Shown: positions 1 through 56,902 of the stretch, in pieces
Position numbering within the stretch: position 1 is the stretch's first letter
Layout of the letters: every line of letters begins with the position of its first letter
IMG/VR virus record: IMGVR_UViG_3300025099_000004
Span: 1-56,902 of that record
Direction: 5' to 3' (one strand)
DNA length: 56,902 bases
Source: a virus
Program-made: the position numbers and the translations under genes
The notes under the pieces: generated by a model
Databases searched by the model: none
What the model was told of the DNA's origin: nothing
What the model saw: only the letters and a program-made list of their open reading frames with translations

Positions 1-127
1 CATGTCTAACTTTGACGGGTACTTAGAACAAAACCCTGAAGCAAAGAAACAGATGGATATGTACAAGCAACAAGCTGTAAAGATGATGCAAGGTGGTATG
101 GTACGTAAAAACTATCAAGAGGGTGGA
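1..127. repeat. terminal overlap of circular contig, left copy
   Basis: These 127 bases are identical to the last 127 bases of the window. The overlap falls inside an open reading frame that continues in frame across the junction, so this is best read as the k-mer overlap left by an assembler on a circular or circularly permuted genome. The unique genome is then 56,775 bp. A true terminal repeat in the virion would usually be longer and would not be expected to cut a gene. Confidence 0.93.
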
Positions 128-1816
128 ACTGTACCTCAAATTAAAAAAGATACTATTGATCGTATGGCTACAGGTGCTGTACCTGCAGGTGGCGAAGTTA
201 AAGCTGTAGGTACAGAAGCAGATATGATGAATAAAGGTGTGCAACTTGGTCTTTCCCAAGTTACTAGTGATGATCCTCGTGCAAATCAAACACAAGCCGT
301 TGCCAGTACTACAGATATATCTGATGAAGATGAAGTTAGAATCCAAACACCATCTACTGTAGCTACAACTGATCTTGCAAAGGCAGGAGATACTGTAGAT
401 GATGTAGTTGATAAAACTAAAGCACAAACAGGAACTGTAACAAAAAAAGTAGACGCACAAGAAACTAAAAATACTATGGTTAGTGACTTAGAGGCTGCAC
501 AAAGTAAGTCTGTAGAGGTAGCTGAAACTCAAAAACGTGTTATGGATATTAAAGAAGAAGTTAATCCTGTTGCAAATGCAGAAAGTGCCGCTAAGTTTAC
601 TGAAGAAATACAGGCAGCAACGGCTACACCTACAGACAAAGCTACAGTACAAGGACAGCTTGAAGATTTAATGCAGGACTTTGAGGGTGGTGCTACACCG
701 CCTTGGGCTGCAGGAGCAATGAGAAACGTATCTGCACAAATGGCGGCACGTGGTCTTGGTGCAAGTAGCATGGCAGGTATGGCTCTTGTACAGGCAGCTA
801 TGGAGTCTTCACTACCTATTGCGATGGCAGATGCACAAACAGTTGCAGGGTTTGAGATGGCTAACCTTAGTAACAGACAGGCACGTGCAATGCAATCTGC
901 AGAGCAAAGAGCTAAATTTTTAGGACAAGAGTTTGACCAAGCATTTCAAGCACGAGTAATGAACGCAGCTAAAGTTAGTGATATAGCTAATATGAACTTT
1001 ACTGCAGAACAAACTATTGCAATTGAAAATAGTCGTGCCGCTAATACTATGGAGATGTCTAACCTATCTAATAAACAAGGTCTTATTATGGCAGAAGCTG
1101 CAGCACTTTCACAATTAGACATGGCTAATCTTAACAATCGTCAACAAACACAAGTAGAAAATGCTAAATCTTTCTTGGCTATGGACATGGCTAACCTATC
1201 TAACAAACAACAAACAGAATTGTTTAAAGGGCAAGAACGTAGTAAGGCATTATTTAGTGATACTGCAGCAGAAAATGCAGCACTACAGTTTAACGCTACA
1301 TCTGAAAATCAAGCAGATCAATTCTTTGTAAATTTAAAAACTCAAAACAATCAGTTTAATGATGCACAAAAAAATGCCATAGAGCAAGCCAATGCAGGTG
1401 AAGCTAATGCACTATCAAAATTTAATTCTGAAATACAAAACCAACGTGATCAATTTAATGCAAACAATGCTTTAGTAGTTGCTCAATCTAATGCAGGTTG
1501 GAGAAGAGAAATAGCAACTGCTGAAACTGCAGCTATAAATAGAGCTAATGAAATAAATGCAACTAATGTACTTGGTATATCTAATCAAGCGTACTCTAAT
1601 CTTTGGCAAGAACAAGGTGATCTTATGGAGTGGGCATGGGAATCTGCAGAGGGTGAAAGAAACAGACAAAATGCTGTAACACTAAGTCATCTAGCAGCAG
1701 ACTCAGCAAGATCACAAGCTGAAATGGAAGCTGACTTAGCTTCATCGGCACTTATAGGAGACTTTGCTACAAAAGTAACAGTTGCTGCTTTAGGTGGTGG
1801 ATTTTTAGGAGAATAG
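1..1816 (+). CDS. virion-associated protein with MANLSN(R/K)Q repeats (3' part of a gene crossing the contig ends)
   Basis: The true start is the ATG at 56705, which adds 24 residues before the first Met seen here and gives a 628-residue protein. The N-terminus carries a Gly-Met tag (MMQGGMV, then QEGGTV). Residues of about 290-430 hold four spaced copies of a MANLSNRQ-like motif (MANLSNRQ, MSNLSNKQ, MANLNNRQ, MANLSNKQ) in Ala/Gln/Asn-rich, probably helical sequence. A Gly-rich hydrophobic stretch (VAALGGGFLG) closes the protein. It lies at the end of the late unit, directly before three other likely internal virion genes. Proteins of this composition occur in marine podoviruses and cyanophages as structural proteins. 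An ejected or internal core protein is an inference. Confidence 0.75.
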   Translation, partial: MSNFDGYLEQNPEAKKQMDMYKQQAVKMMQGGMVRKNYQEGGTVPQIKKDTIDRMATGAVPAGGEVKAVGTEADMMNKGVQLGLSQVTSDDPRANQTQAVASTTDISDEDEVRIQTPSTVATTDLAKAGDTVDDVVDKTKAQTGTVTKKVDAQETKNTMVSDLEAAQSKSVEVAETQKRVMDIKEEVNPVANAESAAKFTEEIQAATATPTDKATVQGQLEDLMQDFEGGATPPWAAGAMRNVSAQMAARGLGASSMAGMALVQAAMESSLPIAMADAQTVAGFEMANLSNRQARAMQSAEQRAKFLGQEFDQAFQARVMNAAKVSDIANMNFTAEQTIAIENSRAANTMEMSNLSNKQGLIMAEAAALSQLDMANLNNRQQTQVENAKSFLAMDMANLSNKQQTELFKGQERSKALFSDTAAENAALQFNATSENQADQFFVNLKTQNNQFNDAQKNAIEQANAGEANALSKFNSEIQNQRDQFNANNALVVAQSNAGWRREIATAETAAINRANEINATNVLGISNQAYSNLWQEQGDLMEWAWESAEGERNRQNAVTLSHLAADSARSQAEMEADLASSALIGDFATKVTVAALGGGFLGE

Positions 1817-1817
1817 T

Positions 1818-2027
1818 ATGGCATTAAATGGACAAGCAATAGTAGCGTACAAACATTTTTTAAATAAGAGTATGTCAGGTACACCTGAAGTAGAAGAACC
1901 TACGTCTGGTGGTTTAATGAATAGAAATAGACCCGTTACAAAATCAGATAATGAAGATGCTTCACCTGATTTTCTTATGGATCAATTTAAACAGTTACAA
2001 AAACTGAGAGCAGGTTTAAAAAAATGA
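1818..2027 (+). CDS. small virion-region protein with SGGLMNR motif
   Basis: A 69-residue protein starting one base after the previous stop and overlapping the next gene by four bases (ATGA). It carries PTSGGLMNRNRP near residue 31, which resembles the SGIMSRR end of the following protein, so the two may share a short binding tag. No enzymatic motif is visible. The tight coupling in the late operon suggests a minor virion component or assembly factor. Function unknown. Confidence 0.65.
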   Translation: MALNGQAIVAYKHFLNKSMSGTPEVEEPTSGGLMNRNRPVTKSDNEDASPDFLMDQFKQLQKLRAGLKK

Positions 2028-2530
2028 TTGAAGATAATAGTATTTTTGATGCACCTATACCGGGCCAATCTTTAACTGCAGAGGTAGGTGCAAGACCGTG
2101 GCAACAACCAGCGCAGTTTCCTACTGTTGAAGGTGCATTTGAGTTTTATGTAAAGAAAATTACAAATCCAGAAATTAATAATTCGTTACTAGATGCTCTT
2201 GAAATGGGTACACCTGTAACATCTATTACAGAAATTCTTGTACAAAGTGGGGCAATGGAAGGTGTACATACTATAGATGTATCTATACAATTACTTCCTG
2301 TTCTTATGGAGCTTATAGCCTACATTGCTGAAGATGCAGGTGTTGAATATAATATGGGAATACAGAAAAAAATAGATCAAGACGTAATATCTGATAGTGA
2401 ACTGTCTGTTGCCCTGCATAAAGTAACGTCAAAAAAATCTAAAGAAAATAAAGAAATGCCTATGGTTGAACCTGAAGCTATGCCAGAAGAAAGACCACAG
2501 ACAAGTGGCATAATGTCAAGGAGAATGTAA
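2024..2530 (+). CDS. conserved hypothetical virion-region protein
   Basis: A 168-residue acidic protein, translationally coupled on both sides (it overlaps the previous stop and shares a base with the next ATG). The centre (about residues 45-115) is probably helical and hydrophobic, and the C-terminus is charged and ends in TSGIMSRRM. Proteins of this kind sit before internal virion proteins in marine podoviruses. The role is not known. Its position between two structural genes is the only functional hint. Confidence 0.65.
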   Translation: MIEDNSIFDAPIPGQSLTAEVGARPWQQPAQFPTVEGAFEFYVKKITNPEINNSLLDALEMGTPVTSITEILVQSGAMEGVHTIDVSIQLLPVLMELIAYIAEDAGVEYNMGIQKKIDQDVISDSELSVALHKVTSKKSKENKEMPMVEPEAMPEERPQTSGIMSRRM

Positions 2531-3696
2531 TGGCTTTTAGTTTATTATCTTTTTTAGGTGGTGCTGCAGGTGCAGGTAGCCAGATACTAGATGAACGTAG
2601 AGAACAGAAAAGACGAGATGCTGAGTATGATAGGAAAACTACTGAACAACAGCAGTGGCAAATTGCTACTGAAACTAGGGCAGAAAATCGACAGAAAAGA
2701 AAAGAAAAAAGAGATAGAGCAGCGGAAATAGAAGAGTTACTTGAACAGGCTTCTTTATACTTTGACCCAAAGCACATACCTTTAATTTCAAGTAAGGGTA
2801 AATCAGGATTGGTAGCAGCTATTGATCATGCTAAAGCAATGGCCCCATTTAATATTCGTGGTAGTGACTTACTTAATTTAAATGGTGTAAATAATACAGA
2901 AGACTTTCCTACAGAAGATGAGTTGTCACAACTACCAAAAAAAGATAGTCCCTTTACAACAAATATGTTTTCTTCTATACCTACTGAACCCGAAAAATTT
3001 ACAGGTTCAAGTATACCAGCTAGATTAGAATTTTTTACAGATCTAGCAAGACGTGCTAAAACACAAAAAAAGAAAGACTACTATAATAATCTTGCAGTAC
3101 AAGCTCAAAAAGAAATTGATGCATCTAAGGAACCTACCCCTACTCAAAAAAGTAATACTGCTAGACAATTAATTGAATCATTTATTGATGATCAATTTAC
3201 TAATGACGGATTAATGGAAGTTGATCTTACAAAACAATATAAAAGAAGGACAGAAAATAATACACTAAGAGCAACTAAATTAATGACAAAGGCATATAGC
3301 ACAATACGTAATGATCCTAACTTTGTTGCGGATGGTAGTTTAGACTATCAATTAAAAATAAAAGAGGCTGAAGCGGCAGCAGTAATAAATGGTTTTAGAT
3401 CTGAAACATTAGCTAACTACAATAATTTTTTACAAGCCGAACAAGATTTACAAAATTTTACTCAAGGTTCTGATGAGTATGAACAACAACAAGCCGAAAT
3501 AGAGAACTTAAAATTTGACGTAAATAAAACTTTTATACCTCTTGATACATTAAAGCCTCTTACTTTAGAACAAGTAAATAAGGGAGCGTGGAATACGTTA
3601 GAAGAAAATAAATTAGTAGAGGTATTAAAACCTGATGGTACACGTGGGTACGTAATTAATACAGGCAGTGGACCCATAAGATTAGGACTTAAATAA
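2530..3696 (+). CDS. probable internal virion protein
   Basis: A 388-residue protein. It begins with a short Gly/Ala-rich hydrophobic segment (LLSFLGGAAGAGSQIL), followed by a strongly charged Arg/Glu/Gln region (about residues 22-75) that should form a long helix or coiled coil. The rest is mixed. An amphipathic N-terminus followed by a long helix is typical of podovirus ejection (core) proteins. It sits immediately upstream of the 1206-residue protein, the order often seen for internal core genes. No catalytic motif was found. Confidence 0.6.
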   Translation: MAFSLLSFLGGAAGAGSQILDERREQKRRDAEYDRKTTEQQQWQIATETRAENRQKRKEKRDRAAEIEELLEQASLYFDPKHIPLISSKGKSGLVAAIDHAKAMAPFNIRGSDLLNLNGVNNTEDFPTEDELSQLPKKDSPFTTNMFSSIPTEPEKFTGSSIPARLEFFTDLARRAKTQKKKDYYNNLAVQAQKEIDASKEPTPTQKSNTARQLIESFIDDQFTNDGLMEVDLTKQYKRRTENNTLRATKLMTKAYSTIRNDPNFVADGSLDYQLKIKEAEAAAVINGFRSETLANYNNFLQAEQDLQNFTQGSDEYEQQQAEIENLKFDVNKTFIPLDTLKPLTLEQVNKGAWNTLEENKLVEVLKPDGTRGYVINTGSGPIRLGLK

Positions 3697-3697
3697 T

Positions 3698-6600
3698 ATG
3701 AGTGATCTTGATATAGATTTTTCTGACATAGAAGATTCTACTAATACATCTTTGCAAACTATTGAGCCTGTAAGTTCAAGTGCTTTGTCTGTAGATTTTT
3801 CAGATACTAAACTTGACACTTTTGCTACTGCAGAAAAGAAAAAAGAAATAACTCCTGTTTCTACATCTGTACGTTTTTCAGATAAAGAAATGAAAGATAT
3901 TTTTTATAGTGCCGATGAACCTGATCAATATAGTATGTCATCTATGGGTATGGGTCCATATGAAATAGATAGTAGAATTGAAGATGCCTTTAATAAAAAA
4001 GTTCTTAGTATTGATGAACAAGATAGAAAGTACAAAGAAGAAAAAGCTAGAGATGATGAAGCTATTAGAAGTGCTGAAGTTGCATTTGCTGAAGGTGATC
4101 AGTCTGCAGGTTACGCACTAGAGGCTGCAAAGAAAGCATCTAAAGAAAGAACATCTTTTAAGCCAAAGTCTAAAGAAGAATTAGAGCAATTACGTAACGA
4201 TATTTACTACATGTCTACAGAAGATGATAATGTAGGTAGAAGAGCGATTACAAATGCTATGTTAGATAAGGGCTTTGATTTAGAAACAATAAGCTGGACT
4301 GTACTTGGGACTGAGATAGCACCTATTACTGGTGGAGTAATGGCTGCACTAGAAATTCCTGAAACTGCTAAGATTGTAAGGGAATTGTACAACCAAGGTG
4401 ACTATATATCTATGGCTCCGATACTTGGTATGCAGCTATTTGATATTGGGGCTGGGGTATTAGGTGTAAAGGCTGCAAGTAAAGGTGCAAGGTCTATACT
4501 AGGCACAAAAGATATTAAAAAACGAGTAAGAAACAAAGACAGAATAGTTGCAATAAAAGCAGTAGAAGCTGAGATGAAAGCTAAAGCATTAGCAGAAGCA
4601 AAAAAAGTTGCCAAAGCAAACTCAAAACTTAAACAAGATTTAATAAAAGAGTTTGAAGAAAACACTGGTAAAATTATATCGGATACAAAGACGAATAAAA
4701 AAGGTGTTGAAACTAAAACAATAAATCAAGACAAGGCTCGTATAGCAGGTAATGAAATTAATGAAGAGCTATATGCTTGGCAAGAGGCACGTAAAAAAGA
4801 ATGGACACGTACCAAGGGAGATGACGCTGCACGAAAAGCATTAAACAAAAAGTTCAAAGATGAAGGAGACTTTGCAGGTACTTCTGATGAACAGATATAC
4901 AGAGACTACGTAAAAGAAAATGATATGGTAGTCAATCCTGTACTTAATCCAGACAAGCTAGATTCTCTTATTGCTGTAGCTGCATACTTAGGAGAAAAGA
5001 AACCAAAAATATTTAAGCGTCAGGCTTTGATGTCTCCTAGTGGAAAAATAGTAAAAGAGAAAGGAAAGATAAAGAAAGAATCTTTCTCTGATATGATATT
5101 TAGACTTGCCGTTAACAATGAGTTTGGTGACGATGATGCTCTAGCAGAGGCTTTAGTTAAGTATGGTCTATCTTATGATGACTTTATGCTAGCTGCAGTT
5201 GGGTCATCTACTAAAGCTGGACAAATACTAAATAGATTTTCACAAGCATCACGTGCAGTATCTCCAAGTGTAACATCTGCAGCTAAAGATGTAGTTGAGG
5301 CAGGTGAGCGTAATCCTTTTGTACAAGGCTTTCTAAGATTTGAAAACATTCGTAGGGGTTCTATGACTTCTATGGTCAAAACTGCTATGCGTAATGCTCA
5401 ATCAGGTATGTTGTTAATGCCAGCAGAGGTACTAACAAAAGGTTTTGATAACACTTTGTTAAGTATGACAGATGCCTTTAGAGAAAAAGGTATTGGTTCT
5501 GCACTTGCTGCGGGTGCAAAGACAGTTACGCCTTTTACAAAAGCAGGTAGAGACAACTGGTCAGGGGCAACTCGCTCAGTACAAAGGTTGTTTGGTGATC
5601 CTAGATTTTCAAAACAATTAGCAGAGGTTATATTAGATAGACCTGAGTTTGAAAAAGATTTCTTACGTATACGAGATAACATAAATGAATACAGAAAATA
5701 TTCTGGAAGAGGAAAAGGTGGAGTAGCAGACGCAACGTTTTCTAAATTAGAAGACGTAGTAGATGTACTGCAAATACCTAACAAGATTCAAGAATATATG
5801 ATACGTCATGCTGCATTTAATGGTGAGCTAGAACGTTTACTTAAACGTGAGTATAAAGTAGAATTATTGGATGTACTTGAGGAAGGTGGAATACAAGATT
5901 TAATTAGTAACACATCTAAGTATAGACCAAAAGGTGCAAGAACATTTGAAGAGATAGTCTCAGATAGTACAGACCACGCATTAGAAATGACATACGCAAG
6001 TATGCCTGATAACGCTATGCTTGCAAATGCTACACGTTTTATAACTAATAATGGTCTTACTGTCTTCGTACCTTTCCCAAGGTTTATGTTTAAGTCACTT
6101 GAAATGATGGCTCAATTTTCTGTAGGTGCAGGTAATCCTTTGTTAAAAAGAGTTGCAGCCTTTGACATGAAGAAGCCTTTAACTAAAAACGAACGAAAGT
6201 ATATATCACGTAATATTGTAGGGGCAATGGCAATTACTGCAGCCGCTGGATACAGATCGGGTTTATTTAATTCAGATGATGTACCTGCAGACTACAAAAA
6301 GATGAACGCACCTGACGGTACGGTAATAGATACCACTGCACAGTTTCCTTTGAGACAATTTTTATGGTTTGGAGAAGCTGCAAGACGAATAAAGAATGAT
6401 ACTTTTAATGATTGGTTTAATAAAAAAGAAGCTACAGAAACTTTTTTTGGTCAAAGCTTTAGAACAGGTACAGGTAATATATTTATTCAAGAAATGGCAG
6501 ACATTCTTTCTGGTGCAGAAGATCCAGCAGGGCAGAGCAAGGCAGGTAAAGCGTTAGGAAGAATAGCAGGAGATTATATAAGTAGTGTTATAGTTCCTCT

Positions 6601-7318
6601 TACACAAGTAGTAGATGCACAAAGAGCAACAGGATATAGAACTACTGAATATGCAGACTATGCTGAAGATACTACAGACCAAGGATTTTTTGAAGGTGTA
6701 GGTACACAGGTAAAAAGATCTCTTGGCTCACGTGGATTTTTAAATATTACTGATCCATCATCTGATAAAGACAGACCACGTAGAGAATCTATATTTTCTT
6801 CAGATAGAAAGCGTGAAAACGTAGCTCTAAACTTAGGACTAGGTATATCTACTGTAACTAGAGACGATGAGTATGCGGAGTATATACAGGGAATGGGTTT
6901 CACAGAGTTTGAATTATCAAGTAAGTCTAGGACACCATCCATTAGAAACAGAGAAAATAAACTTATACGAGATAGGCTACCTATTTTAGCACAGGCCGCT
7001 AAACAATTAGAGCTTCAATTAAGAGTTGATTATTTTAAATTACCTGATAGTATTAAGAAAAGATATAAACAAGATGCTTGGGTTAACATGGAGTTAAAAG
7101 ATTTTGTAAAAGAAGAAATGAAAGGTATACGATCTAGCATTAGAGAATTAAGAACGCTAGGAACAAGTGATGCAGTAGTTTTAAGTGAAAAGTTTGGAAG
7201 ACTAGGAAAGAATAAAAGAAAGGTTGCAATTTCTAGGTTTTATTCTAACTTTAATGAACCGCCTAACTTATCAGATGCAGCGGATTTAGAAACGCTTATA
7301 GAATTATCTAAGCAATAA
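3698..7318 (+). CDS. large internal virion (ejection) protein
   Basis: At 1206 residues this is the largest protein encoded, and the last gene of the late unit before the shared terminator. It is rich in charged helices (about residues 260-420 are Lys/Glu/Ala-rich) with scattered hydrophobic patches such as 840-880. Length, position and composition match the large core protein that podoviruses eject to form a channel through the envelope. I see no lytic transglycosylase signature and no RNA polymerase motif, so it is not an N4-type virion polymerase. The name rests on position and composition. Confidence 0.65.
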   Translation: MSDLDIDFSDIEDSTNTSLQTIEPVSSSALSVDFSDTKLDTFATAEKKKEITPVSTSVRFSDKEMKDIFYSADEPDQYSMSSMGMGPYEIDSRIEDAFNKKVLSIDEQDRKYKEEKARDDEAIRSAEVAFAEGDQSAGYALEAAKKASKERTSFKPKSKEELEQLRNDIYYMSTEDDNVGRRAITNAMLDKGFDLETISWTVLGTEIAPITGGVMAALEIPETAKIVRELYNQGDYISMAPILGMQLFDIGAGVLGVKAASKGARSILGTKDIKKRVRNKDRIVAIKAVEAEMKAKALAEAKKVAKANSKLKQDLIKEFEENTGKIISDTKTNKKGVETKTINQDKARIAGNEINEELYAWQEARKKEWTRTKGDDAARKALNKKFKDEGDFAGTSDEQIYRDYVKENDMVVNPVLNPDKLDSLIAVAAYLGEKKPKIFKRQALMSPSGKIVKEKGKIKKESFSDMIFRLAVNNEFGDDDALAEALVKYGLSYDDFMLAAVGSSTKAGQILNRFSQASRAVSPSVTSAAKDVVEAGERNPFVQGFLRFENIRRGSMTSMVKTAMRNAQSGMLLMPAEVLTKGFDNTLLSMTDAFREKGIGSALAAGAKTVTPFTKAGRDNWSGATRSVQRLFGDPRFSKQLAEVILDRPEFEKDFLRIRDNINEYRKYSGRGKGGVADATFSKLEDVVDVLQIPNKIQEYMIRHAAFNGELERLLKREYKVELLDVLEEGGIQDLISNTSKYRPKGARTFEEIVSDSTDHALEMTYASMPDNAMLANATRFITNNGLTVFVPFPRFMFKSLEMMAQFSVGAGNPLLKRVAAFDMKKPLTKNERKYISRNIVGAMAITAAAGYRSGLFNSDDVPADYKKMNAPDGTVIDTTAQFPLRQFLWFGEAARRIKNDTFNDWFNKKEATETFFGQSFRTGTGNIFIQEMADILSGAEDPAGQSKAGKALGRIAGDYISSVIVPLTQVVDAQRATGYRTTEYADYAEDTTDQGFFEGVGTQVKRSLGSRGFLNITDPSSDKDRPRRESIFSSDRKRENVALNLGLGISTVTRDDEYAEYIQGMGFTEFELSSKSRTPSIRNRENKLIRDRLPILAQAAKQLELQLRVDYFKLPDSIKKRYKQDAWVNMELKDFVKEEMKGIRSSIRELRTLGTSDAVVLSEKFGRLGKNKRKVAISRFYSNFNEPPNLSDAADLETLIELSKQ

Positions 7319-7323
7319 CAAAA

Positions 7324-7352
7324 GGGGGCAATTAAGCCCCCTATTTTTTTTT
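7324..7352. terminator. bidirectional intrinsic terminator at the convergence of both transcription units
   Basis: A perfect GGGGGC/GCCCCC stem with AATTAA loop is followed on the plus strand by TATTTTTTTTT. Read on the minus strand, the stem is followed by TTTTGTTATT, a weaker U tract. It lies between the stop of the last rightward gene (7318) and the stop of the last leftward gene (7355), so it can end both units. Confidence 0.92.
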
Positions 7353-7354
7353 GT

Positions 7355-7684
7355 TTATCGTTTGTCTCCATCACCGCCTATTGTACCTGCATCTTTTCTT
7401 GCTGACAGTTTTACCTCATTCTGTGCAGCTATCATACCTAATGTAAGATTAAGATCAGTAGCAAGTGCGGCACAGTACCATAGTACATCACCTATCTCAC
7501 TGGCTATTTGTTCTCGCCAATCTTCTGGCCTGTTTTCTATGCCATCACGTACAAGTTTCTTTACTTTGTTTGCTACCTCACCTGCCTCACCTGCCAAGCC
7601 TAGTGCTGGATAGAGTATACGGTGTTCGTCTGGATAGATTGCAGTCCTAGATGCACTACGTTGATATGCATTAAAGTCTGACAT
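7355..7684 (-). CDS. mazG: MazG-like nucleotide pyrophosphohydrolase
   Basis: The start is placed at the ATG at 7684, which follows AAGGAG by about ten bases; an upstream in-frame Met at 7732 has no such site. This gives 109 residues. The all-alpha NTP pyrophosphohydrolase signature is present: GEAGE (E33, E36) and SEIGD (E63, D66), the metal-binding pairs. Family members hydrolyse (d)NTPs to monophosphates. In phages the role is debated between nucleotide recycling and lowering ppGpp. It is the last gene of the leftward unit, grouped with ribonucleotide reductase and ThyX in a nucleotide-supply set. Confidence 0.88.
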   Translation of the reverse strand: MSDFNAYQRSASRTAIYPDEHRILYPALGLAGEAGEVANKVKKLVRDGIENRPEDWREQIASEIGDVLWYCAALATDLNLTLGMIAAQNEVKLSARKDAGTIGGDGDKR

Positions 7685-7685
7685 A

Positions 7686-7928
7686 CTATACTTCTCCTTT
7701 AGAAATTGCTCTGCTTCTTGCTTTAGCCTCATTTTCTTTTACCCGTTTCAAGTTATCAAAGTAGGCTTTGTTAAAGCCCCTATTCCATTCACGATACTGC
7801 ATAGTATCTTGGTGAAAAGGATTAGCCTGACGGTTATATTTAAATCCATCAAAGCCCATACTGTACTGTACACGTAATGGTGCATCGTACTTACCTAAAC
7901 CACGTGCGGCTCTACTCTTCTTTATCAT
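7686..7928 (-). CDS. small basic protein resembling the Rmf/CrpP fold
   Basis: An 80-residue basic protein. Its middle contains GFDGFKYNRQANPF followed by YREWNRGFNKAY. The pattern G-x(3)-A/F ... NP ... W-x-x-G(W/F)-x-x-A is that of ribosome modulation factor and the related small proteins common in phages and plasmids. In bacteria Rmf dimerises ribosomes. What the phage versions do is uncertain. The assignment rests on motif spacing only. It sits between MazG and a likely nuclease in the leftward unit. Confidence 0.5.
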   Translation of the reverse strand: MIKKSRAARGLGKYDAPLRVQYSMGFDGFKYNRQANPFHQDTMQYREWNRGFNKAYFDNLKRVKENEAKARSRAISKGEV

Positions 7929-7940
7929 AGGGTTATCTCC

Positions 7941-8381
7941 TTATGCTACGTTAATTAACTGTGCTTCTTTGTAGGGTACATGATAGAACTGTTCCCCATT
8001 GTAGATGTTTCTTCCCTTTGCTTCCTTGAGTTTATCGTCTGTAAGTTGTGTACTATCAATACACCATGCCTTAGATAAGTCACCACTAAAAATGTAGAAC
8101 TTTAGATTGCCACTGTGCTTAGACAACAAACGTTTCTTGCGTTCTGGTATACGTATTTCTTCCCAATGAGTAGGCCAATCGCCTCTCCATGCAGTCTTTA
8201 CTTCTGCCTCATTGTGATATTGTACACCGTCTTTACTTGTTATTACGTCTGCATTGTAGGACTCCGTTGTATCTACAATGTCATGTCCCTCACCCTTGAG
8301 GTGAGAGATCAATGTCTGTTTAGCTACGCCATCATACTTACCATATAGGCCACGTGAAAAAGGTTTTCTGTATGCAGTCAT
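7941..8381 (-). CDS. probable PD-(D/E)XK nuclease
   Basis: A 146-residue protein with a spaced acidic and lysine pattern: YNADVIT (D45) followed by EAEVK (E60, K62), each at the end of a predicted beta strand. This is the core of the PD-(D/E)XK nuclease fold. The short length suits a structure-specific or small restriction-like nuclease. It is distinct from the endonuclease I and Exo8-like genes further along the same operon. Substrate is unknown, and the call depends on the motif alone. Confidence 0.5.
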   Translation of the reverse strand: MTAYRKPFSRGLYGKYDGVAKQTLISHLKGEGHDIVDTTESYNADVITSKDGVQYHNEAEVKTAWRGDWPTHWEEIRIPERKKRLLSKHSGNLKFYIFSGDLSKAWCIDSTQLTDDKLKEAKGRNIYNGEQFYHVPYKEAQLINVA

Positions 8382-8386
8382 GTGTA

Positions 8387-8602
8387 CTACTCCGATTCTG
8401 GTTTTGTTTCTTCTGGTTTGTTTGTTAGTTCATCCTTCAGTTTTCCTACTAGAATATTTGCAGTAGTTCTTACACTCTGCAACTGATAGTTCAATTGCGT
8501 TTGAACATTGTTATTGTAGTTAATCTCTGACAACAGATTATTCTGTAGGTCATTAAAGTTTTCTGATTCGTATTCAACTTCGTCTAACGTTATCTTAGTC
8601 AT
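8387..8602 (-). CDS. small conserved phage protein (MTKITLDEVEY type)
   Basis: A 71-residue acidic protein that begins MTKITLDEVEYES, continues with a Gln/Asn-rich probable helix and ends with a Lys/Glu tail. Small proteins opening in this way are frequent in marine myoviruses and podoviruses and are classed as unknown function; I recall the family as DUF6447. The middle could form a coiled coil. It precedes the nuclease gene with five bases between them. Confidence 0.6.
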   Translation of the reverse strand: MTKITLDEVEYESENFNDLQNNLLSEINYNNNVQTQLNYQLQSVRTTANILVGKLKDELTNKPEETKPESE

Positions 8603-8628
8603 GCTATAGTTCTCCTTTTCTACACTAT

Positions 8629-10533
8629 CTATGAGATGTCTACTATCTCACATGAGTCACCACTGCAAGCTAGTGTCTGCATTGCATTGGTGTTATCGTC
8701 TTTCTCGTACTCAGACAGCCCAGCCCAATCAATTTTCTTAGGCATAGACTTTAATACCACATTATATATGTCCTTGTCTACCTCTTGATAAGGTGCTTGC
8801 TGATAACTATGATCAGAGTGTGGTAAAAATGACACACCTGACATCTCATCAAAGTGTTCATATACAAATGCACCTACCGCCATCCACTCACTGTCTCTTA
8901 CTGTACATGTTATGCTTGGTTTGTGTTCACACCAATGTCTCTGGTACATAAGCCATGTCTCTAACTGTTGAATAGCGGTCATGTCATTACGTGTAATAGA
9001 GTTTCTAGGTGCAACAATAGGAAAGCTAAACACTGTGGTAGTGTCAGGCTTCATTGCACATGGCTCTGATGGTACGCCTTGATCTTTCATAAACTTTGTA
9101 AGGCCATCTTTATTGTCACCACGTACAGTCCTGATGTAATGTTTACTGTGTCTTGCATGTATGCCTGATGCACTGTCTACTAATTGTGATACGGTTCCTG
9201 ATGGTTTAACACAGGAGATAGCAGTAGATACAGGTATGTTAAGTAACTCTGCCCACTCTTCGTTTGTACTAACTGCAACTTGTTTAAGATGCTCAAGTGT
9301 TTTGTCGAGTCCTTTGTTCTTCAAGGTCATCAATGGATTGTCCATCAACCCTGTAAGGGACACACCAAGTAAACGTTCCTCATCCGTATTGTTCTGCCAT
9401 ACCTTACGTAGATAAGGAAACTTAGTTAGGCTAGACTGTATTGTTCCAAGGATGGTAGCCATACGTACCTTTTCTTCTAATGACTCAATGTTATCTGTTG
9501 CTCGTACTACTACTTCCGTTAGGTTACAAAATTGATACGGCCTTAATATTATCTCACTGCATGGGTTAGTACCAAACTCATAATCAGGATTACGTCTACC
9601 ATTCTTTGCTGCCTGTTTCTTAGATGCTATACGATTAAAGATGCCACGTTCACCTGACTTGCTTTCTACAAGAGAGATCCACTCACGCATGAATGTCTCC
9701 ATGTCAGGTTTCTCTGTATAACATACTGAGTTGTTAGCCAATGCCCTATGTGCTGCAGTCTCCCACCACTGTCCTGACTTAGCGTGACGCATACGATCAT
9801 CACTCAAGTTAGATAGAGAAATCATGGCACTACGTCTTACGCCACCTACAACTACAATCTGACCAATAAAGCACATAAGATCGTGACACTCCATACTAGA
9901 TAGCTTACGTCCTTGTGCAGCTTTGAATGTAGATACTGCAAAGTTAAACAACTCTACCAATGGAGCAGGTCCACTAGCCCTACCACCAAATGTCTTGAGC
10001 CTTGCACCTGCAGGACGTACTTGACTTATATCCCACTTAGGTATCTCACCTGCCCATAGTAGTGCAAGTACTTGACGTAATGCTTTAGCCCAACCTTCCT
10101 TACTGTCCTTAACTACAACGGTAGTCTCACTGTCGTACAACTCAGGTACTTCTGGTAGCTTCTGTATTGACTGACGCTCTACACTAAAACCTACCCCTGT
10201 GCCACACAGTAAGATGTACATAGCTTCATCAAAAGATTTAGGATCATCTACTGGTAGATAGCTACAGTTAAATCCTGCAGTGTTATCTCTGTCTAGTGCA
10301 GGTCCAGCAGACATCATTGCCCTCATAGATGGCATAACATCTAATGATAGTATGGCCTCTTCAATGTCATTGAATTGTTTGTACGGTATCTGTGTAGATT
10401 TACGAACTACATTATTCATGTAACGTGTAACTGTCTCAGGCCATGTCTCTCTGCGTCCTTCATCGTCAAGCCAACGGGCATATCGTGACGTATGTATAAA
10501 TGCTTGGTAATCTGTTGGTAAGTAATTGTTCAT
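8629..10533 (-). CDS. nrdJ: class II (B12-dependent) ribonucleoside-triphosphate reductase, monomeric
   Basis: The enzyme reduces ribonucleotides to deoxyribonucleotides with adenosylcobalamin, supplying phage DNA synthesis. The 634-residue protein has the active-site set of the monomeric Lactobacillus-type enzyme with matching spacing. C90 (FNCSYLP) and C336 form the redox pair. N323-P-C325-S-E327 carries the thiyl radical cysteine and acid-base residues. C623 and C628 in the C-terminal tail relay reducing power. It is shorter than the roughly 740-residue bacterial enzyme. GGAG lies nine bases before the ATG. Class II enzymes are common in marine phages and imply that the host has or imports cobalamin. 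Confidence 0.93.
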   Translation of the reverse strand: MNNYLPTDYQAFIHTSRYARWLDDEGRRETWPETVTRYMNNVVRKSTQIPYKQFNDIEEAILSLDVMPSMRAMMSAGPALDRDNTAGFNCSYLPVDDPKSFDEAMYILLCGTGVGFSVERQSIQKLPEVPELYDSETTVVVKDSKEGWAKALRQVLALLWAGEIPKWDISQVRPAGARLKTFGGRASGPAPLVELFNFAVSTFKAAQGRKLSSMECHDLMCFIGQIVVVGGVRRSAMISLSNLSDDRMRHAKSGQWWETAAHRALANNSVCYTEKPDMETFMREWISLVESKSGERGIFNRIASKKQAAKNGRRNPDYEFGTNPCSEIILRPYQFCNLTEVVVRATDNIESLEEKVRMATILGTIQSSLTKFPYLRKVWQNNTDEERLLGVSLTGLMDNPLMTLKNKGLDKTLEHLKQVAVSTNEEWAELLNIPVSTAISCVKPSGTVSQLVDSASGIHARHSKHYIRTVRGDNKDGLTKFMKDQGVPSEPCAMKPDTTTVFSFPIVAPRNSITRNDMTAIQQLETWLMYQRHWCEHKPSITCTVRDSEWMAVGAFVYEHFDEMSGVSFLPHSDHSYQQAPYQEVDKDIYNVVLKSMPKKIDWAGLSEYEKDDNTNAMQTLACSGDSCEIVDIS

Positions 10534-10539
10534 ATCTAT

Positions 10540-10698
10540 CTACTCCGCTATTGTTCTAATTGATTTAATTGTCATACCATCTACATCGTAGATAAATTCT
10601 TGTAATGCCTCTCGTACCTCGTCATTGATGAAGTTGTCAACAGGCATCTGATATTCTTCCTCATCTATGTCAAGAACTAGAAAGACTTTAACTATCAT
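10540..10698 (-). CDS. small hypothetical protein
   Basis: A 52-residue acidic frame (starts MIVKVFLVLDIDEEEY) that begins inside the end of the DUF3310 gene and stops six bases before the reductase start codon. Its stop lies next to the GGAG used by the reductase, so the two are probably translationally coupled. No known domain. The overlap pattern and lack of other genes in the gap support it. Confidence 0.6.
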   Translation of the reverse strand: MIVKVFLVLDIDEEEYQMPVDNFINDEVREALQEFIYDVDGMTIKSIRTIAE

Positions 10699-10963
10699 CT
10701 TGATCCTCAATGAGTACGTTAAGATACCACTGAGCCTTTCTCAGATCCTCTACACCATTCTTGTACTTAAAACGCCATAGATACTTCATTACATTTCCTT
10801 GTAAGTAGAAAGAGAAACCTTCCTCACCTGTAGCTGCACGTATTGCATCAATACATTCTACACCTGCAAAGTTGTAATGGGCAGGAGAGTTTACCATGTC
10901 CTCTTCTTCTTCTAATGCACTATCTAATATACTTGCTGCCTCTGCAAACTTAGTTACATTCAT
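10688..10963 (-). CDS. DUF3310 family protein
   Basis: A 91-residue protein with the family signature: VNSPAHYNFAGVECIDAI near residues 24-41, then LQGNVMKYLWRFKYKNGVEDLRKA toward the C-terminus. DUF3310 proteins are small helical phage proteins, often found with nucleotide metabolism or replication genes and sometimes labelled nucleotide kinase-like, but without a proven activity. Here it lies beside ribonucleotide reductase. Confidence 0.85.
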   Translation of the reverse strand: MNVTKFAEAASILDSALEEEEDMVNSPAHYNFAGVECIDAIRAATGEEGFSFYLQGNVMKYLWRFKYKNGVEDLRKAQWYLNVLIEDQDDS

Positions 10964-10976
10964 TGCCTATTCTCCT

Positions 10977-11312
10977 TCAATTAAAGTTAACACTGATAAC
11001 ATTTTCTTTTACTTCTTTTACCTTTGATGTAGGTTTCTTAGTTTCTTCTTCTGCTTCGACACGTTCAGCTATACTAATTAATGTCTCACGTACACTCTTA
11101 TCTTCTTCTATCGCTGGCACTGCAGCGCATACCATCTTTGTAATCTGCATAAGATTGTAGTGATCGTCATCTGACATTTCATTCTCATCTGTAGTTACAG
11201 TACCTACAAGTAGTTCTCCTGTCCATGCACCATTCTTATCTAAGAAAGGAGTTAGTCGTACAACGTAATCATTTGGATCAAACTCAATAAATATTCTATC
11301 GTCTATTATCAT
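10977..11312 (-). CDS. hypothetical protein
   Basis: A 111-residue acidic protein, preceded by AAAGGAG and a good spacer. The first 50 residues look like beta strands (MIIDDRIFIEFDPNDY) and the second half is a charged helix (KSVRETLISIAERVEAEEE) with a Lys/Glu tail. It lies between endonuclease I and DUF3310. I do not recognise a family. Confidence 0.65.
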   Translation of the reverse strand: MIIDDRIFIEFDPNDYVVRLTPFLDKNGAWTGELLVGTVTTDENEMSDDDHYNLMQITKMVCAAVPAIEEDKSVRETLISIAERVEAEEETKKPTSKVKEVKENVISVNFN

Positions 11313-11313
11313 A

Positions 11314-11766
11314 CTATCTCCTTTTTACTTTCTTGTATGGACAGTGTATCATCTTAGGATGCATGTCCTTTCCTTTTTCTTTTAACCATTCTTCAGGAAT
11401 GATCCTGTCACAGAAAGGTATATCATGTTTCGTACACCATTGTCCATAGGTAGTTTTAGCACCCTTACTTAATTTTCTTCTACTGCTAGTAAATACAAAG
11501 CGTATGTCTAGCTTGGGATGCTGTACCTTAACAGCCAGATGTTTACGTCTATCGTCTGCAGTAAACAATCCTTTTGTTTCAATTATTATACCATTACCTA
11601 ATACAAAATCAGGAGTATAGGTGCGGTACATAAGATCTTCCCATTCAATTTTGACTTCCTCATACTTGAACTTCATCTTGTGTTCAACGAGATAGTCTTT
11701 GGTTCTAATCTCTAGTCCACTCCTATACCCATGTTTCATGGCGGCAGAGAACTGCTTGCCATTCAT
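11314..11766 (-). CDS. endonuclease I, Holliday junction resolvase (T7 gp3 family)
   Basis: The family cuts branched DNA such as four-way junctions and so frees replicating or recombining phage DNA for packaging; in T7 it also helps degrade host DNA. The 150-residue protein has the catalytic set at nearly the same positions as T7 endonuclease I: E19 (SGLEI), D53 (TPDFVL), E63 and K65 (IIETKG). The C-terminus is basic. It sits two bases from the exonuclease gene, with which it probably works in recombination and host DNA breakdown. Confidence 0.9.
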   Translation of the reverse strand: MNGKQFSAAMKHGYRSGLEIRTKDYLVEHKMKFKYEEVKIEWEDLMYRTYTPDFVLGNGIIIETKGLFTADDRRKHLAVKVQHPKLDIRFVFTSSRRKLSKGAKTTYGQWCTKHDIPFCDRIIPEEWLKEKGKDMHPKMIHCPYKKVKRR

Positions 11767-11767
11767 G

Positions 11768-12556
11768 TTATGCTACGTCCTCTATTTTTAAAGTGGAGTG
11801 TTCACCCCAACCAGTATCAAATACACCTTTAGCATTTGCTTCCGCTATAGATTCAAGTGTTTCTTTTACTGTCTTTATTGATGCCTTTAGTAGCTCAGGA
11901 CTTACCTTGTGCAAGTGTGCAATGTAAGGTGTAGACTTTTCCACTGCAATGAAGCTAAAGTTCTTAGCCTTTAACCCTGCCATATTACAAGTATATATGT
12001 AGAACGCAGCCTGTATGTGGTACGCATACTTTTTTACCTGTGCCGCAAAGCCTGTAGGCGATGCATCTACTGTAGTCTTGATGTCAAATATCTCACCTGT
12101 CTCTGGAATGTACAGGTCAGGTCTGGTCTTTAAATTTAAACCAGTATCTTTATCCACTACAAAGATGCTACTCTCTGTAACTCTACGCTTATCTTTTAGT
12201 ATCTTACTACACGTAGTATTGTCTAGTGCAGACTGACACATCTTGTTATGTACATAGTATTCTACTTCTGTCAGAACAACTTCATCATCCTTTCTATTCT
12301 TATACAAGTCCTTAAACATCTTAGATGTCCTTGTCTTTGGACCTTTTATAACTAAGTCACGATCTGGTTCTAACAACGTAGCATGTACGGCAGAGCCAAG
12401 CGCAAATGCTGGGCTATCGCCTAATGGTTTCTGTGCCATGTAGTGCGCAAGCGATTGCTTGCACACCGTTTTAATGGCAGACGAGGAGTACCCTACACGT
12501 TTGTGATACTCCTCATTTGACATGTCATAGACAATGCCTGACAGCGGCATGTCCAT
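11768..12556 (-). CDS. Exo8/RecB-like PD-(D/E)XK exonuclease (DUF3799 type)
   Basis: A 262-residue nuclease. Motifs in order: YSSSAIK near residue 24; GSAVHATLL with H58; D147 (RPDLYI); D158-I-K160 (FDIKTT); and Q182-x-x-x-Y186. These are the conserved metal-binding and DNA-binding elements of the RecE/RecB-like exonuclease family. The enzyme should resect double-stranded DNA to leave single-stranded tails. It is directly coupled to the SSB-like gene upstream (shared ATG/TAA) and to endonuclease I downstream, forming a recombination cassette. Confidence 0.85.
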   Translation of the reverse strand: MDMPLSGIVYDMSNEEYHKRVGYSSSAIKTVCKQSLAHYMAQKPLGDSPAFALGSAVHATLLEPDRDLVIKGPKTRTSKMFKDLYKNRKDDEVVLTEVEYYVHNKMCQSALDNTTCSKILKDKRRVTESSIFVVDKDTGLNLKTRPDLYIPETGEIFDIKTTVDASPTGFAAQVKKYAYHIQAAFYIYTCNMAGLKAKNFSFIAVEKSTPYIAHLHKVSPELLKASIKTVKETLESIAEANAKGVFDTGWGEHSTLKIEDVA

Positions 12557-13449
12557 TACACAAAGTCTTCTTCGTTAATGTCCACAAACTCTTCAACTGT
12601 GTTTGTGTCTACGTCCTCATTCTTATGCATGTTGTCATTCCATGCGTTAAGGATGTATGTATTGTAGTTCTCAATCCATGCCATGAAGTTAGCAAATACT
12701 TCTTGAGTACTATTGTCCATGTCAATTGTCGTACCTAAGTCCAGTTCTATCTCTGGTACATAGAAGCTGCTACCGTTTGGTAGTGGTACTTCTTTTGTCT
12801 TACATGACATGTTATGTTGAGGTGGAAGTCGTTGCATCTTAGACAACTTGTTGAACTGATCACCCATAGTCTTAAAGGCATCACGGTTATCAATCTCCCA
12901 GATAAACGGTGTAGCCTCTACGTCTACTGCATTACCATTCTCATCCGTTGGATTAACCAACTCAACGACACCAAACAATGCACGAACACGTTTGATAGAC
13001 TTGATTAGTTCCTTCATGGTATCAGGCAATGCCGCCCAATCCTTGATGAACCCTGCAGGTTTACCACAGTTGAAGCCACCTTCGTTGTCCTTCATGTCAC
13101 TGTTAAGATCATTAGCCATAACAGTCTTGAGAAAACGATTCGGTGTATGGTCATTACCCTTGATAAACTTCTTGTACATAAACCTCTGAAGGAATGGACG
13201 TATAGTCGCACCCTCTGCATAGTATGTAGGACCATCTGGTATCTCTAGTTTGTATGTACCCCCTGAGATAACCTCTACGTTCTTCATCTTACCCTTGACT
13301 TCTTGCTGGCCCATGAGTGGTGTGTGATGAATACGTAAACGTGCAAGTGTACTTGCCTTGCTTGTACTCTGTGGTGCTTCTGCGTTCATGCCCATTGCTT
13401 GAGCCATAGCTGCGAAGTTGTTTGTGTCTATTGTTGTAACTTGATTCAT
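12556..13449 (-). CDS. probable single-stranded DNA-binding protein
   Basis: A 297-residue protein with a structured basic middle (about residues 35-240) and an acidic C-terminal tail (NTVEEFVDINEEDFV) ending in hydrophobic residues, the hallmark of phage and bacterial SSBs, which use the tail to recruit partners. It lies between DNA polymerase and the exonuclease, where podoviruses of this kind keep their SSB. I do not see an OB-fold signature by eye, so the name is an inference from tail and position. AAGGAG precedes the ATG. Confidence 0.6.
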   Translation of the reverse strand: MNQVTTIDTNNFAAMAQAMGMNAEAPQSTSKASTLARLRIHHTPLMGQQEVKGKMKNVEVISGGTYKLEIPDGPTYYAEGATIRPFLQRFMYKKFIKGNDHTPNRFLKTVMANDLNSDMKDNEGGFNCGKPAGFIKDWAALPDTMKELIKSIKRVRALFGVVELVNPTDENGNAVDVEATPFIWEIDNRDAFKTMGDQFNKLSKMQRLPPQHNMSCKTKEVPLPNGSSFYVPEIELDLGTTIDMDNSTQEVFANFMAWIENYNTYILNAWNDNMHKNEDVDTNTVEEFVDINEEDFV

Positions 13450-13492
13450 GTATAAAGTCTCCTTGTTTTTGATCAGGTGAGTGATAGTTATA

Positions 13493-15541
13493 TCACGCTA
13501 CGTCTTTTGTGTCAAGCCAGTTTGGACCTATTTTTGCCTCTAATAGTAGAGGGATGTTAAAGTCTATGTCCCACTTGCGATTGACGATTGCTATTAGTTT
13601 GTCATTTGCTGCTTCTATTACTCGTAATACTTTCCTTTCTTCTTCTGGGTGTACGTCAATTACTATTGAGTCATGCACCGTGTTGACTACGCAACTGCGT
13701 AACTTGTTTGCTGTTAGTAGCTTATCTATGTATATCAGAGATATGGGTACAATGTCAGCAGTTGCAAACGATTGAACAGGATAATTTTTAATCTGTGTGA
13801 AATATGTCACACCCCCGAACCTTCGCCTTGCTACATCAGGGAACGCAAACTCACGCCCCGATGGTGTAGTTATCTTACCAGTGTTCAATGCTTCACTGGC
13901 TAATGCCTTGTGCCAGTTAGCTACACCAGAATACTTTGTCGTAAACTGTTGGTAGTATGCCGCTTCTGCAGGACTACGGCCAAACCCTGACGCTCCATAC
14001 AAAGGGGCAAAGGTATGCGCCTTGGCATCTTGTCGTGACATAGGCTGACCTGCATCAGATATAACCTTTGCAGTATAACTATGCACATCAAATCCTGTGG
14101 TTACTTCATCAATGGCAGTCATGTCCTGTGATAGGAACGCAGCGACACGAAACTCAAGCTGTGCAAAGTCAGCTTCCATAATTTTGCCACCCTTCCATCG
14201 TGATACGAACACCTTTTTGACAGGAAACGTACCGCCACGTGGCATGTTCTGCATATTGGGGTCTGCGCCTGACAGACGCCCTGTTCCAGTACGATGTTGA
14301 AGTAATCTTACGTGCAGCATACCGTCAGGTTTTACATGCGTTGAGATGCCCTCTACGAAGCTGCTGAGGTATGTCTCAACGGCAGACAATCTACGTACAT
14401 TTTGTAGAAATACAACTGCATCTCTCATGCCCTTGGAACGTGCTACACCTTCAAGGAATACAAGGTTGTCTTTACCCGTACCAAAACCATTGGCACTAAT
14501 CCATTTAGAATTAGGCGGTGTAAACTTTAGTCCCGCAAGGCTAGTAGATATATTCCTATAAGTAAAGCCTGTAGAATTACATGTGCTGCATCTATTTGAT
14601 CTGGCATATCGTGTTCCATCCTTCTTTTGTTTCCATATCTGTCCAGTACCATTACACTCACGGCATTGATACGCTTTTTGTTTGTACAACTTCTCGCTGT
14701 ATTTACTTACGTTACGTCTGTACTCTGCATCAGGCATACGTTCATCAAACATATCTGCCCATATCTTTTTGTCATGTGGCTTACGACTGTAGATAACCCA
14801 TGACAATTGCTCTGGGCTGTTGAGGTTGATAGGTCTGTCACCCATAAGATCACTGGCCTGTTCCTCAAGTGCCATCGTCAAAGCATTACGTTCATGTTCA
14901 AACTCAGTACGCACTTGAGACAGTGCATCCATGTCAACCTTAAACCCACGCTGGTATATACGTGCAAGGTGTACGGCTAACTGGTTGGTCAACTGTATCG
15001 TTGGTACTAGTGAACTGCATCCCTCGTACGATGTCTGCAAAACATTATACAACTGCTGAGTAGCATGGAGATCGTGTGATAGATACTCTGATAGTTCAGC
15101 ATGAGGTATATCACGTGTGGAATATCCATCTTTAAAGTACTCCTTTAATGTGTCCTGTTTCTTTGTGTCTAACTCGTACCGTTCAGCACATGCCTCAAGG
15201 GATAGTGGCTGCTTCTGTCCACGCTGCAGTACGTACTCACCCAACAAGGTATCAAATACCTCACCGTCATACTCAAAGCCTGACTCCCATAGCCATAGCA
15301 AGTCATGCGGTGCGTTGTGTGCAATAAGTAGAGGGGCAGCATCCAATGCGTCTTGCACTATTTGCCGACCCTCTGTGGTAGGTTGTTGCTCTGCGTGATC
15401 GAAAGTTATAATGTTTTCGTTCCCAAGATCATCTAGCATCCCCACCATAACCAAGGTATTCTCTGGCTCAAACGGATCAAGATGTAACTTGCCATTGCGT
15501 TTGACCACTGTGTTCTCTACGTCTAGGGTTAGGTGTTTCAT
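13493..15541 (-). CDS. polA: DNA polymerase I (family A) with 3'-5' exonuclease and DnaJ-like zinc insert
   Basis: Replicative polymerase. The start is the ATG at 15541, nine bases after GGGGAG, giving 682 residues; a frame Met at 15583 lacks a site. The exonuclease domain has D7-x-E9, HNAPHD (D80) and Y153-x-x-x-D157. Residues 293-325 hold two zinc repeats, CRECNGTG and CSTCNSTG, as in the DnaJ central domain; this insert is the hallmark of phage HMO-2011. Polymerase motifs follow: A, D458 and EFR; B, R503, K507, F511, Y515-G516; C, H623-D624. F511 aligns with E. coli Phe762. No 5'-nuclease domain is present. Confidence 0.95.
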   Translation of the reverse strand: MKHLTLDVENTVVKRNGKLHLDPFEPENTLVMVGMLDDLGNENIITFDHAEQQPTTEGRQIVQDALDAAPLLIAHNAPHDLLWLWESGFEYDGEVFDTLLGEYVLQRGQKQPLSLEACAERYELDTKKQDTLKEYFKDGYSTRDIPHAELSEYLSHDLHATQQLYNVLQTSYEGCSSLVPTIQLTNQLAVHLARIYQRGFKVDMDALSQVRTEFEHERNALTMALEEQASDLMGDRPINLNSPEQLSWVIYSRKPHDKKIWADMFDERMPDAEYRRNVSKYSEKLYKQKAYQCRECNGTGQIWKQKKDGTRYARSNRCSTCNSTGFTYRNISTSLAGLKFTPPNSKWISANGFGTGKDNLVFLEGVARSKGMRDAVVFLQNVRRLSAVETYLSSFVEGISTHVKPDGMLHVRLLQHRTGTGRLSGADPNMQNMPRGGTFPVKKVFVSRWKGGKIMEADFAQLEFRVAAFLSQDMTAIDEVTTGFDVHSYTAKVISDAGQPMSRQDAKAHTFAPLYGASGFGRSPAEAAYYQQFTTKYSGVANWHKALASEALNTGKITTPSGREFAFPDVARRRFGGVTYFTQIKNYPVQSFATADIVPISLIYIDKLLTANKLRSCVVNTVHDSIVIDVHPEEERKVLRVIEAANDKLIAIVNRKWDIDFNIPLLLEAKIGPNWLDTKDVA

Positions 15542-15557
15542 GTTGGTATTACTCCCC

Positions 15558-15773
15558 TTAGTCGGTCCATCTGTCCCAATCATCTAGTATTGTGAAGTCG
15601 TTATCGTATATCTTGACACGATTGTCAACCCCTTCATTGTGTACTTCAAGACTTTCTGTGTTTAAGTTATCTCTAAATAGTTCCATTGCGATGATTGCCT
15701 CGTCAATTGTAAGGTTGTTATCTATCATTGCCCTGTGTAGTCTTATCTCTGCGCTTGATGTAGTGTGTGTCAT
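15558..15773 (-). CDS. small hypothetical protein
   Basis: A 71-residue acidic protein, beginning MTHTTSSAEIRLHRAMIDNN and ending in Asp/Trp-rich DDWDRWTD. The N-terminal 35 residues are probably helical. It lies between the polymerase and another 71-residue frame, overlapping that frame by four bases. No family recognised. Confidence 0.55.
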   Translation of the reverse strand: MTHTTSSAEIRLHRAMIDNNLTIDEAIIAMELFRDNLNTESLEVHNEGVDNRVKIYDNDFTILDDWDRWTD

Positions 15774-15985
15774 AGGTATCCCCTTCTCTGTATAGAACGT
15801 TTGCGTTCATCATCTGTCATTGGTTTAATGTACGGTACTACTACGCCAGTGTTCCACTTGTCTGCACGTTTCTGTGCTTCCTTTTTGTCGGTAAAGTATA
15901 TAGCAGGATCATTTGTTGTAAAGCAATCCTTACCTGTATCATATACAAACTCATACTCTTCTATCTCAAACATTACTGCCCACAT
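15770..15985 (-). CDS. small hypothetical protein
   Basis: A 71-residue protein starting MWAVMFEIEEYEFVYDTGK. The pattern of short strands followed by a helix rich in Lys (TDKKEAQKRADKWN) resembles small phage proteins that decode one feature such as a clamp or inhibitor, but no family can be named. It starts one base from the ThyX stop codon and is therefore coupled to ThyX translation. Confidence 0.55.
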   Translation of the reverse strand: MWAVMFEIEEYEFVYDTGKDCFTTNDPAIYFTDKKEAQKRADKWNTGVVVPYIKPMTDDERKRSIQRRGYL

Positions 15986-15986
15986 A

Positions 15987-16694
15987 TTATTTCTCCAATC
16001 TTAATGCCAACCATGACACAGGAAACAATCCTTTCATGTTATTGCATATTCTATTTGCTACTAGTCTAGTTTCGTATTGTGTATCACCTGCACATCTAAG
16101 ATTGCACATGTCAGCAAAGGCGTCAAGGCTACCTGACCAGTACCATTCAGTCATGGTGCTTTGTGGCAGTACCATGCGTGCTTGCTCTGGTGCTACTCCA
16201 TTACGCACAAGAGTTTTATATGTCTCAAGTAACCATTCAGATATTTCTATAACATGACCATCCATGTTCCCAGAACCAAGTATGGCAGTATTGTACGGTG
16301 AGTCTTCTATAGTAGACAAGTCTATAACACCTTCGCTACCCTGCTTCTTGTCAATACTACGGCCTCTCCATTTATCAGGGTAGTAGTAAGTTGGTTTATC
16401 GTCTACATACCTACGGCTTATCTCATTCCAACGTAGGAACTTATGCTTCACTAACTGTCGAGCTACAAAGATAGGAGCCTTTACATGAAAGGATGCAAAG
16501 CAATGACCAAAGGGTGAGGTGTGTTTGTGTTCTGCTAAGTAGTGGATTAACTTACTATCCTTATCCTTCAAGATATACTGATCTGTTTCACTGTCATGGT
16601 CATGCCATGTAGATACTTTACCAAAGGATACACGTGCCGCATTAACTACAGACAGGTCACTACCCATGTGATCTATATATGTTACTTTAATCAT
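15987..16694 (-). CDS. thyX: flavin-dependent thymidylate synthase ThyX
   Basis: The enzyme methylates dUMP to dTMP using FAD, NADPH and methylene-tetrahydrofolate. The 235-residue protein matches family length. The signature region at residues 83-96 reads KHKFLRWNEISRRY, so the canonical RHR-x-x-S becomes KHK-x-x-R while N-E-x-S-R-R-Y is kept. KH-type variants are familiar from phage ThyX proteins as far as I recall. C-terminal ARMVLPQSTMTEWYWSGSL is the conserved substrate-binding helix. It overlaps the GIY-YIG gene upstream by eight bases. Confidence 0.92.
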   Translation of the reverse strand: MIKVTYIDHMGSDLSVVNAARVSFGKVSTWHDHDSETDQYILKDKDSKLIHYLAEHKHTSPFGHCFASFHVKAPIFVARQLVKHKFLRWNEISRRYVDDKPTYYYPDKWRGRSIDKKQGSEGVIDLSTIEDSPYNTAILGSGNMDGHVIEISEWLLETYKTLVRNGVAPEQARMVLPQSTMTEWYWSGSLDAFADMCNLRCAGDTQYETRLVANRICNNMKGLFPVSWLALRLEK

Positions 16695-17241
16695 CTGTAA
16701 TCTCCTTTAGTATTTCTATTGCCTGTTCTTCTGTCAGTTTAAACCACTCACCATTGTCATGCTTGTTCCAAGGGTGTGCAGTTTTAAGTGCTGCCATTAT
16801 GTGTGCTTTCTTTTCTGCTACGTTACGATCATCAAAGTGTACTGAGTACACCAGCTTATAATCTCGCATAGGTGAACTTGTCTGGTATCCACTGAGCCTG
16901 TCCTCTGCGTCAAGTGCCTTACCTATCTTGACCCACTCAGGCCATGCGCTATTTACAATAGCATATACATATCCTTCTTTTATTATGTCATAGTTTTTTA
17001 AAGAACCAAACGCTAGATCACCAAAAGACTTATACGTTCCAGACTTATGAAGTGGATGTGACTTTGGTATGTACTTACCATTGACATACATCCTTTGTGG
17101 ATTTCTTTTTTGCTGAGTGGTTCTGTTGTTTTCACGATGACACGTAATACATCTGTACACATACATTTCCTTGTGATATTTACGCCAGTTTTCACCTACT
17201 GTTAATTCAGTGTCACAACTTATACAACTATGTGTTGTCAT
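16687..17241 (-). CDS. GIY-YIG nuclease (T5orf172/MUG113 type) with N-terminal zinc ribbon
   Basis: A 184-residue protein in two parts. The N-terminus has C6-x-x-C9 and C31-x-x-C34, a treble-clef or zinc-ribbon DNA-binding element like those of HNH/homing nucleases. From residue 90 a GIY-YIG domain follows: GYVYAI, then WVKIGKA, then R115 (DAEDRLSGYQ) and the catalytic glutamate near residue 143 (AEKKAH), ending with GEWF. It sits between helicase and ThyX, both frequent homing targets, and overlaps each neighbour by a few bases. A free-standing homing-type endonuclease is the likely identity. Confidence 0.82.
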   Translation of the reverse strand: MTTHSCISCDTELTVGENWRKYHKEMYVYRCITCHRENNRTTQQKRNPQRMYVNGKYIPKSHPLHKSGTYKSFGDLAFGSLKNYDIIKEGYVYAIVNSAWPEWVKIGKALDAEDRLSGYQTSSPMRDYKLVYSVHFDDRNVAEKKAHIMAALKTAHPWNKHDNGEWFKLTEEQAIEILKEITDD

Positions 17242-18467
17242 GCTACGTACCTCGCTATCTTGTACTCAAGATCTGTAAGAACAATACCATGCCAACCCGA
17301 CAGTTTGTTTTTAACAATGTTAATGTGTCGTTGTGTATCTTCTGACTCATGGTCAGTAGTTTCTACTGGTGGGTTCTTAGAAATCATAATCATCAAGTCA
17401 GCCTCTGCCGCCTTACCTGTACGACTACCTTCCATCATGGCTTGGTTCAATACAATCTTACCTTCTGCATCTGCAGATAGCTGTGACATGTAGAACATAG
17501 CACAGTTCTGTTGCTTAGCTATCTGTCTAGCTTGTATTGCATTAGCCTTCAGTGCCTCATCAGGTCTTGCAAACCCTGCAGTACGTGCAAACTTGTCACC
17601 CATGTCTAGTATAACTATATCAGGTTTGTATGACTTACATACGGACTCAACCCAGTTCATGTCACGACCTGTGGCATCCTTGAACATAATCTTATCACGT
17701 ATCTTATTGAACGTAGCCATAGCACTTGCCTTGTTTCTAACAATCTCATGCTTGTCCATACCTGTGGCGGCTGTAATGTATCGGTGTGCTACACGATGAT
17801 AGCCCTCTTCATTGCACAGTACAATTACTTTAGCACCCTGCCAAGCAAATCCTTTTGGTCCAGCTACAAGGCTGGCGTGAAAGGATGTCTTACCTGTGTT
17901 AGGTCTAGCACCTACCTCAATCAAGTGACCAGCATTAACGCCCTCAATCTTGCGTGTCAACGTAGGTATGTTGAATGTCCACTGTGACTCAAGGTCAGTC
18001 ATGGCAAGAATAGTATCAAGGTCTATGTCTTCCCACTCAACCTTTAGGTTAGGTGTAAAGTCATCTGAGTATTGCTCAAGCATCTGACGTAACGGATCAA
18101 GACTTGTTTTGCTACCATTGACATAATCAAATCCAAGGTTAGCAATGTCCTCACCTATCACCTGTTGAAATAGTTTCGACAATACATCTTGTGCTATGTC
18201 GCTGCCCATTACATCTTGCTTGTTTACCTGCCCAAACAGTGCGCTGTATGCTTGGCGTTGGGCGGTAGTGAGTGTGGCGTTCTCTGCCATGAACAGTGCC
18301 TCAATCTCTGCAGGTGTAACGGTACGTTCATACCGTGTCATAGCTGAGTCAATGGCCTGTTTTATCTTACGTACATCCTTACTGAACAAACGGTCAGGAC
18401 ATCTAGCCCCTTTGTGATCGTTATAAAAGTCCTTGTCCATAAGGCTACGGATAAGTGATAGTTCCAT
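17238..18467 (-). CDS. replicative DNA helicase, DnaB/T7 gp4-like
   Basis: A 409-residue RecA-fold helicase that unwinds the fork ahead of the polymerase. Walker A is GARPNTGKTSF at residues 186-196 (K193). Walker B is DIVILD at 283-288. An N-terminal helical part (1-150) should mediate hexamer formation and primase contact. Unlike T7 gp4, primase is a separate gene immediately upstream, with three bases between. GGAG precedes the ATG. Confidence 0.9.
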   Translation of the reverse strand: MELSLIRSLMDKDFYNDHKGARCPDRLFSKDVRKIKQAIDSAMTRYERTVTPAEIEALFMAENATLTTAQRQAYSALFGQVNKQDVMGSDIAQDVLSKLFQQVIGEDIANLGFDYVNGSKTSLDPLRQMLEQYSDDFTPNLKVEWEDIDLDTILAMTDLESQWTFNIPTLTRKIEGVNAGHLIEVGARPNTGKTSFHASLVAGPKGFAWQGAKVIVLCNEEGYHRVAHRYITAATGMDKHEIVRNKASAMATFNKIRDKIMFKDATGRDMNWVESVCKSYKPDIVILDMGDKFARTAGFARPDEALKANAIQARQIAKQQNCAMFYMSQLSADAEGKIVLNQAMMEGSRTGKAAEADLMIMISKNPPVETTDHESEDTQRHINIVKNKLSGWHGIVLTDLEYKIARYVA

Positions 18468-18470
18468 TTG

Positions 18471-19235
18471 TTAATCTCCTAGTGTTAAAAGGTTATGTAT
18501 GTCGGTAGGCTCTTGGTATTTTAGATCGTCAGTTAGTCGTAGCACTTTAACGTTGTCAACGTAGCCACGTAGTTCTTTGGCAAATTGCAGGGTCTTGGGT
18601 AGTGCGTCAGGATCTAGTGCAATTACTGCCGTTGAGAACTGCGATAAGTATTCCTTATGTGCATTTGATAGTGACGTACCCAACACTGCGACCCCGACAC
18701 ATCCATCACTATCACCTACAACTGCAGCACTTATGCAGTCCTCAACAACTACAGCAGTTTTACCACAGCCTGACACGTATGGCAAGTAACTTTTTCCATA
18801 ACGTTTCCACTTAGGTATTCTTTTACCCAAGGATCTGCCAGTGGCGTCCACTGTAACTCCACCATGTACAACAGGGAACACCACACGATGTTCCTTCACA
18901 TCATACAATAGCCCTAAGTGTTGTGCATCTAGCCGCCACTCCTCACAGAATGACTCAATCTTTTGATAGTCTCTTACAAACCAATCAGGTTTTGAGAAAG
19001 TTGAAACATGTGTCTCTTCTGCAACAGGTCCAATAGACTTACGTATATCGTCTGCAGTCAGTGATGTACGTGTACCACCTGACATTGAACAACTAGCTTT
19101 GTAACAATTCCATACGATAGAACCCATATTATTTGTGATAGTAAAAGTGTTCTTAGTATTACATGAAGGACAAGTCATACGTTTTGTCTCACCATTTACT
19201 AGTGATAGATCACTTATAATATTATTTATATTCAT
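18471..19235 (-). CDS. DNA primase (zinc finger plus Toprim)
   Basis: A 254-residue T7-type primase that lays RNA primers for lagging-strand synthesis. A four-cysteine zinc finger (C22, C25, C44, C49) recognises template. The Toprim core has VVVEDCISA (E165) and ALDPDAL (D208, D210), the metal-binding residues. It lacks the helicase half, supplied by the next gene. The start is AT-rich, and GTGATATAAC just upstream may belong to a promoter or operator. Confidence 0.88.
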   Translation of the reverse strand: MNINNIISDLSLVNGETKRMTCPSCNTKNTFTITNNMGSIVWNCYKASCSMSGGTRTSLTADDIRKSIGPVAEETHVSTFSKPDWFVRDYQKIESFCEEWRLDAQHLGLLYDVKEHRVVFPVVHGGVTVDATGRSLGKRIPKWKRYGKSYLPYVSGCGKTAVVVEDCISAAVVGDSDGCVGVAVLGTSLSNAHKEYLSQFSTAVIALDPDALPKTLQFAKELRGYVDNVKVLRLTDDLKYQEPTDIHNLLTLGD

Positions 19236-19255
19236 ATGTTATATCACTTTCTATG

Positions 19256-20359
19256 TTACTCGTTACCACTCGATTGTACACGAACGTTTCTCTGTGTCAA
19301 GGCATTATTTGCAGCATAGTACGTATGTTTCATGTATGGTTTCACAGAAGACACATGATTGTGTCCTGTCACTGACATAAGTTGACCTATTGGTACACCC
19401 TTATCAATCATCTGTGTTACCCCTGTCCTACGTAAGTCCATAAGTCGTAGTTCCTCTGGCAGTTTAGCCAGCCTCATTACCCTACGTCCTACCTTTGACA
19501 GACGTTCCATTGCATACGGTTGGTACTCACCCATCACTGGCCTTGGATGAGGTGCTACGTAAGGTTGGAATCCAAACTGTTCCTTCTGATCAGACAACAT
19601 GTCAGTTAGTTCTTCTGATATAGGAAGCTCTATGGTAGCCCTACGTTTGCTTTGTTCTAATTTGAGTACCCTACCAGCCAAATCAAGGTTACCCCACTGT
19701 AACGTCCTCATATCGCCCAGACGCTGACACCACTCGTATGCCATCTGTACTATCAAGCCAATACTTCTGTACTCATAGTCGCTGTACGAATAATCAAGAA
19801 ACCTGACAACATCTTCATGTCTCCACACTATCTTACGTTGCGGTGTGCTATACCTTTCGATCTTAGACCAAGGGTTCTGATATGTATGCTCCATCTTAAT
19901 CGCATAGTTGTACACCCTGCTGGCACAGGTAGCTGCATGGTTAGCAAAGCTGATGCCACGCTTGACCCACTCCTCATACGTAGCCTTTGCCATCTTTGAT
20001 GTCACCAACTCGTACTTACGTGTGCCTAAACTTTGGTGGAGAACCGTAAGGAAATATCTGTAATCCACTTTAGTATTAGGACGTAACATATTGAAATCAT
20101 TAGATTGATAGTACAAGTTAATGAGATCAGTAACCCTGCTGCTTGACTTTATTTGTACAACCTTTGCCAACTCATCACGATACGCATCAATGGCATCGTT
20201 ATGTACCTTGACAATTTGTCGCACCTGTTTGAGATCAGAACCACATTCTTCTCGTACAACTACTTCCTCATCTACAAGAAACTGTGGTGGGTTGAAGCGG
20301 TAGGAGATGTCACCCTTAGATGACACCCTTTCCTGCACATATCTAGGTAACTTTGGCAT
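19256..20359 (-). CDS. int: tyrosine recombinase / integrase
   Basis: The start is the ATG at 20359, six bases after GAGG, giving 367 residues. The N-terminal half contains a SAM-like core-binding domain (about residues 75-170). Catalytic residues: R213 (CQRLGDMR), K238 (EQSKRR), R310 (MDLRRT), H333 (TGH) and Y342 (KPYMKHT). The box II histidine usually found in H-D-L-R is Met here (M307). The family joins phage and host att sites. No repressor or obvious attP accompanies it, so the gene may serve rare lysogeny or genome circularisation, or be a relic. Confidence 0.88.
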   Translation of the reverse strand: MPKLPRYVQERVSSKGDISYRFNPPQFLVDEEVVVREECGSDLKQVRQIVKVHNDAIDAYRDELAKVVQIKSSSRVTDLINLYYQSNDFNMLRPNTKVDYRYFLTVLHQSLGTRKYELVTSKMAKATYEEWVKRGISFANHAATCASRVYNYAIKMEHTYQNPWSKIERYSTPQRKIVWRHEDVVRFLDYSYSDYEYRSIGLIVQMAYEWCQRLGDMRTLQWGNLDLAGRVLKLEQSKRRATIELPISEELTDMLSDQKEQFGFQPYVAPHPRPVMGEYQPYAMERLSKVGRRVMRLAKLPEELRLMDLRRTGVTQMIDKGVPIGQLMSVTGHNHVSSVKPYMKHTYYAANNALTQRNVRVQSSGNE

Positions 20360-20546
20360 TTGACACCTCACGATTACACCATTGTTTTAGACGATTTACT
20401 GCATCTAATCTTCGATGAACACTTCTGTCTGAAGGATGTTCAATGTGAAGGTCTGCTAGATGCTCGACCATATGATCGATAGCTACTTGAAGTACATTCA
20501 TCTCTTCCGATGAAAGGTCTAAAGAATAAGCATTTAAATCTGTCAT
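20343..20546 (-). CDS. small hypothetical protein
   Basis: A 67-residue protein, all probably helical, with SSEEMNVLQVAIDHMVEHLADLH in its first half. It overlaps the integrase start by 17 bases and begins one base from the stop of the DUF932 gene. It could be a small regulator of integrase, but nothing in the sequence proves this. Confidence 0.5.
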   Translation of the reverse strand: MTDLNAYSLDLSSEEMNVLQVAIDHMVEHLADLHIEHPSDRSVHRRLDAVNRLKQWCNREVSNAKVT

Positions 20547-21377
20547 CTATGCAGCTTCCAACATACGAAACCTGTCATCACTGACCCACTTAGATACCTC
20601 TTGCTCACGTGACCACATGGACGTAGCCTGTGTATCGTTGCCAGTGTTCTTGAGGTTAAACCCATTACGTTCATCTGCATACGTGGCATAGTTAGTCATG
20701 GCACTATACAATGCGAACTTGTTATGTCCACGAGTCGATGCCTCTTGCATATACAAGCTGTACATCTTCTCAGACTTGCGCTTAGACCCTAACATATCAT
20801 CAAGCAAAGAACTTACATCTACGTATTTGAGATCTGTGTATGCCCACACCTGCATCTGTTCTGCATGAGTATAGAAATCAGTCCTTGCACGATTTAACTC
20901 ATAGATAAAGTTAGCCATTGTAAAGTTAGATGTATTCTTCTTACGTACTTTGTCGTGATCACCACTGATCATACCATTCGTGCAGAAGTCATCAATAGCA
21001 CCAAAGAATACTTGGTTGCTGCATGATCCATCAAGTCCATGAAGACTGATGATCCTGTTCTTAACTGAGGTTTCAAACTTATCTGTGTGAATAGTCTTTG
21101 TGACGTTAGGTAACGTGATGTCGAGCATAGCCCATGCACCATTACGTGCAGTCCTAAAGCTATACTTTGCATCTTCTAGGTCATTTGCATTTAGTGTTTC
21201 ACTTGCAGTGTCAACGACACCACGAAAGAAATCTCCATGTGATGCACACTGAAATGAATTACCTACAATACCAATTGGTTCTGCTGTATCTTGATTGATA
21301 ACATACTTCTTTTCCTTAAACCTAGTAGGTTCAAAGGCTACATCGAAGTCTAAAAATTCTGGAATATCAAACGGCAT
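20547..21377 (-). CDS. DUF932 (phage/plasmid-like) protein
   Basis: The start at 21377 follows AAGGAGAACAAT, giving 276 residues; the longer frame from 21437 has no site. The protein opens MPFDIPEFLDFD and contains the IGIVGNSFQ and SNQVFFGAIDDFCTNGMISGD segments typical of DUF932, a family found in phages and plasmids next to replication and recombination genes. Biochemical function is not established. It lies between integrase and the lysis-like hydrolase. Confidence 0.78.
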   Translation of the reverse strand: MPFDIPEFLDFDVAFEPTRFKEKKYVINQDTAEPIGIVGNSFQCASHGDFFRGVVDTASETLNANDLEDAKYSFRTARNGAWAMLDITLPNVTKTIHTDKFETSVKNRIISLHGLDGSCSNQVFFGAIDDFCTNGMISGDHDKVRKKNTSNFTMANFIYELNRARTDFYTHAEQMQVWAYTDLKYVDVSSLLDDMLGSKRKSEKMYSLYMQEASTRGHNKFALYSAMTNYATYADERNGFNLKNTGNDTQATSMWSREQEVSKWVSDDRFRMLEAA

Positions 21378-21456
21378 ATTGTTCTCCTTATGTTTGTGTG
21401 TACGGCAACTGTGCCATAGTTGTAGTGGGATGTCCACCTATACTAGTAACGGTAAG

Positions 21457-21849
21457 CTACTTATAAAATTTATGTGACCCATAAGCCACAGTCTTCAGTA
21501 ATTTCTTAGACCAGTACGGCCTAACGTATCGTGCATGGTAGTGCGTAGCACCATAAGTTATATCAAGTATCCTACCTGACAGTACATTGTCAGCTACTAT
21601 CAATGACTTAGCCCATGCAAGTTCTTCATAGGGTTTGTCGGACTTACCGTCACAGTACCAGCTAAACTGACACCTGTGGCGTCCTTTGCGGTAGCCCTGC
21701 TTCACGACTTTGCATACATCGTTGGGCCACCTGTTACTTTGTACCCTATTTATTGTGACATGTGCCACTGCATACTGCCCCACCACTGGCTCACTACGAG
21801 CCTCATGGTATACATTAAGGGCAAGGCACATCAATGCTGCACTAAGCAT
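21457..21849 (-). CDS. cell wall hydrolase, SleB/CwlJ family
   Basis: A 130-residue protein covering the family core: NVYHEARSEP with the catalytic glutamate at E16, AVAHVTINRV, then RCQFSWYCDGKSDKPYE and a C-terminal GATHYHARYVRPYW. SleB-type enzymes cleave peptidoglycan glycan strands. No signal peptide is present, so it would need a holin or act from within. A second, unrelated endolysin lies in the late unit at 32.8 kb. Expression with early genes would be odd for lysis and may point to another use. Confidence 0.88.
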   Translation of the reverse strand: MLSAALMCLALNVYHEARSEPVVGQYAVAHVTINRVQSNRWPNDVCKVVKQGYRKGRHRCQFSWYCDGKSDKPYEELAWAKSLIVADNVLSGRILDITYGATHYHARYVRPYWSKKLLKTVAYGSHKFYK

Positions 21850-22351
21850 ACTGCTTCTCTCTTACAAACCAATCAGGAACAGGACGTTTAGTCCACACCA
21901 TCTTGAACTTGTGTTGTTTAGTCATATAAAATTTACGGTAGCTTTCAATGGGCCACTTCTCTCCTGTCTTTAGGTCGGTGTGTTCACTGAAACACTCAGG
22001 ATGGAATGTCGTGCGTCCCTCTGGTACATACTTAGCTGCCTCTTTGAGTGTAGCATAGTGTCGCATAGAGGCATGGACCTTGCCGTACCTGTGTGTGTAT
22101 TCATCTGACATATGTTTGAACATAAGCAGTGAGTACATGTAGTTGTCTCGTGTCCTTCCAGCCCACAAAGTACATGGGTGCTTCTGGTGTACTGCACGAT
22201 ACAGTCCTGCCTCTTCTGCAAACTCAGGTGCATGTAGTCTGACTGTCGTACATAACATCTGTGCCTCTTCAAGTGGCATCTTGACTACATGTTTGTCACA
22301 CATGTCACGAGCGCACCACTCAGGAGTGTAGTTGATTATGAATCTGTTCAT
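21842..22351 (-). CDS. conserved marine-phage protein (CDKHVVKM type)
   Basis: A 169-residue protein with CDKHVVKMPLEEAQML at about residues 18-33 and the HPCTLWAGRTRDNY segment in the middle. Proteins with this signature recur in cyanophages and other marine phages, where they are usually unannotated. The conserved Cys, Asp, His, Lys and Glu could form a catalytic or metal site, but no function is known to me. It overlaps the hydrolase gene by eight bases. Confidence 0.68.
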   Translation of the reverse strand: MNRFIINYTPEWCARDMCDKHVVKMPLEEAQMLCTTVRLHAPEFAEEAGLYRAVHQKHPCTLWAGRTRDNYMYSLLMFKHMSDEYTHRYGKVHASMRHYATLKEAAKYVPEGRTTFHPECFSEHTDLKTGEKWPIESYRKFYMTKQHKFKMVWTKRPVPDWFVREKQYA

Positions 22352-22370
22352 TTGTTGTCATCCTTTGGTT
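22347..22370 (-). repeat. 24-bp direct repeat copy 1 (translation restart segment)
   Basis: On the minus strand the segment reads AACCAAAGGATGACAACAAA followed by TGAA. It contains the stop codon of the upstream gene, a GGATG-like ribosome site and the ATG at 22351. An identical 24-base segment occurs at 22668-22691 in front of the next gene upstream. Confidence 0.85.
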
Positions 22371-22672
22371 AATTCATTTTGTATTGTTAAACCTTTTCTG
22401 AGCATAGCTTCAGCCTCTCTTGTATCACCTCGTTTCAATGTGTCAAGTGACCACGCTACCCAGCTTGCAGCTTGAGGTGATAGTAGTTCAGACGTAAGCT
22501 CAGGCTCAGACTGTACTTCTACAGCACCTACCTTGCGATTATTAAGAAACGCCATAAGGCAAGTCTTATCTACTGGTACTTCAACTGTATGCCAGCAACC
22601 TCTACCTAACTGTTTATTTGCATCAGCCTGAGTACCAGCCCATTGCCCTTTGTCATTAGTGTATAGCTTCAT
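22358..22672 (-). CDS. hypothetical protein
   Basis: A 104-residue protein starting MKLYTNDKGQWAGTQADANK. The first third looks like a small beta domain, the remainder is helical (WVAWSLDTLKRGDTREAEAM). It starts within a 24-bp repeat and ends within the other copy, so it is flanked by identical restart segments and may have been inserted or duplicated as a unit. No family recognised. Confidence 0.6.
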   Translation of the reverse strand: MKLYTNDKGQWAGTQADANKQLGRGCWHTVEVPVDKTCLMAFLNNRKVGAVEVQSEPELTSELLSPQAASWVAWSLDTLKRGDTREAEAMLRKGLTIQNELTKG

Positions 22673-22691
22673 TTGTTGTCATCCTTTGGTT
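22668..22691 (-). repeat. 24-bp direct repeat copy 2 (translation restart segment)
   Basis: Identical over 24 bases to 22347-22370. Here it encodes the last residues of a 34-residue frame (KPKDDNK, stop) and supplies the ribosome site and ATG for the gene starting at 22672. Confidence 0.85.
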
Positions 22692-22773
22692 TAGGTATTG
22701 GATTGTGTGACCAATCATCACACGGGTCATCTTCTTTGCCATCATCATCATTGTAATGTGAGTGGTGCTTCAT
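22669..22773 (-). CDS. very small acidic hypothetical protein
   Basis: A 34-residue frame, MKHHSHYNDDDGKEDDPCDD and onward, rich in His and Asp. Its stop overlaps the next ATG (ATGA). The His/Asp richness could bind metal. Small size makes it uncertain, but it fills an otherwise empty gap and is coupled downstream. Confidence 0.4.
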   Translation of the reverse strand: MKHHSHYNDDDGKEDDPCDDWSHNPIPKPKDDNK

Positions 22774-22984
22774 GTATGTATCCCCACTTTGTATACTCTT
22801 CATGCTCATACTCAGCACAATCTACAAAGTCTACTATTGCATCGGGATGGTCATGCAAAGCCAGATGAATGGCAAACTCTGTAGCTGTCTTCCAATCACG
22901 CACCGCAGGGTACGTATCGTCTAACGTGACGATAGAGTTAGTGCCATCTATTTCTAATGTTACTTCGTATGCCATTACAGCCAT
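22748..22984 (-). CDS. hypothetical protein
   Basis: The start at 22984 (MAVMAYEVTLEIDG) follows GAGGAT by eight bases and lies four bases after the upstream stop; the longer frame from 23077 overlaps the neighbour and lacks a site. This gives 78 residues. Its strand-rich front and AIHLALHDHPDAIVDF helix look like a small folded alpha/beta protein. Function unknown. Confidence 0.6.
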   Translation of the reverse strand: MAVMAYEVTLEIDGTNSIVTLDDTYPAVRDWKTATEFAIHLALHDHPDAIVDFVDCAEYEHEEYTKWGYIHEAPLTLQ

Positions 22985-22988
22985 GAGA

Positions 22989-23264
22989 TTAATCCTCGCA
23001 ATTACATTCCATTTCATCTGAAATTTCTTGATACAACTGAGGAAAGGCTGCACGTAACTGCCACTCAGCACCATCAATAAGCTTCATGCTATACACACTA
23101 AGGTCATAAGACTCATGTAGTTCAAAGTCACATGTCCTAATAGTTTTTATAACTTTCTTTAAGTGGGCAACTTGCATTGGCAGTAGATTGTTTGCCGCTT
23201 CATTGCGTGCTGCGTCACGTTCATCACGTGCAATCTCCCACGGCTGTCTGGTATCTTTAGTCAT
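22989..23264 (-). CDS. hypothetical protein
   Basis: The start at 23264 (MTKDTRQPWEIARDERDAARNE) follows AAGGAG by nine bases. This gives 91 residues, mostly charged helix, ending CNCED. The longer frame from 23348 overlaps a separate 39-residue gene. No family recognised. Confidence 0.6.
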   Translation of the reverse strand: MTKDTRQPWEIARDERDAARNEAANNLLPMQVAHLKKVIKTIRTCDFELHESYDLSVYSMKLIDGAEWQLRAAFPQLYQEISDEMECNCED

Positions 23265-23376
23265 GTGTTGGTACTCCTTTTGATTTAGCATATGCAATAC
23301 ATATACTTTTGTTGTGTGATATGATGACAACTTTACCATTGCCATCATACACTGTGTACTTGCTTTTATTCTGCAT
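23257..23376 (-). CDS. very small hypothetical protein
   Basis: A 39-residue frame, MQNKSKYTVYDGNGKVVIIS and onward, that looks like a short beta hairpin followed by a helix (a pattern common in small phage proteins). It overlaps both neighbours by a few bases, ending at the ATG of the next gene. The reading frame gives plausible residues throughout, unlike the alternative frame. Confidence 0.45.
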   Translation of the reverse strand: MQNKSKYTVYDGNGKVVIISHNKSICIAYAKSKGVPTHD

Positions 23377-23587
23377 CAGTACCATAACTTTGTATTTTTT
23401 CCCTTAGTTCTACGCTACTGTGCAGTAACTTAGTTACGTCTACAAGATAAGTTGTATCACTAGATGATAATTTGTCAACCCCTTCATCGTCAGAGACATA
23501 AAAGTAATCACCGTATTCAAGGTTAAGTTTACATTCCGAAATGATAAAGTCTACCTGTGCTTTATTTACTCTGAGTATATACTCCAT
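23366..23587 (-). CDS. hypothetical protein
   Basis: A 73-residue acidic protein starting MEYILRVNKAQVDFIISECK. It has a strand-helix opening, and a DVTKLLHSSVELREKIQSY helix near the end. It is separated from the upstream gene by four bases. No family recognised. Confidence 0.55.
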   Translation of the reverse strand: MEYILRVNKAQVDFIISECKLNLEYGDYFYVSDDEGVDKLSSSDTTYLVDVTKLLHSSVELREKIQSYGTDAE

Positions 23588-23591
23588 GTAT

Positions 23592-23930
23592 TTAAGCTCC
23601 TAACTTTTTCTCAAGTTCTTTAACTTGTGTCATTAATACTTTGTATTGCTTAATTAATTTACCACGTGTTCCGCTTCTCTTAGCTGGTATAAGCCCCTTG
23701 TTTATTAGGACTGCTCTACGATAAGATACACGATGCACATACTCATTCAAGTCAGAAGCAATTTGCTCCATAGTTTTATTGGCATCGTTCTCGACAATGT
23801 AATCGTCCAACACTGCATAGTTATAGGTAAACTTATCTGCCATCTTCATGTGGAAGGTATGGTTGACATACAACTCAGGGTGAGTTGACTTAACTACAGG
23901 GCGATTAGTGATTTTGATTTTGATAGTCAT
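23592..23930 (-). CDS. hypothetical protein with possible helix-turn-helix
   Basis: A 112-residue protein. Residues 53-85 (MEQIASDLNEYVHRVSYRRA and on) could fold as a helix-turn-helix, with a basic linker (PAKRSGTRGK) and a C-terminal coiled coil (VLMTQVKELEKKLGA). This would suit a dimeric DNA-binding regulator of early genes, but the motif is weak by eye. Confidence 0.5.
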   Translation of the reverse strand: MTIKIKITNRPVVKSTHPELYVNHTFHMKMADKFTYNYAVLDDYIVENDANKTMEQIASDLNEYVHRVSYRRAVLINKGLIPAKRSGTRGKLIKQYKVLMTQVKELEKKLGA

Positions 23931-23955
23931 AGCGTGGGTTCTCCTTTGTGCTATA

Positions 23956-24378
23956 TTAAACGTTAAGTTCTAGGGTCGTGTCTTCAAGTTCGTGCCAGCC
24001 AGTAGGCATACACACAAATGCTATGTTGTCTAGTAGATTAACAACAATGTCACCAACTGACAGGCTAGGGTGCTTCATCAGATGGGTAGTTTTAATAGGG
24101 TTGTCTTGCTCTATGCCATTGCCCTCAGCAAATATAGCCTCAAGTCTGGTACTCTCAAGACTTTTCTCACTACCTGCATACTGCATAAACATAGTAGGTT
24201 GATACAAACTGTACACCATTCCTGTATGTACAATTTTTTCTGGTGTAGCATTGTCTTTACCCATCATTATACTCAGGCTAAAGTATGCATCTGCCATAGG
24301 TTTATTACGTCCTGTGTTTATTATCTCTATCAGTTCATCATCAAGAGGACGTTGATATATTAAATATGAATGTAACAT
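23956..24378 (-). CDS. conserved hypothetical protein with SLSVGDIV segment
   Basis: A 140-residue protein. The C-terminal part holds THLMKHPSLSVGDIVV followed by strands, a pattern I associate with small early proteins of cyanophages and pelagiphages of unknown role. The start overlaps the stop of the upstream 41-residue gene by one base (TAATG). Confidence 0.6.
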   Translation of the reverse strand: MLHSYLIYQRPLDDELIEIINTGRNKPMADAYFSLSIMMGKDNATPEKIVHTGMVYSLYQPTMFMQYAGSEKSLESTRLEAIFAEGNGIEQDNPIKTTHLMKHPSLSVGDIVVNLLDNIAFVCMPTGWHELEDTTLELNV

Positions 24379-24503
24379 TAGGCTACCTTTCTACGTAGAC
24401 TGTGTTTCGTTTTACGTGCAAGCTTTCGCTCACGTTTCCAATCATCTTTCTTAGGTCCAACGTTGGACTTAGGTTTCTTCGTAATCTTAACGAAGTTAGT
24501 CAT
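24378..24503 (-). CDS. 41-residue basic protein carrying the SNVGP element
   Basis: Starts MTNFVKITKKPKSNVGPKKD and ends in a run of Lys/Arg (RERKLARKTKHSLRRKVA). The SNVGP peptide is encoded exactly by the 14-bp palindrome at 24455-24468. The protein is highly basic and could bind nucleic acid. It overlaps the next gene by one base and the previous one by eight bases. Confidence 0.6.
   Translation of the reverse strand: MTNFVKITKKPKSNVGPKKDDWKRERKLARKTKHSLRRKVA
24455..24468. repeat. palindromic element copy 1 (GTCCAACGTTGGAC)
   Basis: A perfect 14-bp palindrome inside the 41-residue basic gene, read there as S-N-V-G-P. The flanks CTTAG and TTAGG are almost inverted too. Identical cores lie at 26093 and 26967, with one-base variants at 25715 and 27664. 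Confidence 0.9.
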
Positions 24504-24648
24504 CTCGTAGCGCATTGTACTTCTCCTGCTTACGGTTACGTTTGGCTTTGTTACCCTTCTTAGGGGGTACTACCTGTGGCGATTTGCGTAGTTGTAGCAT
24601 AGCCTTTGCCACAGGATTTACAATACCTATTGTTGGTTTGATTTTCAT
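24496..24648 (-). CDS. small basic hypothetical protein
   Basis: A 50-residue frame: MKIKPTIGIVNPVAKAMLQL followed by a Lys/Arg-rich second half with PPKKGNKAKRNRKQEK. Its start overlaps the stop of the upstream 44-residue frame. Small proteins with this opening and basic tail are common in marine phages; role unknown. Confidence 0.55.
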   Translation of the reverse strand: MKIKPTIGIVNPVAKAMLQLRKSPQVVPPKKGNKAKRNRKQEKYNALRDD

Positions 24649-24779
24649 TTCTGCACCTTAATATATTCACGAGTTATCTTATGCTTAAAGAAAAGCGTCT
24701 CACTGTCCTCATACATAAACATGTAAGAGTTTTTTATAGCTTCAAAAGCTTCTTCAAATTTCTGTTTCACATTCATCAT
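24645..24779 (-). CDS. small hypothetical protein
   Basis: A 44-residue frame opening MMNVKQKFEEAFEAIKNSYM with GGAG nine bases before the ATG. It overlaps the end of the upstream gene by 26 bases and the next gene by four. It is mainly helical, with Tyr/Phe/Met-rich centre. No family recognised. Confidence 0.55.
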   Translation of the reverse strand: MMNVKQKFEEAFEAIKNSYMFMYEDSETLFFKHKITREYIKVQK

Positions 24780-25035
24780 GCCACAAATCTCCTTTGTATA
24801 CTTTATAGTCTATCCTACTTTGTGCCTCTTGTAAGGCATCAATAAGTTCTGTCAAGGTTGAGCCATATCTTATGATAGGCATGAAAGCATTTGGCTCACC
24901 TATACCTACCTCTTGAAACTTAGTTGCTAGTGGGTCAGGGTCTCTGTGTTGTGCAATTGATACCTTAACCCCATTGTGAGTTACATAAATGTAATTAAAA
25001 TCTATCTCAATTAAATTATCCATGTTCAAATCCAT
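24754..25035 (-). CDS. hypothetical protein
   Basis: A 93-residue acidic protein. The start at 25035 overlaps the end of the upstream gene; an internal Met at 25023 is also possible. The pattern (DFNYIYVTHNGVKVSIAQHR strands, then a LTELIDALQEAQSRI helix) looks like a small alpha/beta protein. No family recognised. Confidence 0.55.
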   Translation of the reverse strand: MDLNMDNLIEIDFNYIYVTHNGVKVSIAQHRDPDPLATKFQEVGIGEPNAFMPIIRYGSTLTELIDALQEAQSRIDYKVYKGDLWHDECETEI

Positions 25036-25669
25036 ATGTTATACATTCTACGTGAAACCTAGACACTACGTCACCAGTATCTAAGGCACGATTGGCACGA
25101 TTGCCAGCGACATATTCACACCAGCTATTCCACCAGTATTCTGCCGTATTTGTTTGTTCCATTGGATCTGTAACCATCTTGTGACAGAGGGTCACATATC
25201 CTGCTATCTTTCTACGGATAGTACCTTCGGATGCCTTTAAGTTTATCTTCACTACACTGTCAGATATATCCAACCTCTTGAGGTTATGACTGTCCAGACA
25301 GGCTGTATTAAAGCCAAGGCATTGAGCAAAGAAACCAGCCTTGACCATGCCCATGTTGGGAACATTGACAAACAGTCGTATGATTTCTGAACAACCCATA
25401 GGTGTATCATATCCAAACTTGTCCACTATGTCGTACACTTTGCCATACAAGTAATCGGCATTGTCTACTAGGTACTTGTACCCATCAGACTTTTTGCCCC
25501 ACAAACAGTCGGCATCGTAGCCATCGTTCTGCACCTTGACCATGCTACCTCGTACAGTAGACAGGCCAGCTTGTATCGTAAGCAGTACGAACAGGCCAGT
25601 GTTTACCAAGGCATCTGGACCACGCCATCTGACAAAGGCTTTGATTTCACTTACATCACGTTGATACAT
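25016..25669 (-). CDS. hypothetical protein with HhH-like segment
   Basis: A 217-residue protein. The middle (about residues 100-130) reads NVPNMGMVKAGFFAQCLGFN then ACLDSHN, which resembles the helix-hairpin-helix plus catalytic Asp region of DNA glycosylases of the HhH-GPD group (hairpin, then LG, then D). The C-terminus is Trp/Cys-rich (EYWWNSWCEYV). A base-excision or DNA-binding role is possible, but overall similarity is not visible by eye. Confidence 0.45.
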   Translation of the reverse strand: MYQRDVSEIKAFVRWRGPDALVNTGLFVLLTIQAGLSTVRGSMVKVQNDGYDADCLWGKKSDGYKYLVDNADYLYGKVYDIVDKFGYDTPMGCSEIIRLFVNVPNMGMVKAGFFAQCLGFNTACLDSHNLKRLDISDSVVKINLKASEGTIRRKIAGYVTLCHKMVTDPMEQTNTAEYWWNSWCEYVAGNRANRALDTGDVVSRFHVECITYGFEHG

Positions 25670-25714
25670 TTTTTGTTCCCTCTTGTAGCCATTTTATAAC
25701 TCCGTTATAGTTAG

Positions 25715-25728
25715 GTCCAATGTTGGAC
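25715..25728. repeat. palindromic element copy 2 (GTCCAATGTTGGAC)
   Basis: Differs from the perfect palindrome by one central base. It lies in the spacer downstream of the 63-residue gene, and its last base is part of that gene's stop codon, so here it is not translated as SNVGP. Confidence 0.85.
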
Positions 25729-25919
25729 TAAGCAAATGCCTCGTCCCATTCGGCAGGTGTAATACCTGTCTTTAAGAACTCACGTTCATCTGCAGTCAGG
25801 TTAGGCATCACCTCTTGTATTGATGCACCTTCCATCCACAATGTAATCTGCTTTTCAGATACATCAATTTCCATTTCATGTGACTTACCACTCAACATTG
25901 ATTTTTTACCAACTAACAT
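25728..25919 (-). CDS. conserved small marine-phage protein (SMLSGK / REFLKTGIT type)
   Basis: A 63-residue protein: MLVGKKSMLSGKSHEMEIDV, then NLTADEREFLKTGITPAEWD. I recall close relatives in T4-like cyanophages and pelagiphages, all of unknown function. AAGGAAAC lies nine bases before the ATG. It is directly downstream of a promoter-like inverted repeat (25955-25997) and so may be transcribed on its own. Confidence 0.7.
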   Translation of the reverse strand: MLVGKKSMLSGKSHEMEIDVSEKQITLWMEGASIQEVMPNLTADEREFLKTGITPAEWDEAFA

Positions 25920-25954
25920 TCTGTATGTTTCCTTGTTTGTTACTGTCTATACAT

Positions 25955-25984
25955 GTTATATAAACACTTTCACTAAAGTATCAA
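25955..25984 (-). promoter_or_regulatory. sigma70-type promoter inside a 15-bp inverted repeat
   Basis: On the minus strand TTGATA (25984-25979) is followed after 16 bases by TATATA, or after 18 by TATAAC. Both hexamers fall in a perfect 15-bp inverted repeat, GTTATATAAACACTT at 25955-25969 and its complement at 25983-25997, separated by 13 bases. The arrangement suits a promoter overlapped by an operator, upstream of the gene starting at 25919. Confidence 0.55.
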
Positions 25985-25997
25985 GTGTTTATATAAC
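25955..25997. repeat. perfect 15-bp inverted repeat
   Basis: Arms GTTATATAAACACTT and AAGTGTTTATATAAC with a 13-base spacer that itself contains ACTTT-CACT-AAAGT. No U tract follows on either strand, so it is not a standard terminator. A dimeric repressor site or RNA-processing hairpin is more likely. Confidence 0.9.
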
Positions 25998-26012
25998 TGT
26001 AAGACAAGTAGT

Positions 26013-26228
26013 TTAATTTACGTCACGCCATCCTGTGTCTTGACGCCATTCAATTAAGTTACCGACTTGATCATAAACTTCGTTTACTTTAGGTCCAACG
26101 TTGGACTTGGCTTGTTGCTGTTTAGCAAGGTCAAGTCGAGCTTTCAGCTCAATACGTCTGTCTGCTTTCGGCGTAGCATAGACTTGTCGTAGTCTAGCAG
26201 AGCTAGAATTATGTAAATAATATTTCAT
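26013..26228 (-). CDS. hypothetical protein carrying the SNVGP element
   Basis: The start at 26228 (MKYYLHNSSSARLRQVYATP) follows GGAG by six bases; the longer frame from 26246 lacks a site. This gives 71 residues. The middle is basic (KADRRIELKARLDLAKQQQ), followed by AKSNVGPKVNEV, where SNVGP is encoded by the palindrome at 26093-26106. The C-terminus is Trp-rich. No family recognised. Confidence 0.6.
   Translation of the reverse strand: MKYYLHNSSSARLRQVYATPKADRRIELKARLDLAKQQQAKSNVGPKVNEVYDQVGNLIEWRQDTGWRDVN
26093..26106. repeat. palindromic element copy 3 (GTCCAACGTTGGAC)
   Basis: Perfect 14-bp palindrome inside the 71-residue gene, in the same reading frame relative to translation as copies 1 and 4, giving K-S-N-V-G-P. 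Confidence 0.9.
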
Positions 26229-26229
26229 A

Positions 26230-26373
26230 TTATACTCCAAATACATAGCAAAGTTTTGCTATTGAGAAACCAATAATTGCTACATCAATTATAATAATTG
26301 ACCATGCAACAAAGCGAATTAAATCATGGTAAGTACCATCAGCTTGGCACAAGTATTTAACTACGTTAAACAT
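26230..26373 (-). CDS. 47-residue single-pass membrane protein
   Basis: MFNVVKYLCQADGTYHDLIR is followed by a long hydrophobic stretch (FVAWSIIIIDVAIIGFSIA) that should cross the membrane once, and a short tail. It overlaps the upstream gene's stop by eight bases and ends next to the GGAG of the following gene. A hairpin at 26245-26262 (eight-bp stem) lies in its 3' part. A small early membrane protein could block superinfection or alter host transport; this is only a guess. Confidence 0.6.
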   Translation of the reverse strand: MFNVVKYLCQADGTYHDLIRFVAWSIIIIDVAIIGFSIAKLCYVFGV

Positions 26374-26560
26374 CATCATCATCGTCCTCTTCTAGATTTC
26401 CAAAAAGAGTAAGACACTGAAGTGTGTGACCTTCTTTACCTATTTTTGTGAAGTGATCGACAATTCTATCAATACTATCACCTTCTTCCATATCTATGGT
26501 TGTAGGTGACGTATTGCCATAGTGATTAGATGTCAGATACATTGTTAATTTATATTTCAT
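26366..26560 (-). CDS. hypothetical acidic protein
   Basis: A 64-residue protein, MKYKLTMYLTSNHYGNTSPT and onward, ending in EEDDDDDV. A short strand-rich front followed by a helix and an acidic tail. Such polyacidic tails appear in phage proteins that mimic DNA or bind basic partners. No family recognised. Confidence 0.55.
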   Translation of the reverse strand: MKYKLTMYLTSNHYGNTSPTTIDMEEGDSIDRIVDHFTKIGKEGHTLQCLTLFGNLEEDDDDDV

Positions 26561-26574
26561 TTTGTAATCTCCCT

Positions 26575-26772
26575 TTACGCCAACGATACCTTAACGACAT
26601 CGCCTTGCGGATTGTACATAACCGACACAGTACGATGCACATTTCTTGCACCCATCCATGTATTCCACCATGCATCTGCATCAGATTTTGTATCACAAAA
26701 TAAACTATTGCAATGTAAATCTGTCGTGCTTTCTTCCGCATAACAAGAATGGGTAGATTTTAATTCCCACAT
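26575..26772 (-). CDS. hypothetical protein
   Basis: A 65-residue protein rich in Trp, Cys and Ser (SDADAWWNTWMGARNVHRTV). Its ribosome-binding AAAGG lies inside a perfect six-bp hairpin with TTC loop (26778-26792), so folding of the leader could control its translation. No family recognised. Confidence 0.55.
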   Translation of the reverse strand: MWELKSTHSCYAEESTTDLHCNSLFCDTKSDADAWWNTWMGARNVHRTVSVMYNPQGDVVKVSLA

Positions 26773-26802
26773 GATAATAACCTTTCAGGTTAAAGTGACA
26801 GC

Positions 26803-27384
26803 TTACGCTGCCACCTTTGTTTCTTCTGCTTCAGCTTCGCTGACTGTATCCACTTCCATTAGCATCTCTGCTATGTCGAGTAGGTCTATGTTATTTGCTT
26901 TGCAAACTGCAACCAGCTTGTCAAAGACAAGTTCTTTGGTGACAGTAACCGTAGGTTTCTCAGTAGGTCCAACGTTGGACTTGACTTCAGCTTCGCTGTT
27001 AGTACCTTCGGTATCTTCAGCCTTTGGCTTGCTAGGCTTCATAGCTCTCTGCAAAGCAGTGAGAGAAGTAAATCCTTTCTTGCTTTTAGCAACAAACTTT
27101 CTAGCATCAACTTCGTTGTTGATAAACCATTCAGCTTCGCTGCGGCGTCTCTTGTCCACTAAGTGGAGATGAACTTCACGAAGCCTTTGGCTTGTGATTT
27201 TACCACCATTGACTTCGGCTCTCAATTCTACCATCAGCTTTCCAAGCCGTGTGTCGAATCCATCAGCTTTGGTTGACTTGTTGAAACGTCTCTTATCACC
27301 TTTGGTGATTGTTTCCCATTCCTCTGCTAAGGCTTTGCCTTGATCTTCCAGAGTTGTGATATTTTGAATTTGAAGATTTGCCAT
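26803..27384 (-). CDS. first gene of the leftward unit; charged hypothetical protein with SNVGP element
   Basis: A 193-residue protein rich in Lys, Glu and Ala. Residues 1-100 are probably helical and folded (for example EEWETITKGDKRRF and VELRAEVNGGKITSQRL). Residues 115-145 form a low-complexity linker with KPSKPKAEDTEG and VKSNVGPTEKP. The C-terminal part has a FDKLVAVCKANNIDLLDIAE helical segment and ends in acidic EAEAEETKVAA. The reading frame is packed with mini-hairpins, so many codons read as a triplet, GAA or AAA, then its complement (S-E-A, N-E-V, T-E-G). AAGGA precedes the ATG. No family recognised; its position suggests immediate-early expression. Confidence 0.65.
   Translation of the reverse strand: MANLQIQNITTLEDQGKALAEEWETITKGDKRRFNKSTKADGFDTRLGKLMVELRAEVNGGKITSQRLREVHLHLVDKRRRSEAEWFINNEVDARKFVAKSKKGFTSLTALQRAMKPSKPKAEDTEGTNSEAEVKSNVGPTEKPTVTVTKELVFDKLVAVCKANNIDLLDIAEMLMEVDTVSEAEAEETKVAA
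26967..26980. repeat. palindromic element copy 4 (GTCCAACGTTGGAC)
   Basis: Perfect 14-bp palindrome inside the 193-residue gene, translated K-S-N-V-G-P in the Lys/Glu-rich linker. Confidence 0.9.
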
Positions 27385-27663
27385 TTGGTTGGTCCTTTTA
27401 TCTATAATCTGTTTTTATATGAGAAACGTATATCTCTCACTAAAGGTGAGATATACTTTATCATTAAAAACTAATAGATTATAGTATAAGTTTTCGATTT
27501 GGTTCTCACATGTGATCCTCTGCGCCTGTCGTTTCACAGGTGACTGCAAAAATATATTTCATATATATTTTGAAGTTCGTGCGCTAAACTCATGCGAGGC
27601 TTCGATTTGCACAAACATCTGAAAAGTGTGACAAATATGTCATATACTTTGTATATGGGTTAA

Positions 27664-27677
27664 GTCCAACATTGGAC
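27664..27677. repeat. palindromic element copy 5 (GTCCAACATTGGAC)
   Basis: One-base variant of the palindrome in the non-coding leader of the leftward unit, next to the seven-bp CATATAC-TTT-GTATATG hairpin at 27641-27657. It shows that the element is not confined to coding sequence. Confidence 0.85.
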
Positions 27678-28136
27678 CACCAAATCTGTTTGGCAGAGCT
27701 GTGTACGGCTTGTAGGATCATGCATCTGCCATCAGAGATGGTGGGTATGGTTTTGTGCATCGTCCTTTGAAATACACCCTTGGTGTAAAAAACGGCCTGT
27801 TATCTCACTCTAAAGAGTGGCAACTGATTGCATAACAGTTGTCGTAGACAAGTAAGTGATTGAAAGTAAACATATCTTTGATATGATGGTGGAGTGAAGC
27901 ATGGTTTTTGCTGTCACCGCAGGTATGCAAGGCATAATGTGTAGGCATGCGCAGGGTGAACGCAGCGGTAGGCGAGGGCCACACGCCCCCACGTGGATAG
28001 TATATACATACAAGCACACAGATCTGGAAAATAGGGTGTTAACTACTTTACACATATGCATAAACGTGGTCACACAGGACACATAACGTGATCACAAACG
28101 GTTTGGCAAATGTGTACAGTGAATACTAGTAACTTT

Positions 28137-28156
28137 ATGTTACAGTATAGTAACAT
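28137..28156. promoter_or_regulatory. inverted repeat ATGTTAC-N6-GTAACAT, possible operator
   Basis: A perfect seven-bp inverted repeat with AGTATA centre, followed by a further TGTAAC at 28161. The palindromic form and position just upstream of the TTGACA at 28182 suit a dimeric regulator site. Confidence 0.5.
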
Positions 28157-28181
28157 TTAGTGTAACAATTGAAATTAACAC

Positions 28182-28209
28182 TTGACATGGGGTATTATGT
28201 GTGTAAAAC
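28182..28209 (+). promoter_or_regulatory. candidate rightward promoter
   Basis: A consensus -35 TTGACA is followed after 16 bases by TAAAAC as a partial -10. It lies 200 bases before the first rightward gene, beside the inverted repeat at 28137. The weak -10 makes this tentative. Confidence 0.35.
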
Positions 28210-28406
28210 TATGTATATAGTATATAGCAATAACCATATAAGTGTTACATGTACAGTGATACACTAACATATATTAATACTTACTTATAATTATACTTAA
28301 ATATCCTTAACATATAAGTAAAACACGTACAGTGATACATGTATATGGAGTAATCCGTAGATAAATATTGCCGTTAGGCAAGAATTTGTACAAATAAGTA
28401 TTGACA

Positions 28407-28610
28407 ATGGCAAAGAAATCAGTAAAACTATACACAGACAATGTTCTTGAAGAGTTCTATAAGCATTTAATAGACAATAATCTAAAGAACTTACATATTC
28501 CCCATAGTGATGTCTTCTATGTAAAGGCTGCAGTGGATGCCCACTACGGTAAATCATTTACTTTAAAGCATGTAGAGTGGGCTATGCGTAAAGAAGGGTG
28601 GACAGATTGA
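28407..28610 (+). CDS. first rightward gene, small hypothetical protein
   Basis: A 67-residue protein, MAKKSVKLYTDNVLEEFYKH and onward, with KHVEWAMRKEGWTD at the end. An in-frame TTG lies two codons upstream; the ATG at 28407 is preferred. No strong ribosome site is visible. The composition (helix, short strand, helix) fits a small DNA-binding or adaptor protein, but no family is recognised. Confidence 0.6.
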   Translation: MAKKSVKLYTDNVLEEFYKHLIDNNLKNLHIPHSDVFYVKAAVDAHYGKSFTLKHVEWAMRKEGWTD

Positions 28611-28885
28611 GTATTACGTACCGTGGAGAAACGTTTAGTGGATATAACAAACCCAAGCGTACTCCCAAGCACCCTACAAAGTCTCACGTAGTTCTTGCCA
28701 AAGAGGGCAGTACAATAAAAATGATACGCTTTGGTGAACAAGGCGCAAAGACTGCAGGTAAGCCTAAGTCAGGCGAATCAGATAAAATGAAAAAGAAACG
28801 TGCAAGTTTTAAAGCTCGTCATCGTAAGAATATTAAGCGTGGTAAGTTAAGTGCAGCTTATTGGGCAGATAAAGTTAAATGGTAA
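28598..28885 (+). CDS. small basic phage protein (DUF6321-like)
   Basis: A 95-residue basic protein. The segment IRFGEQGAKTAGKPKSGES, followed by KARHRKNIKRGKLSAAYWADKVKW, is a pattern common in marine phages and listed, as I recall, as DUF6321. A GTG at 28598 and a TTG at 28607 are both possible starts; AAGAAGGG precedes the latter. The conserved end suggests a compact nucleic-acid or virion-binding domain. Function unknown. Confidence 0.7.
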   Translation: MDRLSITYRGETFSGYNKPKRTPKHPTKSHVVLAKEGSTIKMIRFGEQGAKTAGKPKSGESDKMKKKRASFKARHRKNIKRGKLSAAYWADKVKW

Positions 28886-28897
28886 AAGGATAGACCA

Positions 28898-29989
28898 ATG
28901 GGAATAGCAACTAAAGCAGCAAAGAAAACACTTAAAGAAAATTTAATGAAAAGAATTAAAGCTGCGCAGAAAAATCTAGGAAAAAATCCTGATAGTAAAG
29001 CTGCAAAAGATAAACTAAAAGATTTAAGAGTAGAGGCAGAAGCAGAACTTGCACCTACACCTAAGTTTAAAGCAGATCGTAAGGTTGATCCTGCTATTAT
29101 GGCTGCAATAAAGAAACAAGAAGAAAAAGGTGCAAATATAAAAGCAACAGGAGATAAACCTACTGCACAAAAAGCTAGAGAAGCTCTTGGTGTAGATAAA
29201 GCTAGAAAAGCTACAAAAAGCACAACACGTGTATCTAATGCAAAAGGTAATCTTACTGCAGCACAAATGAAAACTATTGATGATGCCCCAACTCCAACTT
29301 CATTAACAAGTATTCAAGCAAGAATGATTGAGGATATTAATAAATTAAAAAAACTTACACCTGCAGAACGTAAGACACGTATAGCAAATGTAAGAAAGCG
29401 TGTAGCAGATCGTAAAGATAAATTACGTGCAGCAGCAAAAGTTAAACCTAAAAAAGAAGATACTCGTAGGAAGTCAGAAAAACCACAAAGCTCTGAAGAA
29501 AGACAAAGAGCATCAAGTGGTAGAGTTTCAAGCACTACTACTACACAAAAAAATAAAAAAGAAGGTGTAGGTTCTATGGTTGCTTATACTAGTTTATCAC
29601 GTGGTAAAGCTATTACTAAAGCAGGTATAGATTTACGTGCTGGTAAAATTACCAAAGCACAGCACGATAAAATTGTAAAAGAAATAAATCGTTTAAATGC
29701 TAAAGAAGCACCAAGACGAGCAGGAGATGGACCTAAAAGAAAAAAACAACCATACAAACCAAAAAGCCCTTTCAATAAAGGCGGTATGCCAATGGTAATG
29801 AAGGACGGTAAAAAAGTACCTGCCTTTGCCGCAGATGGTATAGGCAAAATGATGCAAGGTGGAATGGCTAAGAAAAATAAAAAAGCTACACCGGGGTATG
29901 CATATGGTGGAATGACTACATCTAAACCACGTACAGGAAATACAGACTATCGTATGGGTGGTATGTTTATGAAAAGTGGTAAAAAGTAA
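28898..29989 (+). CDS. Lys-rich protein with C-terminal GGM repeats, probable virion protein
   Basis: A 363-residue basic protein. The first 270 residues are Lys/Ala-rich helices (pI clearly high). The C-terminus carries KGGMPMVMKDGKKVPAFAAD, then MMQGGMAKKNKKATPG, YGGM and RMGGMFMKSGKK. The same GGM tag occurs in the 628- and 1079-residue virion proteins. DNA condensation in the head or attachment to a shared partner are reasonable guesses. It overlaps the next ATG by one base. Confidence 0.6.
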   Translation: MGIATKAAKKTLKENLMKRIKAAQKNLGKNPDSKAAKDKLKDLRVEAEAELAPTPKFKADRKVDPAIMAAIKKQEEKGANIKATGDKPTAQKAREALGVDKARKATKSTTRVSNAKGNLTAAQMKTIDDAPTPTSLTSIQARMIEDINKLKKLTPAERKTRIANVRKRVADRKDKLRAAAKVKPKKEDTRRKSEKPQSSEERQRASSGRVSSTTTTQKNKKEGVGSMVAYTSLSRGKAITKAGIDLRAGKITKAQHDKIVKEINRLNAKEAPRRAGDGPKRKKQPYKPKSPFNKGGMPMVMKDGKKVPAFAADGIGKMMQGGMAKKNKKATPGYAYGGMTTSKPRTGNTDYRMGGMFMKSGKK

Positions 29990-30114
29990 TGGCACGTACA
30001 TCAATTAAAAGTGATCTTAAAAACATGACTGAATCACAATTCCGTACAGCCTATAAGAAAACTAAAGCTCAAATGCGTAGACAGCAAGCCGCTGCTGCAA
30101 AGAAAACAACATAA
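29989..30114 (+). CDS. 41-residue basic protein
   Basis: MARTSIKSDLKNMTESQFRT and onward, ending in Ala/Lys. It overlaps the stop of the previous gene by one base (TAATG) and is entirely helical in prediction by eye. Its function is unknown; coupling to the upstream gene supports that it is real. Confidence 0.6.
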   Translation: MARTSIKSDLKNMTESQFRTAYKKTKAQMRRQQAAAAKKTT

Positions 30115-30128
30115 GGAAATAACATACA

Positions 30129-30497
30129 ATGAAAACATTAGCTATTGCACTTGGCCTTGCAGGTCTTGTAACCACTGCATCTACGGCTGCAGACTTTTAT
30201 GTGATGGGTCAGACAGTATCCGTTGGCGCACAGTCAGACAGTAACTACACAACAGGCGTAGAAACATGGGCATGGGATCTGACTCCCTATGCAGGTGTAA
30301 ACGTAATGGGTGTAAGCCTACTTGCAGAAACAAAGATTGACCTACTAAAGCTAGACGAAGATAATATCTTTACTGGTGTAGATCTTACGTTTGGATATGC
30401 AGTACCTAAAGTAAATGTAAATCTATACACAGAAGTATCATCAGATAAAGACTTTACGTTTGGTGATATTACAATGGGTGCAAAGATTAAATTTTAA
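30129..30497 (+). CDS. secreted beta-rich protein, possible outer membrane barrel
   Basis: A 122-residue protein with a clear Sec signal peptide: MKT, hydrophobic LAIALGLAGLVTT, then ASTAA with cleavage likely near residue 21. The mature part is alternating strand sequence (for example NVNLYTEVSS, FTGVDLTFGYAV) and ends in GAKIKF, the terminal aromatic typical of outer membrane beta-barrels. A phage protein exported to the host envelope could mask receptors or change permeability. AAGGAA precedes the ATG. No named family recognised. Confidence 0.65.
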   Translation: MKTLAIALGLAGLVTTASTAADFYVMGQTVSVGAQSDSNYTTGVETWAWDLTPYAGVNVMGVSLLAETKIDLLKLDEDNIFTGVDLTFGYAVPKVNVNLYTEVSSDKDFTFGDITMGAKIKF

Positions 30498-30506
30498 GGA
30501 ACTAAG

Positions 30507-30875
30507 ATGCCCGATCTAAGTAAGTCTAAGTTTCATACAAAAGGATATACCATTGCCTCTACGTCTGCCTCTGCAGATGCTACAGTTGTATACACATGCC
30601 CTGCTAACTTTAGTGCCATTACAAGGTACTTGCACATAAGTAATAACAATGCAGCAGCTAAGAAGGTATACGTGCAATTTTATCATGCAGGTGATACGGC
30701 ATATCACTATGTAGCTAATGCTCTTAGTCTAGCTGCAAACTCTGTAACTAACTTAGTTGATGGCAATTACTTTAACTTACACTCAGGAGATAAGATTGTA
30801 GTATACGGAGAAACTGCAAATACAATGGAAGTACTCGTATCATTAGAAGAGTACTATGACCCTAATCGAAGTTAA
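30507..30875 (+). CDS. beta-sandwich virion-type protein
   Basis: A 122-residue protein, MPDLSKSKFHTKGYTIASTS and onward, dominated by short strands with Val/Tyr/Asn, ending VLVSLEEYYDPNRS. Its layout resembles the 117-residue protein at 48676 in the fibre region; both look like small decoration or fibre-associated beta-sandwiches common in marine phages. Function unproven. Confidence 0.6.
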   Translation: MPDLSKSKFHTKGYTIASTSASADATVVYTCPANFSAITRYLHISNNNAAAKKVYVQFYHAGDTAYHYVANALSLAANSVTNLVDGNYFNLHSGDKIVVYGETANTMEVLVSLEEYYDPNRS

Positions 30876-30920
30876 TGCATAACGGGATTGCAATCTTGTA
30901 TGTAGTACTTTAACATAAAG

Positions 30921-30964
30921 CATGGTATAACTGTCCTTGGTAATATAAAAGGAGTTATACCATG
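30921..30964 (+). promoter_or_regulatory. 11-bp inverted repeat enclosing the ribosome site of the DUF1127 gene
   Basis: CATGGTATAAC at 30921-30931 is complementary to GTTATACCATG at 30954-30964. The right arm contains the start codon (30962) and the 22-base loop carries AAAAGGAG. In RNA the stem would hide the start codon, so opening by a factor, temperature or ribosome movement could set translation. As DNA it could also be an operator. Confidence 0.7.
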
Positions 30965-31102
30965 TTTAAAAGATTTATTAAAAGACTACAAGAAAATCAA
31001 CAGCGCAGAGTAGACTACTGGTTGTTGCAAAATATGACAGACAGAGAACTAAAAGACATAGGAGTATCACGTTTTGAAATCCAAAAAAGGTTCTACAGTT
31101 AA
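30962..31102 (+). CDS. DUF1127 family small protein
   Basis: A 46-residue protein with the family core LLQNMTDRELKDIGVSRFEI. DUF1127 proteins are short Arg-rich proteins abundant in alphaproteobacteria, where some bind RNA or affect small RNA turnover and phosphate or stress responses. The phage copy could have been taken from a host. It overlaps the next gene by 29 bases and lies behind a start-codon hairpin. Confidence 0.85.
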   Translation: MFKRFIKRLQENQQRRVDYWLLQNMTDRELKDIGVSRFEIQKRFYS

Positions 31103-31256
31103 TGCGGCTGGTAATTATACTAAGCCTTCTATGCGTAAGCGTCTTGTGGCATCCGTTAAGGCTGGTGGCAAAGGTGGACGCCCCGGACAGTGGAGCGCAC
31201 GTAAAGCTCAAATGGTTGCAAAACAATACAAAGCTAAAGGTGGAGGATATAAATAA
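31074..31256 (+). CDS. small basic Gly-rich phage protein (SARKAQMVAKQYKAKGGGYK type)
   Basis: A 60-residue protein with a TTG start, eight bases after GGAG and inside the DUF1127 gene. The conserved core KAGGKGGRPGQWSARKAQ is very frequent in marine phage and cyanophage genomes near virion genes. Function unknown; the high charge suggests DNA or membrane contact. It ends on the ATG of the next gene. Confidence 0.75.
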   Translation: MKSKKGSTVNAAGNYTKPSMRKRLVASVKAGGKGGRPGQWSARKAQMVAKQYKAKGGGYK

Positions 31257-31447
31257 TGAAGGGCGTAAAACATTATAAGCAAGATGGTACAGAACATAAA
31301 GGCGGCACTCATAAGATGCCTAATGGTTCTTTACACACAGGTAAGACTCACAGTAAAACAAGTGTAAAGTTATTTCATTATAAAGATTTAAGCAAAAAAG
31401 CAAAGGCTAAAGTTGATGGCAAAAGCAAAAAGTCAAAAAAGTCTTAG
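31256..31447 (+). CDS. small basic phage protein
   Basis: A 63-residue Lys/His/Gly-rich protein: MKGVKHYKQDGTEHKGGTHK and onward, repeated H/T-K pairs and a Lys/Ser tail. Companion of the previous gene in many marine phages by my recollection. No assigned function. Confidence 0.7.
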   Translation: MKGVKHYKQDGTEHKGGTHKMPNGSLHTGKTHSKTSVKLFHYKDLSKKAKAKVDGKSKKSKKS

Positions 31448-31673
31448 CCAGTGGACTAAGCAAGATTGGAGAACTAAAAGTGGAAAACCTTCGACTCAAG
31501 GTGCTGGTGCTACTGGCGAAAGGTATTTACCTGCTAGGGCTATCAAAGCTATGGATGCAAAAACTTATTCAGCGTCTAGCGCAAAGAAAAGAAAAGATAC
31601 GGCTGCTGGTAAACAATTTTCAAAACAGCCTAAGAGGGCCGCTGCTACGTCTAAAAAATTTAGGAAGACGTGA
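31416..31673 (+). CDS. DUF5872-like protein
   Basis: An 85-residue basic protein (ATG at 31416; a TTG one codon earlier is possible). SLSQWTKQDWRTKSGKPSTQ followed by GERYLPARAIKAM is the recognised core, with a Lys/Arg/Ser-rich end. It overlaps the previous gene by 32 bases and the next by one. The family has no known function. Confidence 0.75.
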   Translation: MAKAKSQKSLSQWTKQDWRTKSGKPSTQGAGATGERYLPARAIKAMDAKTYSASSAKKRKDTAAGKQFSKQPKRAAATSKKFRKT

Positions 31674-31993
31674 TGGCTACTTTTGAAGAAGTCGATAAAG
31701 ATAAAGATGGTTCCATAGACAAACCAGAATGGGATGCATTACTGTTAGACGACAAGCGGAGACAGATAGAAGATGAAGACGCCCACAGAGATCAAACTAG
31801 AAAAATGGCTTGGTTCGCTCTTTGGGGTATGTTACTCTACCCTTTTGCTGTGGTTTTTACAAGTGCGCTTGGGCTTGATAATGCTTCTTCAATCATCGGG
31901 AGCATGGCTAGTATTTATTTCGTATCTGTTGCTGGTGTGGTATCTGTATTTATGGGTGTAACAAACCTAGCTAAAAAGGCACAACTTAAATGA
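31673..31993 (+). CDS. membrane protein with EF-hand
   Basis: A 106-residue protein. Residues 7-20 form a canonical EF-hand loop (DKDKDGSIDKPEW), and two hydrophobic segments (about 46-70 and 78-100) should cross the membrane. Calcium binding plus membrane insertion in the lysis neighbourhood suggests a lysis or envelope role. A GTG one codon upstream is also possible as start. Confidence 0.7.
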   Translation: MATFEEVDKDKDGSIDKPEWDALLLDDKRRQIEDEDAHRDQTRKMAWFALWGMLLYPFAVVFTSALGLDNASSIIGSMASIYFVSVAGVVSVFMGVTNLAKKAQLK

Positions 31994-32346
31994 TACTAGG
32001 ACAAATCTTTGGTGCAGTAGGTGGACTTGCTACAACTTACCTAGATGGTAAGGTAGCCGTACAGAAAGCCAATGCAGAAATAAAAGTTAAACAAGCTACT
32101 GGTGAAATTGATTGGGACATAGAGGCAATCAAGGCTACACAGAATAGCTGGAAAGATGAGTGGATAACTTTGCTTTTTTCAATTCCATTAATCTTAGCCT
32201 TCTGTGGTGATTGGGGAAATGAAATTGTACAGCGTGGATTCCTAGCATTAGAGGTTATGCCAGCATGGTATCAGTACTCATTAGGTGGAATTGTAAGTGC
32301 CAGCATAGGAATAAGGTCAGTATCTAAGTTCTTTGGTAAAAAGTAA
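31990..32346 (+). CDS. holin, 3TM (GTA type)
   Basis: A 118-residue protein: an N-terminal helix with FGAVGGLATTYLDGKVAVQK, then KATQNSWKDEWITLLFSIPL and two more hydrophobic stretches. This matches the 3TM holin family found in gene transfer agents and marine phages of alphaproteobacteria. It would permeabilise the inner membrane and release the endolysin encoded 0.8 kb downstream. Confidence 0.82.
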   Translation: MILGQIFGAVGGLATTYLDGKVAVQKANAEIKVKQATGEIDWDIEAIKATQNSWKDEWITLLFSIPLILAFCGDWGNEIVQRGFLALEVMPAWYQYSLGGIVSASIGIRSVSKFFGKK

Positions 32347-32522
32347 TGTGGGTACTAGTTTGGCTGCAACTTACTTCTGGTATGCCACTTGATTATTTTC
32401 AACTAGGCGTGTATGATACTAGAAAGATGTGTGAGTTACAAAAGGAAAAAGCACAAGTTATGATTATACATAACGGTATATCTGTGCAATGTATAGGAAT
32501 AGACAATGGCGAAACTGAATGA
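32346..32522 (+). CDS. small hypothetical protein in lysis cluster
   Basis: A 58-residue frame opening MWVLVWLQLTSGMPLDYFQL with two Cys later (MCELQK, VQCIG). The N-terminal hydrophobic segment could be a signal or anchor, and the paired cysteines fit an exported protein, possibly a spanin partner of the next gene. It overlaps holin and the next gene by a few bases. Confidence 0.55.
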   Translation: MWVLVWLQLTSGMPLDYFQLGVYDTRKMCELQKEKAQVMIIHNGISVQCIGIDNGETE

Positions 32523-32802
32523 AAGTTCTGAGTTTACTATACCATTAAAAAACTTGTTAGCTTTAGTTGCAGCTACAGCTATATCTGTATGGGCTTACTT
32601 TGGTATTATGGAACGTCTTGCATTTATAGAGCATGACATATCTATGATGCAAATAGAAGTAGAAGAGAACGATAACTGGATAGATGAGTTTGAACCACCC
32701 CCTACCGTAATGGACAGTGTGGAGAGAGTAAGACAATTAGAAATAAAAATAAAAGAACTGGAACTTAAAATGCAGTTTCTTGTAGCTTCAAGGAGAGGAT
32801 AA
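32506..32802 (+). CDS. single-pass membrane coiled-coil protein, possible i-spanin
   Basis: A 98-residue protein with one membrane segment (LLALVAATAISVWAYFGIM, about 18-36) followed by a charged helix and a C-terminal coiled coil (RVRQLEIKIKELELKMQFLV). This topology is that of inner-membrane spanins, which disrupt the outer membrane after endolysin action. Position between holin and endolysin agrees. A similar topology is seen at 55932. Confidence 0.55.
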   Translation: MAKLNESSEFTIPLKNLLALVAATAISVWAYFGIMERLAFIEHDISMMQIEVEENDNWIDEFEPPPTVMDSVERVRQLEIKIKELELKMQFLVASRRG

Positions 32803-32804
32803 CA

Positions 32805-33257
32805 ATGGCATTTAAACTATCACAACGCAGCCTTGATAAACTAGAAGGTGTAGACAGTGACTTAGTTGCAGTTGTAAAACGTGCAATTGAATTAACTAAA
32901 GTAGACTTTGGTGTAATCTATGGTATGCGTACAGAAGAAGAACAAAAGAAACTTGTAGCGGCAGGTAAATCACAGACTATGAAATCCAATCACCTTATTG
33001 GTAAAGCAGTAGACCTTATGGCATATGTAGATGGTAAAGGTGTATGGGAACTAAACGTATATGATGATCTGTGTGACGCAATGAAAGCGGCAGCGGAAGA
33101 ACTAGGCACATCCGTTAAGTGGGGTGCAGCATGGTCAGAGGGTGACATTCGTACATACCCCGGAACTGCAGAAGATGCAATGATGAAGTACATTGATATT
33201 AGACGTAGCCAAGGACGTAGACCCTTTATTGACGGTCCACATTTTGAGTTAATGTAA
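32805..33257 (+). CDS. endolysin, M15-family L-Ala-D-Glu / D-Ala peptidase
   Basis: A 150-residue peptidoglycan peptidase. The zinc site is visible: SNHLIGKAVDLMAY gives H63 and D70, and DGPHFEL gives H146. YGMRTEEEQ near residue 39 is the substrate-side motif. The length fits single-domain T5-like endolysins. It should cleave the peptide stems after holin triggering. Confidence 0.92.
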   Translation: MAFKLSQRSLDKLEGVDSDLVAVVKRAIELTKVDFGVIYGMRTEEEQKKLVAAGKSQTMKSNHLIGKAVDLMAYVDGKGVWELNVYDDLCDAMKAAAEELGTSVKWGAAWSEGDIRTYPGTAEDAMMKYIDIRRSQGRRPFIDGPHFELM

Positions 33258-33268
33258 AAGGAAGTAAT

Positions 33269-33682
33269 ATGGCACGTGAGTTAACTGAACGGCAACAAAA
33301 GTTTTTAGCGGTCCTTATGGACGAGGCAGGTGGGGACATTACTACCGCTAAGAAGATGGCTGGATACTCACCCAATACTACAAACACAGAGATTACTAAT
33401 AGTCTTAAAGAAGAGATACTTGATGTAACTCACAGCTATCTGGCACGTAATGTACCTAAAGCTGCAATGGCTATGGTAAGTGCATTGTATGATCCTACTG
33501 AGTTAGGCATACGTGATAAAATGGCTGCAGCAAAAGAACTTTTAGATCGTACAGGTCTTGTTAAGACAGAGAAGATGCAGGTAGAAGCAAAGGGTGGTGT
33601 CATGTTAATGCCAGCCAAAGCAGTAGAAGAAGAAATGTGTGCGTGTGGTAACAGTTTAGATACTTGTGATTGCAACAACTAG
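33269..33682 (+). CDS. terS: terminase small subunit (probable)
   Basis: A 137-residue protein. ELTERQQKFLAVLMDEAGGD followed by a helix-turn-helix-like ITTAKKMAGYSPNTTNTEIT is the DNA-binding region of small terminases. The C-terminus has four cysteines (CACGNSLDTCDC) that may bind zinc. It lies two genes before the large subunit. The HTH-containing protein at 34027 is an alternative candidate. Confidence 0.7.
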   Translation: MARELTERQQKFLAVLMDEAGGDITTAKKMAGYSPNTTNTEITNSLKEEILDVTHSYLARNVPKAAMAMVSALYDPTELGIRDKMAAAKELLDRTGLVKTEKMQVEAKGGVMLMPAKAVEEEMCACGNSLDTCDCNN

Positions 33683-33693
33683 AGGAAAAAATA

Positions 33694-34014
33694 ATGGTTA
33701 GTAGCGTAATTAAAAAAAATTTAAAAAATAAAATTAAATCTATAGCAAAAGATAAACTAAAAAAACGTATTAAAACAAAACCACAAAAAAAAGTTGAAAA
33801 AACTTTTGCATCAGAAATGCGTGAATTAAATAAAAAGGCAATGACAGATGCTGCACGCCAAGCTGCAGCAATAAGAATTGCTAAAAAGTATGGTATGCCT
33901 ATTAAAATAGCAGGAAAAACTTTTGGACCAAAAAAAGGATCTTATACTAGTGAACGTATTCCCGGTGTTAAAAGAAATAAACAAGGAAGAATTATAGATA
34001 AAAGTGGTTCATAA
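33694..34014 (+). CDS. small basic hypothetical protein
   Basis: The start at 33694 (MVSSVIKKNLKNKIKSIAKD) follows GAGGAAAAAATA; the longer frame has no site. This gives 106 residues, extremely Lys-rich, with a C-terminal KYGMPIKIAGKTFGPKKGSY segment. The position between terminase genes suggests a DNA-binding packaging or head protein. Unknown family. Confidence 0.55.
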   Translation: MVSSVIKKNLKNKIKSIAKDKLKKRIKTKPQKKVEKTFASEMRELNKKAMTDAARQAAAIRIAKKYGMPIKIAGKTFGPKKGSYTSERIPGVKRNKQGRIIDKSGS

Positions 34015-34026
34015 TAAAGGAATACA

Positions 34027-34455
34027 ATGACTAAACCAGTAGGTAAATGGAAACTACCCCAACCGACAGACCTAAAAGAAAATAATGAATGGGTTTCAAT
34101 TCCACGTGTAGCAAGAACAATTCCATTTGGATATGAAATAGATCCAGAAGATAACAGAATACTCTTGCCAATAGACTACGAACTTGATATGCTAGAGAAA
34201 GCAAAGAAATACGTAAAGCAGTATTCGTATCGGGAAGTAGCAAACTGGCTTACCAGAAATACAGGTAGGTCACTTTCTCACGTAGGATTAAAGAAACGGT
34301 TGGATAATGAGCGACAAAGAAAGAACAAAGCTGGAAGCCTACGCAGATGGGCAGACTATGCAAAAAAGGCAATCGCCAAAGCGGAAGAAATCGAAGCCAA
34401 AAGAGTCGGTGCAAAAGAAGAAACAAGTAACAAAGGTCAAGAAAGAGCAGCCTAG
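34027..34455 (+). CDS. HTH protein upstream of terminase
   Basis: A 142-residue protein. Residues 60-90 (YSYREVANWLTRNTGRSLSH, then VGLKKRLD) form a resolvase-like helix-turn-helix, followed by a long basic helix. Proteins of this type directly precede TerL in many cyanophages and pelagiphages, so it may be the true small terminase or a packaging partner. It overlaps TerL by 149 bases. Confidence 0.6.
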   Translation: MTKPVGKWKLPQPTDLKENNEWVSIPRVARTIPFGYEIDPEDNRILLPIDYELDMLEKAKKYVKQYSYREVANWLTRNTGRSLSHVGLKKRLDNERQRKNKAGSLRRWADYAKKAIAKAEEIEAKRVGAKEETSNKGQERAA

Positions 34456-35896
34456 TGCAGCAGTAATACTAGAAAAGTTTACCGATAAGGTTGAAGAAGA
34501 ATATAATGTAATCTTTAAACCTAACGTTGGGCCACAGACAGACTTTCTTGCTGCAAGTGAACGTGAAGTATTATATGGCGGAAGTGCAGGTGGGGGCAAG
34601 AGCTACGCAATGCTTGCAGATCCATTACGCTACATGGGCAACCCTGCATTTTCAGGCTTACTACTAAGACATACTACAGAAGAACTAAGAGAACTTATTA
34701 CTAAATCACAGGAAATGTATCCAAAGATTTGGCCCGGAATTAAATGGTCAGAACGTAAAATGCAGTGGACTGCACCCTCTGGTGCTAAACTGTGGTTAAG
34801 TTACTTAGATAAAGACCAAGACGTTACAAGATACCAAGGTCTAGCGTTTAGTTGGATTGGCTTTGACGAACTTACACAATGGGCTACACCTTTTGCTTGG
34901 TCTTATATGCGCAGTCGCTTGAGATCTGCAGACCCTACCCTTCCTCTTTCTATGAGGGCAACTACTAACCCCGGTGGCAGAGGACATCACTGGGTAAAGA
35001 AAATGTTTATTGATCCTGCACCTGCAGGTAAATCATATATAGCTACAGACATTGAAACAGGAGAGCAGTTAAAGTATCCTGCAGGACATGAAAAGGCAGG
35101 AAGACCTTTATTTAAACGTAGGTTTATACCTGCAAGATTAAAGGATAATCCTTACTTAGCACAACAAGGTGACTACGAAGCAATGCTTCTATCGTTACCA
35201 GAACAACAAAGAAGACAGTTACTAGATGGTGATTGGGATATTAAAGAAGGTGCAGCCTTTACAGAGTTTAACAGAAGTATACATGTAGTTGAACCGTTTG
35301 ATATTCCTAGTAACTGGGTAAAGTTTAGAGCCTGTGACTATGGGTATGGAAGTTATACAGGTGTTCTTTGGTTTGCGGTTAGCCCTGACGAACAGTTGAT
35401 AGTATACAGAGAGTTATATGTATCTAAAGTTCTTGCGGTTGACTTAGCCGACATGGTACTAGAGGAAGAAGCTGGCGATGGAAATATTCGTTACGGGGTT
35501 CTTGATAGCTCTTTGTGGCATAAACGTGGTGATACTGGTCCTTCTTTGGCAGAACAAATGATAATGAGAGGATGTCGTTGGCGTCCCTCAGACAGAAGCA
35601 AAGGCTCACGTGTAGCAGGAAAGAATGAAATACACAGACGTTTACAGGTAGATGATTTTACAGAGGAACCAAGACTCGTATTCTTTGATACTTGTAGAGA
35701 AACAATATCACAGTTACCTGCAATACCTCTGGACAAAAAGAATCCAGAAGATGTAGATACACACGCAGAAGACCACTTGTATGATGCTCTAAGGTATGGT
35801 ATCATGTCAAGACCAAGATTTAGTATATGGGATTATGATGTTCGTGGCACTCCTACAAACAGTATGCCAGTAGCAGATTCTAAATTCGGATATTAA
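34307..35896 (+). CDS. terL: terminase large subunit
   Basis: A 529-residue packaging motor. Walker A is GGSAGGGKS at 91-99, Walker B is FSWIGFDEL with D187-E188. The C-terminal nuclease starts at RACDYGYG, with YGVLDSSLWH and a final DHLYDALRYG as the metal-binding acids. The N-terminal 60 residues are Lys-rich and unusual in length; a later start cannot be excluded. The motif FKPNVGPQTDFLAAS is normal for the family. Confidence 0.95.
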   Translation: MSDKERTKLEAYADGQTMQKRQSPKRKKSKPKESVQKKKQVTKVKKEQPSAAVILEKFTDKVEEEYNVIFKPNVGPQTDFLAASEREVLYGGSAGGGKSYAMLADPLRYMGNPAFSGLLLRHTTEELRELITKSQEMYPKIWPGIKWSERKMQWTAPSGAKLWLSYLDKDQDVTRYQGLAFSWIGFDELTQWATPFAWSYMRSRLRSADPTLPLSMRATTNPGGRGHHWVKKMFIDPAPAGKSYIATDIETGEQLKYPAGHEKAGRPLFKRRFIPARLKDNPYLAQQGDYEAMLLSLPEQQRRQLLDGDWDIKEGAAFTEFNRSIHVVEPFDIPSNWVKFRACDYGYGSYTGVLWFAVSPDEQLIVYRELYVSKVLAVDLADMVLEEEAGDGNIRYGVLDSSLWHKRGDTGPSLAEQMIMRGCRWRPSDRSKGSRVAGKNEIHRRLQVDDFTEEPRLVFFDTCRETISQLPAIPLDKKNPEDVDTHAEDHLYDALRYGIMSRPRFSIWDYDVRGTPTNSMPVADSKFGY

Positions 35897-35906
35897 GGAA
35901 ACCTAG

Positions 35907-38039
35907 ATGGAAGAAGATAACACATTTATTGAAGACGAGTCTATTGTACTAGAAGATACAGATGAGTCTACTGTAGACGATTATAATACTAATAACATTA
36001 TTCCTTATATTCAAGGTAGATATAAACGTGCGGAAGACTATCGCCAGCAAGATGAGACTCGTTGGTTAGATGCCTACAGAAACTATCGTGGTATATACGG
36101 ACCAGACGTACAGTTTACAGAAGTAGAAAAATCTAGGGTATTTATTAAAGTAACTAAAACAAAAACTCTTGCGGCGTATCAACAGCTAGAGTCCGTAATG
36201 TTTGCAAATAATAAGTTTCCTCTTACAGTTGACCCTACTGAATTACCAGAAGGTGTAGTTGCAGATGTACACTTTGATCCTAAAGAACCCGATCAGATTA
36301 AAACATCTGATGTAGACAAAGAAGTAAGTCCTTATGGTTATAAGGGTGACGGTAAAGAGTTACCTAAAGGTGCAACAGCCAAAACTCTTGGTGAAATGTT
36401 AGGTCCACTTTCAGAAAAGCTACAAGACATTGATGGTTTAAAAGAAGGTGTAGGTCTTACACCTACTGCAGTTACATTTAGTCCTGCAATGGTAGCTGCA
36501 AAGAAAATGCAAAAGAAAATACAAGACCAACTAGAAGAGTCTAATGCAAGTAAGCACCTTCGCAATACTGCATTTGAAATGGCTCTGTTTGGTACAGGTG
36601 TAATGAAGGGACCATTTGCCGTAGACAAAGAGTATCCACAGTGGGATGAAGACGGTAACTATAATCCTATAATTAAAACAGTGCCACAGGTATCGCATGT
36701 ATCTGTGTGGAACTTTTATCCTGACCCTGACGCAAACAATATGGATGAGGCACAGTATGTAATTGAACGTCACAAGATGTCAAGATCACAGCTTAGACAA
36801 CTTAAACAACGTCCATTCTTTCGTAACTCAGTAATTGATGAAGCAATTGAACTAGGTGAAAACTATACTAAAGAGTCTTGGGAAGATGATCTTTCTGATT
36901 ATGCAACTGAACATGGTGTAGAAAGATATGAAGTACTAGAGTATTGGGGTACAGTAGATGTATCTATGCTTGAGGAACAGGGTGTAGATATACCATCTGA
37001 ACTTAGCGATGTAGATGAATTACAGGCTAATGTGTGGATTTGTAACAATAAGTTACTTCGTATGGTAATTAATCCGTTTAAACCTGCACGTATTCCGTAT
37101 CATGCAGCACCCTATGAGTTAAACCCTTACTCCTTCTTTGGTGTAGGTATAGCTGAAAACATGGATGACACTCAGACTTTAATGAATGGTTTTATGCGTA
37201 TGGCAGTAGACAATGCCGTACTATCAGGTAATTTATTGATCGAGGTTGATGAGACTAACTTAGTGCCGGGGCAGGATCTATCTGTATATCCCGGCAAAGT
37301 GTTTAGGCGTCAAGGTGGCGCACCGGGTCAGGCTATCTTTGGTACAAAGTTTCCAAATGTATCAGGAGAGAACTTACAACTGTTTGACAAGGCACGTGTA
37401 CTTGCAGACGAAAGCACTGGCTTTCCTAGCTTTGCACATGGACAAACAGGTGTTACAGGAGTAGGGCGTACAGCATCAGGTATCTCAATGCTTATGGGTG
37501 CGGCACAGGGTAGTATTAAGTCTGTTGTCAAGAACATTGACGATTACTTACTACGGCCTTTAGGGGAGGGTCTATTTCGATTTAATATGCAGTTTGATTT
37601 TGATCCTGATATTAAAGGTGACTTAGAAGTTAAAGCACGTGGTACTGAAAGTCTTATGGCTAATGAAGTACGTAGCCAACGCCTTACACAATTTATGCAA
37701 ATTGCTTCAAGCCCAGCACTTGCACCGTTTACTAAATTTCCATATATCATTCGTGAGATTGCAAAGTCTCTTGAACTTGATCCAGACAAAGTTACTAACA
37801 ACATGGATGAAGCTGCAATACAGGCAGAGATAATGAAAGGTTTCCAACAAGAAGAACCTACCCCCGAACAAGGACAACCACAGGTAGACCCATCAGGATC
37901 TGGTGGAGCTACTATAGGAACAGGTGGAGTACCTGCACCGGGACAGGAAGGATTTACAGGAAATGCGCAACAACAACAAGCTACTCAACAACCTCAAGCC
38001 GCTGGTGGTCAACCAGCAGGAGTGGGACCAGTTCAATAA
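35907..38039 (+). CDS. portal protein
   Basis: A 710-residue protein directly after TerL. RYKRAEDYRQQDETRWLDAY near the N-terminus and WGTVDVSML, FKPARIPYHAAPYELNPYSF and MDDTQTLMNGFMRMAVDNAV in the middle are typical of podovirus portals. The last 70 residues are Gln/Gly/Pro-rich and disordered. It forms the dodecameric ring for DNA entry and tail attachment. Confidence 0.9.
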   Translation: MEEDNTFIEDESIVLEDTDESTVDDYNTNNIIPYIQGRYKRAEDYRQQDETRWLDAYRNYRGIYGPDVQFTEVEKSRVFIKVTKTKTLAAYQQLESVMFANNKFPLTVDPTELPEGVVADVHFDPKEPDQIKTSDVDKEVSPYGYKGDGKELPKGATAKTLGEMLGPLSEKLQDIDGLKEGVGLTPTAVTFSPAMVAAKKMQKKIQDQLEESNASKHLRNTAFEMALFGTGVMKGPFAVDKEYPQWDEDGNYNPIIKTVPQVSHVSVWNFYPDPDANNMDEAQYVIERHKMSRSQLRQLKQRPFFRNSVIDEAIELGENYTKESWEDDLSDYATEHGVERYEVLEYWGTVDVSMLEEQGVDIPSELSDVDELQANVWICNNKLLRMVINPFKPARIPYHAAPYELNPYSFFGVGIAENMDDTQTLMNGFMRMAVDNAVLSGNLLIEVDETNLVPGQDLSVYPGKVFRRQGGAPGQAIFGTKFPNVSGENLQLFDKARVLADESTGFPSFAHGQTGVTGVGRTASGISMLMGAAQGSIKSVVKNIDDYLLRPLGEGLFRFNMQFDFDPDIKGDLEVKARGTESLMANEVRSQRLTQFMQIASSPALAPFTKFPYIIREIAKSLELDPDKVTNNMDEAAIQAEIMKGFQQEEPTPEQGQPQVDPSGSGGATIGTGGVPAPGQEGFTGNAQQQQATQQPQAAGGQPAGVGPVQ

Positions 38040-38181
38040 CTATATAGAAGATTTAATTAAACAACAACACAAAACTATAGAACAGGCAGATGATAGTACT
38101 GTAGTTTTTCGGGCGCAGGGTTCTATACACACTTTGCGTAGATTACTTTTACTTAGGGAAGAAGTTCTAAAGAATGGCTGA
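38005..38181 (+). CDS. small helical protein after portal
   Basis: The frame extends from 37924, but the natural part starts at about GTG 38005 (VVNQQEWDQFNNYIEDLIKQ and onward), overlapping the end of portal. About 58 residues, all helix, with VFRAQGSIHTLRRLLLLREE at the end. Small proteins of this type follow portal in marine podoviruses. Start codon uncertain. Confidence 0.55.
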   Translation: MVNQQEWDQFNNYIEDLIKQQHKTIEQADDSTVVFRAQGSIHTLRRLLLLREEVLKNG

Positions 38182-41100
38182 TAACAAACCTATAGATACA
38201 GGTAATAAAACAGTTACTGGTAGAACTATTTGGAATGATCCAGAAACAGGAGAAGACTACTCTGAACGTTCTACAACATTTGAAATAGATGGTAAATTTT
38301 ATACTATGCCAACTGTAGCAGAAAATGGTAGCCAATATACAGAAGACCAAATAAGAACCTATGTCAAAGAAAATGGACCTGTAGATTACCTTACAGGTGA
38401 AAAACTCCCAGAGTTTAGGTATATGGAAGATGCTATAGAATACGCTATAAGCAGATCAAGTACAAGAAAACAAACAGATATGGCACAAGGTGGAGCAATA
38501 CCAATGAACAATCAAATGGAACTATTCGGTGAAGGTGGCCTTAAAGATGAAGGTGGTATGGTAGATGAAGTTTCTGGTAACGAAGTACCTGTAGGCGGCA
38601 CTAAAGAAGGTGTACGTGATGACATACCTGCCAACGTAAGTGAAGGTGAGTTTATATTTCCTGAAGATGTAGTTCGTTTTGTAGGGCTTGACAAACTCAT
38701 GCAAATACGTCAAGATGCTAAAATGGGTTTAAAGAAAATGGAAGCTATGGGTCAGATGGGTAATTCTGACGAAGCAACTATGGATGATGATATGCCATTT
38801 GGTATGGCTGATTTAATAGTAGTAGGTGGTAAAGGTGAACCTATGGAGTTTGCAGATGGTGGATTTGTACCTGTGCAAAACTTTCAAGAAGGTGGTCAAG
38901 TAACATTACCTACAGCACCTGTACCTACATTTAATCCTGATGATGTAGCTGATTATGATGCTTACTTGAGTAGTGTAGAAGTAACGGCACAAGAGTATAG
39001 AAACGCAGATGGCGAATCTATGATTATTACATTTATTAATGGTATTCCTATTGTACCTGTTCAGCCCGGATATACTTTATATGTTCCACCAGAAGAAGGT
39101 GGAGAAGCAACAGAAGCTACAGAAGTAGTAAACACTGTTAATAATAATAACAATGAAAAGTTTGGTAAAGGTAGAAACGTTAATGCTAATAACCAAGAGC
39201 CTACAGGTATTAATTATGCTGGTATGTCAGATGAAGAATTTCTTAAAAGAATAGAGTATGAAAATACTAAAGGATATAAAATACAACGTGCGGTAGCTTT
39301 AGGTGTTACTTCGTTGGTTCCTTTTGGTGGTGCATTAGCCTATGCCTCTATGCGAGGTACAGCACTTTCAAATGAAGCTCGTTTAAAAAATTTAATAGCA
39401 AGTGAATCTAATCCTGCAGAACAAGCTAAGTTAAATACTTTACTTGAAGAATTTTATAAATCTAATATTATGCAAGACTCCTCTGATGCAGGTGCATTTA
39501 CAAAATGGGTAGATGGAGTACTTGTTAAGTTAGGATTTTCTCCTGATCAAACAAAAAAAGCTGCAGAGGCTGCAGTTGTACTTAGTCAAAACAATCTTGG
39601 AAATACTGAGTTTGATGATGCCGTGGATGCCTTTCTTAAAGATAAAGAAAATAAAACTTTAGGTAGAGGTAATGCTGTAGGTGGACCTGCTACAAAAGAA
39701 CAGTTAGAAACTAGAAAAAAAGAAACAGCAGAACCATTCTTACGTTCTCAAGATCAGATAGATGAAACAAATAGAATGTTAAAAATGGAACCATTTGCAC
39801 CTACAACTAAATCTACACAACTCGCACCCGGTGATGTTGTAAACATAAATTTAAGTGGTGGCATAGATCTAAATGATAATTTTAAAGTACTTAGAGATGG
39901 ATTGCTTATACTACCTAAACTACCACCTATTGACGCAGCGGGTAAAACAGCCTCAGAAGTGGAACAAATAGTTTCAGGTCTACTTAAACTAGGAGATGAT
40001 AAACGAGGCACTACGTCTTCAGCTTCTGTTTCTATGGGGTACAAATCTACACAAACAGGTGATCCAAATATAGTTACAGATACAAACAGTGTAGGTCAAA
40101 GACCTTCTACTTATGATCCTGCTCAATTTGGTAGCGGAGAACCTGCACCTGCTGTTGAACCTGTAGCTGCACCACCATTAGCACAAACAAGCATAGATGA
40201 TAAATTTGCAGTTAAAACACCTTATGCATTAGGTTATCCTGAAGGTATGAAAAATCTTTCTGGTATAGGTTCTGTACCACCAGAACAAACTTTGCTAGAA
40301 CAATATTCCAATAATCCATTTAAACAAAAAGACATTGGAGATTTTTTAACTGCAGGTAGAAACGCTATATCTAGTATATTTCAACCTAAACAAGGTTTTG
40401 GATCTACTGTAAAAAAAGAAACAAATGTTACAGATCAACAATTACCAGAGTCAGTTCCTCAACAACAAAGCGCATTTAGTGGACCTACATTTGATACAGC
40501 GCAACAAACAGCGGAAGCATTTGATCAAGGTGTATCACGTTCTCCTGTAGTTGCTACTGAACCATTAGGTCCAAGTGTACTTGGTGGTAGAGGTACTATA
40601 AATCCAGCTAGTGGTACTATTGTAGATCCAAGAACACAACAAGAACAAAGAAATGCAGAAAGAATAAGACTTACAGGATATGATCCTATTGAACCTACAG
40701 TTAATCCTACTGCACCTCCTACATTAAGGCCACAGACAAGACCTAAAAAAGTTGCACCTAAAAAAGAAGTTGCACCACAACAACCTACAATAGAAAAATT
40801 GCAATTTAGTAATTTTAAAGGTAATGTTATTACTACAGCTTCTGACAATTTTGTTAATACTAAAGGTGTTTCTATAGATGTTAATCCAGAAGGTACACCC
40901 GGTAAAAATTCTGTTGGTGCATTTAGACAAGGTTTATATGCAGGTGATGGTTTTGAATGGAGAGAAGATGGCACTAGAATATACACGGGTGTAAATCAAG
41001 GTGTTACAGGTACTACTGATCCATCTGTTGCGTCTAAACCTTTGACACAAGAACTAATTAATCTTGACTTTATAAAAGATCTTTTTGGTACAGATAAAAA

Positions 41101-41413
41101 AGATAAAACAAGTAAAGATAAGCCTATTGTAAAAACAGGTGATGGTGGTGTTGCGGAAGCTCAAGCTATTAAAGAAAAACAAGCTAGACAGTCAGACGAT
41201 GAAAGACAGGCTGAAAGAGAAGCTGCAAGAGCCGCTACTAAAACTACAAAAGCATCAACTAAAGAATATAAAACAAAAAAAGAAGCAAGGGCTGCAACAG
41301 ATAAAGCAGTAGAAAAATTCGGTAGAGCTACTGGTGGTAGAGCTAAAGGTGGTTTGATTGACAGACCTATAAAAACAAAAAAGACTAAGAAGCGTGGTTT
41401 AGCGGCACGTTAG
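38174..41413 (+). CDS. large virion protein with embedded polysaccharide-export-like domain
   Basis: A 1079-residue protein between portal and scaffold. The N-terminus has several Gly tags (AQGGAIP, GEGGLKDEGGMVDE, QNFQEGGQVTLP). Residues 549-610 read LAPGDVVNINLSGGIDLNDN, a DGLLILPKLPPIDAAGKT segment and an Ala/Glu helix, which is the layout of the Wza/KpsD export domain. The C-terminal half is Pro/Gln-rich and probably disordered; it ends in RAKGGLIDRP and Lys/Arg. It may be an internal or head-tail protein; no standard name fits. Confidence 0.65.
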   Translation: MADNKPIDTGNKTVTGRTIWNDPETGEDYSERSTTFEIDGKFYTMPTVAENGSQYTEDQIRTYVKENGPVDYLTGEKLPEFRYMEDAIEYAISRSSTRKQTDMAQGGAIPMNNQMELFGEGGLKDEGGMVDEVSGNEVPVGGTKEGVRDDIPANVSEGEFIFPEDVVRFVGLDKLMQIRQDAKMGLKKMEAMGQMGNSDEATMDDDMPFGMADLIVVGGKGEPMEFADGGFVPVQNFQEGGQVTLPTAPVPTFNPDDVADYDAYLSSVEVTAQEYRNADGESMIITFINGIPIVPVQPGYTLYVPPEEGGEATEATEVVNTVNNNNNEKFGKGRNVNANNQEPTGINYAGMSDEEFLKRIEYENTKGYKIQRAVALGVTSLVPFGGALAYASMRGTALSNEARLKNLIASESNPAEQAKLNTLLEEFYKSNIMQDSSDAGAFTKWVDGVLVKLGFSPDQTKKAAEAAVVLSQNNLGNTEFDDAVDAFLKDKENKTLGRGNAVGGPATKEQLETRKKETAEPFLRSQDQIDETNRMLKMEPFAPTTKSTQLAPGDVVNINLSGGIDLNDNFKVLRDGLLILPKLPPIDAAGKTASEVEQIVSGLLKLGDDKRGTTSSASVSMGYKSTQTGDPNIVTDTNSVGQRPSTYDPAQFGSGEPAPAVEPVAAPPLAQTSIDDKFAVKTPYALGYPEGMKNLSGIGSVPPEQTLLEQYSNNPFKQKDIGDFLTAGRNAISSIFQPKQGFGSTVKKETNVTDQQLPESVPQQQSAFSGPTFDTAQQTAEAFDQGVSRSPVVATEPLGPSVLGGRGTINPASGTIVDPRTQQEQRNAERIRLTGYDPIEPTVNPTAPPTLRPQTRPKKVAPKKEVAPQQPTIEKLQFSNFKGNVITTASDNFVNTKGVSIDVNPEGTPGKNSVGAFRQGLYAGDGFEWREDGTRIYTGVNQGVTGTTDPSVASKPLTQELINLDFIKDLFGTDKKDKTSKDKPIVKTGDGGVAEAQAIKEKQARQSDDERQAEREAARAATKTTKASTKEYKTKKEARAATDKAVEKFGRATGGRAKGGLIDRPIKTKKTKKRGLAAR

Positions 41414-41490
41414 TAATCCGTTAAATATGAACTGGCTACTCACCCCCCTTACAACACATAGGCTACGGTGGCCCCAGAACAGGAACTAAA

Positions 41491-42360
41491 ATGGAAAATC
41501 AAATAGTAGAAGCACAAGAAGCACCAAAGAGTATGATGATGCAGCGTAAAAGTAGAGTACGTGAACGTGCAGATAAAGATGAAGAAGAACTAAAAGAGTT
41601 ATTAGCAGAACAAAATAATACAAAAGAAGAGGCAGAAGTAAAGGCTAAAGAAGAAGCAGAGCCTGATACTGCAGAAGAAAGAAGCTACAAGAAACGATAT
41701 GCAGATCTACGTAGAGGATCACAAAAAGCTAAAGAAGAATTAGAAACTCGTATTGCTGCATTAGAAACACAACTTAAACAAAGCGCAGCACAAGAAATTA
41801 AACTGCCTAAGTCAGATGAAGACATTGATAGTTGGGCAAAAGAATATCCAGATGTAGCAGCCATTGTAGAAACTATTGCAATTAAAAAGGCACGTGAACA
41901 ACAGGCTGGCTTAGAGGATAAAGTAAAAGAGATAGACGCCATGCGTGAGACTGCCTCACGTGAACGTGCAGAAGTAGAGTTATTAAAAGCTCACCCTGAC
42001 TTTGGCGAAATACGTGACAGTGATGAGTTTCACGATTGGGCAGAACAACAGCCTAAGTGGGTACAAGAAGCTCTGTATGAGAATGATAACGATGCAAGGT
42101 CTGCATCACGTGCGATTGATCTGTATAAAGCAGACATGAACATATCAACAAAGAAACCTAGCAACAACAAAGATGCTGCTAAGTCTGTAAGTACTCGTAA
42201 TACTAGAAGTCAACCAGACGCTGAATCAAACAATAATAAATTGTCAGAGTCAAAAGTAAACAAAATGTCTAGTAAAGAGTACGAAAAACATCAAGACGAA
42301 ATCATGGAAGCTATACGAAGTGGTAATTTTATTTACGATATTTCGGGTAGCGCACGATAA
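41491..42360 (+). CDS. capsid scaffold protein
   Basis: A 289-residue highly charged protein rich in Glu, Lys and Ala with long coiled coils (about 28-160), directly before the capsid gene. This is the standard composition and place of a podovirus scaffold, which guides procapsid assembly and then leaves. The C-terminal YEKHQDEIMEAIRSGNFIYD helix would bind capsid. There is a 77-base spacer upstream holding a GTGGCCCCAG motif. Confidence 0.85.
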   Translation: MENQIVEAQEAPKSMMMQRKSRVRERADKDEEELKELLAEQNNTKEEAEVKAKEEAEPDTAEERSYKKRYADLRRGSQKAKEELETRIAALETQLKQSAAQEIKLPKSDEDIDSWAKEYPDVAAIVETIAIKKAREQQAGLEDKVKEIDAMRETASRERAEVELLKAHPDFGEIRDSDEFHDWAEQQPKWVQEALYENDNDARSASRAIDLYKADMNISTKKPSNNKDAAKSVSTRNTRSQPDAESNNNKLSESKVNKMSSKEYEKHQDEIMEAIRSGNFIYDISGSAR

Positions 42361-42365
42361 AAGAC

Positions 42366-42393
42366 TTGACAATACGAGTATAAAGAATATAAC
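42366..42393 (+). promoter_or_regulatory. promoter upstream of the capsid gene
   Basis: A consensus -35 TTGACA (42366-42371) and -10 TATAAC (42388-42393) are separated by 16 bases. It starts six bases after the scaffold stop codon and would give the capsid gene its own transcript, consistent with its high demand. Confidence 0.65.
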
Positions 42394-42602
42394 TATATAC
42401 ATCGGGTTTAATGCGGCCCCATTTATGGATTACCCGCATTAGCCTATCTTCACAAACATAAATAGTTCTAGCGATTACCTAATATCTTTGGCCCGTTATA
42501 TAGAAGGTCGGCCAACTTTCTACAATAATGTTACCCAACAGAGTTAGCCTCATTAAAAACGATTTTAGTTTGTATCTGTGTCTCAATGCAAAGGATATTA
42601 CA
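42394..42602 (+). other. structured 5' leader of the capsid gene
   Basis: About 210 bases with no gene. A perfect eight-bp stem TAATGCGG/CCGCATTA (42409-42416 with 42434-42441) encloses a nested CCAT/ATGG stem. CGGGT at 42403 could alternatively pair with ACCCG at 42432, overlapping the first stem. AAAGGAT precedes the ATG. No U tract follows, so an mRNA stability or translation element is more likely than a terminator. Confidence 0.5.
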
Positions 42603-43676
42603 ATGGCATTTACGACAGCTACGGGTTATGGAAATCTACCTAATGGTAATTTTAGCCCGGTCATTTACAGCAAACAGGTACAGCTTGCGTTCCGCAAAGC
42701 TACTGTCTGTGGTGACATTACTAACTCCGATTATTTCGGAGAGATAAGTGGTCAAGGCGATACCGTCAAGATCATTAAGGAACCAGAAATTTCTGTTTCG
42801 CAGTATGCACGTGGCACGAATGTCACAGCACAAGATTTACAAGACGAAGACTTCTCATTAGTCATTGACAAAGCTAACTATTTTGCTTTTAAAATGGACG
42901 ATATTGAAGAAGCTCATAGTCATGTAAACTTTATGGATCTTGCATCTAATCGTGCTGCATACCGTTTGGCAGATCAACATGACCAAGAAGTTCTTGGATA
43001 CATGGCTGGTTATGCACAGTCTTCATTGCACTCGCAAGCTGATGGACTGAACTCAACTGTAAACGGTACTAAAGCAGTATCAACTGCAGGATCGAATGAG
43101 TTGCTATCTTCTATGCAACTTCATAAGGGTGACTTTGGGAATATTACTACTGGTTCCGCAGGAACACACTCTATTCCTTTAGCTGCACGTTTACCGGGTG
43201 CAACTGCACTTCCAACGGCAACTGCTTCACCAGCAATGGTTGTAGCACGTATGGCTCGTTTACTTGATCAACAGCAAGTAGATAAGCAAGGTCGCTGGTT
43301 AGTGGTAGATCCAGTATTCATGGAAATCTTAGCTGATGAAGATTCACGCTTCATGAACGCAGACTTCGGTGAATCAGGTGGATTGCGTAATGGTCTTTCC
43401 ATTAACAACTTCCACGGCTTCCGTGTATACTCCTCGTCTAACCTGCCATCAGTAGGTACTGGACCGGGAACTACAGGTTCTGCAAACCAACTGACTAACT
43501 TCGGCGTTGTCGTAGCTGGTCATGATTCTGCTGTAGCAACTGCAGAGCAGATCAATAAGACAGAAACATATCGTGACCCTGACAGCTTTGCTGACATTGT
43601 TCGTGGTATGCATCTATACGGCAGGAAGATTCTTCGTCCAGAAGCAATCGTAACTGCTCGTTATAACGCAGCGTAA
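42603..43676 (+). CDS. major capsid protein
   Basis: A 357-residue protein starting MAFTTATGYGNLPNGNFSPV; the start at 42603 follows AAAGGAT, and the longer frame from 42528 has no site. IKEPEISVSQYARGTNVTAQ and DRLADQHDQEVLGYM-like segments followed by WLVVDPVFMEILADED and a C-terminal YGRKILRPEAIVTA strand match HK97-fold podovirus capsids. It lies right after the scaffold and behind its own promoter. Confidence 0.88.
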   Translation: MAFTTATGYGNLPNGNFSPVIYSKQVQLAFRKATVCGDITNSDYFGEISGQGDTVKIIKEPEISVSQYARGTNVTAQDLQDEDFSLVIDKANYFAFKMDDIEEAHSHVNFMDLASNRAAYRLADQHDQEVLGYMAGYAQSSLHSQADGLNSTVNGTKAVSTAGSNELLSSMQLHKGDFGNITTGSAGTHSIPLAARLPGATALPTATASPAMVVARMARLLDQQQVDKQGRWLVVDPVFMEILADEDSRFMNADFGESGGLRNGLSINNFHGFRVYSSSNLPSVGTGPGTTGSANQLTNFGVVVAGHDSAVATAEQINKTETYRDPDSFADIVRGMHLYGRKILRPEAIVTARYNAA

Positions 43677-43688
43677 GGGAGATATAAC

Positions 43689-44222
43689 ATGGCTACTTAT
43701 GATATGACTTCCAGTGATACCGCTGGTGTTGGAGCAAACGTTTTAGCTGTTCCAACTAACGTTGGTAATACTGTACGAACCATTGAAGCAATACTAGATA
43801 TTGATGCAATGGTAACTGCTGGTTACTCTGGTGCAGATGGGGATGTATTTCAACTTCTTGAAATCCCTGCTGAATCCGTAGTAGTTGCTGCTGGTGCAGA
43901 GATTATGAAATCTTTCACAGCTTCTTGTACTGCCGATATTGACTTCGCTGGTGGCGATGACATTATTGATGGTGCAGATATAACTGCTGCTGCTGGTACG
44001 TATCTTGCAAAAGGTACTAATGGCGAAGCTAACGTTGTAAATACAGGAGCAGCTTCTACTTTTGCTGCCGCTGCACTTGCATGTGTTGGTGCTGCAGATA
44101 CCATTGATGTGACAATAGCTGGTGCTGCACCTGCTACTGGACGTCTACGGGTATACGCAGTAATTGCTGACGTTTCTGCCGCAATGACAGAAGCTGCAGT
44201 CGCCCAGCGTGATCTGGTATAA
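43689..44222 (+). CDS. Ala-rich head-associated protein
   Basis: A 177-residue Ala/Gly/Val/Thr-rich beta protein, with GGDDIIDGADITAAAGTYLA in the middle. Position right after the capsid suggests a head decoration or stabilising protein. The low complexity and codon choice (GCT/GCA-rich) are unlike neighbours. No family recognised. Confidence 0.6.
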   Translation: MATYDMTSSDTAGVGANVLAVPTNVGNTVRTIEAILDIDAMVTAGYSGADGDVFQLLEIPAESVVVAAGAEIMKSFTASCTADIDFAGGDDIIDGADITAAAGTYLAKGTNGEANVVNTGAASTFAAAALACVGAADTIDVTIAGAAPATGRLRVYAVIADVSAAMTEAAVAQRDLV

Positions 44223-44238
44223 TACTAAACACTACTTT

Positions 44239-44261
44239 GGGGCTGGCATGTCGCTGGCCCC
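44239..44261 (+). terminator. GC-rich hairpin after the capsid genes
   Basis: GGGGC (44239-44243) pairs with GCCCC (44257-44261) around a 13-base loop in the 63-base spacer before the tail tube gene. No U tract follows, so it may stabilise the 3' end of capsid mRNA or act as a weak pause rather than a true terminator. Confidence 0.4.
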
Positions 44262-44285
44262 ATTGACGCATCCAAAGGAAACTTA

Positions 44286-44996
44286 ATGGCATATACATAC
44301 TTAGATATTACAAATGAAGTTATTGCTCGTTTTAATGAGGTTGCTCTTACATCTTCTAACTTTACTGCAGCTAGAGGGTTTCAGATACAATGTAAAAATG
44401 CAGTAAACGATTCTATTGATTATATTAATACCAGTGCATACAGTTGGCCCTTTAACCATTCTACTCAAACAGATACACTTGTTGCTGGTACTACCCGATA
44501 TAGCATACCTACTACGGCTAAACACGTAGACTACGATACCTTTAGACTTGTAAAAGATGATTCATTAAGTGTAGGTGGTGGAAGTTTAAACGTTTTAGAT
44601 TACAAAGATTACCTAGATAGTTTTATTACACAGGAAGATCAAACAGATGTAGGTAGTGTACCTCGTAGTGTTTTTAGAACTCCTGATAATAACTATGGTT
44701 TATATCCTTATCCTGATAAAGCATACTCTTTAAAGTACGAATTGTATTCATATACAACTGCTTTGTCTGCAGCTACAGATGTTCCTGTAATACCAGAGCA
44801 ATATAGAGCCGTTATAGTAGATGGTGCAACTGCATATGGGTATCAGTACAGGGGTGAAGCAAATCAGTTTCAATTAAACTTTCAGAGATTTGAAGCTGGT
44901 ATAAAAAATATGAGAAGTCTTTTATCTAATAGGGTAGATTATATAAGATCTAAAATGATTACACGATCATCTAAATCTGTAAGTATGTTTGGTTAA
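44286..44996 (+). CDS. tail tubular protein A-like adaptor (T7 gp11 type)
   Basis: A 236-residue protein, MAYTYLDITNEVIARFNEVA and onward, with SIDYINTSAYSWPFNHSTQT and IPEQYRAVIVDGATAYGYQY. This helical plus strand layout is that of podovirus adaptor proteins that join portal to tail nozzle. Its place after the head genes and before the nozzle agrees. Confidence 0.82.
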   Translation: MAYTYLDITNEVIARFNEVALTSSNFTAARGFQIQCKNAVNDSIDYINTSAYSWPFNHSTQTDTLVAGTTRYSIPTTAKHVDYDTFRLVKDDSLSVGGGSLNVLDYKDYLDSFITQEDQTDVGSVPRSVFRTPDNNYGLYPYPDKAYSLKYELYSYTTALSAATDVPVIPEQYRAVIVDGATAYGYQYRGEANQFQLNFQRFEAGIKNMRSLLSNRVDYIRSKMITRSSKSVSMFG

Positions 44997-45005
44997 GGTT
45001 TAAAT

Positions 45006-46721
45006 ATGGCAGACGAATCAGGTCTTAATCCATTTATCTTTCCATGTAAAGGTGGTTTGGTACTCAACAGTTCTACTTTTACTATGGACCCCGGACAAGC
45101 ATTTGAGTTGCAAAACTTTGAGCCTGACATTAAAGGTGGATACCGTAGGATAAATGGATATACTAAATGGAACGCTAACTTAGTTCCTCATACCTCTGCT
45201 ACTTCTGAAAAGGTACTTATGTCTGCGTACCACAAAGGAGAAGTAATAGCAGCTAGAGGTACTAAAGTATTTAGATCTACAGGTGCAAGTAATGCACTAA
45301 ATGGTGCAATTAATAATTCAGCTACTACACTTACACTGGATAGCACTGCAGACTTTAGTACAACGGGTACTATACTTGTAGGTACAGAACAGATTACTTA
45401 CACAGGTAAAAGTACTACACAGCTTACTGGTTGTACAAGAGGAGCAAATAGTACGAGTGCTGCAGCACATGCAGATGATGCAACACTTACACAGTACTGG
45501 ACACAGATAGATACGGGTCGTACAAGTGCAGGTAAGTATACTTTTTACAGACAGAACTTATCTGGCACTGACATAATAGTATTTGCAGATGGGGCTAACA
45601 ATGCAGCATACTTTGCCTCTGGTAACTCTGTAACTGACATAAATGGAACTGGCGCACCTGCTAACCCTAAGTTTGTAACAGGACACAAGAACACTTTATT
45701 CTTTGCTGGTATGTCTAGTAATCCACAGGAGATAGTTTTTACTGCACCATACTCAGCTACAGACTTTACGGCAGCTAACGGTGCAGGATCAATTGTAGTA
45801 GAAAGTCCTATCACAGGATTGTTTCCATTTCGTGATGATCTGATTATATTCTGTGAAGAACGTATATTTAAATTGTCAGGTAATAGCGTAGCTGACTTTC
45901 AGTTAGTTCCTATATCTCGTAACATAGGATGTATGAATGGGTTTACAATACAAGAATTTGCAGGTGACATTGTATTCTTAGGTAGAGATGGGCTTAGAAC
46001 TGTAGCTGGAACTGAACGTATCGGTGACGTAGAACTTGGAAGTATTAGTACACCAGTACATCAGTTGTTTAATGTATACAGTACGATAGATGAATTTGAT
46101 TCTTTAATTGTACCTGACAAGACACAGTATAGAATATTCTTTGTGAACTCTTCTACTACTGCAAAAAAAACAACAAAGGGTGTTATTGCTCATAGATCAA
46201 GAGATGGGTATGAGTTTTCTGAAACGTTTGGATTACAACCTTCTTGTACTGACTCTATAAATGAAGATGGTAAAGTATATGTATTACATGGTGGATATGA
46301 TGGATATGTGTACAGACAAGAACAAGGCAATACTTTTGATGGAGACAATATAATCGGTAGATACAGATCACCTGATTTAACTATGGGTGATGCAGGTATT
46401 CGTAAAAACTTCCAAAGGGTTATTATTAACTATGCTCCTGAAGGTGTAGTAAACTCTGACTTGTTCTTACGATATGACTATGAAGACCCTGATGCTCCAA
46501 GACCTGCAGCTTATCCATTTGATAGTAGCTCTATCGTTGCTATATATGGAGCAGGAGCATATGGTACTGTTACTTACGGTGGGCAGTCTCAGCCTTTGGT
46601 AAGACAGGCAGTAGAAGGTAGTGGCTTTGCAATAGCACTAAGGGTTGTTGACAATGGTACATCAGAGCCTTACTCACTTAAAGGCTTTCAGTTAGAATTT
46701 GATGCAGCCGCAAGGCGTTAA
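45006..46721 (+). CDS. tail tubular protein B / nozzle protein
   Basis: A 571-residue mostly beta protein. NPFIFPCKGGLVLNSSTFTM at the N-terminus, repeated strands of a probable propeller (SAYHKGEVIAARGTKVFRST) and KNFQRVIINYAPEGVV toward the end. It resembles podovirus nozzle or stabilisation proteins. It also has a SATTLTLDSTADFSTTGTIL strand repeat common in fibre-like proteins. Confidence 0.78.
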   Translation: MADESGLNPFIFPCKGGLVLNSSTFTMDPGQAFELQNFEPDIKGGYRRINGYTKWNANLVPHTSATSEKVLMSAYHKGEVIAARGTKVFRSTGASNALNGAINNSATTLTLDSTADFSTTGTILVGTEQITYTGKSTTQLTGCTRGANSTSAAAHADDATLTQYWTQIDTGRTSAGKYTFYRQNLSGTDIIVFADGANNAAYFASGNSVTDINGTGAPANPKFVTGHKNTLFFAGMSSNPQEIVFTAPYSATDFTAANGAGSIVVESPITGLFPFRDDLIIFCEERIFKLSGNSVADFQLVPISRNIGCMNGFTIQEFAGDIVFLGRDGLRTVAGTERIGDVELGSISTPVHQLFNVYSTIDEFDSLIVPDKTQYRIFFVNSSTTAKKTTKGVIAHRSRDGYEFSETFGLQPSCTDSINEDGKVYVLHGGYDGYVYRQEQGNTFDGDNIIGRYRSPDLTMGDAGIRKNFQRVIINYAPEGVVNSDLFLRYDYEDPDAPRPAAYPFDSSSIVAIYGAGAYGTVTYGGQSQPLVRQAVEGSGFAIALRVVDNGTSEPYSLKGFQLEFDAAARR

Positions 46722-46732
46722 AGGAGAAATAA

Positions 46733-48661
46733 ATGGCTGGTTATACACGGCAGTCCACATATACAGACGGTGACATTATTGATGCAGCAGACTCTAATGA
46801 CGAGTTTGACCAACTTCTAGCTGCCTTTAATGCTTCTTCTGGACACACACACGATGGTACTGCTGCAGAGGGTGCAGCAATTACTAAGCTACTAAGTAAC
46901 ACACTTACCTTTGGTGCAGCTACTTCAGGTACAGATATTACAATTACCTTTGACGGTGAGACTAATGACGGTGTACTAAAGTGGATGGAAGACGAAGACT
47001 ACTTTGAGTTTTCTGATGACATACTTGTAGCCTCTACTGAAAAGATACAGTTTCGTGATACAGCTATTTATATTAACTCATCTGCTGATGGTCAACTTGA
47101 TCTCGTAGCTGATACAGAAATACAAATCGCAGCTACTACTATTGACATGAATGGTGCTGCAGACATCTCAGGTAACTTAGCTGTAGGTGGTAATCTTACA
47201 GTTGCAGGTAATGCTACAGTAACAGGTACTACAACGTTTAACGGTGGTACACTCACATTAGGTGACTCAGCCAGTGACAACGTAGTATTTGGTGCAGATG
47301 TTGACTCACACATTATACCTGACGATGATGACACATACGACTTAGGTAGCTCAAGTCAACAGTGGCGTAATTTATTTATTGATGGTACAGCAAATATTGA
47401 TACAGCCTCTATAGATAATATATCTGATGATACACTTGTGGCTACAGATAAAAAGATACAGTTTCGTGACACTGGCCTGTATATTAACTCTAGTACAGAT
47501 GGACAGTTAGATATTGTAGCTGACACTGAAGTACAGATAGCTGCAACTACAGTGGACATTAATGGTGCAGTAGATGTATCAGGTAATCTATCTGTAGGTG
47601 GTAACTTAGACGTTACAGGTACATTTGATCTAAGTGACTCTAACTTTACTAATGCAGGTGACATACAGCTAGATAGTATTACAGGTGACTCAGATACAAA
47701 CACTAGCATTACCTTTAGTGGCTCAGATGTAATTACGGTTACTACTGGTGGTGAGACACAAGTTACATTTAACAATGGTTCTATTCTACCTACAACTGAC
47801 AATGACGTAGACTTAGGATCTAGCTCACTAGAGTTTAAAGACTTGTACATTGATGGTACTGCCTATGTAGATGCCATAAACTTTAATGGTACTGCAATAT
47901 CTGCTACTGCAGCAGAACTTAATATTATGGATGGTGTAACAAGTACTGCAGCAGAGCTTAACATTCTTGATGGCGTTACGTCAACTGCAGCAGAACTAAA
48001 CATACTTGACGGTGTAACATCTACTGCCGCTGAGTTAAACATCCTTGATGGTGTTACAGCTACAACTGCAGAGATAAACCTTATTGATGGTGATACTTCA
48101 AGAGGTACTACGGCAGTAGCAAGTGGTGACGGTATTCTCATCAATGATGCTGGAACTATGCGTATGACTAATGTAGATACAGTGTCTACATACTTTGCAA
48201 GTCACAACGTAGGTGGAGGTAACATTGTTACTACTGGTGCATTAAACTCAGGTAGTATTACTTCTGGCTTTGGTGCTATAGATAATGGTTCGTCTAACAT
48301 TACTACGACAGGTGTAGGTTCCTTTGGCTCACTAGATATTAGTGGTGCTATAGATGTAGATGGCACTAGCAACTTAGATGCAGTAGATATAGACGGTGCT
48401 GTAGACATGGCAAGTACTCTGCAAGTTACAGGAGTAGCTACACTTACAGCTACTGCAATAGCTAACGCAGGTGTATCTGTAAAGAACGGAGCTACATCTG
48501 CTGGCTTTGTAGAGTTCTTTGAGGACTCAGATAACGGCTCAAATAAAGTAACACTAATAGGACCAGCATCTACTGCAGATGTGACCTTGACTTTACCTGC
48601 TGCTGCTGGTACAGTTGCAACAACAGATGATGCCACAGCCCTAGCCATTGCGCTTGGTTGA
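46733..48661 (+). CDS. tail fibre protein with AAELNILDGVTST repeats
   Basis: A 642-residue fibre starting MAGYTRQSTYTDGDIIDAAD, with HTHDGTAAEG near residue 38. Two similar blocks (about 90-150 and 230-290) contain INSSADGQLDLVADTEIQIA-like strands. Five 13-residue repeats of the AAELNILDGVTST type lie at 391-455. A DISGAIDVDGTSNLDAVDID module follows near 540. The end (TLTLPAAAGTVATTDDATAL) is a common fibre terminus. Confidence 0.88.
   Translation: MAGYTRQSTYTDGDIIDAADSNDEFDQLLAAFNASSGHTHDGTAAEGAAITKLLSNTLTFGAATSGTDITITFDGETNDGVLKWMEDEDYFEFSDDILVASTEKIQFRDTAIYINSSADGQLDLVADTEIQIAATTIDMNGAADISGNLAVGGNLTVAGNATVTGTTTFNGGTLTLGDSASDNVVFGADVDSHIIPDDDDTYDLGSSSQQWRNLFIDGTANIDTASIDNISDDTLVATDKKIQFRDTGLYINSSTDGQLDIVADTEVQIAATTVDINGAVDVSGNLSVGGNLDVTGTFDLSDSNFTNAGDIQLDSITGDSDTNTSITFSGSDVITVTTGGETQVTFNNGSILPTTDNDVDLGSSSLEFKDLYIDGTAYVDAINFNGTAISATAAELNIMDGVTSTAAELNILDGVTSTAAELNILDGVTSTAAELNILDGVTATTAEINLIDGDTSRGTTAVASGDGILINDAGTMRMTNVDTVSTYFASHNVGGGNIVTTGALNSGSITSGFGAIDNGSSNITTTGVGSFGSLDISGAIDVDGTSNLDAVDIDGAVDMASTLQVTGVATLTATAIANAGVSVKNGATSAGFVEFFEDSDNGSNKVTLIGPASTADVTLTLPAAAGTVATTDDATALAIALG
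47905..48099 (+). repeat. five tandem 39-bp repeats in fibre gene
   Basis: Five consecutive units of 39 bases, each encoding a TAAELNI(L/M)DGVTS-type 13-mer, the last one degenerate. Such units build stacked strands in fibre shafts and can change number by slippage or recombination. Confidence 0.85.
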
Positions 48662-48675
48662 TATAGGAGAAAACA

Positions 48676-49029
48676 ATGGCTAATACTTTTAAAACAATTA
48701 CACGGGATGTAGCACCAGCAAGTTCTGGTACACCTGAAACAATATACACAGTACAGTCTGGTAGTACTGTTATCATACTTGGACTATTCTTATGTAACGT
48801 ACACAGTTCACAGGTTACTGCTTCAGTAGACTTTGTGAGTACAACAACTCAAACAAGTCAGACACAAAACACTACGGCACAACTTGTTAAAGATGTAGCT
48901 ATACCTGTAGGATCATCTTTGTCTGTACTTGACGGTAAGATTGTAGCTAACGTAGGTGACATAATTAAAGTAGACTGTTCTGTAGCTGACAAAGTTTCAG
49001 TAATAATGAGTTACATGGAGATAACCTAA
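48676..49029 (+). CDS. small beta-rich fibre-region protein
   Basis: A 117-residue protein, MANTFKTITRDVAPASSGTP and onward, with alternating strands and VNVGDIIKVDC near the end. It resembles the 122-residue protein at 30507 in layout. It sits between two fibres and overlaps the next ATG by one base, so it may be a fibre connector or decoration. Confidence 0.65.
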   Translation: MANTFKTITRDVAPASSGTPETIYTVQSGSTVIILGLFLCNVHSSQVTASVDFVSTTTQTSQTQNTTAQLVKDVAIPVGSSLSVLDGKIVANVGDIIKVDCSVADKVSVIMSYMEIT

Positions 49030-50531
49030 TGGCAGGATATATTGGCTCTAGGGCTGTAAGTGTAAACACTACATCAGCTACCATCACTGATGACCTAACG
49101 ATAGGTGACGATCTTACTGTTACTGATGACATGACCGTTGGTGGTACTCTTGGAGTTACAGGTGTCTTAACTGCGACTTCATTAGACATCTCTGGTGACA
49201 TAGACGTAGACGGTACAACTAACCTAGACGTAGTTGATATTGATGGTGCTGTTGACATGGCATCTACTCTAGATGTAAGCGGAAATTTGGGGATTGGAAC
49301 TACCGCAACTACCGCAGCTAGTAGTACTAAAAATATATTCTTAGGTGGGACAGGTAACATTTATGCTGATGCAGCAGCAAGTGCAGATGCTTCATTATCC
49401 ATTAGTCAAAACGCAAAAGTAGATGCGGATAACTCATGGGAATATATTGTTACTGACGAAGCTAGTAACTATTATCAGAACGCTGGTTATCACGTATGGC
49501 GTTACGCTGCAAGCGGCAGTGCAGGGGCAGATATTTCTTGGTCAGAGGCCATGCGCATCGACAGCGGTCGGTTACTAATAGGCACAACTTCTACATATTT
49601 TGCAGATGCAGATGACCTTGTTGTAGCAGGTAGTGGGAACCAAGGAATAACGATAGCCTCTGGTACTTCTAATGCTGGAAACATTTTCTTTGCTGATGGC
49701 ACTTCTGGTGATGATCGATTTAGGGGAATTGTCAGATACGACCACTCTGGGAATAATATGTTATTTTATACTAATGGTGCAAATGAACGTATGCGCATCG
49801 ACAGCAGCGGCAACGTGCTGGTGGGTAAATCAAGTGTGTCATTTGGCACAGCGGGTGCGGAGCTAAACCCTAGCGGCTCTCATAACATGACAAGAAGTGG
49901 TGGCGCATCACTTTCTTTGAATCGCCTTTCGAGTGATGGGAATATTTTAGATTTCTACAAAGACGGCACGGGTGTAGGGAGTATTAATTCACGAGCAGGG
50001 GTTGTAACAACTATAATTTTAGACCCTCGCTCTGGTGGCGGTGGCCTCTCTGGAGGAGGACAAACTATTTTTCCGACAGATAATGGTGGCACTTTAGCAG
50101 ATGACCGTATTAGTTTTGGTAGTAGCAGTTTAAGGTTTGACGACATCTTTGCCACCAACGGCACAATTCAAACCTCTGACCAAAACGAAAAACAAGACAT
50201 AGCTGCACTTACTTCAGCCGAAATGTTGGTAGCAAAACGTATATCTGCGTTGTTCAAGACATTCCGCTGGAAATCCAAGGTTGCAGCTAAGGGTGACGAT
50301 GCAAGAACTCACTCAGGTATTGTAGCTCAAGATGTGCAAGCAGCTTTTGCAGCCGAAAGTCTGGACGCTGGTGATTATGGAATGTTTATAAGCACAACTT
50401 GGACAAATGATGATGGTGATGAACAAACTAGAATGGGTATTCGTTACCCTGAGTTGTTGTCATTCTTAGCGGCATACAATGAACAACGCTTTGCAGCTAT
50501 TGAGACACGCTTAACGGCATTAGAAGGATAA
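49029..50531 (+). CDS. tail fibre 1 of the triple cassette, with S74 chaperone domain
   Basis: A 500-residue fibre. The N-terminus MAGYIGSRAVSVNTTSATIT is followed by TIGDDLTVTDD shaft repeats and the shared DISGDIDVDGTTNLDVVDID module at about 53-90. The C-terminus (from about 375) has SDQNEKQDIAALTSAEMLVA and HSGIVAQDVQAAF, an intramolecular chaperone of the Peptidase_S74 type, which trimerises and then cleaves itself. Bases 49530-50060 are more GC-rich than the surroundings. Confidence 0.85.
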   Translation: MAGYIGSRAVSVNTTSATITDDLTIGDDLTVTDDMTVGGTLGVTGVLTATSLDISGDIDVDGTTNLDVVDIDGAVDMASTLDVSGNLGIGTTATTAASSTKNIFLGGTGNIYADAAASADASLSISQNAKVDADNSWEYIVTDEASNYYQNAGYHVWRYAASGSAGADISWSEAMRIDSGRLLIGTTSTYFADADDLVVAGSGNQGITIASGTSNAGNIFFADGTSGDDRFRGIVRYDHSGNNMLFYTNGANERMRIDSSGNVLVGKSSVSFGTAGAELNPSGSHNMTRSGGASLSLNRLSSDGNILDFYKDGTGVGSINSRAGVVTTIILDPRSGGGGLSGGGQTIFPTDNGGTLADDRISFGSSSLRFDDIFATNGTIQTSDQNEKQDIAALTSAEMLVAKRISALFKTFRWKSKVAAKGDDARTHSGIVAQDVQAAFAAESLDAGDYGMFISTTWTNDDGDEQTRMGIRYPELLSFLAAYNEQRFAAIETRLTALEG

Positions 50532-50535
50532 ACAA

Positions 50536-50838
50536 ATGGCAATAACATATACTTGGACTATTCCAACTGTTAAAAGAACAATCGCAACTGGTGGTATCAA
50601 CACGATACATTGGCGTTGCAATGCAGTAGACGGTGATCACTCAGTCGGCAACTACGGCTCATTTGGCTGTGCGCCTGACCCATCGGCATCTGACTTTATT
50701 GCTTATGCCGATGTAACAGAAGCTAACTGCATAGCGTGGGCGCAAGCTCATGTTGGCAAAGACGACACTGAGGCGGAACTTGCTGCCCAGATAGCGGTGC
50801 TGAAAGCACCAACCCAAGCTGCAGGAACACCTTGGTAA
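50536..50838 (+). CDS. fibre partner protein 1 (DUF7936-like, ends GTPW)
   Basis: A 100-residue protein, MAITYTWTIPTVKRTIATGG and onward, with DPSASDFIAYADVTEANCIA and C-terminal AAGTPW. It is a paralogue of the proteins at 53114 and 55597. All three start MAIT.TW, contain (A/T)SD(F/Y)(I/K)AY.DL, and end G-x-P-W. Each follows a fibre gene by a few bases. A fibre chaperone, tip adhesin or fibre cap is likely. I recall the family as DUF7936 with unknown function. Confidence 0.75.
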   Translation: MAITYTWTIPTVKRTIATGGINTIHWRCNAVDGDHSVGNYGSFGCAPDPSASDFIAYADVTEANCIAWAQAHVGKDDTEAELAAQIAVLKAPTQAAGTPW

Positions 50839-50857
50839 AAAATAAGGATAAACAAAC

Positions 50858-53110
50858 ATGACCAGAGCAAGAGATTTAGCCGATAGTGCAGACAAGGACA
50901 TTGCTGGCACACTCACTTTAGATGCCGTTAATGCAAGCGGTGTAATCACAGGTTTGACTGTAGAAGCTACAGGCGATACTGCTGCTGGTGATAATGCAGC
51001 TATGGGATATACTGCTGCTGAAGGTTTGATCCTAACAGGTCAAGGTAGTACAGGTGACGTAACGATTAAGAATGATGCCGATGCAGTGGTTCTGCAAGTG
51101 CCTACTGGTACGACAAATGTTAATGTTATTGGCTCTCTAGATGTCGCTACCAACGCTGTAATTGATGGCACTGCCCTCGTAACAGGTGTCCTGACCACCA
51201 CGGCTGCGACTGTGTTTAATGGTGGATTTGTTAGTAATGCTAACTCTACAGTAAATCCTACTGGAGGTGTAATTACTCTAGGAGCAAATGGACATATTAT
51301 TTCTAAGCAATCTCTTGATGTTGCTACTGCTGGTGGTCGTTTTATTGGTCAAAGTAACCGTGGAGAACTAGGTAATATTGGTATTGAACAAACTGCCAAC
51401 AGTACAGACGGTGGTTACATAAGGTTTTCTACTGCACCTTCTGGATCAACAACTTCAGCAGAGGCCATGCGCATCCAAAGCAACGGCAGTGTCGGCATTG
51501 GCGTAACTAATCCTTCCTCTTTTAATTCTGGGGCGTATAATTTAGTAGTAGGCGATCCAAGTATTAACAGTCAGGGCATGACTATAGCCGCTGATACAAG
51601 TTCAATTTTATATTTCGCTGATGGAACAAGTGGTGCTGAAACATTTGCGGGGAGTATTATTTACAATCACTCCGATAACAATATGACGTTTAGAACGAAT
51701 GGATTTAATTCAGCTTTAGTAATAGCTTCAGATCAGTCAGTATCCACACCCACAGCAGGTACATCTAACGTAAAGCTTGGTGTCAACGCAGGTAACTCAA
51801 TAGCTTCTGGCGGTAACTACAACGTCTGTATAGGAGATGAAGCAGGAACGGCTATAAGCACAGGTGATAAAAACATTGCTGTTGGTTTTACTGCTTTGAA
51901 CGGTGAGGTACTTGGTTCTCAGGCAACGGCTGTAGGATACCAAGCTCTATTTTCACAAAACATGGGATCGTCTGTAAACAGTGACAATACTGCTGTTGGT
52001 TATAATGCAGGTAGTTCAATTAGCACAGGTAAAAGAAATACCATTTTGGGTGCGTCAGCAGGATTACAAGGACAGACCATAGATGACAGCGTAATTATTG
52101 GTTACAATGCTGGTGGCGGTGCTGTTATGACAGGCCATGATAATGTCTTAATTGGTAAAGATTCTGGTCAATCTATGACCTCTGGGCAAGCCAATGTAAT
52201 GGTAGGACGTGATACTGGACAAGCTACAAACACAGGTCAATGGAATATTGCTATCGGGGATCAAGCCTTACAAGCAAACCAAGATGGTGACGGTGCAGTA
52301 GCTATTGGACGTGATGCCTTGGCAGTCTTTGAACCTGCTGACGGTCTAAGTTACAACGTGGTGATTGGTTATCAGGCAGGTGCTGTGGTGACTACTGGTC
52401 TAAACAATACTCTTGTTGGAGGTGTTGCAGGAGATGCTCTTCAAGGTGGACATAATAATACAGCGGTGGGTATGGGCGCAGCAGGGGCACTTATTTCTGG
52501 CGGTCTCAACACGGCAATAGGAGAATCAGCAGCTAAAACCTTAACAACTGGGGGTTCCAATGTTTGTATTGGAGAAGATGCAGATGTTAGTGCTAGTGGT
52601 AATAGTAATTCAATATGTCTTGGCGTAGGAATAGCTGCTGCTGCGAATGACTTTTCGTTTGGTAAATCAGGAAATGTTGTAACAAATGATTTTGATACAG
52701 ATGCTAACTGGTCACGATCCTCTGATGAGCGTTTAAAGAAAAACATTACAAATCAGACATTAGGTTTAGATTTTATAAATGATTTAAGAACTGTTAAATA
52801 TAAATGGAAAGCCAATGGTGAGCTTGATGCTTCAGACAGTCAATTAGCACATTTGCGTAAGACTGATGATGACGGTAACATTATTAACTATATGAACACA
52901 GATGCAACAATGCACAACTTTATCGCACAAGAAGTTAAAGCTGCATTAGACACGGCAGGTGTATCTGACTTTGCTGGTTGGAAAGAAGATCATTATGGGG
53001 TGCAACAAGTATCTCGTGAGATGTTTGTCATACCACTTGTAAAGGCAGTACAAGAACTGTCAACCAAACTAGATGCAGCACTCGCTCGTATAGCAACACT
53101 GGAAGGATAA
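50858..53110 (+). CDS. tail fibre 2 with YadA-like head repeats and S74 chaperone
   Basis: A 750-residue fibre opening MTRARDLADSADKDIAGTLT. Residues 310-590 contain about ten NTAVGYNAG-type repeats (for example NYNVCIGDEAG, NIAVGFTA, NTILGASAG, NVLIGKDSG, NTAIGESA), the left-handed beta-roll signature of YadA-type adhesin heads. The C-terminus (from 625) has SSDERLKKNITNQTLGLDFI and FIAQEVKAAL, the S74 intramolecular chaperone. This should be a trimeric receptor-binding fibre. Confidence 0.88.
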   Translation: MTRARDLADSADKDIAGTLTLDAVNASGVITGLTVEATGDTAAGDNAAMGYTAAEGLILTGQGSTGDVTIKNDADAVVLQVPTGTTNVNVIGSLDVATNAVIDGTALVTGVLTTTAATVFNGGFVSNANSTVNPTGGVITLGANGHIISKQSLDVATAGGRFIGQSNRGELGNIGIEQTANSTDGGYIRFSTAPSGSTTSAEAMRIQSNGSVGIGVTNPSSFNSGAYNLVVGDPSINSQGMTIAADTSSILYFADGTSGAETFAGSIIYNHSDNNMTFRTNGFNSALVIASDQSVSTPTAGTSNVKLGVNAGNSIASGGNYNVCIGDEAGTAISTGDKNIAVGFTALNGEVLGSQATAVGYQALFSQNMGSSVNSDNTAVGYNAGSSISTGKRNTILGASAGLQGQTIDDSVIIGYNAGGGAVMTGHDNVLIGKDSGQSMTSGQANVMVGRDTGQATNTGQWNIAIGDQALQANQDGDGAVAIGRDALAVFEPADGLSYNVVIGYQAGAVVTTGLNNTLVGGVAGDALQGGHNNTAVGMGAAGALISGGLNTAIGESAAKTLTTGGSNVCIGEDADVSASGNSNSICLGVGIAAAANDFSFGKSGNVVTNDFDTDANWSRSSDERLKKNITNQTLGLDFINDLRTVKYKWKANGELDASDSQLAHLRKTDDDGNIINYMNTDATMHNFIAQEVKAALDTAGVSDFAGWKEDHYGVQQVSREMFVIPLVKAVQELSTKLDAALARIATLEG

Positions 53111-53113
53111 GAC

Positions 53114-53530
53114 ATGGCAATTACATTCACATGGTCTGTTAGTGATATGCACAAAGTCACTGAAACAGGTGCAGTATATAAAGTTGATTGGTCTTGCAGT
53201 GGCGTAGATGCTGATACTAAAATAAGTCACAGTCGGTCAGGGTCATACTTGCATACAGAATCTGTTAATGTACCAGAAGTTACAGAAACAGTTAAAGACG
53301 ATGATGGTAATGATGTTACAAGAGAGGTAACCTCTGCATATACAAAGATTGTACAGGCTACACCTGACCACACAGCATCAGACTTTAAGGCATACACAGA
53401 CTTAACTGAGGCAGACGTATTAGCTTGGTGTAAAGCTGACGGTGTAGGCGCATCTAATGAAGCTCTTATAACGTCTAACATTACTAATAAGATAGCTAAC
53501 AGTGCTAACTCCACAGGACTACCTTGGTAG
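53114..53530 (+). CDS. fibre partner protein 2 (ends GLPW)
   Basis: A 138-residue paralogue of the 50536 product. It begins MAITFTWSVSDMHKVTETGA, contains an insertion (ETVKDDDGNDVTREVTSAYT, about 58-78) absent from the first copy, then DHTASDFKAYTDLTEADVLA, and ends NSTGLPW. It starts three bases after the stop of fibre 2. The role is presumably the same as the other two partners. Confidence 0.75.
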   Translation: MAITFTWSVSDMHKVTETGAVYKVDWSCSGVDADTKISHSRSGSYLHTESVNVPEVTETVKDDDGNDVTREVTSAYTKIVQATPDHTASDFKAYTDLTEADVLAWCKADGVGASNEALITSNITNKIANSANSTGLPW

Positions 53531-53550
53531 AAAGATAAGGATAAACAGAC

Positions 53551-55569
53551 ATGGCAGGATATTTAGGATCAGTACCAGTACCACAGGCTACCCAACACAG
53601 GGAAACCTTTACTGCTACTGCTGGTCAGACTACGTTTAACACGGCAGGTTATACACCTCTGTTTATAGATGTGTACCTCAATGGTGTCCATCTAAGTCCT
53701 GCCGATATTACAGCTACTAATGGGAGTGACGTTGTACTAGGTGCATGTGTAGTCAATGACATTGTAGACATTGTAAGCTATACACCATTTGAGGTAGCAA
53801 GTCAAACGTTTACTGGTACGACTACAATGACAGACGTTGTAGCAGCGTCCTTAGACATCTCTGGTAACATAGATATTGATGGAACAACTAACTTAGATGT
53901 TGTAGATATTGATGGTGCTGTTGATATGGCATCTACATTGGGAGTAGCTGGTGTAGTCACAGCTAATGCTGGTGTAGTTGTAGATAACTTCACGCTTGAT
54001 GGAACTACTCTGGCTTTAAGCTCTGGTAACTTCACGCTTGATGTAGCTGGAACAATATCTCTTGATGCTGATGGTGCTGACATTATGTTTAAAGATGGTG
54101 GTACAGAGTTTGGTAGAGTGTACAACTCATCAAATGATTTTGCCCTGTATTCAGCAATTTCAGACCAAGATATGAAATTTCAAGGCAACGATGGTGGTTC
54201 TCTTGTTACAGCATTAACCCTTGATATGTCTGACGCTGGTGCGGCTACGTTTAATTCTAATGTTGGGATTGGTGTAGCACCAGCAACAGCTTATGGAAGT
54301 GCTTTACAAATCCACGACAGTGGTACAAGCGGTGCTAACTTACGTTTGACAGATAGTAACACTGGATCTGGAACTGGCAACGGTATGGAGCTTCTTGCTA
54401 TTAACGCTGATAACTATTGGATAAATCGTGAAAATGGCCCAATCTTTAAAATTATAAATGGTCAATCAGTTCAAAAGATTACTACCACTGCCACTGAGAT
54501 TCAAAGCGGAAATTTGGGGATTGGAGTTACACCTGATACATTTAGTTCAGGTTATACAGCCTTGCAAATAAACGGATACGCTTACAACATTGCCCATAGT
54601 GGTGGTGATCACTACATAACAAACAATGCTTACTATAATAGTAGCTGGAAATATGGTCAAACATCAACTGCTCAAAAAATAGAAATGAGCAGTGGTCTAG
54701 CACGAATATTCACAGCGGCTTCGGGTTCAGCAGACGCAGATATTACTTGGGTTGAAGGGCTTAGAGTTGGTGTAAGTGAGTCTGTTTTTAACGAAGCCAG
54801 TGACAACATAGATTTCCGTATTGAGAGTGATGGCATTGCAAATATGCTTAATGTTGATGGTCAACATAATTCTGTTTGTATTGGTAATAATACTACATCT
54901 CATAGATTTATTGTACACTCAGAAGTCTCTGGTGATCATGTTGCAGCAATTAGAAATGATGGAAACAACACCAACAAACTTGGTCTAGTTATTCTTGCTG
55001 GTACAGATGATAACTCTGGCACTAATACTATGATTCAATTTAGAGATGGTGATAATACAGATGTTGGAGCGATAACAGCTTCTGGTGGTACAGTTACTTA
55101 TGCTGCATTTACGGCTGTACACCCTGCTATTTTACCAGATGAAGACAATGCTAACGGTTATGCTTATGGAACATTAGTAGAGACAACTAGCGTATCTTAT
55201 GAAAAAAATTCATCAGGAAATGATTTTGAACGTGGTATAATTTATAACGTAACTAAATCAACCAGTGCCAATTCAAGATCAGTTTTAGGAGCTTATTCTG
55301 GTAAACTTACTGATTGGATTCCATCAAGTAATAAACATAATATAAATGTATTAGGTGATGGACACATTCTTTGTAACAATTCTGGCGGTAACATAGCTGT
55401 AGGTGATGGCATATGTACTTCTGCTACAGCAGGGATTGGACAAAAGGCTACAGCGTCACCCTCTATGATTATTGGAATAGCTCAAGAAGCAGTAACATTT
55501 TCTAGCGGTACAGAAACTAAACTTGTGCCAGTTCAATATGGACTACAACAATTTACACCGTGGTCTTAA
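53551..55569 (+). CDS. tail fibre 3 of the cassette
   Basis: A 672-residue fibre. MAGYLGSVPVPQATQHRETF and a YTPLFIDVYLNGVHLSPADI domain (residues 30-85) precede the shared DISGNIDIDGTTNLDVVDID module at about 101-135. The rest is beta-rich shaft and head. Unlike fibres 1 and 2 it ends in LVPVQYGLQQFTPWS and shows no S74 chaperone, so its trimerisation must rely on another domain or on its partner. Confidence 0.82.
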   Translation: MAGYLGSVPVPQATQHRETFTATAGQTTFNTAGYTPLFIDVYLNGVHLSPADITATNGSDVVLGACVVNDIVDIVSYTPFEVASQTFTGTTTMTDVVAASLDISGNIDIDGTTNLDVVDIDGAVDMASTLGVAGVVTANAGVVVDNFTLDGTTLALSSGNFTLDVAGTISLDADGADIMFKDGGTEFGRVYNSSNDFALYSAISDQDMKFQGNDGGSLVTALTLDMSDAGAATFNSNVGIGVAPATAYGSALQIHDSGTSGANLRLTDSNTGSGTGNGMELLAINADNYWINRENGPIFKIINGQSVQKITTTATEIQSGNLGIGVTPDTFSSGYTALQINGYAYNIAHSGGDHYITNNAYYNSSWKYGQTSTAQKIEMSSGLARIFTAASGSADADITWVEGLRVGVSESVFNEASDNIDFRIESDGIANMLNVDGQHNSVCIGNNTTSHRFIVHSEVSGDHVAAIRNDGNNTNKLGLVILAGTDDNSGTNTMIQFRDGDNTDVGAITASGGTVTYAAFTAVHPAILPDEDNANGYAYGTLVETTSVSYEKNSSGNDFERGIIYNVTKSTSANSRSVLGAYSGKLTDWIPSSNKHNINVLGDGHILCNNSGGNIAVGDGICTSATAGIGQKATASPSMIIGIAQEAVTFSSGTETKLVPVQYGLQQFTPWS

Positions 55570-55596
55570 CTTACTGTCATAAAGGAGAAACTAAAC

Positions 55597-55932
55597 ATGG
55601 CAATAACAACAACGTGGAGTGTCAAAGACATGACGCATAAAGACTCAGATGGAGGTGTGTCTCTTGTCTATTGGTCGCTAACCGCAACTGACGGTACATA
55701 CTCAGCACAAGAAGGTGGCAAGCTACGATGCACTGCTGATCCTTCTGCATCAGACTACATTGCATACGCAGACCTAAAAGAGAGCGATGTTCTTGGGTGG
55801 GTATATGACAGCCTTAAAACAGGTGATGAAACAGCCGCTGAAGCTAAGAAGCGTATTGAAGATGAACGTACAGCAAAGGTGCAGGGTCAAATAGATCGTG
55901 CCGCTGCCAACTCTAATGGAGTGCCTTGGTAA
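55597..55932 (+). CDS. fibre partner protein 3 (ends GVPW)
   Basis: A 111-residue paralogue: MAITTTWSVKDMTHKDSDGG, DPSASDYIAYADLKESDVLG, then a longer charged helix (AAEAKKRIEDERTAKVQ) and SNGVPW. AAGGAG lies upstream. It follows fibre 3 and shares its last base with the next ATG. Confidence 0.75.
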   Translation: MAITTTWSVKDMTHKDSDGGVSLVYWSLTATDGTYSAQEGGKLRCTADPSASDYIAYADLKESDVLGWVYDSLKTGDETAAEAKKRIEDERTAKVQGQIDRAAANSNGVPW

Positions 55933-56201
55933 TGGCGCAAGAATGGCATCTCTCTAAGTCTATACCTCTTACATTTGTACTTGCTATCGTTGTACAAACT
56001 ATAGGTCTTGTGTGGTATATGTCATCATTAGACGCAAACGTAACAAGCAATGCCCGTGAAATAGCTAGGCATGAGATACGAATAAATGAAATAGAAAAGA
56101 CATCACAACTACAAGCTGTAATGTTAGGACGAATTGATGAAAACATAAAGGCAATACGGGATGCAGTAGATAAGATGCAAGCCGCAAATTCTGCTAGATA
56201 A
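55932..56201 (+). CDS. single-pass membrane coiled-coil protein
   Basis: An 89-residue protein: MAQEWHLSKSIPLTFVLAIV with a membrane segment at about 11-31, then a long charged coiled coil (REIARHEIRINEIEKTSQLQ). Same topology as the 32506 product, so there are two spanin-like or anchor proteins. It is coupled to the partner gene by an overlapping ATG. Confidence 0.6.
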   Translation: MAQEWHLSKSIPLTFVLAIVVQTIGLVWYMSSLDANVTSNAREIARHEIRINEIEKTSQLQAVMLGRIDENIKAIRDAVDKMQAANSAR

Positions 56202-56215
56202 TAAGGTAGTTTACT

Positions 56216-56686
56216 ATGGACCCTTTTACAGCAATGGCTGCAGCTACGGCTGCTTTTAAAGGAATAAAGAAAGCTGTTGATGTAGGAAAAGACATCTCAT
56301 CTATGGGCCAAACATTATCTCAATGGTCTAAGGCGGTAAGTGACCTAGACTTCTTAGAGAAAAAAGCTCAGAAGCCGCCAATGTATAAGATGTTTAGTGA
56401 CACTCAGGCTACTGCCTTAGAGATCTGGACACAAAAGCAGAAGCTTAAAGAGATGAGAGAAGAGCTAAAGGAATACATCTCTTTTGTTTATGGACCGTCA
56501 GCTTGGAAAGAGATAGTAAGAATAGAAGGTGAACAACGTAAGGCACAAAGGGATGCAGTGTATGCACAAAAAGAGTTTATAGATAACTGTATTAATGGTG
56601 TTATAATAACTCTTATGGTACTGGCAGGTGTAGGTGCATTAATAGCTGTTCTGTATTTAGTAGGTGCTAAACAAGGCAAGTGGTAA
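56216..56686 (+). CDS. virion or membrane-associated protein
   Basis: A 156-residue protein. Its N-terminus MDPFTAMAAATAAFKGIKKA is amphipathic, the middle is a charged coiled coil (EIWTQKQKLKEMREELKEYI), and the C-terminus holds one membrane segment (GVIITLMVLAGVGALIAVLY). Similar proteins near tail genes are known to me from cyanophages. A holin-like or internal virion role is possible. Confidence 0.6.
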   Translation: MDPFTAMAAATAAFKGIKKAVDVGKDISSMGQTLSQWSKAVSDLDFLEKKAQKPPMYKMFSDTQATALEIWTQKQKLKEMREELKEYISFVYGPSAWKEIVRIEGEQRKAQRDAVYAQKEFIDNCINGVIITLMVLAGVGALIAVLYLVGAKQGKW

Positions 56687-56704
56687 CAAAAGAAAGATAA
56701 ACGA

Positions 56705-56902
56705 ATGATTCAGTTTCAAGGATTCAAACCAGACGCACAAAAGCGTATTGCAGGTAAGCTAGGTTACACTGGTGACATGTCTAACTTTGACGGGTACTTA
56801 GAACAAAACCCTGAAGCAAAGAAACAGATGGATATGTACAAGCAACAAGCTGTAAAGATGATGCAAGGTGGTATGGTACGTAAAAACTATCAAGAGGGTG
56901 GA
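56705..56902 (+). CDS. 5' end of the 628-residue virion protein (continues at position 1)
   Basis: ATG at 56705, MIQFQGFKPDAQKRIAGKLG then YTGDMSNF, runs off the window and continues in frame at position 1 after circularisation (the codon GAC spans 56774-56776). The 24 extra residues contain GFKPDAQKRIAGKLGY, a segment frequent at the N-terminus of marine phage virion proteins. The upstream gene ends at 56686. Confidence 0.85.
   Translation, partial: MIQFQGFKPDAQKRIAGKLGYTGDMSNFDGYLEQNPEAKKQMDMYKQQAVKMMQGGMVRKNYQEGG
56776..56902. repeat. terminal overlap of circular contig, right copy
   Basis: Identical to 1-127. The length of 127 bases equals a commonly used maximum assembly k-mer, which supports an assembly overlap and a closed genome. 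Confidence 0.93.

Follow-up and report, generated by a model that had tools for sequence, protein, structure and literature searches.

A repeated, partly translated palindrome in the early genes of an HMO-2011-type marine phage, and the phage protein Gp1 as its probable reader

Introduction

Lambdoid phages encode a Cro-like early repressor at the head of the early operon, near the operators that it binds, and an operator of the 434 type is a 14-bp, two-fold symmetric sequence with a loosely specified centre. The lambda O protein has its binding sites, the origin iterons, inside its own gene at an inter-domain linker. Rickettsia palindromic elements are mobile and about 100–150 bp long. In the cluster A mycobacteriophages, the consensus of the stoperator sites co-varies with the protein between lineages (PMC6550527), and the L5 gp71-type stoperator is an asymmetric site bound by a monomer (PMC9283540).

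HMO-2011-type phages, defined by a family A DNA polymerase with a DnaJ zinc insert, a DnaB-type helicase and a primase (PMC9038755), belong to the dominant virus groups of the sea (PMC9038755). The window analysed here, a whole stretch of 56.9 kb of viral DNA, is an HMO-2011-type marine phage carrying this polymerase, helicase and primase. No described regulator or regulatory site for such phages was found in the literature searched.

Results

The early region of the window has the following features, the palindromic sites being given without a strand.

27664–27677: site S1, GTCCAACATTGGAC, non-coding, 280 nt upstream of the gp1 start
27428–27456, minus strand: second recurrent element, a hairpin with a conserved TTTAGTGA loop, in the gp1 leader
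26803–27384, minus strand: gp1 (193 aa), which opens the leftward early operon; candidate DNA-binding regulator and reader of the sites
26967–26980: site S2, GTCCAACGTTGGAC, within gp1, encoding KSNVGP
26013–26246, minus strand: 77-aa early ORF, containing S3
26093–26106: site S3, GTCCAACGTTGGAC, within the 77-aa ORF, encoding KSNVGP
25955–25997, minus strand: second recurrent element, a GTTATATAAACACTT-gatactttagtga-AAGTGTTTATATAAC hairpin, upstream of the 63-aa ORF
25728–25919, minus strand: 63-aa early ORF (phrog_20898), upstream of S4
25715–25728: site S4, GTCCAATGTTGGAC, between the stop of the 63-aa ORF, whose stop codon it overlaps, and the start of the 217-aa ORF
25016–25669, minus strand: 217-aa early ORF, downstream of S4
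24455–24468: site S5, GTCCAACGTTGGAC, within the 45-aa ORF, encoding KSNVGP
24378–24515, minus strand: 45-aa early ORF, containing S5

The arrangement resembles the stoperators of the L5 gp71 repressor in pairing a phage-encoded protein with many dispersed short sites in gaps, mostly off promoters; in both, the sites lie near starts and stops, are oriented with transcription, and have a consensus that co-varies with the protein. In contrast to the asymmetric, monomer-read stoperator, however, the window site is a 14-bp palindrome, the sites extend over only about 4 kb of early genes, and Gp1 shows no recognisable relationship to known repressors, including the L5 gp71 family. As with Cro and the 434 operator, gp1 heads an early operon near its own sites, which are 14 bp, symmetric and loose at the centre, whereas the sites are dispersed along the operon and inside genes, and Gp1 gave no HTH_3/XRE family match in Pfam. 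Site S2 lies inside gp1 at a linker, as the sites of lambda O do in its gene, but the window has single sites 0.2–1.5 kb apart over several genes in place of tandem iterons, and shows no evidence of an origin. The likeness to Rickettsia palindromic elements is that the palindrome is tolerated in coding sequence in a preferred frame, but the window sites are 14 bp and track a protein.

The window contains five copies of GTCCAANNTTGGAC, against about 0.0026 expected under a first-order Markov model (chance of five copies about 1e-15), and no further copy within two mismatches in the 56.9 kb. The only perfect palindromes of at least 14 bp in the window are the GTCCAACGTTGGAC copies at 24455, 26093 and 26967, and among its 30 inverted repeats of the form 6-NN-6, GTCCAA is the only recurring half-site. 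The copies at 25715 (AATGTT) and 27664 (AACATT) are one-base variants. These three perfect and two variant copies stand where the preliminary description had placed them, and its further observations were also borne out: all five lie inside 3.2 kb of early genes, three are read in the same frame as (K)SNVGP on the minus strand, in ORFs of 193, 77 and 45 aa, and two are non-coding (S4 at a stop codon and gap, S1 upstream of gp1). No helical phasing of the site spacings was evident, an Rfam scan of the site region gave no credible match, and no paper mentioning the literal motif was found in a literature search. Promoter scans around the sites, too weakly controlled to be relied on, hint at TTGACA/TATACT-like boxes that precede some intergenic sites by about 110/85 nt.

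Gp1 could be assigned to no credible family: it matched nothing in PHROGs, no Pfam family at gathering level and no PDB sequence. An AF2 model contains a helical domain followed by a disordered linker that includes S2 (residues about 136–141), and a helix (108–115) following a turn, which is a putative recognition helix with Thr109. Foldseek, run with the full protein and the domain, found no related solved structure, so that a helix-turn-helix has no fold-match confirmation. Foldseek and VIA-align of the full protein and residues 40–122 returned nothing credible except a single BFVD entry, S4S2E1 (28% identity), which may be the HMO-2011 homologue; this empty outcome does not prove a new fold. 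Gp1 has no relative among the 84,980 genomes scanned, and therefore no prophage support. A ParB-parS partition system was rejected, since Gp1 has no ParB match and ParA was absent among the replication and early proteins, the set scanned.

Comparison of genomes established the sites, their co-occurrence with Gp1 and their concerted switching. Related phages contain 4–9 sites in the same early region, always adjoining a Gp1 homologue, and the arrangement is common to phages of SAR116 and of Roseobacter hosts. Sites and Gp1 are both present in CRP-1, CRP-345 and HMO-2011, the last with a variant site, and neither repeated sites nor Gp1 were found in CRP-2, CRP-603, CRP-207, CRP-3, CRP-212, CRP-235, CRP-738 and HTVC033P. 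At least two sites were present in all 55 further distinct Gp1 loci fetched later. Scattered copies occur in four IMG/VR contigs without Gp1 (G047, G048, G046, G051), apparently by chance or as unrelated matches; another six contigs that lack Gp1 are fragments. A strict-palindrome search of HMO-2011 found no site because its site has an asymmetric centre, and a search for GTCC-N6-GGAC found five.

The site sequence is uniform within one genome and different between lineages, the lineage-specific types being GTCCAA-NN-TTGGAC, GTCCGA-NN-TCGGAC, GTCCGACAGCGGAC (HMO-2011), GTCCGCTGACGGAC and CCCCAACGTTGGGG. Among loci with at least four sites, one letter at position 5 is common to at least 90% of half-sites in 97 of 113. 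The central 2 bp vary freely, and positions 6 and 9 are conserved symmetrically. Between loci L176/L179 and L177 the flanks are kept and all five sites change from the AA to the GA type, compared with four of five in L178. Loci L199/L200 have five CCCCAACGTTGGGG and no GTCC-N6-GGAC site, and L342/L343/L345 have four or five GTCCGCTGACGGAC.

Across the genomes compared, site switching is tied to Gp1 residues 109, 113 and 116. Residue 109 is Thr where half-site position 5 is A, and Ser or Lys where it is G. Columns 109 and 116 account for most of the motif variance and beat the best columns of well-sampled control proteins; the primase control (20 genomes) likewise has single columns with a good fit, probably due to ancestry. 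The residue-109 rule was correct in 50 of 52 phages outside the derivation set (Fisher p 7e-9). Raw counts overstate independence, because the loci compared are related. On the tree, residue and motif each change 14 times; eight independent pairs have support, of which 6.3 concur and 0.1 run the other way, and a sign test across the supported branches gives no better than p about 0.03. Gp1 residue 78, Lys in the window, is Asp only in L199/L200, the site type with changed outer bases, and Lys or Arg in all 133 other Gp1s covered.

The results support one suggestion of the preliminary description, a protein recognition site that is also translated. Its suggestion of a methylase site is not supported: CRP-2, CRP-603 and CRP-207 encode a cytosine methylase yet lack repeated sites, and the motif tracks Gp1 residues. 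A restriction-modification recognition site was rejected on the confinement of the sites to 3.2 kb and on the phages with annotated methylases that lack them. A host transcription factor, or a methyltransferase, as reader would suit a palindrome with a YR-rich centre, but it is a phage protein whose residues change with the motif, the arrangement spans phages of two host groups, and methylase-encoding relatives have no repeated sites; either reader is highly improbable. The protein that reads the sites is most likely Gp1, encoded by the phage itself.

Among 87 distinct related loci, 141 of the 146 copies called coding are in the Ser-x-x-Gly frame, and the palindrome spells 292 of 297 SNVG[PLQ]-type peptides; the latter count answers the refuting case named in the preliminary description, SNVGP encoded by other codons. 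The conserved SKVG of the integrase, by comparison, is spelled in many codon ways. Because of this difference, the palindrome, judged by its spelling, is a DNA signal and not a protein motif. A selected peptide motif SNVGP in three proteins would explain the same peptide and frame in most coding copies, but across site types the peptide passes from SNVG to SDVG, SDSG, SADG or PNVG in step with the non-coding copies, and it is missing from several Gp1s; we give that explanation almost no credence. Coding and non-coding copies change type together, and the peptide therefore follows the DNA.

Two synonymous point changes, and no insertion, separate the site in the CRP-1/CRP-345 integrase from the window. 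A mobile palindromic element inserting in genes, Rickettsia-like but far shorter, as first proposed, would account for copies in genes and gaps and for a copy number of 4 to 9. Against it, the sites are only 14 bp with no longer shared body, occupy homologous positions across phages, and in the integrase arose from a pre-existing SKVG by those point changes. An element of the Rickettsia kind is not supported, and insertion by any such element is most improbable.

Non-coding downstream sites are closely placed with respect to genes: 177 of 183 have a Shine-Dalgarno–ATG within 100 nt, at a median of 9 nt beyond the site. Contact with a stop triplet occurs in 126 of the 183, against 23% in the control. 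Many copies occupy precisely the gap from a stop codon to the following Shine-Dalgarno, in a region where gene turnover is high, which would agree with short linkers for modular recombination at gene boundaries. One copy in three is inside a gene, however, and concerted switching with Gp1 residues is left unexplained, so that linkers are very unlikely.

Control at the RNA level, in which GUCCA/UGGAC hairpins just ahead of the Shine-Dalgarno are bound by Gp1 or a nuclease that sets translation or decay, is the most probable of the rivals, although we regard it as unlikely. It would fit the 9-nt distance and the orientation of asymmetric centres with transcription (57 versus 19 non-coding context clusters); symmetric changes in DNA would compensate each other in RNA as well, and where a stem pair has changed, G.U-compatible sites outnumber A.C ones 7 to 1 (p 0.07), as an RNA hairpin would also give. 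However, positions 6 and 9 would fall in the loop, yet they are symmetrically conserved with only the central 2 bp free; centres are reversed in about a quarter of the non-coding clusters, some sites are within genes, and S1 is about 280 nt upstream of gp1. The Thr/Ser switch with A:T/G:C would in addition suit a thymine-methyl contact in DNA.

Discussion

We consider it likely that Gp1 is a sequence-specific, probably dimeric regulator, and that the palindromes are its operators in an autoregulated shut-off of early genes. Direct binding, dimerisation, repression and a roadblock are what we infer for Gp1. Gp1 would read the half-site GTCCAA twice across the free 2-bp centre, probably as a dimer, with the first turn of the helix carrying Thr109 contacting the A:T pair at half-site position 5, and Lys/Arg78 possibly contacting the outer bases. 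The putative operators sit in the gp1 leader, inside gp1, between stops and ribosome-binding sites, and in disordered parts of proteins. Rising Gp1 would occupy them and damp its own operon and the next 3–4 kb of early genes, partly, by analogy with mycobacteriophage stoperators, by an elongation block. In-gene sites would be held in the single frame that gives small residues (S-N/D-V-G), and an operator change would become a peptide change wherever the site is translated.

A broader reading, which we put forward tentatively and with rather more doubt than confidence, is that Gp1 represents a new regulator family with a fold absent from the PDB and a specificity code at residues 78, 109, 113 and 116, ruling the early programme of a phage group that is among the commonest in the ocean through dispersed, often translated roadblock operators, so that operator evolution rewrites proteins in parallel.

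For HMO-2011-type phages, the analysis supplies a candidate regulator with its operators, together with a specificity rule by which site motifs in unseen genomes can already be predicted. The locus further offers a clear natural example of a peptide in coding sequence being dictated by selection on the DNA, for which the non-coding copies serve as control. Should Gp1 be a repressor, matching Gp1 type to site type might allow cross-immunity between co-infecting phages to be predicted.

Palindromic sites of the early region

The window belongs to an HMO-2011-type phage, with a family A DNA polymerase carrying a DnaJ zinc insert. Its closest relatives are Roseobacter phages CRP-345 (79% identity) and CRP-1 (78%), and SAR116 phage HMO-2011 (68%). 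The leftward early gene run starts at about 27.4 kb. The features referred to here are:

16687-17241, minus strand: GIY-YIG-like protein (T5orf172/MUG113), flanked by the helicase and thymidylate synthase genes
21842-22351: weak Pyr_excise-like protein
24378-24515, minus strand: 45-aa early protein
25016-25669, minus strand: 217-aa early protein; its stretch VNVPNMGMVKAGFFAQCLGFNTACLDSHNLKRL is reminiscent of HhH-GPD DNA glycosylases, and Pfam gave no match
25955-25997 and 27428-27456, minus strand: two copies of a second recurrent element
26803-27384, minus strand: gp1 (193 aa), the first early gene
about 27500-27600, minus strand: gp1 leader

The preliminary description of a 14-bp palindrome repeated in this region was confirmed: GTCCAANNTTGGAC occurs at 24455, 25715, 26093, 26967 and 27664, with no further copy in the window, for a Markov expectation of 0.0026 copies. 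It is the sole recurring inverted repeat of two 6-bp half-sites around a 2-bp centre in the window.

An IMG/VR scan for AGTCCAACRTTGGAC returned at least 119 stretches. Among the matches listed, 53 of the 119 contained at least two copies, typically 3-7 with a few hundred bases between them, and an HMO-2011-type polymerase was also present in 27 of 47 multi-copy contigs, many of those lacking it being short fragments. Two contigs, G014 (3300050343_000057) and G017 (3300046170_000018), have polymerase frames interrupted by many stops in parts of the contig, probably through sequencing errors. Like the window, isolates CRP-345 and CRP-1 have sites ahead of gp1, within it, ahead of the 217-aa homolog and within the 45-aa homolog; both also have one inside the integrase. 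HMO-2011 contains zero copies of the AGTCCAACRTTGGAC spelling and five of AGTCCGACAGCGGACT in the corresponding region; AGTCCGACAGCGGACT is also found five-fold in other contigs.

Co-occurrence of Gp1 and the sites

A search with the window early proteins detected Gp1 in 41 loci (E-values to 1e-4) and did not find it in site-less relatives. The HMO-2011 homolog shares 31% identity (profile E 1e-26), and neither Gp1 nor repeated GTCC-N6-GGAC sites were found in CRP-2, CRP-603, CRP-207, HTVC033P, CRP-3, CRP-235, CRP-212 or CRP-738. In the reverse search, using the Gp1 profile and not the site, nearly all recovered loci had several sites. Loci L199 and L200, apparently site-less at first, contain CCCCAACGTTGGGG five times in place of the usual site. 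A second profile search added 55 distinct loci with at least two sites in each, and a third a group with four or five copies of GTCCGCTGACGGAC.

Placement of the sites and other leader elements

Typically one site precedes gp1 by 200-330 nt. Past gp1, the non-coding sites are intergenic, with a Shine–Dalgarno-ATG start within 100 nt in 177 of 183 (median 9 nt past the site), and 126 of the 183 touch a stop triplet on the left, compared with 23% of random positions. Asymmetric centres favour the direction of transcription, in 57 vs 19 non-coding context clusters and 30 vs 3 coding ones. Placement and centre bias resemble those of stoperators (PMC6550527), and both also fit an RNA hairpin.

The second recurrent element occurs in many related loci, including HMO-2011 (about 10 and 1210). 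It forms strong hairpins, whose arms vary among copies yet stay complementary around a conserved loop, (GATAC)TTTAGTGA. These hairpins lie in leader-like gaps, the next Gp1 site usually 30-60 nt downstream (40/60), and look like a conserved RNA leader structure. Blocks common to the gp1 leaders of the window and HMO-2011 (GAGTTTAGCGCAC...; GGCGCAGAGGAT or GCGCAGAGGAT) suggest that this leader may be structured or regulatory.

Translated copies of the site

Among 413 sites in 87 distinct Gp1 loci, 146 were called coding. The reported use of a single frame held, 141 of the 146 being read as Ser-x-x-Gly. The preferred frame gives small residues and the two others VQRW or PTLD, which probably accounts for the bias. 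A peptide selected for itself would be expected in non-palindromic codons as well, and the palindrome spells 292 of 297 SNVG[PLQ]-type peptides. Equivalent places encode SDVG in GA-type genomes (G at half-site position 5), SDSG or SADG in HMO types and PNVG in L199, and several Gp1s have no such peptide. In contrast, the integrase SKVG/SKIG, conserved at the protein level, has 18 spellings, that of CRP-1 and CRP-345 completing the palindrome. Together, these observations argue that selection acts on the DNA and that the peptide is secondary.

Covariation of Gp1 with site type

In loci with at least four sites, one position-5 letter accounted for at least 90% of half-sites in 97 of 113. L176 and L179 (AA type) share flanks with L177 (GA type) and differ from it in type at all five sites; L178 retains one AA site, upstream of gp1. 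Such joint change is the expectation for a trans-acting reader with shifting specificity. The Ser109 genomes L178 and L194 (IMG/VR 3300023243_000016 and 3300023237_000098) each have a lone AA site upstream of gp1, the other sites seen being GA, possibly through recent recombination or as a specificity-switch intermediate.

Residues and motif were compared for 78 distinct Gp1s with enough sites. The mean G fraction at half-site position 5 was 0.03 with Thr109 (52 genomes), 0.78 with Ser109 (14) and 1.0 with Lys109 (11). Residue 116 was as strong (K/R with A, A/D with G). Adjusted R2 for the motif was 0.86 and 0.74 in Gp1, against 0.51 for the best control column among controls with at least 30 genomes; this maximum excludes a value of 0.72 in the 45-aa protein, where the site itself encodes the residue. 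Some small controls (20-28 genomes) gave high fits (217-aa protein 0.90, primase 0.97), attributed to over-fitting and shared ancestry.

On a tree built without the columns under test, residue 109 and motif type each changed 14 times; among eight well-supported independent pairs, residue and motif were concordant in 6.3 and opposed in 0.1 (sign test, median p 0.03). Stronger evidence came out of sample: in 52 further Gp1 loci that had enough sites, Thr109 went with A type in 40 of 41 and Ser109 with G type in 10 of 11. The Ser109 exception, L273, has Arg113/Arg116, and in this resembles the earlier Ser109 phages whose sites were mixed. At residue 78, Asp occurs solely in L199/L200, the sole type with changed outer site bases, and the 133 other aligned Gp1s all have Lys or Arg; because this is one lineage, a tie to the outer bases is only suggested.

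Recognition of RNA rather than DNA by Gp1 is the main live alternative, in keeping with the centre bias along transcription and with G.U-compatible intermediates. However, conservation is symmetric on either side of a free 2-bp centre, reversed centres and in-gene copies occur, and the Thr/Ser switch is coupled to A:T/G:C, all of which favour DNA.

Predicted structure and proposed role of Gp1

In the AlphaFold2 model, residues 11-110 are confidently helical (block pLDDT 91-97), residues 123-142 form a disordered linker, which is where the in-gene site falls, and the C-terminal part is small and helical. Helix 108-115 starts at Leu108-Thr109 and is assigned as the putative recognition helix from covariation rather than a fold match, family and fold searches with Gp1 having given none.

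Dispersed operators co-evolving with a repressor are already known in cluster A mycobacteriophages (PMC6550527). Our literature search found the site motif in no paper, and a search of PMC9038755, on HMO-2011-type phages, turned up neither palindromes nor promoters. Within the scope of these searches, no description was found of this protein family or of the palindromic site, its restriction to the early region or its copies that are translated.

Integrases occur in related phages of subgroup I, and the subgroup III phage CRP-3 integrates (PMC9038755); Gp1 was not found in 84,980 host genomes. We propose that Gp1 is a putative autoregulating DNA-binding protein of the early operon, with dispersed operators. 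Because gp1 heads the same-strand gene run holding the sites, a Cro-like damping role would suit it better than that of a CI-like lysogeny repressor.

Follow-up and report, generated by a model that had tools for sequence, protein, structure and literature searches.

A clade-conserved field of mini-hairpins with three-nucleotide loops over the first early gene of HMO-2011-type marine phages

The beginning of the early transcription unit in an HMO-2011-type marine phage carries an array of short perfect inverted repeats that is specific to its place and to one loop length and is conserved across the clade. Pairing in these repeats is preserved by compensatory change in coding and non-coding DNA alike, and the length of the stems is limited. 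As a tentative explanation, we propose that about 20 DNA mini-hairpins are selected for their shape and may constitute a replication initiation zone. No known family fits the hairpin array. It is a strong conserved signal at an early control region, written in structure and laid over a gene, and it is undescribed in the open literature searched. The group of phages that hosts it is among the commonest in the ocean, and the cultured isolates HMO-2011, CRP-1, and CRP-345 offer a ready test system.

The hairpin field and its genome

The window analyzed here is a whole virus record of 56,902 bp. Its gene set and gene order agree with those of Puniceispirillum phage HMO-2011 and of roseophages CRP-1 and CRP-345, the matching genes being polymerase, helicase, primase, integrase, B12-dependent ribonucleotide reductase, terminase, portal, and coat. 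The early and replication genes run leftward and the virion genes rightward from a divergence point at ~28 kb, and the hairpin field lies at the beginning of the leftward (early) unit. A GC-skew switch coincides with the field and is confounded by the divergent transcription. Prophage homologues were sought in bacterial genomes and none were found. One late protein of 1206 aa (window 3698-7318) is conserved among HMO-2011-type phages, and searches of Pfam and PDB found no relative for it. A model of the C-terminal 917 residues, of moderate confidence, is mostly helical, and the protein is probably a virion component.

Between positions 26778 and 27936 there are 17 perfect inverted repeats with a stem of at least 5 bp and a loop of 3 nt. 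The original prediction, made from this sequence, had reported at least 14 such hairpins in 1.16 kb where about one was expected by chance, and the observation is confirmed and stronger than reported. The rest of the genome predicts 1.9 for this interval (Poisson P ~2e-11), and a similar density was not seen elsewhere in the genome. Among 1000 dinucleotide shuffles of the interval the average is 1.3 and the highest count 6. A stem cut-off of at least 4 bp yields 27 repeats vs 5.8 expected. When loop lengths from 0 to 20 were compared for stems of at least 5 bp, strong enrichment was seen only at 3 nt, every other length giving at most 3 matches. Plus-strand loops are TTT or TTC in 10 of the 17 hairpins, in keeping with the earlier claim that these loops predominate. 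CAGC-TTC-GCTG was found three times on the plus strand (26832, 26988, and 27132), as the prediction had stated, and GCGAAGC therefore lies on the other strand.

The gene part alone contains 9 hairpins vs 1.2 in synonymous-codon shuffles (maximum 7 in 2000), and the leader part alone contains 7 vs 0.7 in dinucleotide shuffles (maximum 5 in 2000). Because gene and leader each exceed their own shuffles, the field does cross the coding/non-coding border, as had been proposed; it also extends beyond the left border first given for it, to ~26138. No clear regularity was found in the spacing of the hairpins, and their flanks show no sequence motif except a mild A richness. The stems are unrelated in sequence and confined to one locus, with no shared dispersed repeat of the REP/BIME type. 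REP/BIME and other interspersed palindromes resemble the field in supplying many short palindromic hairpins per genome; unlike the hairpins described here, REPs share sequence. The features are listed below, with hairpins given as gene-strand sequences.

26138-27936, strand not assigned: full field with 3-nt loops, 24 hairpins, stems of 5-7 bp, densest in 26778-27936
26803-27384, minus: first leftward (early) gene, 193 aa, overlapped by the field; alpha-helical product, conserved in field-bearing HMO-2011-type phages
27385-27940, minus: non-coding leader with the conserved mini-hairpin series
26778-26792, minus: TAACCT-GAA-AGGTTA, kept in relatives L014, L015, and L018
26831-26843, minus: TCAGC-GAA-GCTGA, contains GCGAAGC
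26894-26906, minus: TTTGC-AAA-GCAAA
26900-26912, minus: TTGCA-GTT-TGCAA, overlaps the hairpin at 26894-26906
26917-26931, minus: CTTGTC-TTT-GACAAG
27080-27092, minus: TTGCT-AAA-AGCAA
27155-27167, minus: TCCAC-TTA-GTGGA
27181-27193, minus: AAGCC-AAA-GGCTT
27295-27309, minus: ATCACC-AAA-GGTGAT, identical 15 nt in HMO-2011
27329-27341, minus: AAGGC-AAA-GCCTT, compensated in relatives (AGGGC-AAA-GCCCT, AGGGT-AAA-ACCCT)
27552-27566, minus: ATATAT-GAA-ATATAT
27641-27657, minus: CATATAC-AAA-GTATATG
27729-27741, minus: CCATC-TCT-GATGG, same stem in relatives with loop AAA, TTC, or GAA
27773-27787, minus: TACACC-AAG-GGTGTA, compensated in relatives as CACACC/GGTGTG, TACACT/AGTGTA, and CACACT/AGTGTG
27806-27819, minus: CACTC-TTTA-GAGTG, 2/4-nt loop, double changes at 5 of 6 pairs in relatives
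27839-27851, minus: TTGTC-TAC-GACAA
27871-27885, minus: CATATC-AAA-GATATG, compensated in relatives (CACATC-GTA-GATGTG, CATAC-GAA-GTATG)
27924-27936, minus: TATGC-CTT-GCATA

Conservation, compensation, and geometry

The family set comprises 49 non-redundant members, drawn from IMG/VR loci and isolates. Counts over the family are not counts of independent events, and independent genome pairs or unique events were used where stated. Of the 49 relatives, 47 carry the field at the homologous gene and its leader. Its rate is 10-14 hairpins per kb over most of the interval from -500 to +750 (relative to the start codon), falling to 3 per kb in the final 250 bp of the leader and to ~1 per kb beyond -1250 in the upstream flank. 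Family-wide, there is a moderate increase in loops of 2 and 4 nt, and loops of at least 6 nt stay near background; a weaker excess of 2-4-nt loops reaches ~+2.5 kb. The 49 first genes together hold 379 hairpins vs 60.5 +/- 6.5 in synonymous-codon shuffles, and with the excess in the leader this upholds the earlier argument that protein coding alone is insufficient. Chance, composition, and codon usage are rejected by the shuffles.

Two relatives, L029 and L078, retain the first gene (~60% identical in L029) and have largely lost the field, so that they can serve as natural controls for what the field does. L029 lacks the conserved leader elements and also nearly all of the hairpins within the gene. 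L078 has CACACT-AAG-AGTGTG twice, 33 nt apart, at ~-346 and -313 from the first gene, which suggests that single hairpins can be duplicated.

No field was found in CRP-2, CRP-603, and CRP-207 or in the more distant HMO-type relatives CRP-3 and HTVC033P, all of which have homologous polymerase, helicase, and primase and no homologue of the first gene. It was likewise not found in T7, in roseophages DSS3phi2 and SIO1, in pelagiphage HTVC010P, or in the 50 kb of phage N4 that were examined. That the field might be a general property of phages or of this replisome is rejected by these comparison phages and by the CRP-2-type relatives; since CRP-2, CRP-603, and CRP-207 do without it, this replisome does not generally require it. 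The field accompanies the first gene and not the shared replication genes, a tie that is a correlation because other genes also separate the two clades.

Among the homologues, stems are conserved or compensated. When independent pairs of relatives were aligned across leader and gene, positions at which both pairing partners had changed were compensated in 78 cases and not in 27, and background repeats of the same form gave a ratio of compensatory to non-compensatory changes of 1:11. A formal covariation count used ten leaders and six hairpins taken from the window. In it, 94% of the cells were paired, changes on both sides occurred in 15 of 36 pairs (6.4 when shuffled, 0-4 with a slid partner), and the covariation score was 0.31 vs 0.03-0.08 for the slid versions. 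The hairpin at 27773-27787 illustrates the pattern, appearing as CACACC-GAA-GGTGTG in L012, TACACT-AAG-AGTGTA in L014, and CACACT-CTT-AGTGTG in L019.

What is conserved is a shape. Among 612 family hairpins, 312 have a 6-bp stem vs 234 with a 5-bp stem; in background repeats 5-bp stems dominate (102 vs 23 with 6 bp). A stem extends from 5 to 6 bp with a probability of 0.74 in the leader and 0.52 in the gene, and from 6 to 7 bp with a probability of 0.18 and 0.16, respectively, where 0.25 is the random expectation (P = 4e-4). The closing pair is C-G in 53% and T-A in 37% of family hairpins, and its 5' base is a pyrimidine in 547 of 612 vs 58 of 131 background repeats. No base preference was found at stem positions beyond the closing pair, except for weak A/T at the outer pairs. 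GAA, AAA, and GGA are the commonest gene-strand loops and C-AAA-G and T-GAA-A the commonest forms of loop with closing pair, and GNA loops make up ~31% of hairpins. Hairpins with a 3-nt GNA loop and a 5'-pyrimidine closing pair, as in GCGAAGC, are of the stable DNA mini-hairpin type. The loops are strand-asymmetric even in the non-coding leader, where GAA outnumbers TTC by 44 to 8 and AAA outnumbers TTT by 31 to 9. Of 380 hairpins in the gene, 232 have a loop that falls on a codon; in this phase third positions face first positions, and stems can therefore be built largely with synonymous bases.

Folded DNA, folded RNA, or a trace of copying

The chief rival to folded DNA, which we consider rather unlikely, is an RNA hairpin array in the leader and coding part of the early transcript, for example providing repeated sites for binding of a phage protein, acting in antitermination, or blocking the pairing of nascent RNA with DNA. 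The field does lie on the early transcription unit and fades downstream, and its loops are strand-asymmetric in non-coding DNA. The leader folds well as RNA (z -6.8) and has a nested hairpin before the ribosome-binding site; as DNA, each of its strands also folds much better than its shuffles do (z -7.3 and -7.1). The closing pair favors G·T over A·C by 39 to 10, as would be permitted in folded RNA and also in a single DNA strand that folds. Inside the stems, however, single mismatches are G·T in 15 cases vs A·C in 30, and the near-perfect leader stems show no G·T excess, although at one stem position in the gene G·T is the commoner of the two. Transversions account for 17 of 33 compensated pair changes; they proceed without a G·U intermediate, which argues against RNA structure. 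Loops of 5-8 nt, which are good in RNA, are not clearly enriched, and an Rfam search matched no known RNA family. The RNA reading offered in the original prediction is thus disfavored by the mismatches inside stems and by the transversions, and what stands of it is the loop asymmetry and the folding of the leader. DNA is further favored by the 3-nt loops of the stable mini-hairpin type, which C-GNA-G shares with the N4 promoter hairpins, and by the exact loop inversions described below. It is clearly more likely that the hairpins act as DNA than as RNA.

Somewhat less probable still is a copying artefact, in which replication stalls in this zone, template switching rewrites the arms, and repeats accumulate without function. 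Earlier work shows that template switching can both create and repair the stems of hairpins and can invert their loops (PMC8794818). Here, exact inversions make up 10 of 37 three-base loop changes with the paired stems intact, an enrichment exemplified by CCATC-TTC-GATGG vs CCATC-GAA-GATGG within near-identical immediate flanks, and several losses and gains rewrite one arm only. Such exact inversions are DNA-level events of the template-switch kind. Against an account by copying alone, stems end at 6 bp more abruptly than expected at random, loops are predominantly of a single length, both the loop sequence and the closing pair show bias, most loops in coding DNA fall in the synonymous-friendly codon phase, and single point changes lie behind many gains and losses in closely related pairs. 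The template-switch hairpins described by Monttinen and Loytynoja (PMC8794818) share with the field perfect stems, compensatory changes, and loop inversions; they reflect a mutational process in known RNA genes, whereas the field has tight bounds on loop and stem and occupies one region of a phage genome. Neutral copying probably contributes events, leaving the 6-bp limit, the loop length, and the locality unexplained. Of the earlier suggestion that short palindromes accumulate here by copying, the template-switch-like events hold up, and selection on shape is indicated by the 6-bp stop, by the preference for one loop length, and by the confinement to a single region. If the field were mutational after all, it would document template switching at tiny phage hairpins with a clarity unusual for a natural record.

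A possible replication initiation zone

The reading that we tentatively prefer starts from mini-hairpins of folded DNA. The selected shape would be a Watson-Crick stem of 5-6 bp with a 3-nt loop (sometimes a 4-nt TNNA loop), a closing pair with 5' pyrimidine and 3' purine, and a loop that is purine-rich on the gene strand. Under negative supercoiling, transcription, or opening of the duplex, the gene strand would fold into compact hairpins, which could hold the strands apart and display a recurring structural signal for a structure-specific protein to recognize. The array would most likely serve as a strand-opening zone for replication, at the junction of two transcription units and beside an A+T-rich block, with the product of the first gene as the candidate binding protein. 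Such an origin in or around an initiator gene, with inverted repeats by an A+T-rich block, has the arrangement found in lambda, and initiation would therefore be the likeliest role. The weakest link in this chain is the one that leads from hairpins of DNA to the initiation of replication, and a role in early transcription would be the next choice. The prediction had likewise offered a single-stranded initiation or origin zone, which is compatible with our results and is the leading sub-hypothesis; what speaks against it is the absence of the field from relatives that have homologous replication genes and no first-gene homologue.

The lambda origin lies inside the initiator gene, with inverted repeats beside an A+T-rich region (PMC5043065). 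In both ori of gene O and the field, inverted repeats recur within a gene located where an early operon begins, with an A+T-rich block adjoining. The differences are that the lambda iterons are 19-bp repeats of one sequence, whereas here geometry is conserved and stem sequence is not, and that, unlike gene O, the first gene has a product with no recognizable fold. This alpha-helical protein has conserved basic positions R80, R81, and K102. Searches with Pfam, PHROGs, and PDB profiles gave no family or fold, and Foldseek matched no solved structure; its one close match was a viral protein of 205 aa with 28% identity, presumably the HMO-2011 homologue. The A+T-rich block adjoins the field upstream and is present family-wide at -1000 to -750 (71% A+T vs ~60%).

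A further conjecture, held with slightly less assurance than the initiation zone, is that a phage protein, perhaps the first gene's product, reads dozens of mini-hairpins on one strand by their geometry alone, a 6-bp stem with a 3-nt purine loop. The genome would then keep renewing this geometry in regulatory and coding DNA alike while the sequence changes freely, which would make the field a new kind of initiation signal. If a protein does read the field, this would be a new form of nucleic-acid recognition.

It is improbable that the field is instead an array of N4-type promoters, at which an injected, hairpin-reading RNA polymerase starts early transcription on DNA hairpins. N4 virion-RNAP promoters have a stem of 5-7 bp, a 3-nt loop, a C:G closing pair, and a loop with 5'G and 3'A, the last two features making them extrude from duplex DNA (PMC4496689). 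The field matches the stem and loop lengths: as in N4 P1-P3, its hairpins are short, have a 3-nt loop, and lie near early genes. C-GAA-G and C-GGA-G are frequent in it, C closes 53% of the hairpins and GNA loops make up ~31%, and the commonest forms are C-AAA-G and T-GAA-A. No other phage RNA polymerase was found in the large ORFs. N4, however, has three promoters with fixed stem bases, which it needs, and a giant virion RNA polymerase; the field has ~20 hairpins, their stems are variable, and they occur within coding DNA and have no conserved stem bases beyond the closing pair. No virion-RNAP-like protein was found by Pfam, PHROGs, or PDB profile searches, which a very divergent enzyme may have escaped, and the best candidate by size, the 1206-aa protein, has a mostly helical model and no RNAP match. 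With the gene strand as template, moreover, transcription would run away from the early genes, and N4 itself has no such field in the 50 kb examined. Finally, a coding or compositional by-product, in which peptide motifs of the SEA/AEE type or biased codons make chance palindromes, can be practically dismissed: some hairpins do code for SEA or KG motifs that recur, and Glu or Lys codons often form the loops, but the synonymous-codon shuffles fall far below the count observed, and the same excess and compensation occur in the non-coding leader.

A separate array was seen in phage N4 (L093), where 13 inverted repeats with 7-nt loops occupy 1.2 kb at ~32000-33200, largely without annotated genes.

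Other elements around the first gene

The intergenic stretch at window 28100-28400 is 72% A+T and contains two direct repeats with CAYGTACAGTGA (28248 and 28324). A promoter scan of the gene strand gave no convincing candidate in the leader. Directly before the ribosome-binding site of the first gene lies a long nested hairpin (window 27402-27484) with outer arms at 27402-27413/27473-27484 and inner arms at 27425-27436/27448-27459, compensated in relatives, which may control translation or transcription. At window 27821-27841 lies CAACTG-N9-CAGTTG (CAACTGATTGCATAACAGTTG, plus strand), unique in the genome; it is kept in 39 of 49 leaders, including that of HMO-2011, and no other leader element was seen to be conserved so widely.

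A 14-bp dyad, GTCCRAYRTYGGAC, is a feature separate from the hairpin field and occurs in the window at the following positions.

24455-24468: first copy of the dyad
25715-25728: second copy
26093-26106: third copy
26967-26980: fourth copy
27664-27677: fifth copy

The GTCCRAYRTYGGAC dyad is found in most relatives at similar sites, ~-280, +400, and +1050 from the first start codon, and HMO-2011 is without it. The copies in one genome are mostly of one variant (GTCCAA..TTGGAC, GTCCGA..TCGGAC, CCCCAACGTTGGGG, or CCCCGATGTCGGGG), as expected of an operator array that co-evolves with its regulator, and these dyads are possibly stoperator-like immunity sites.
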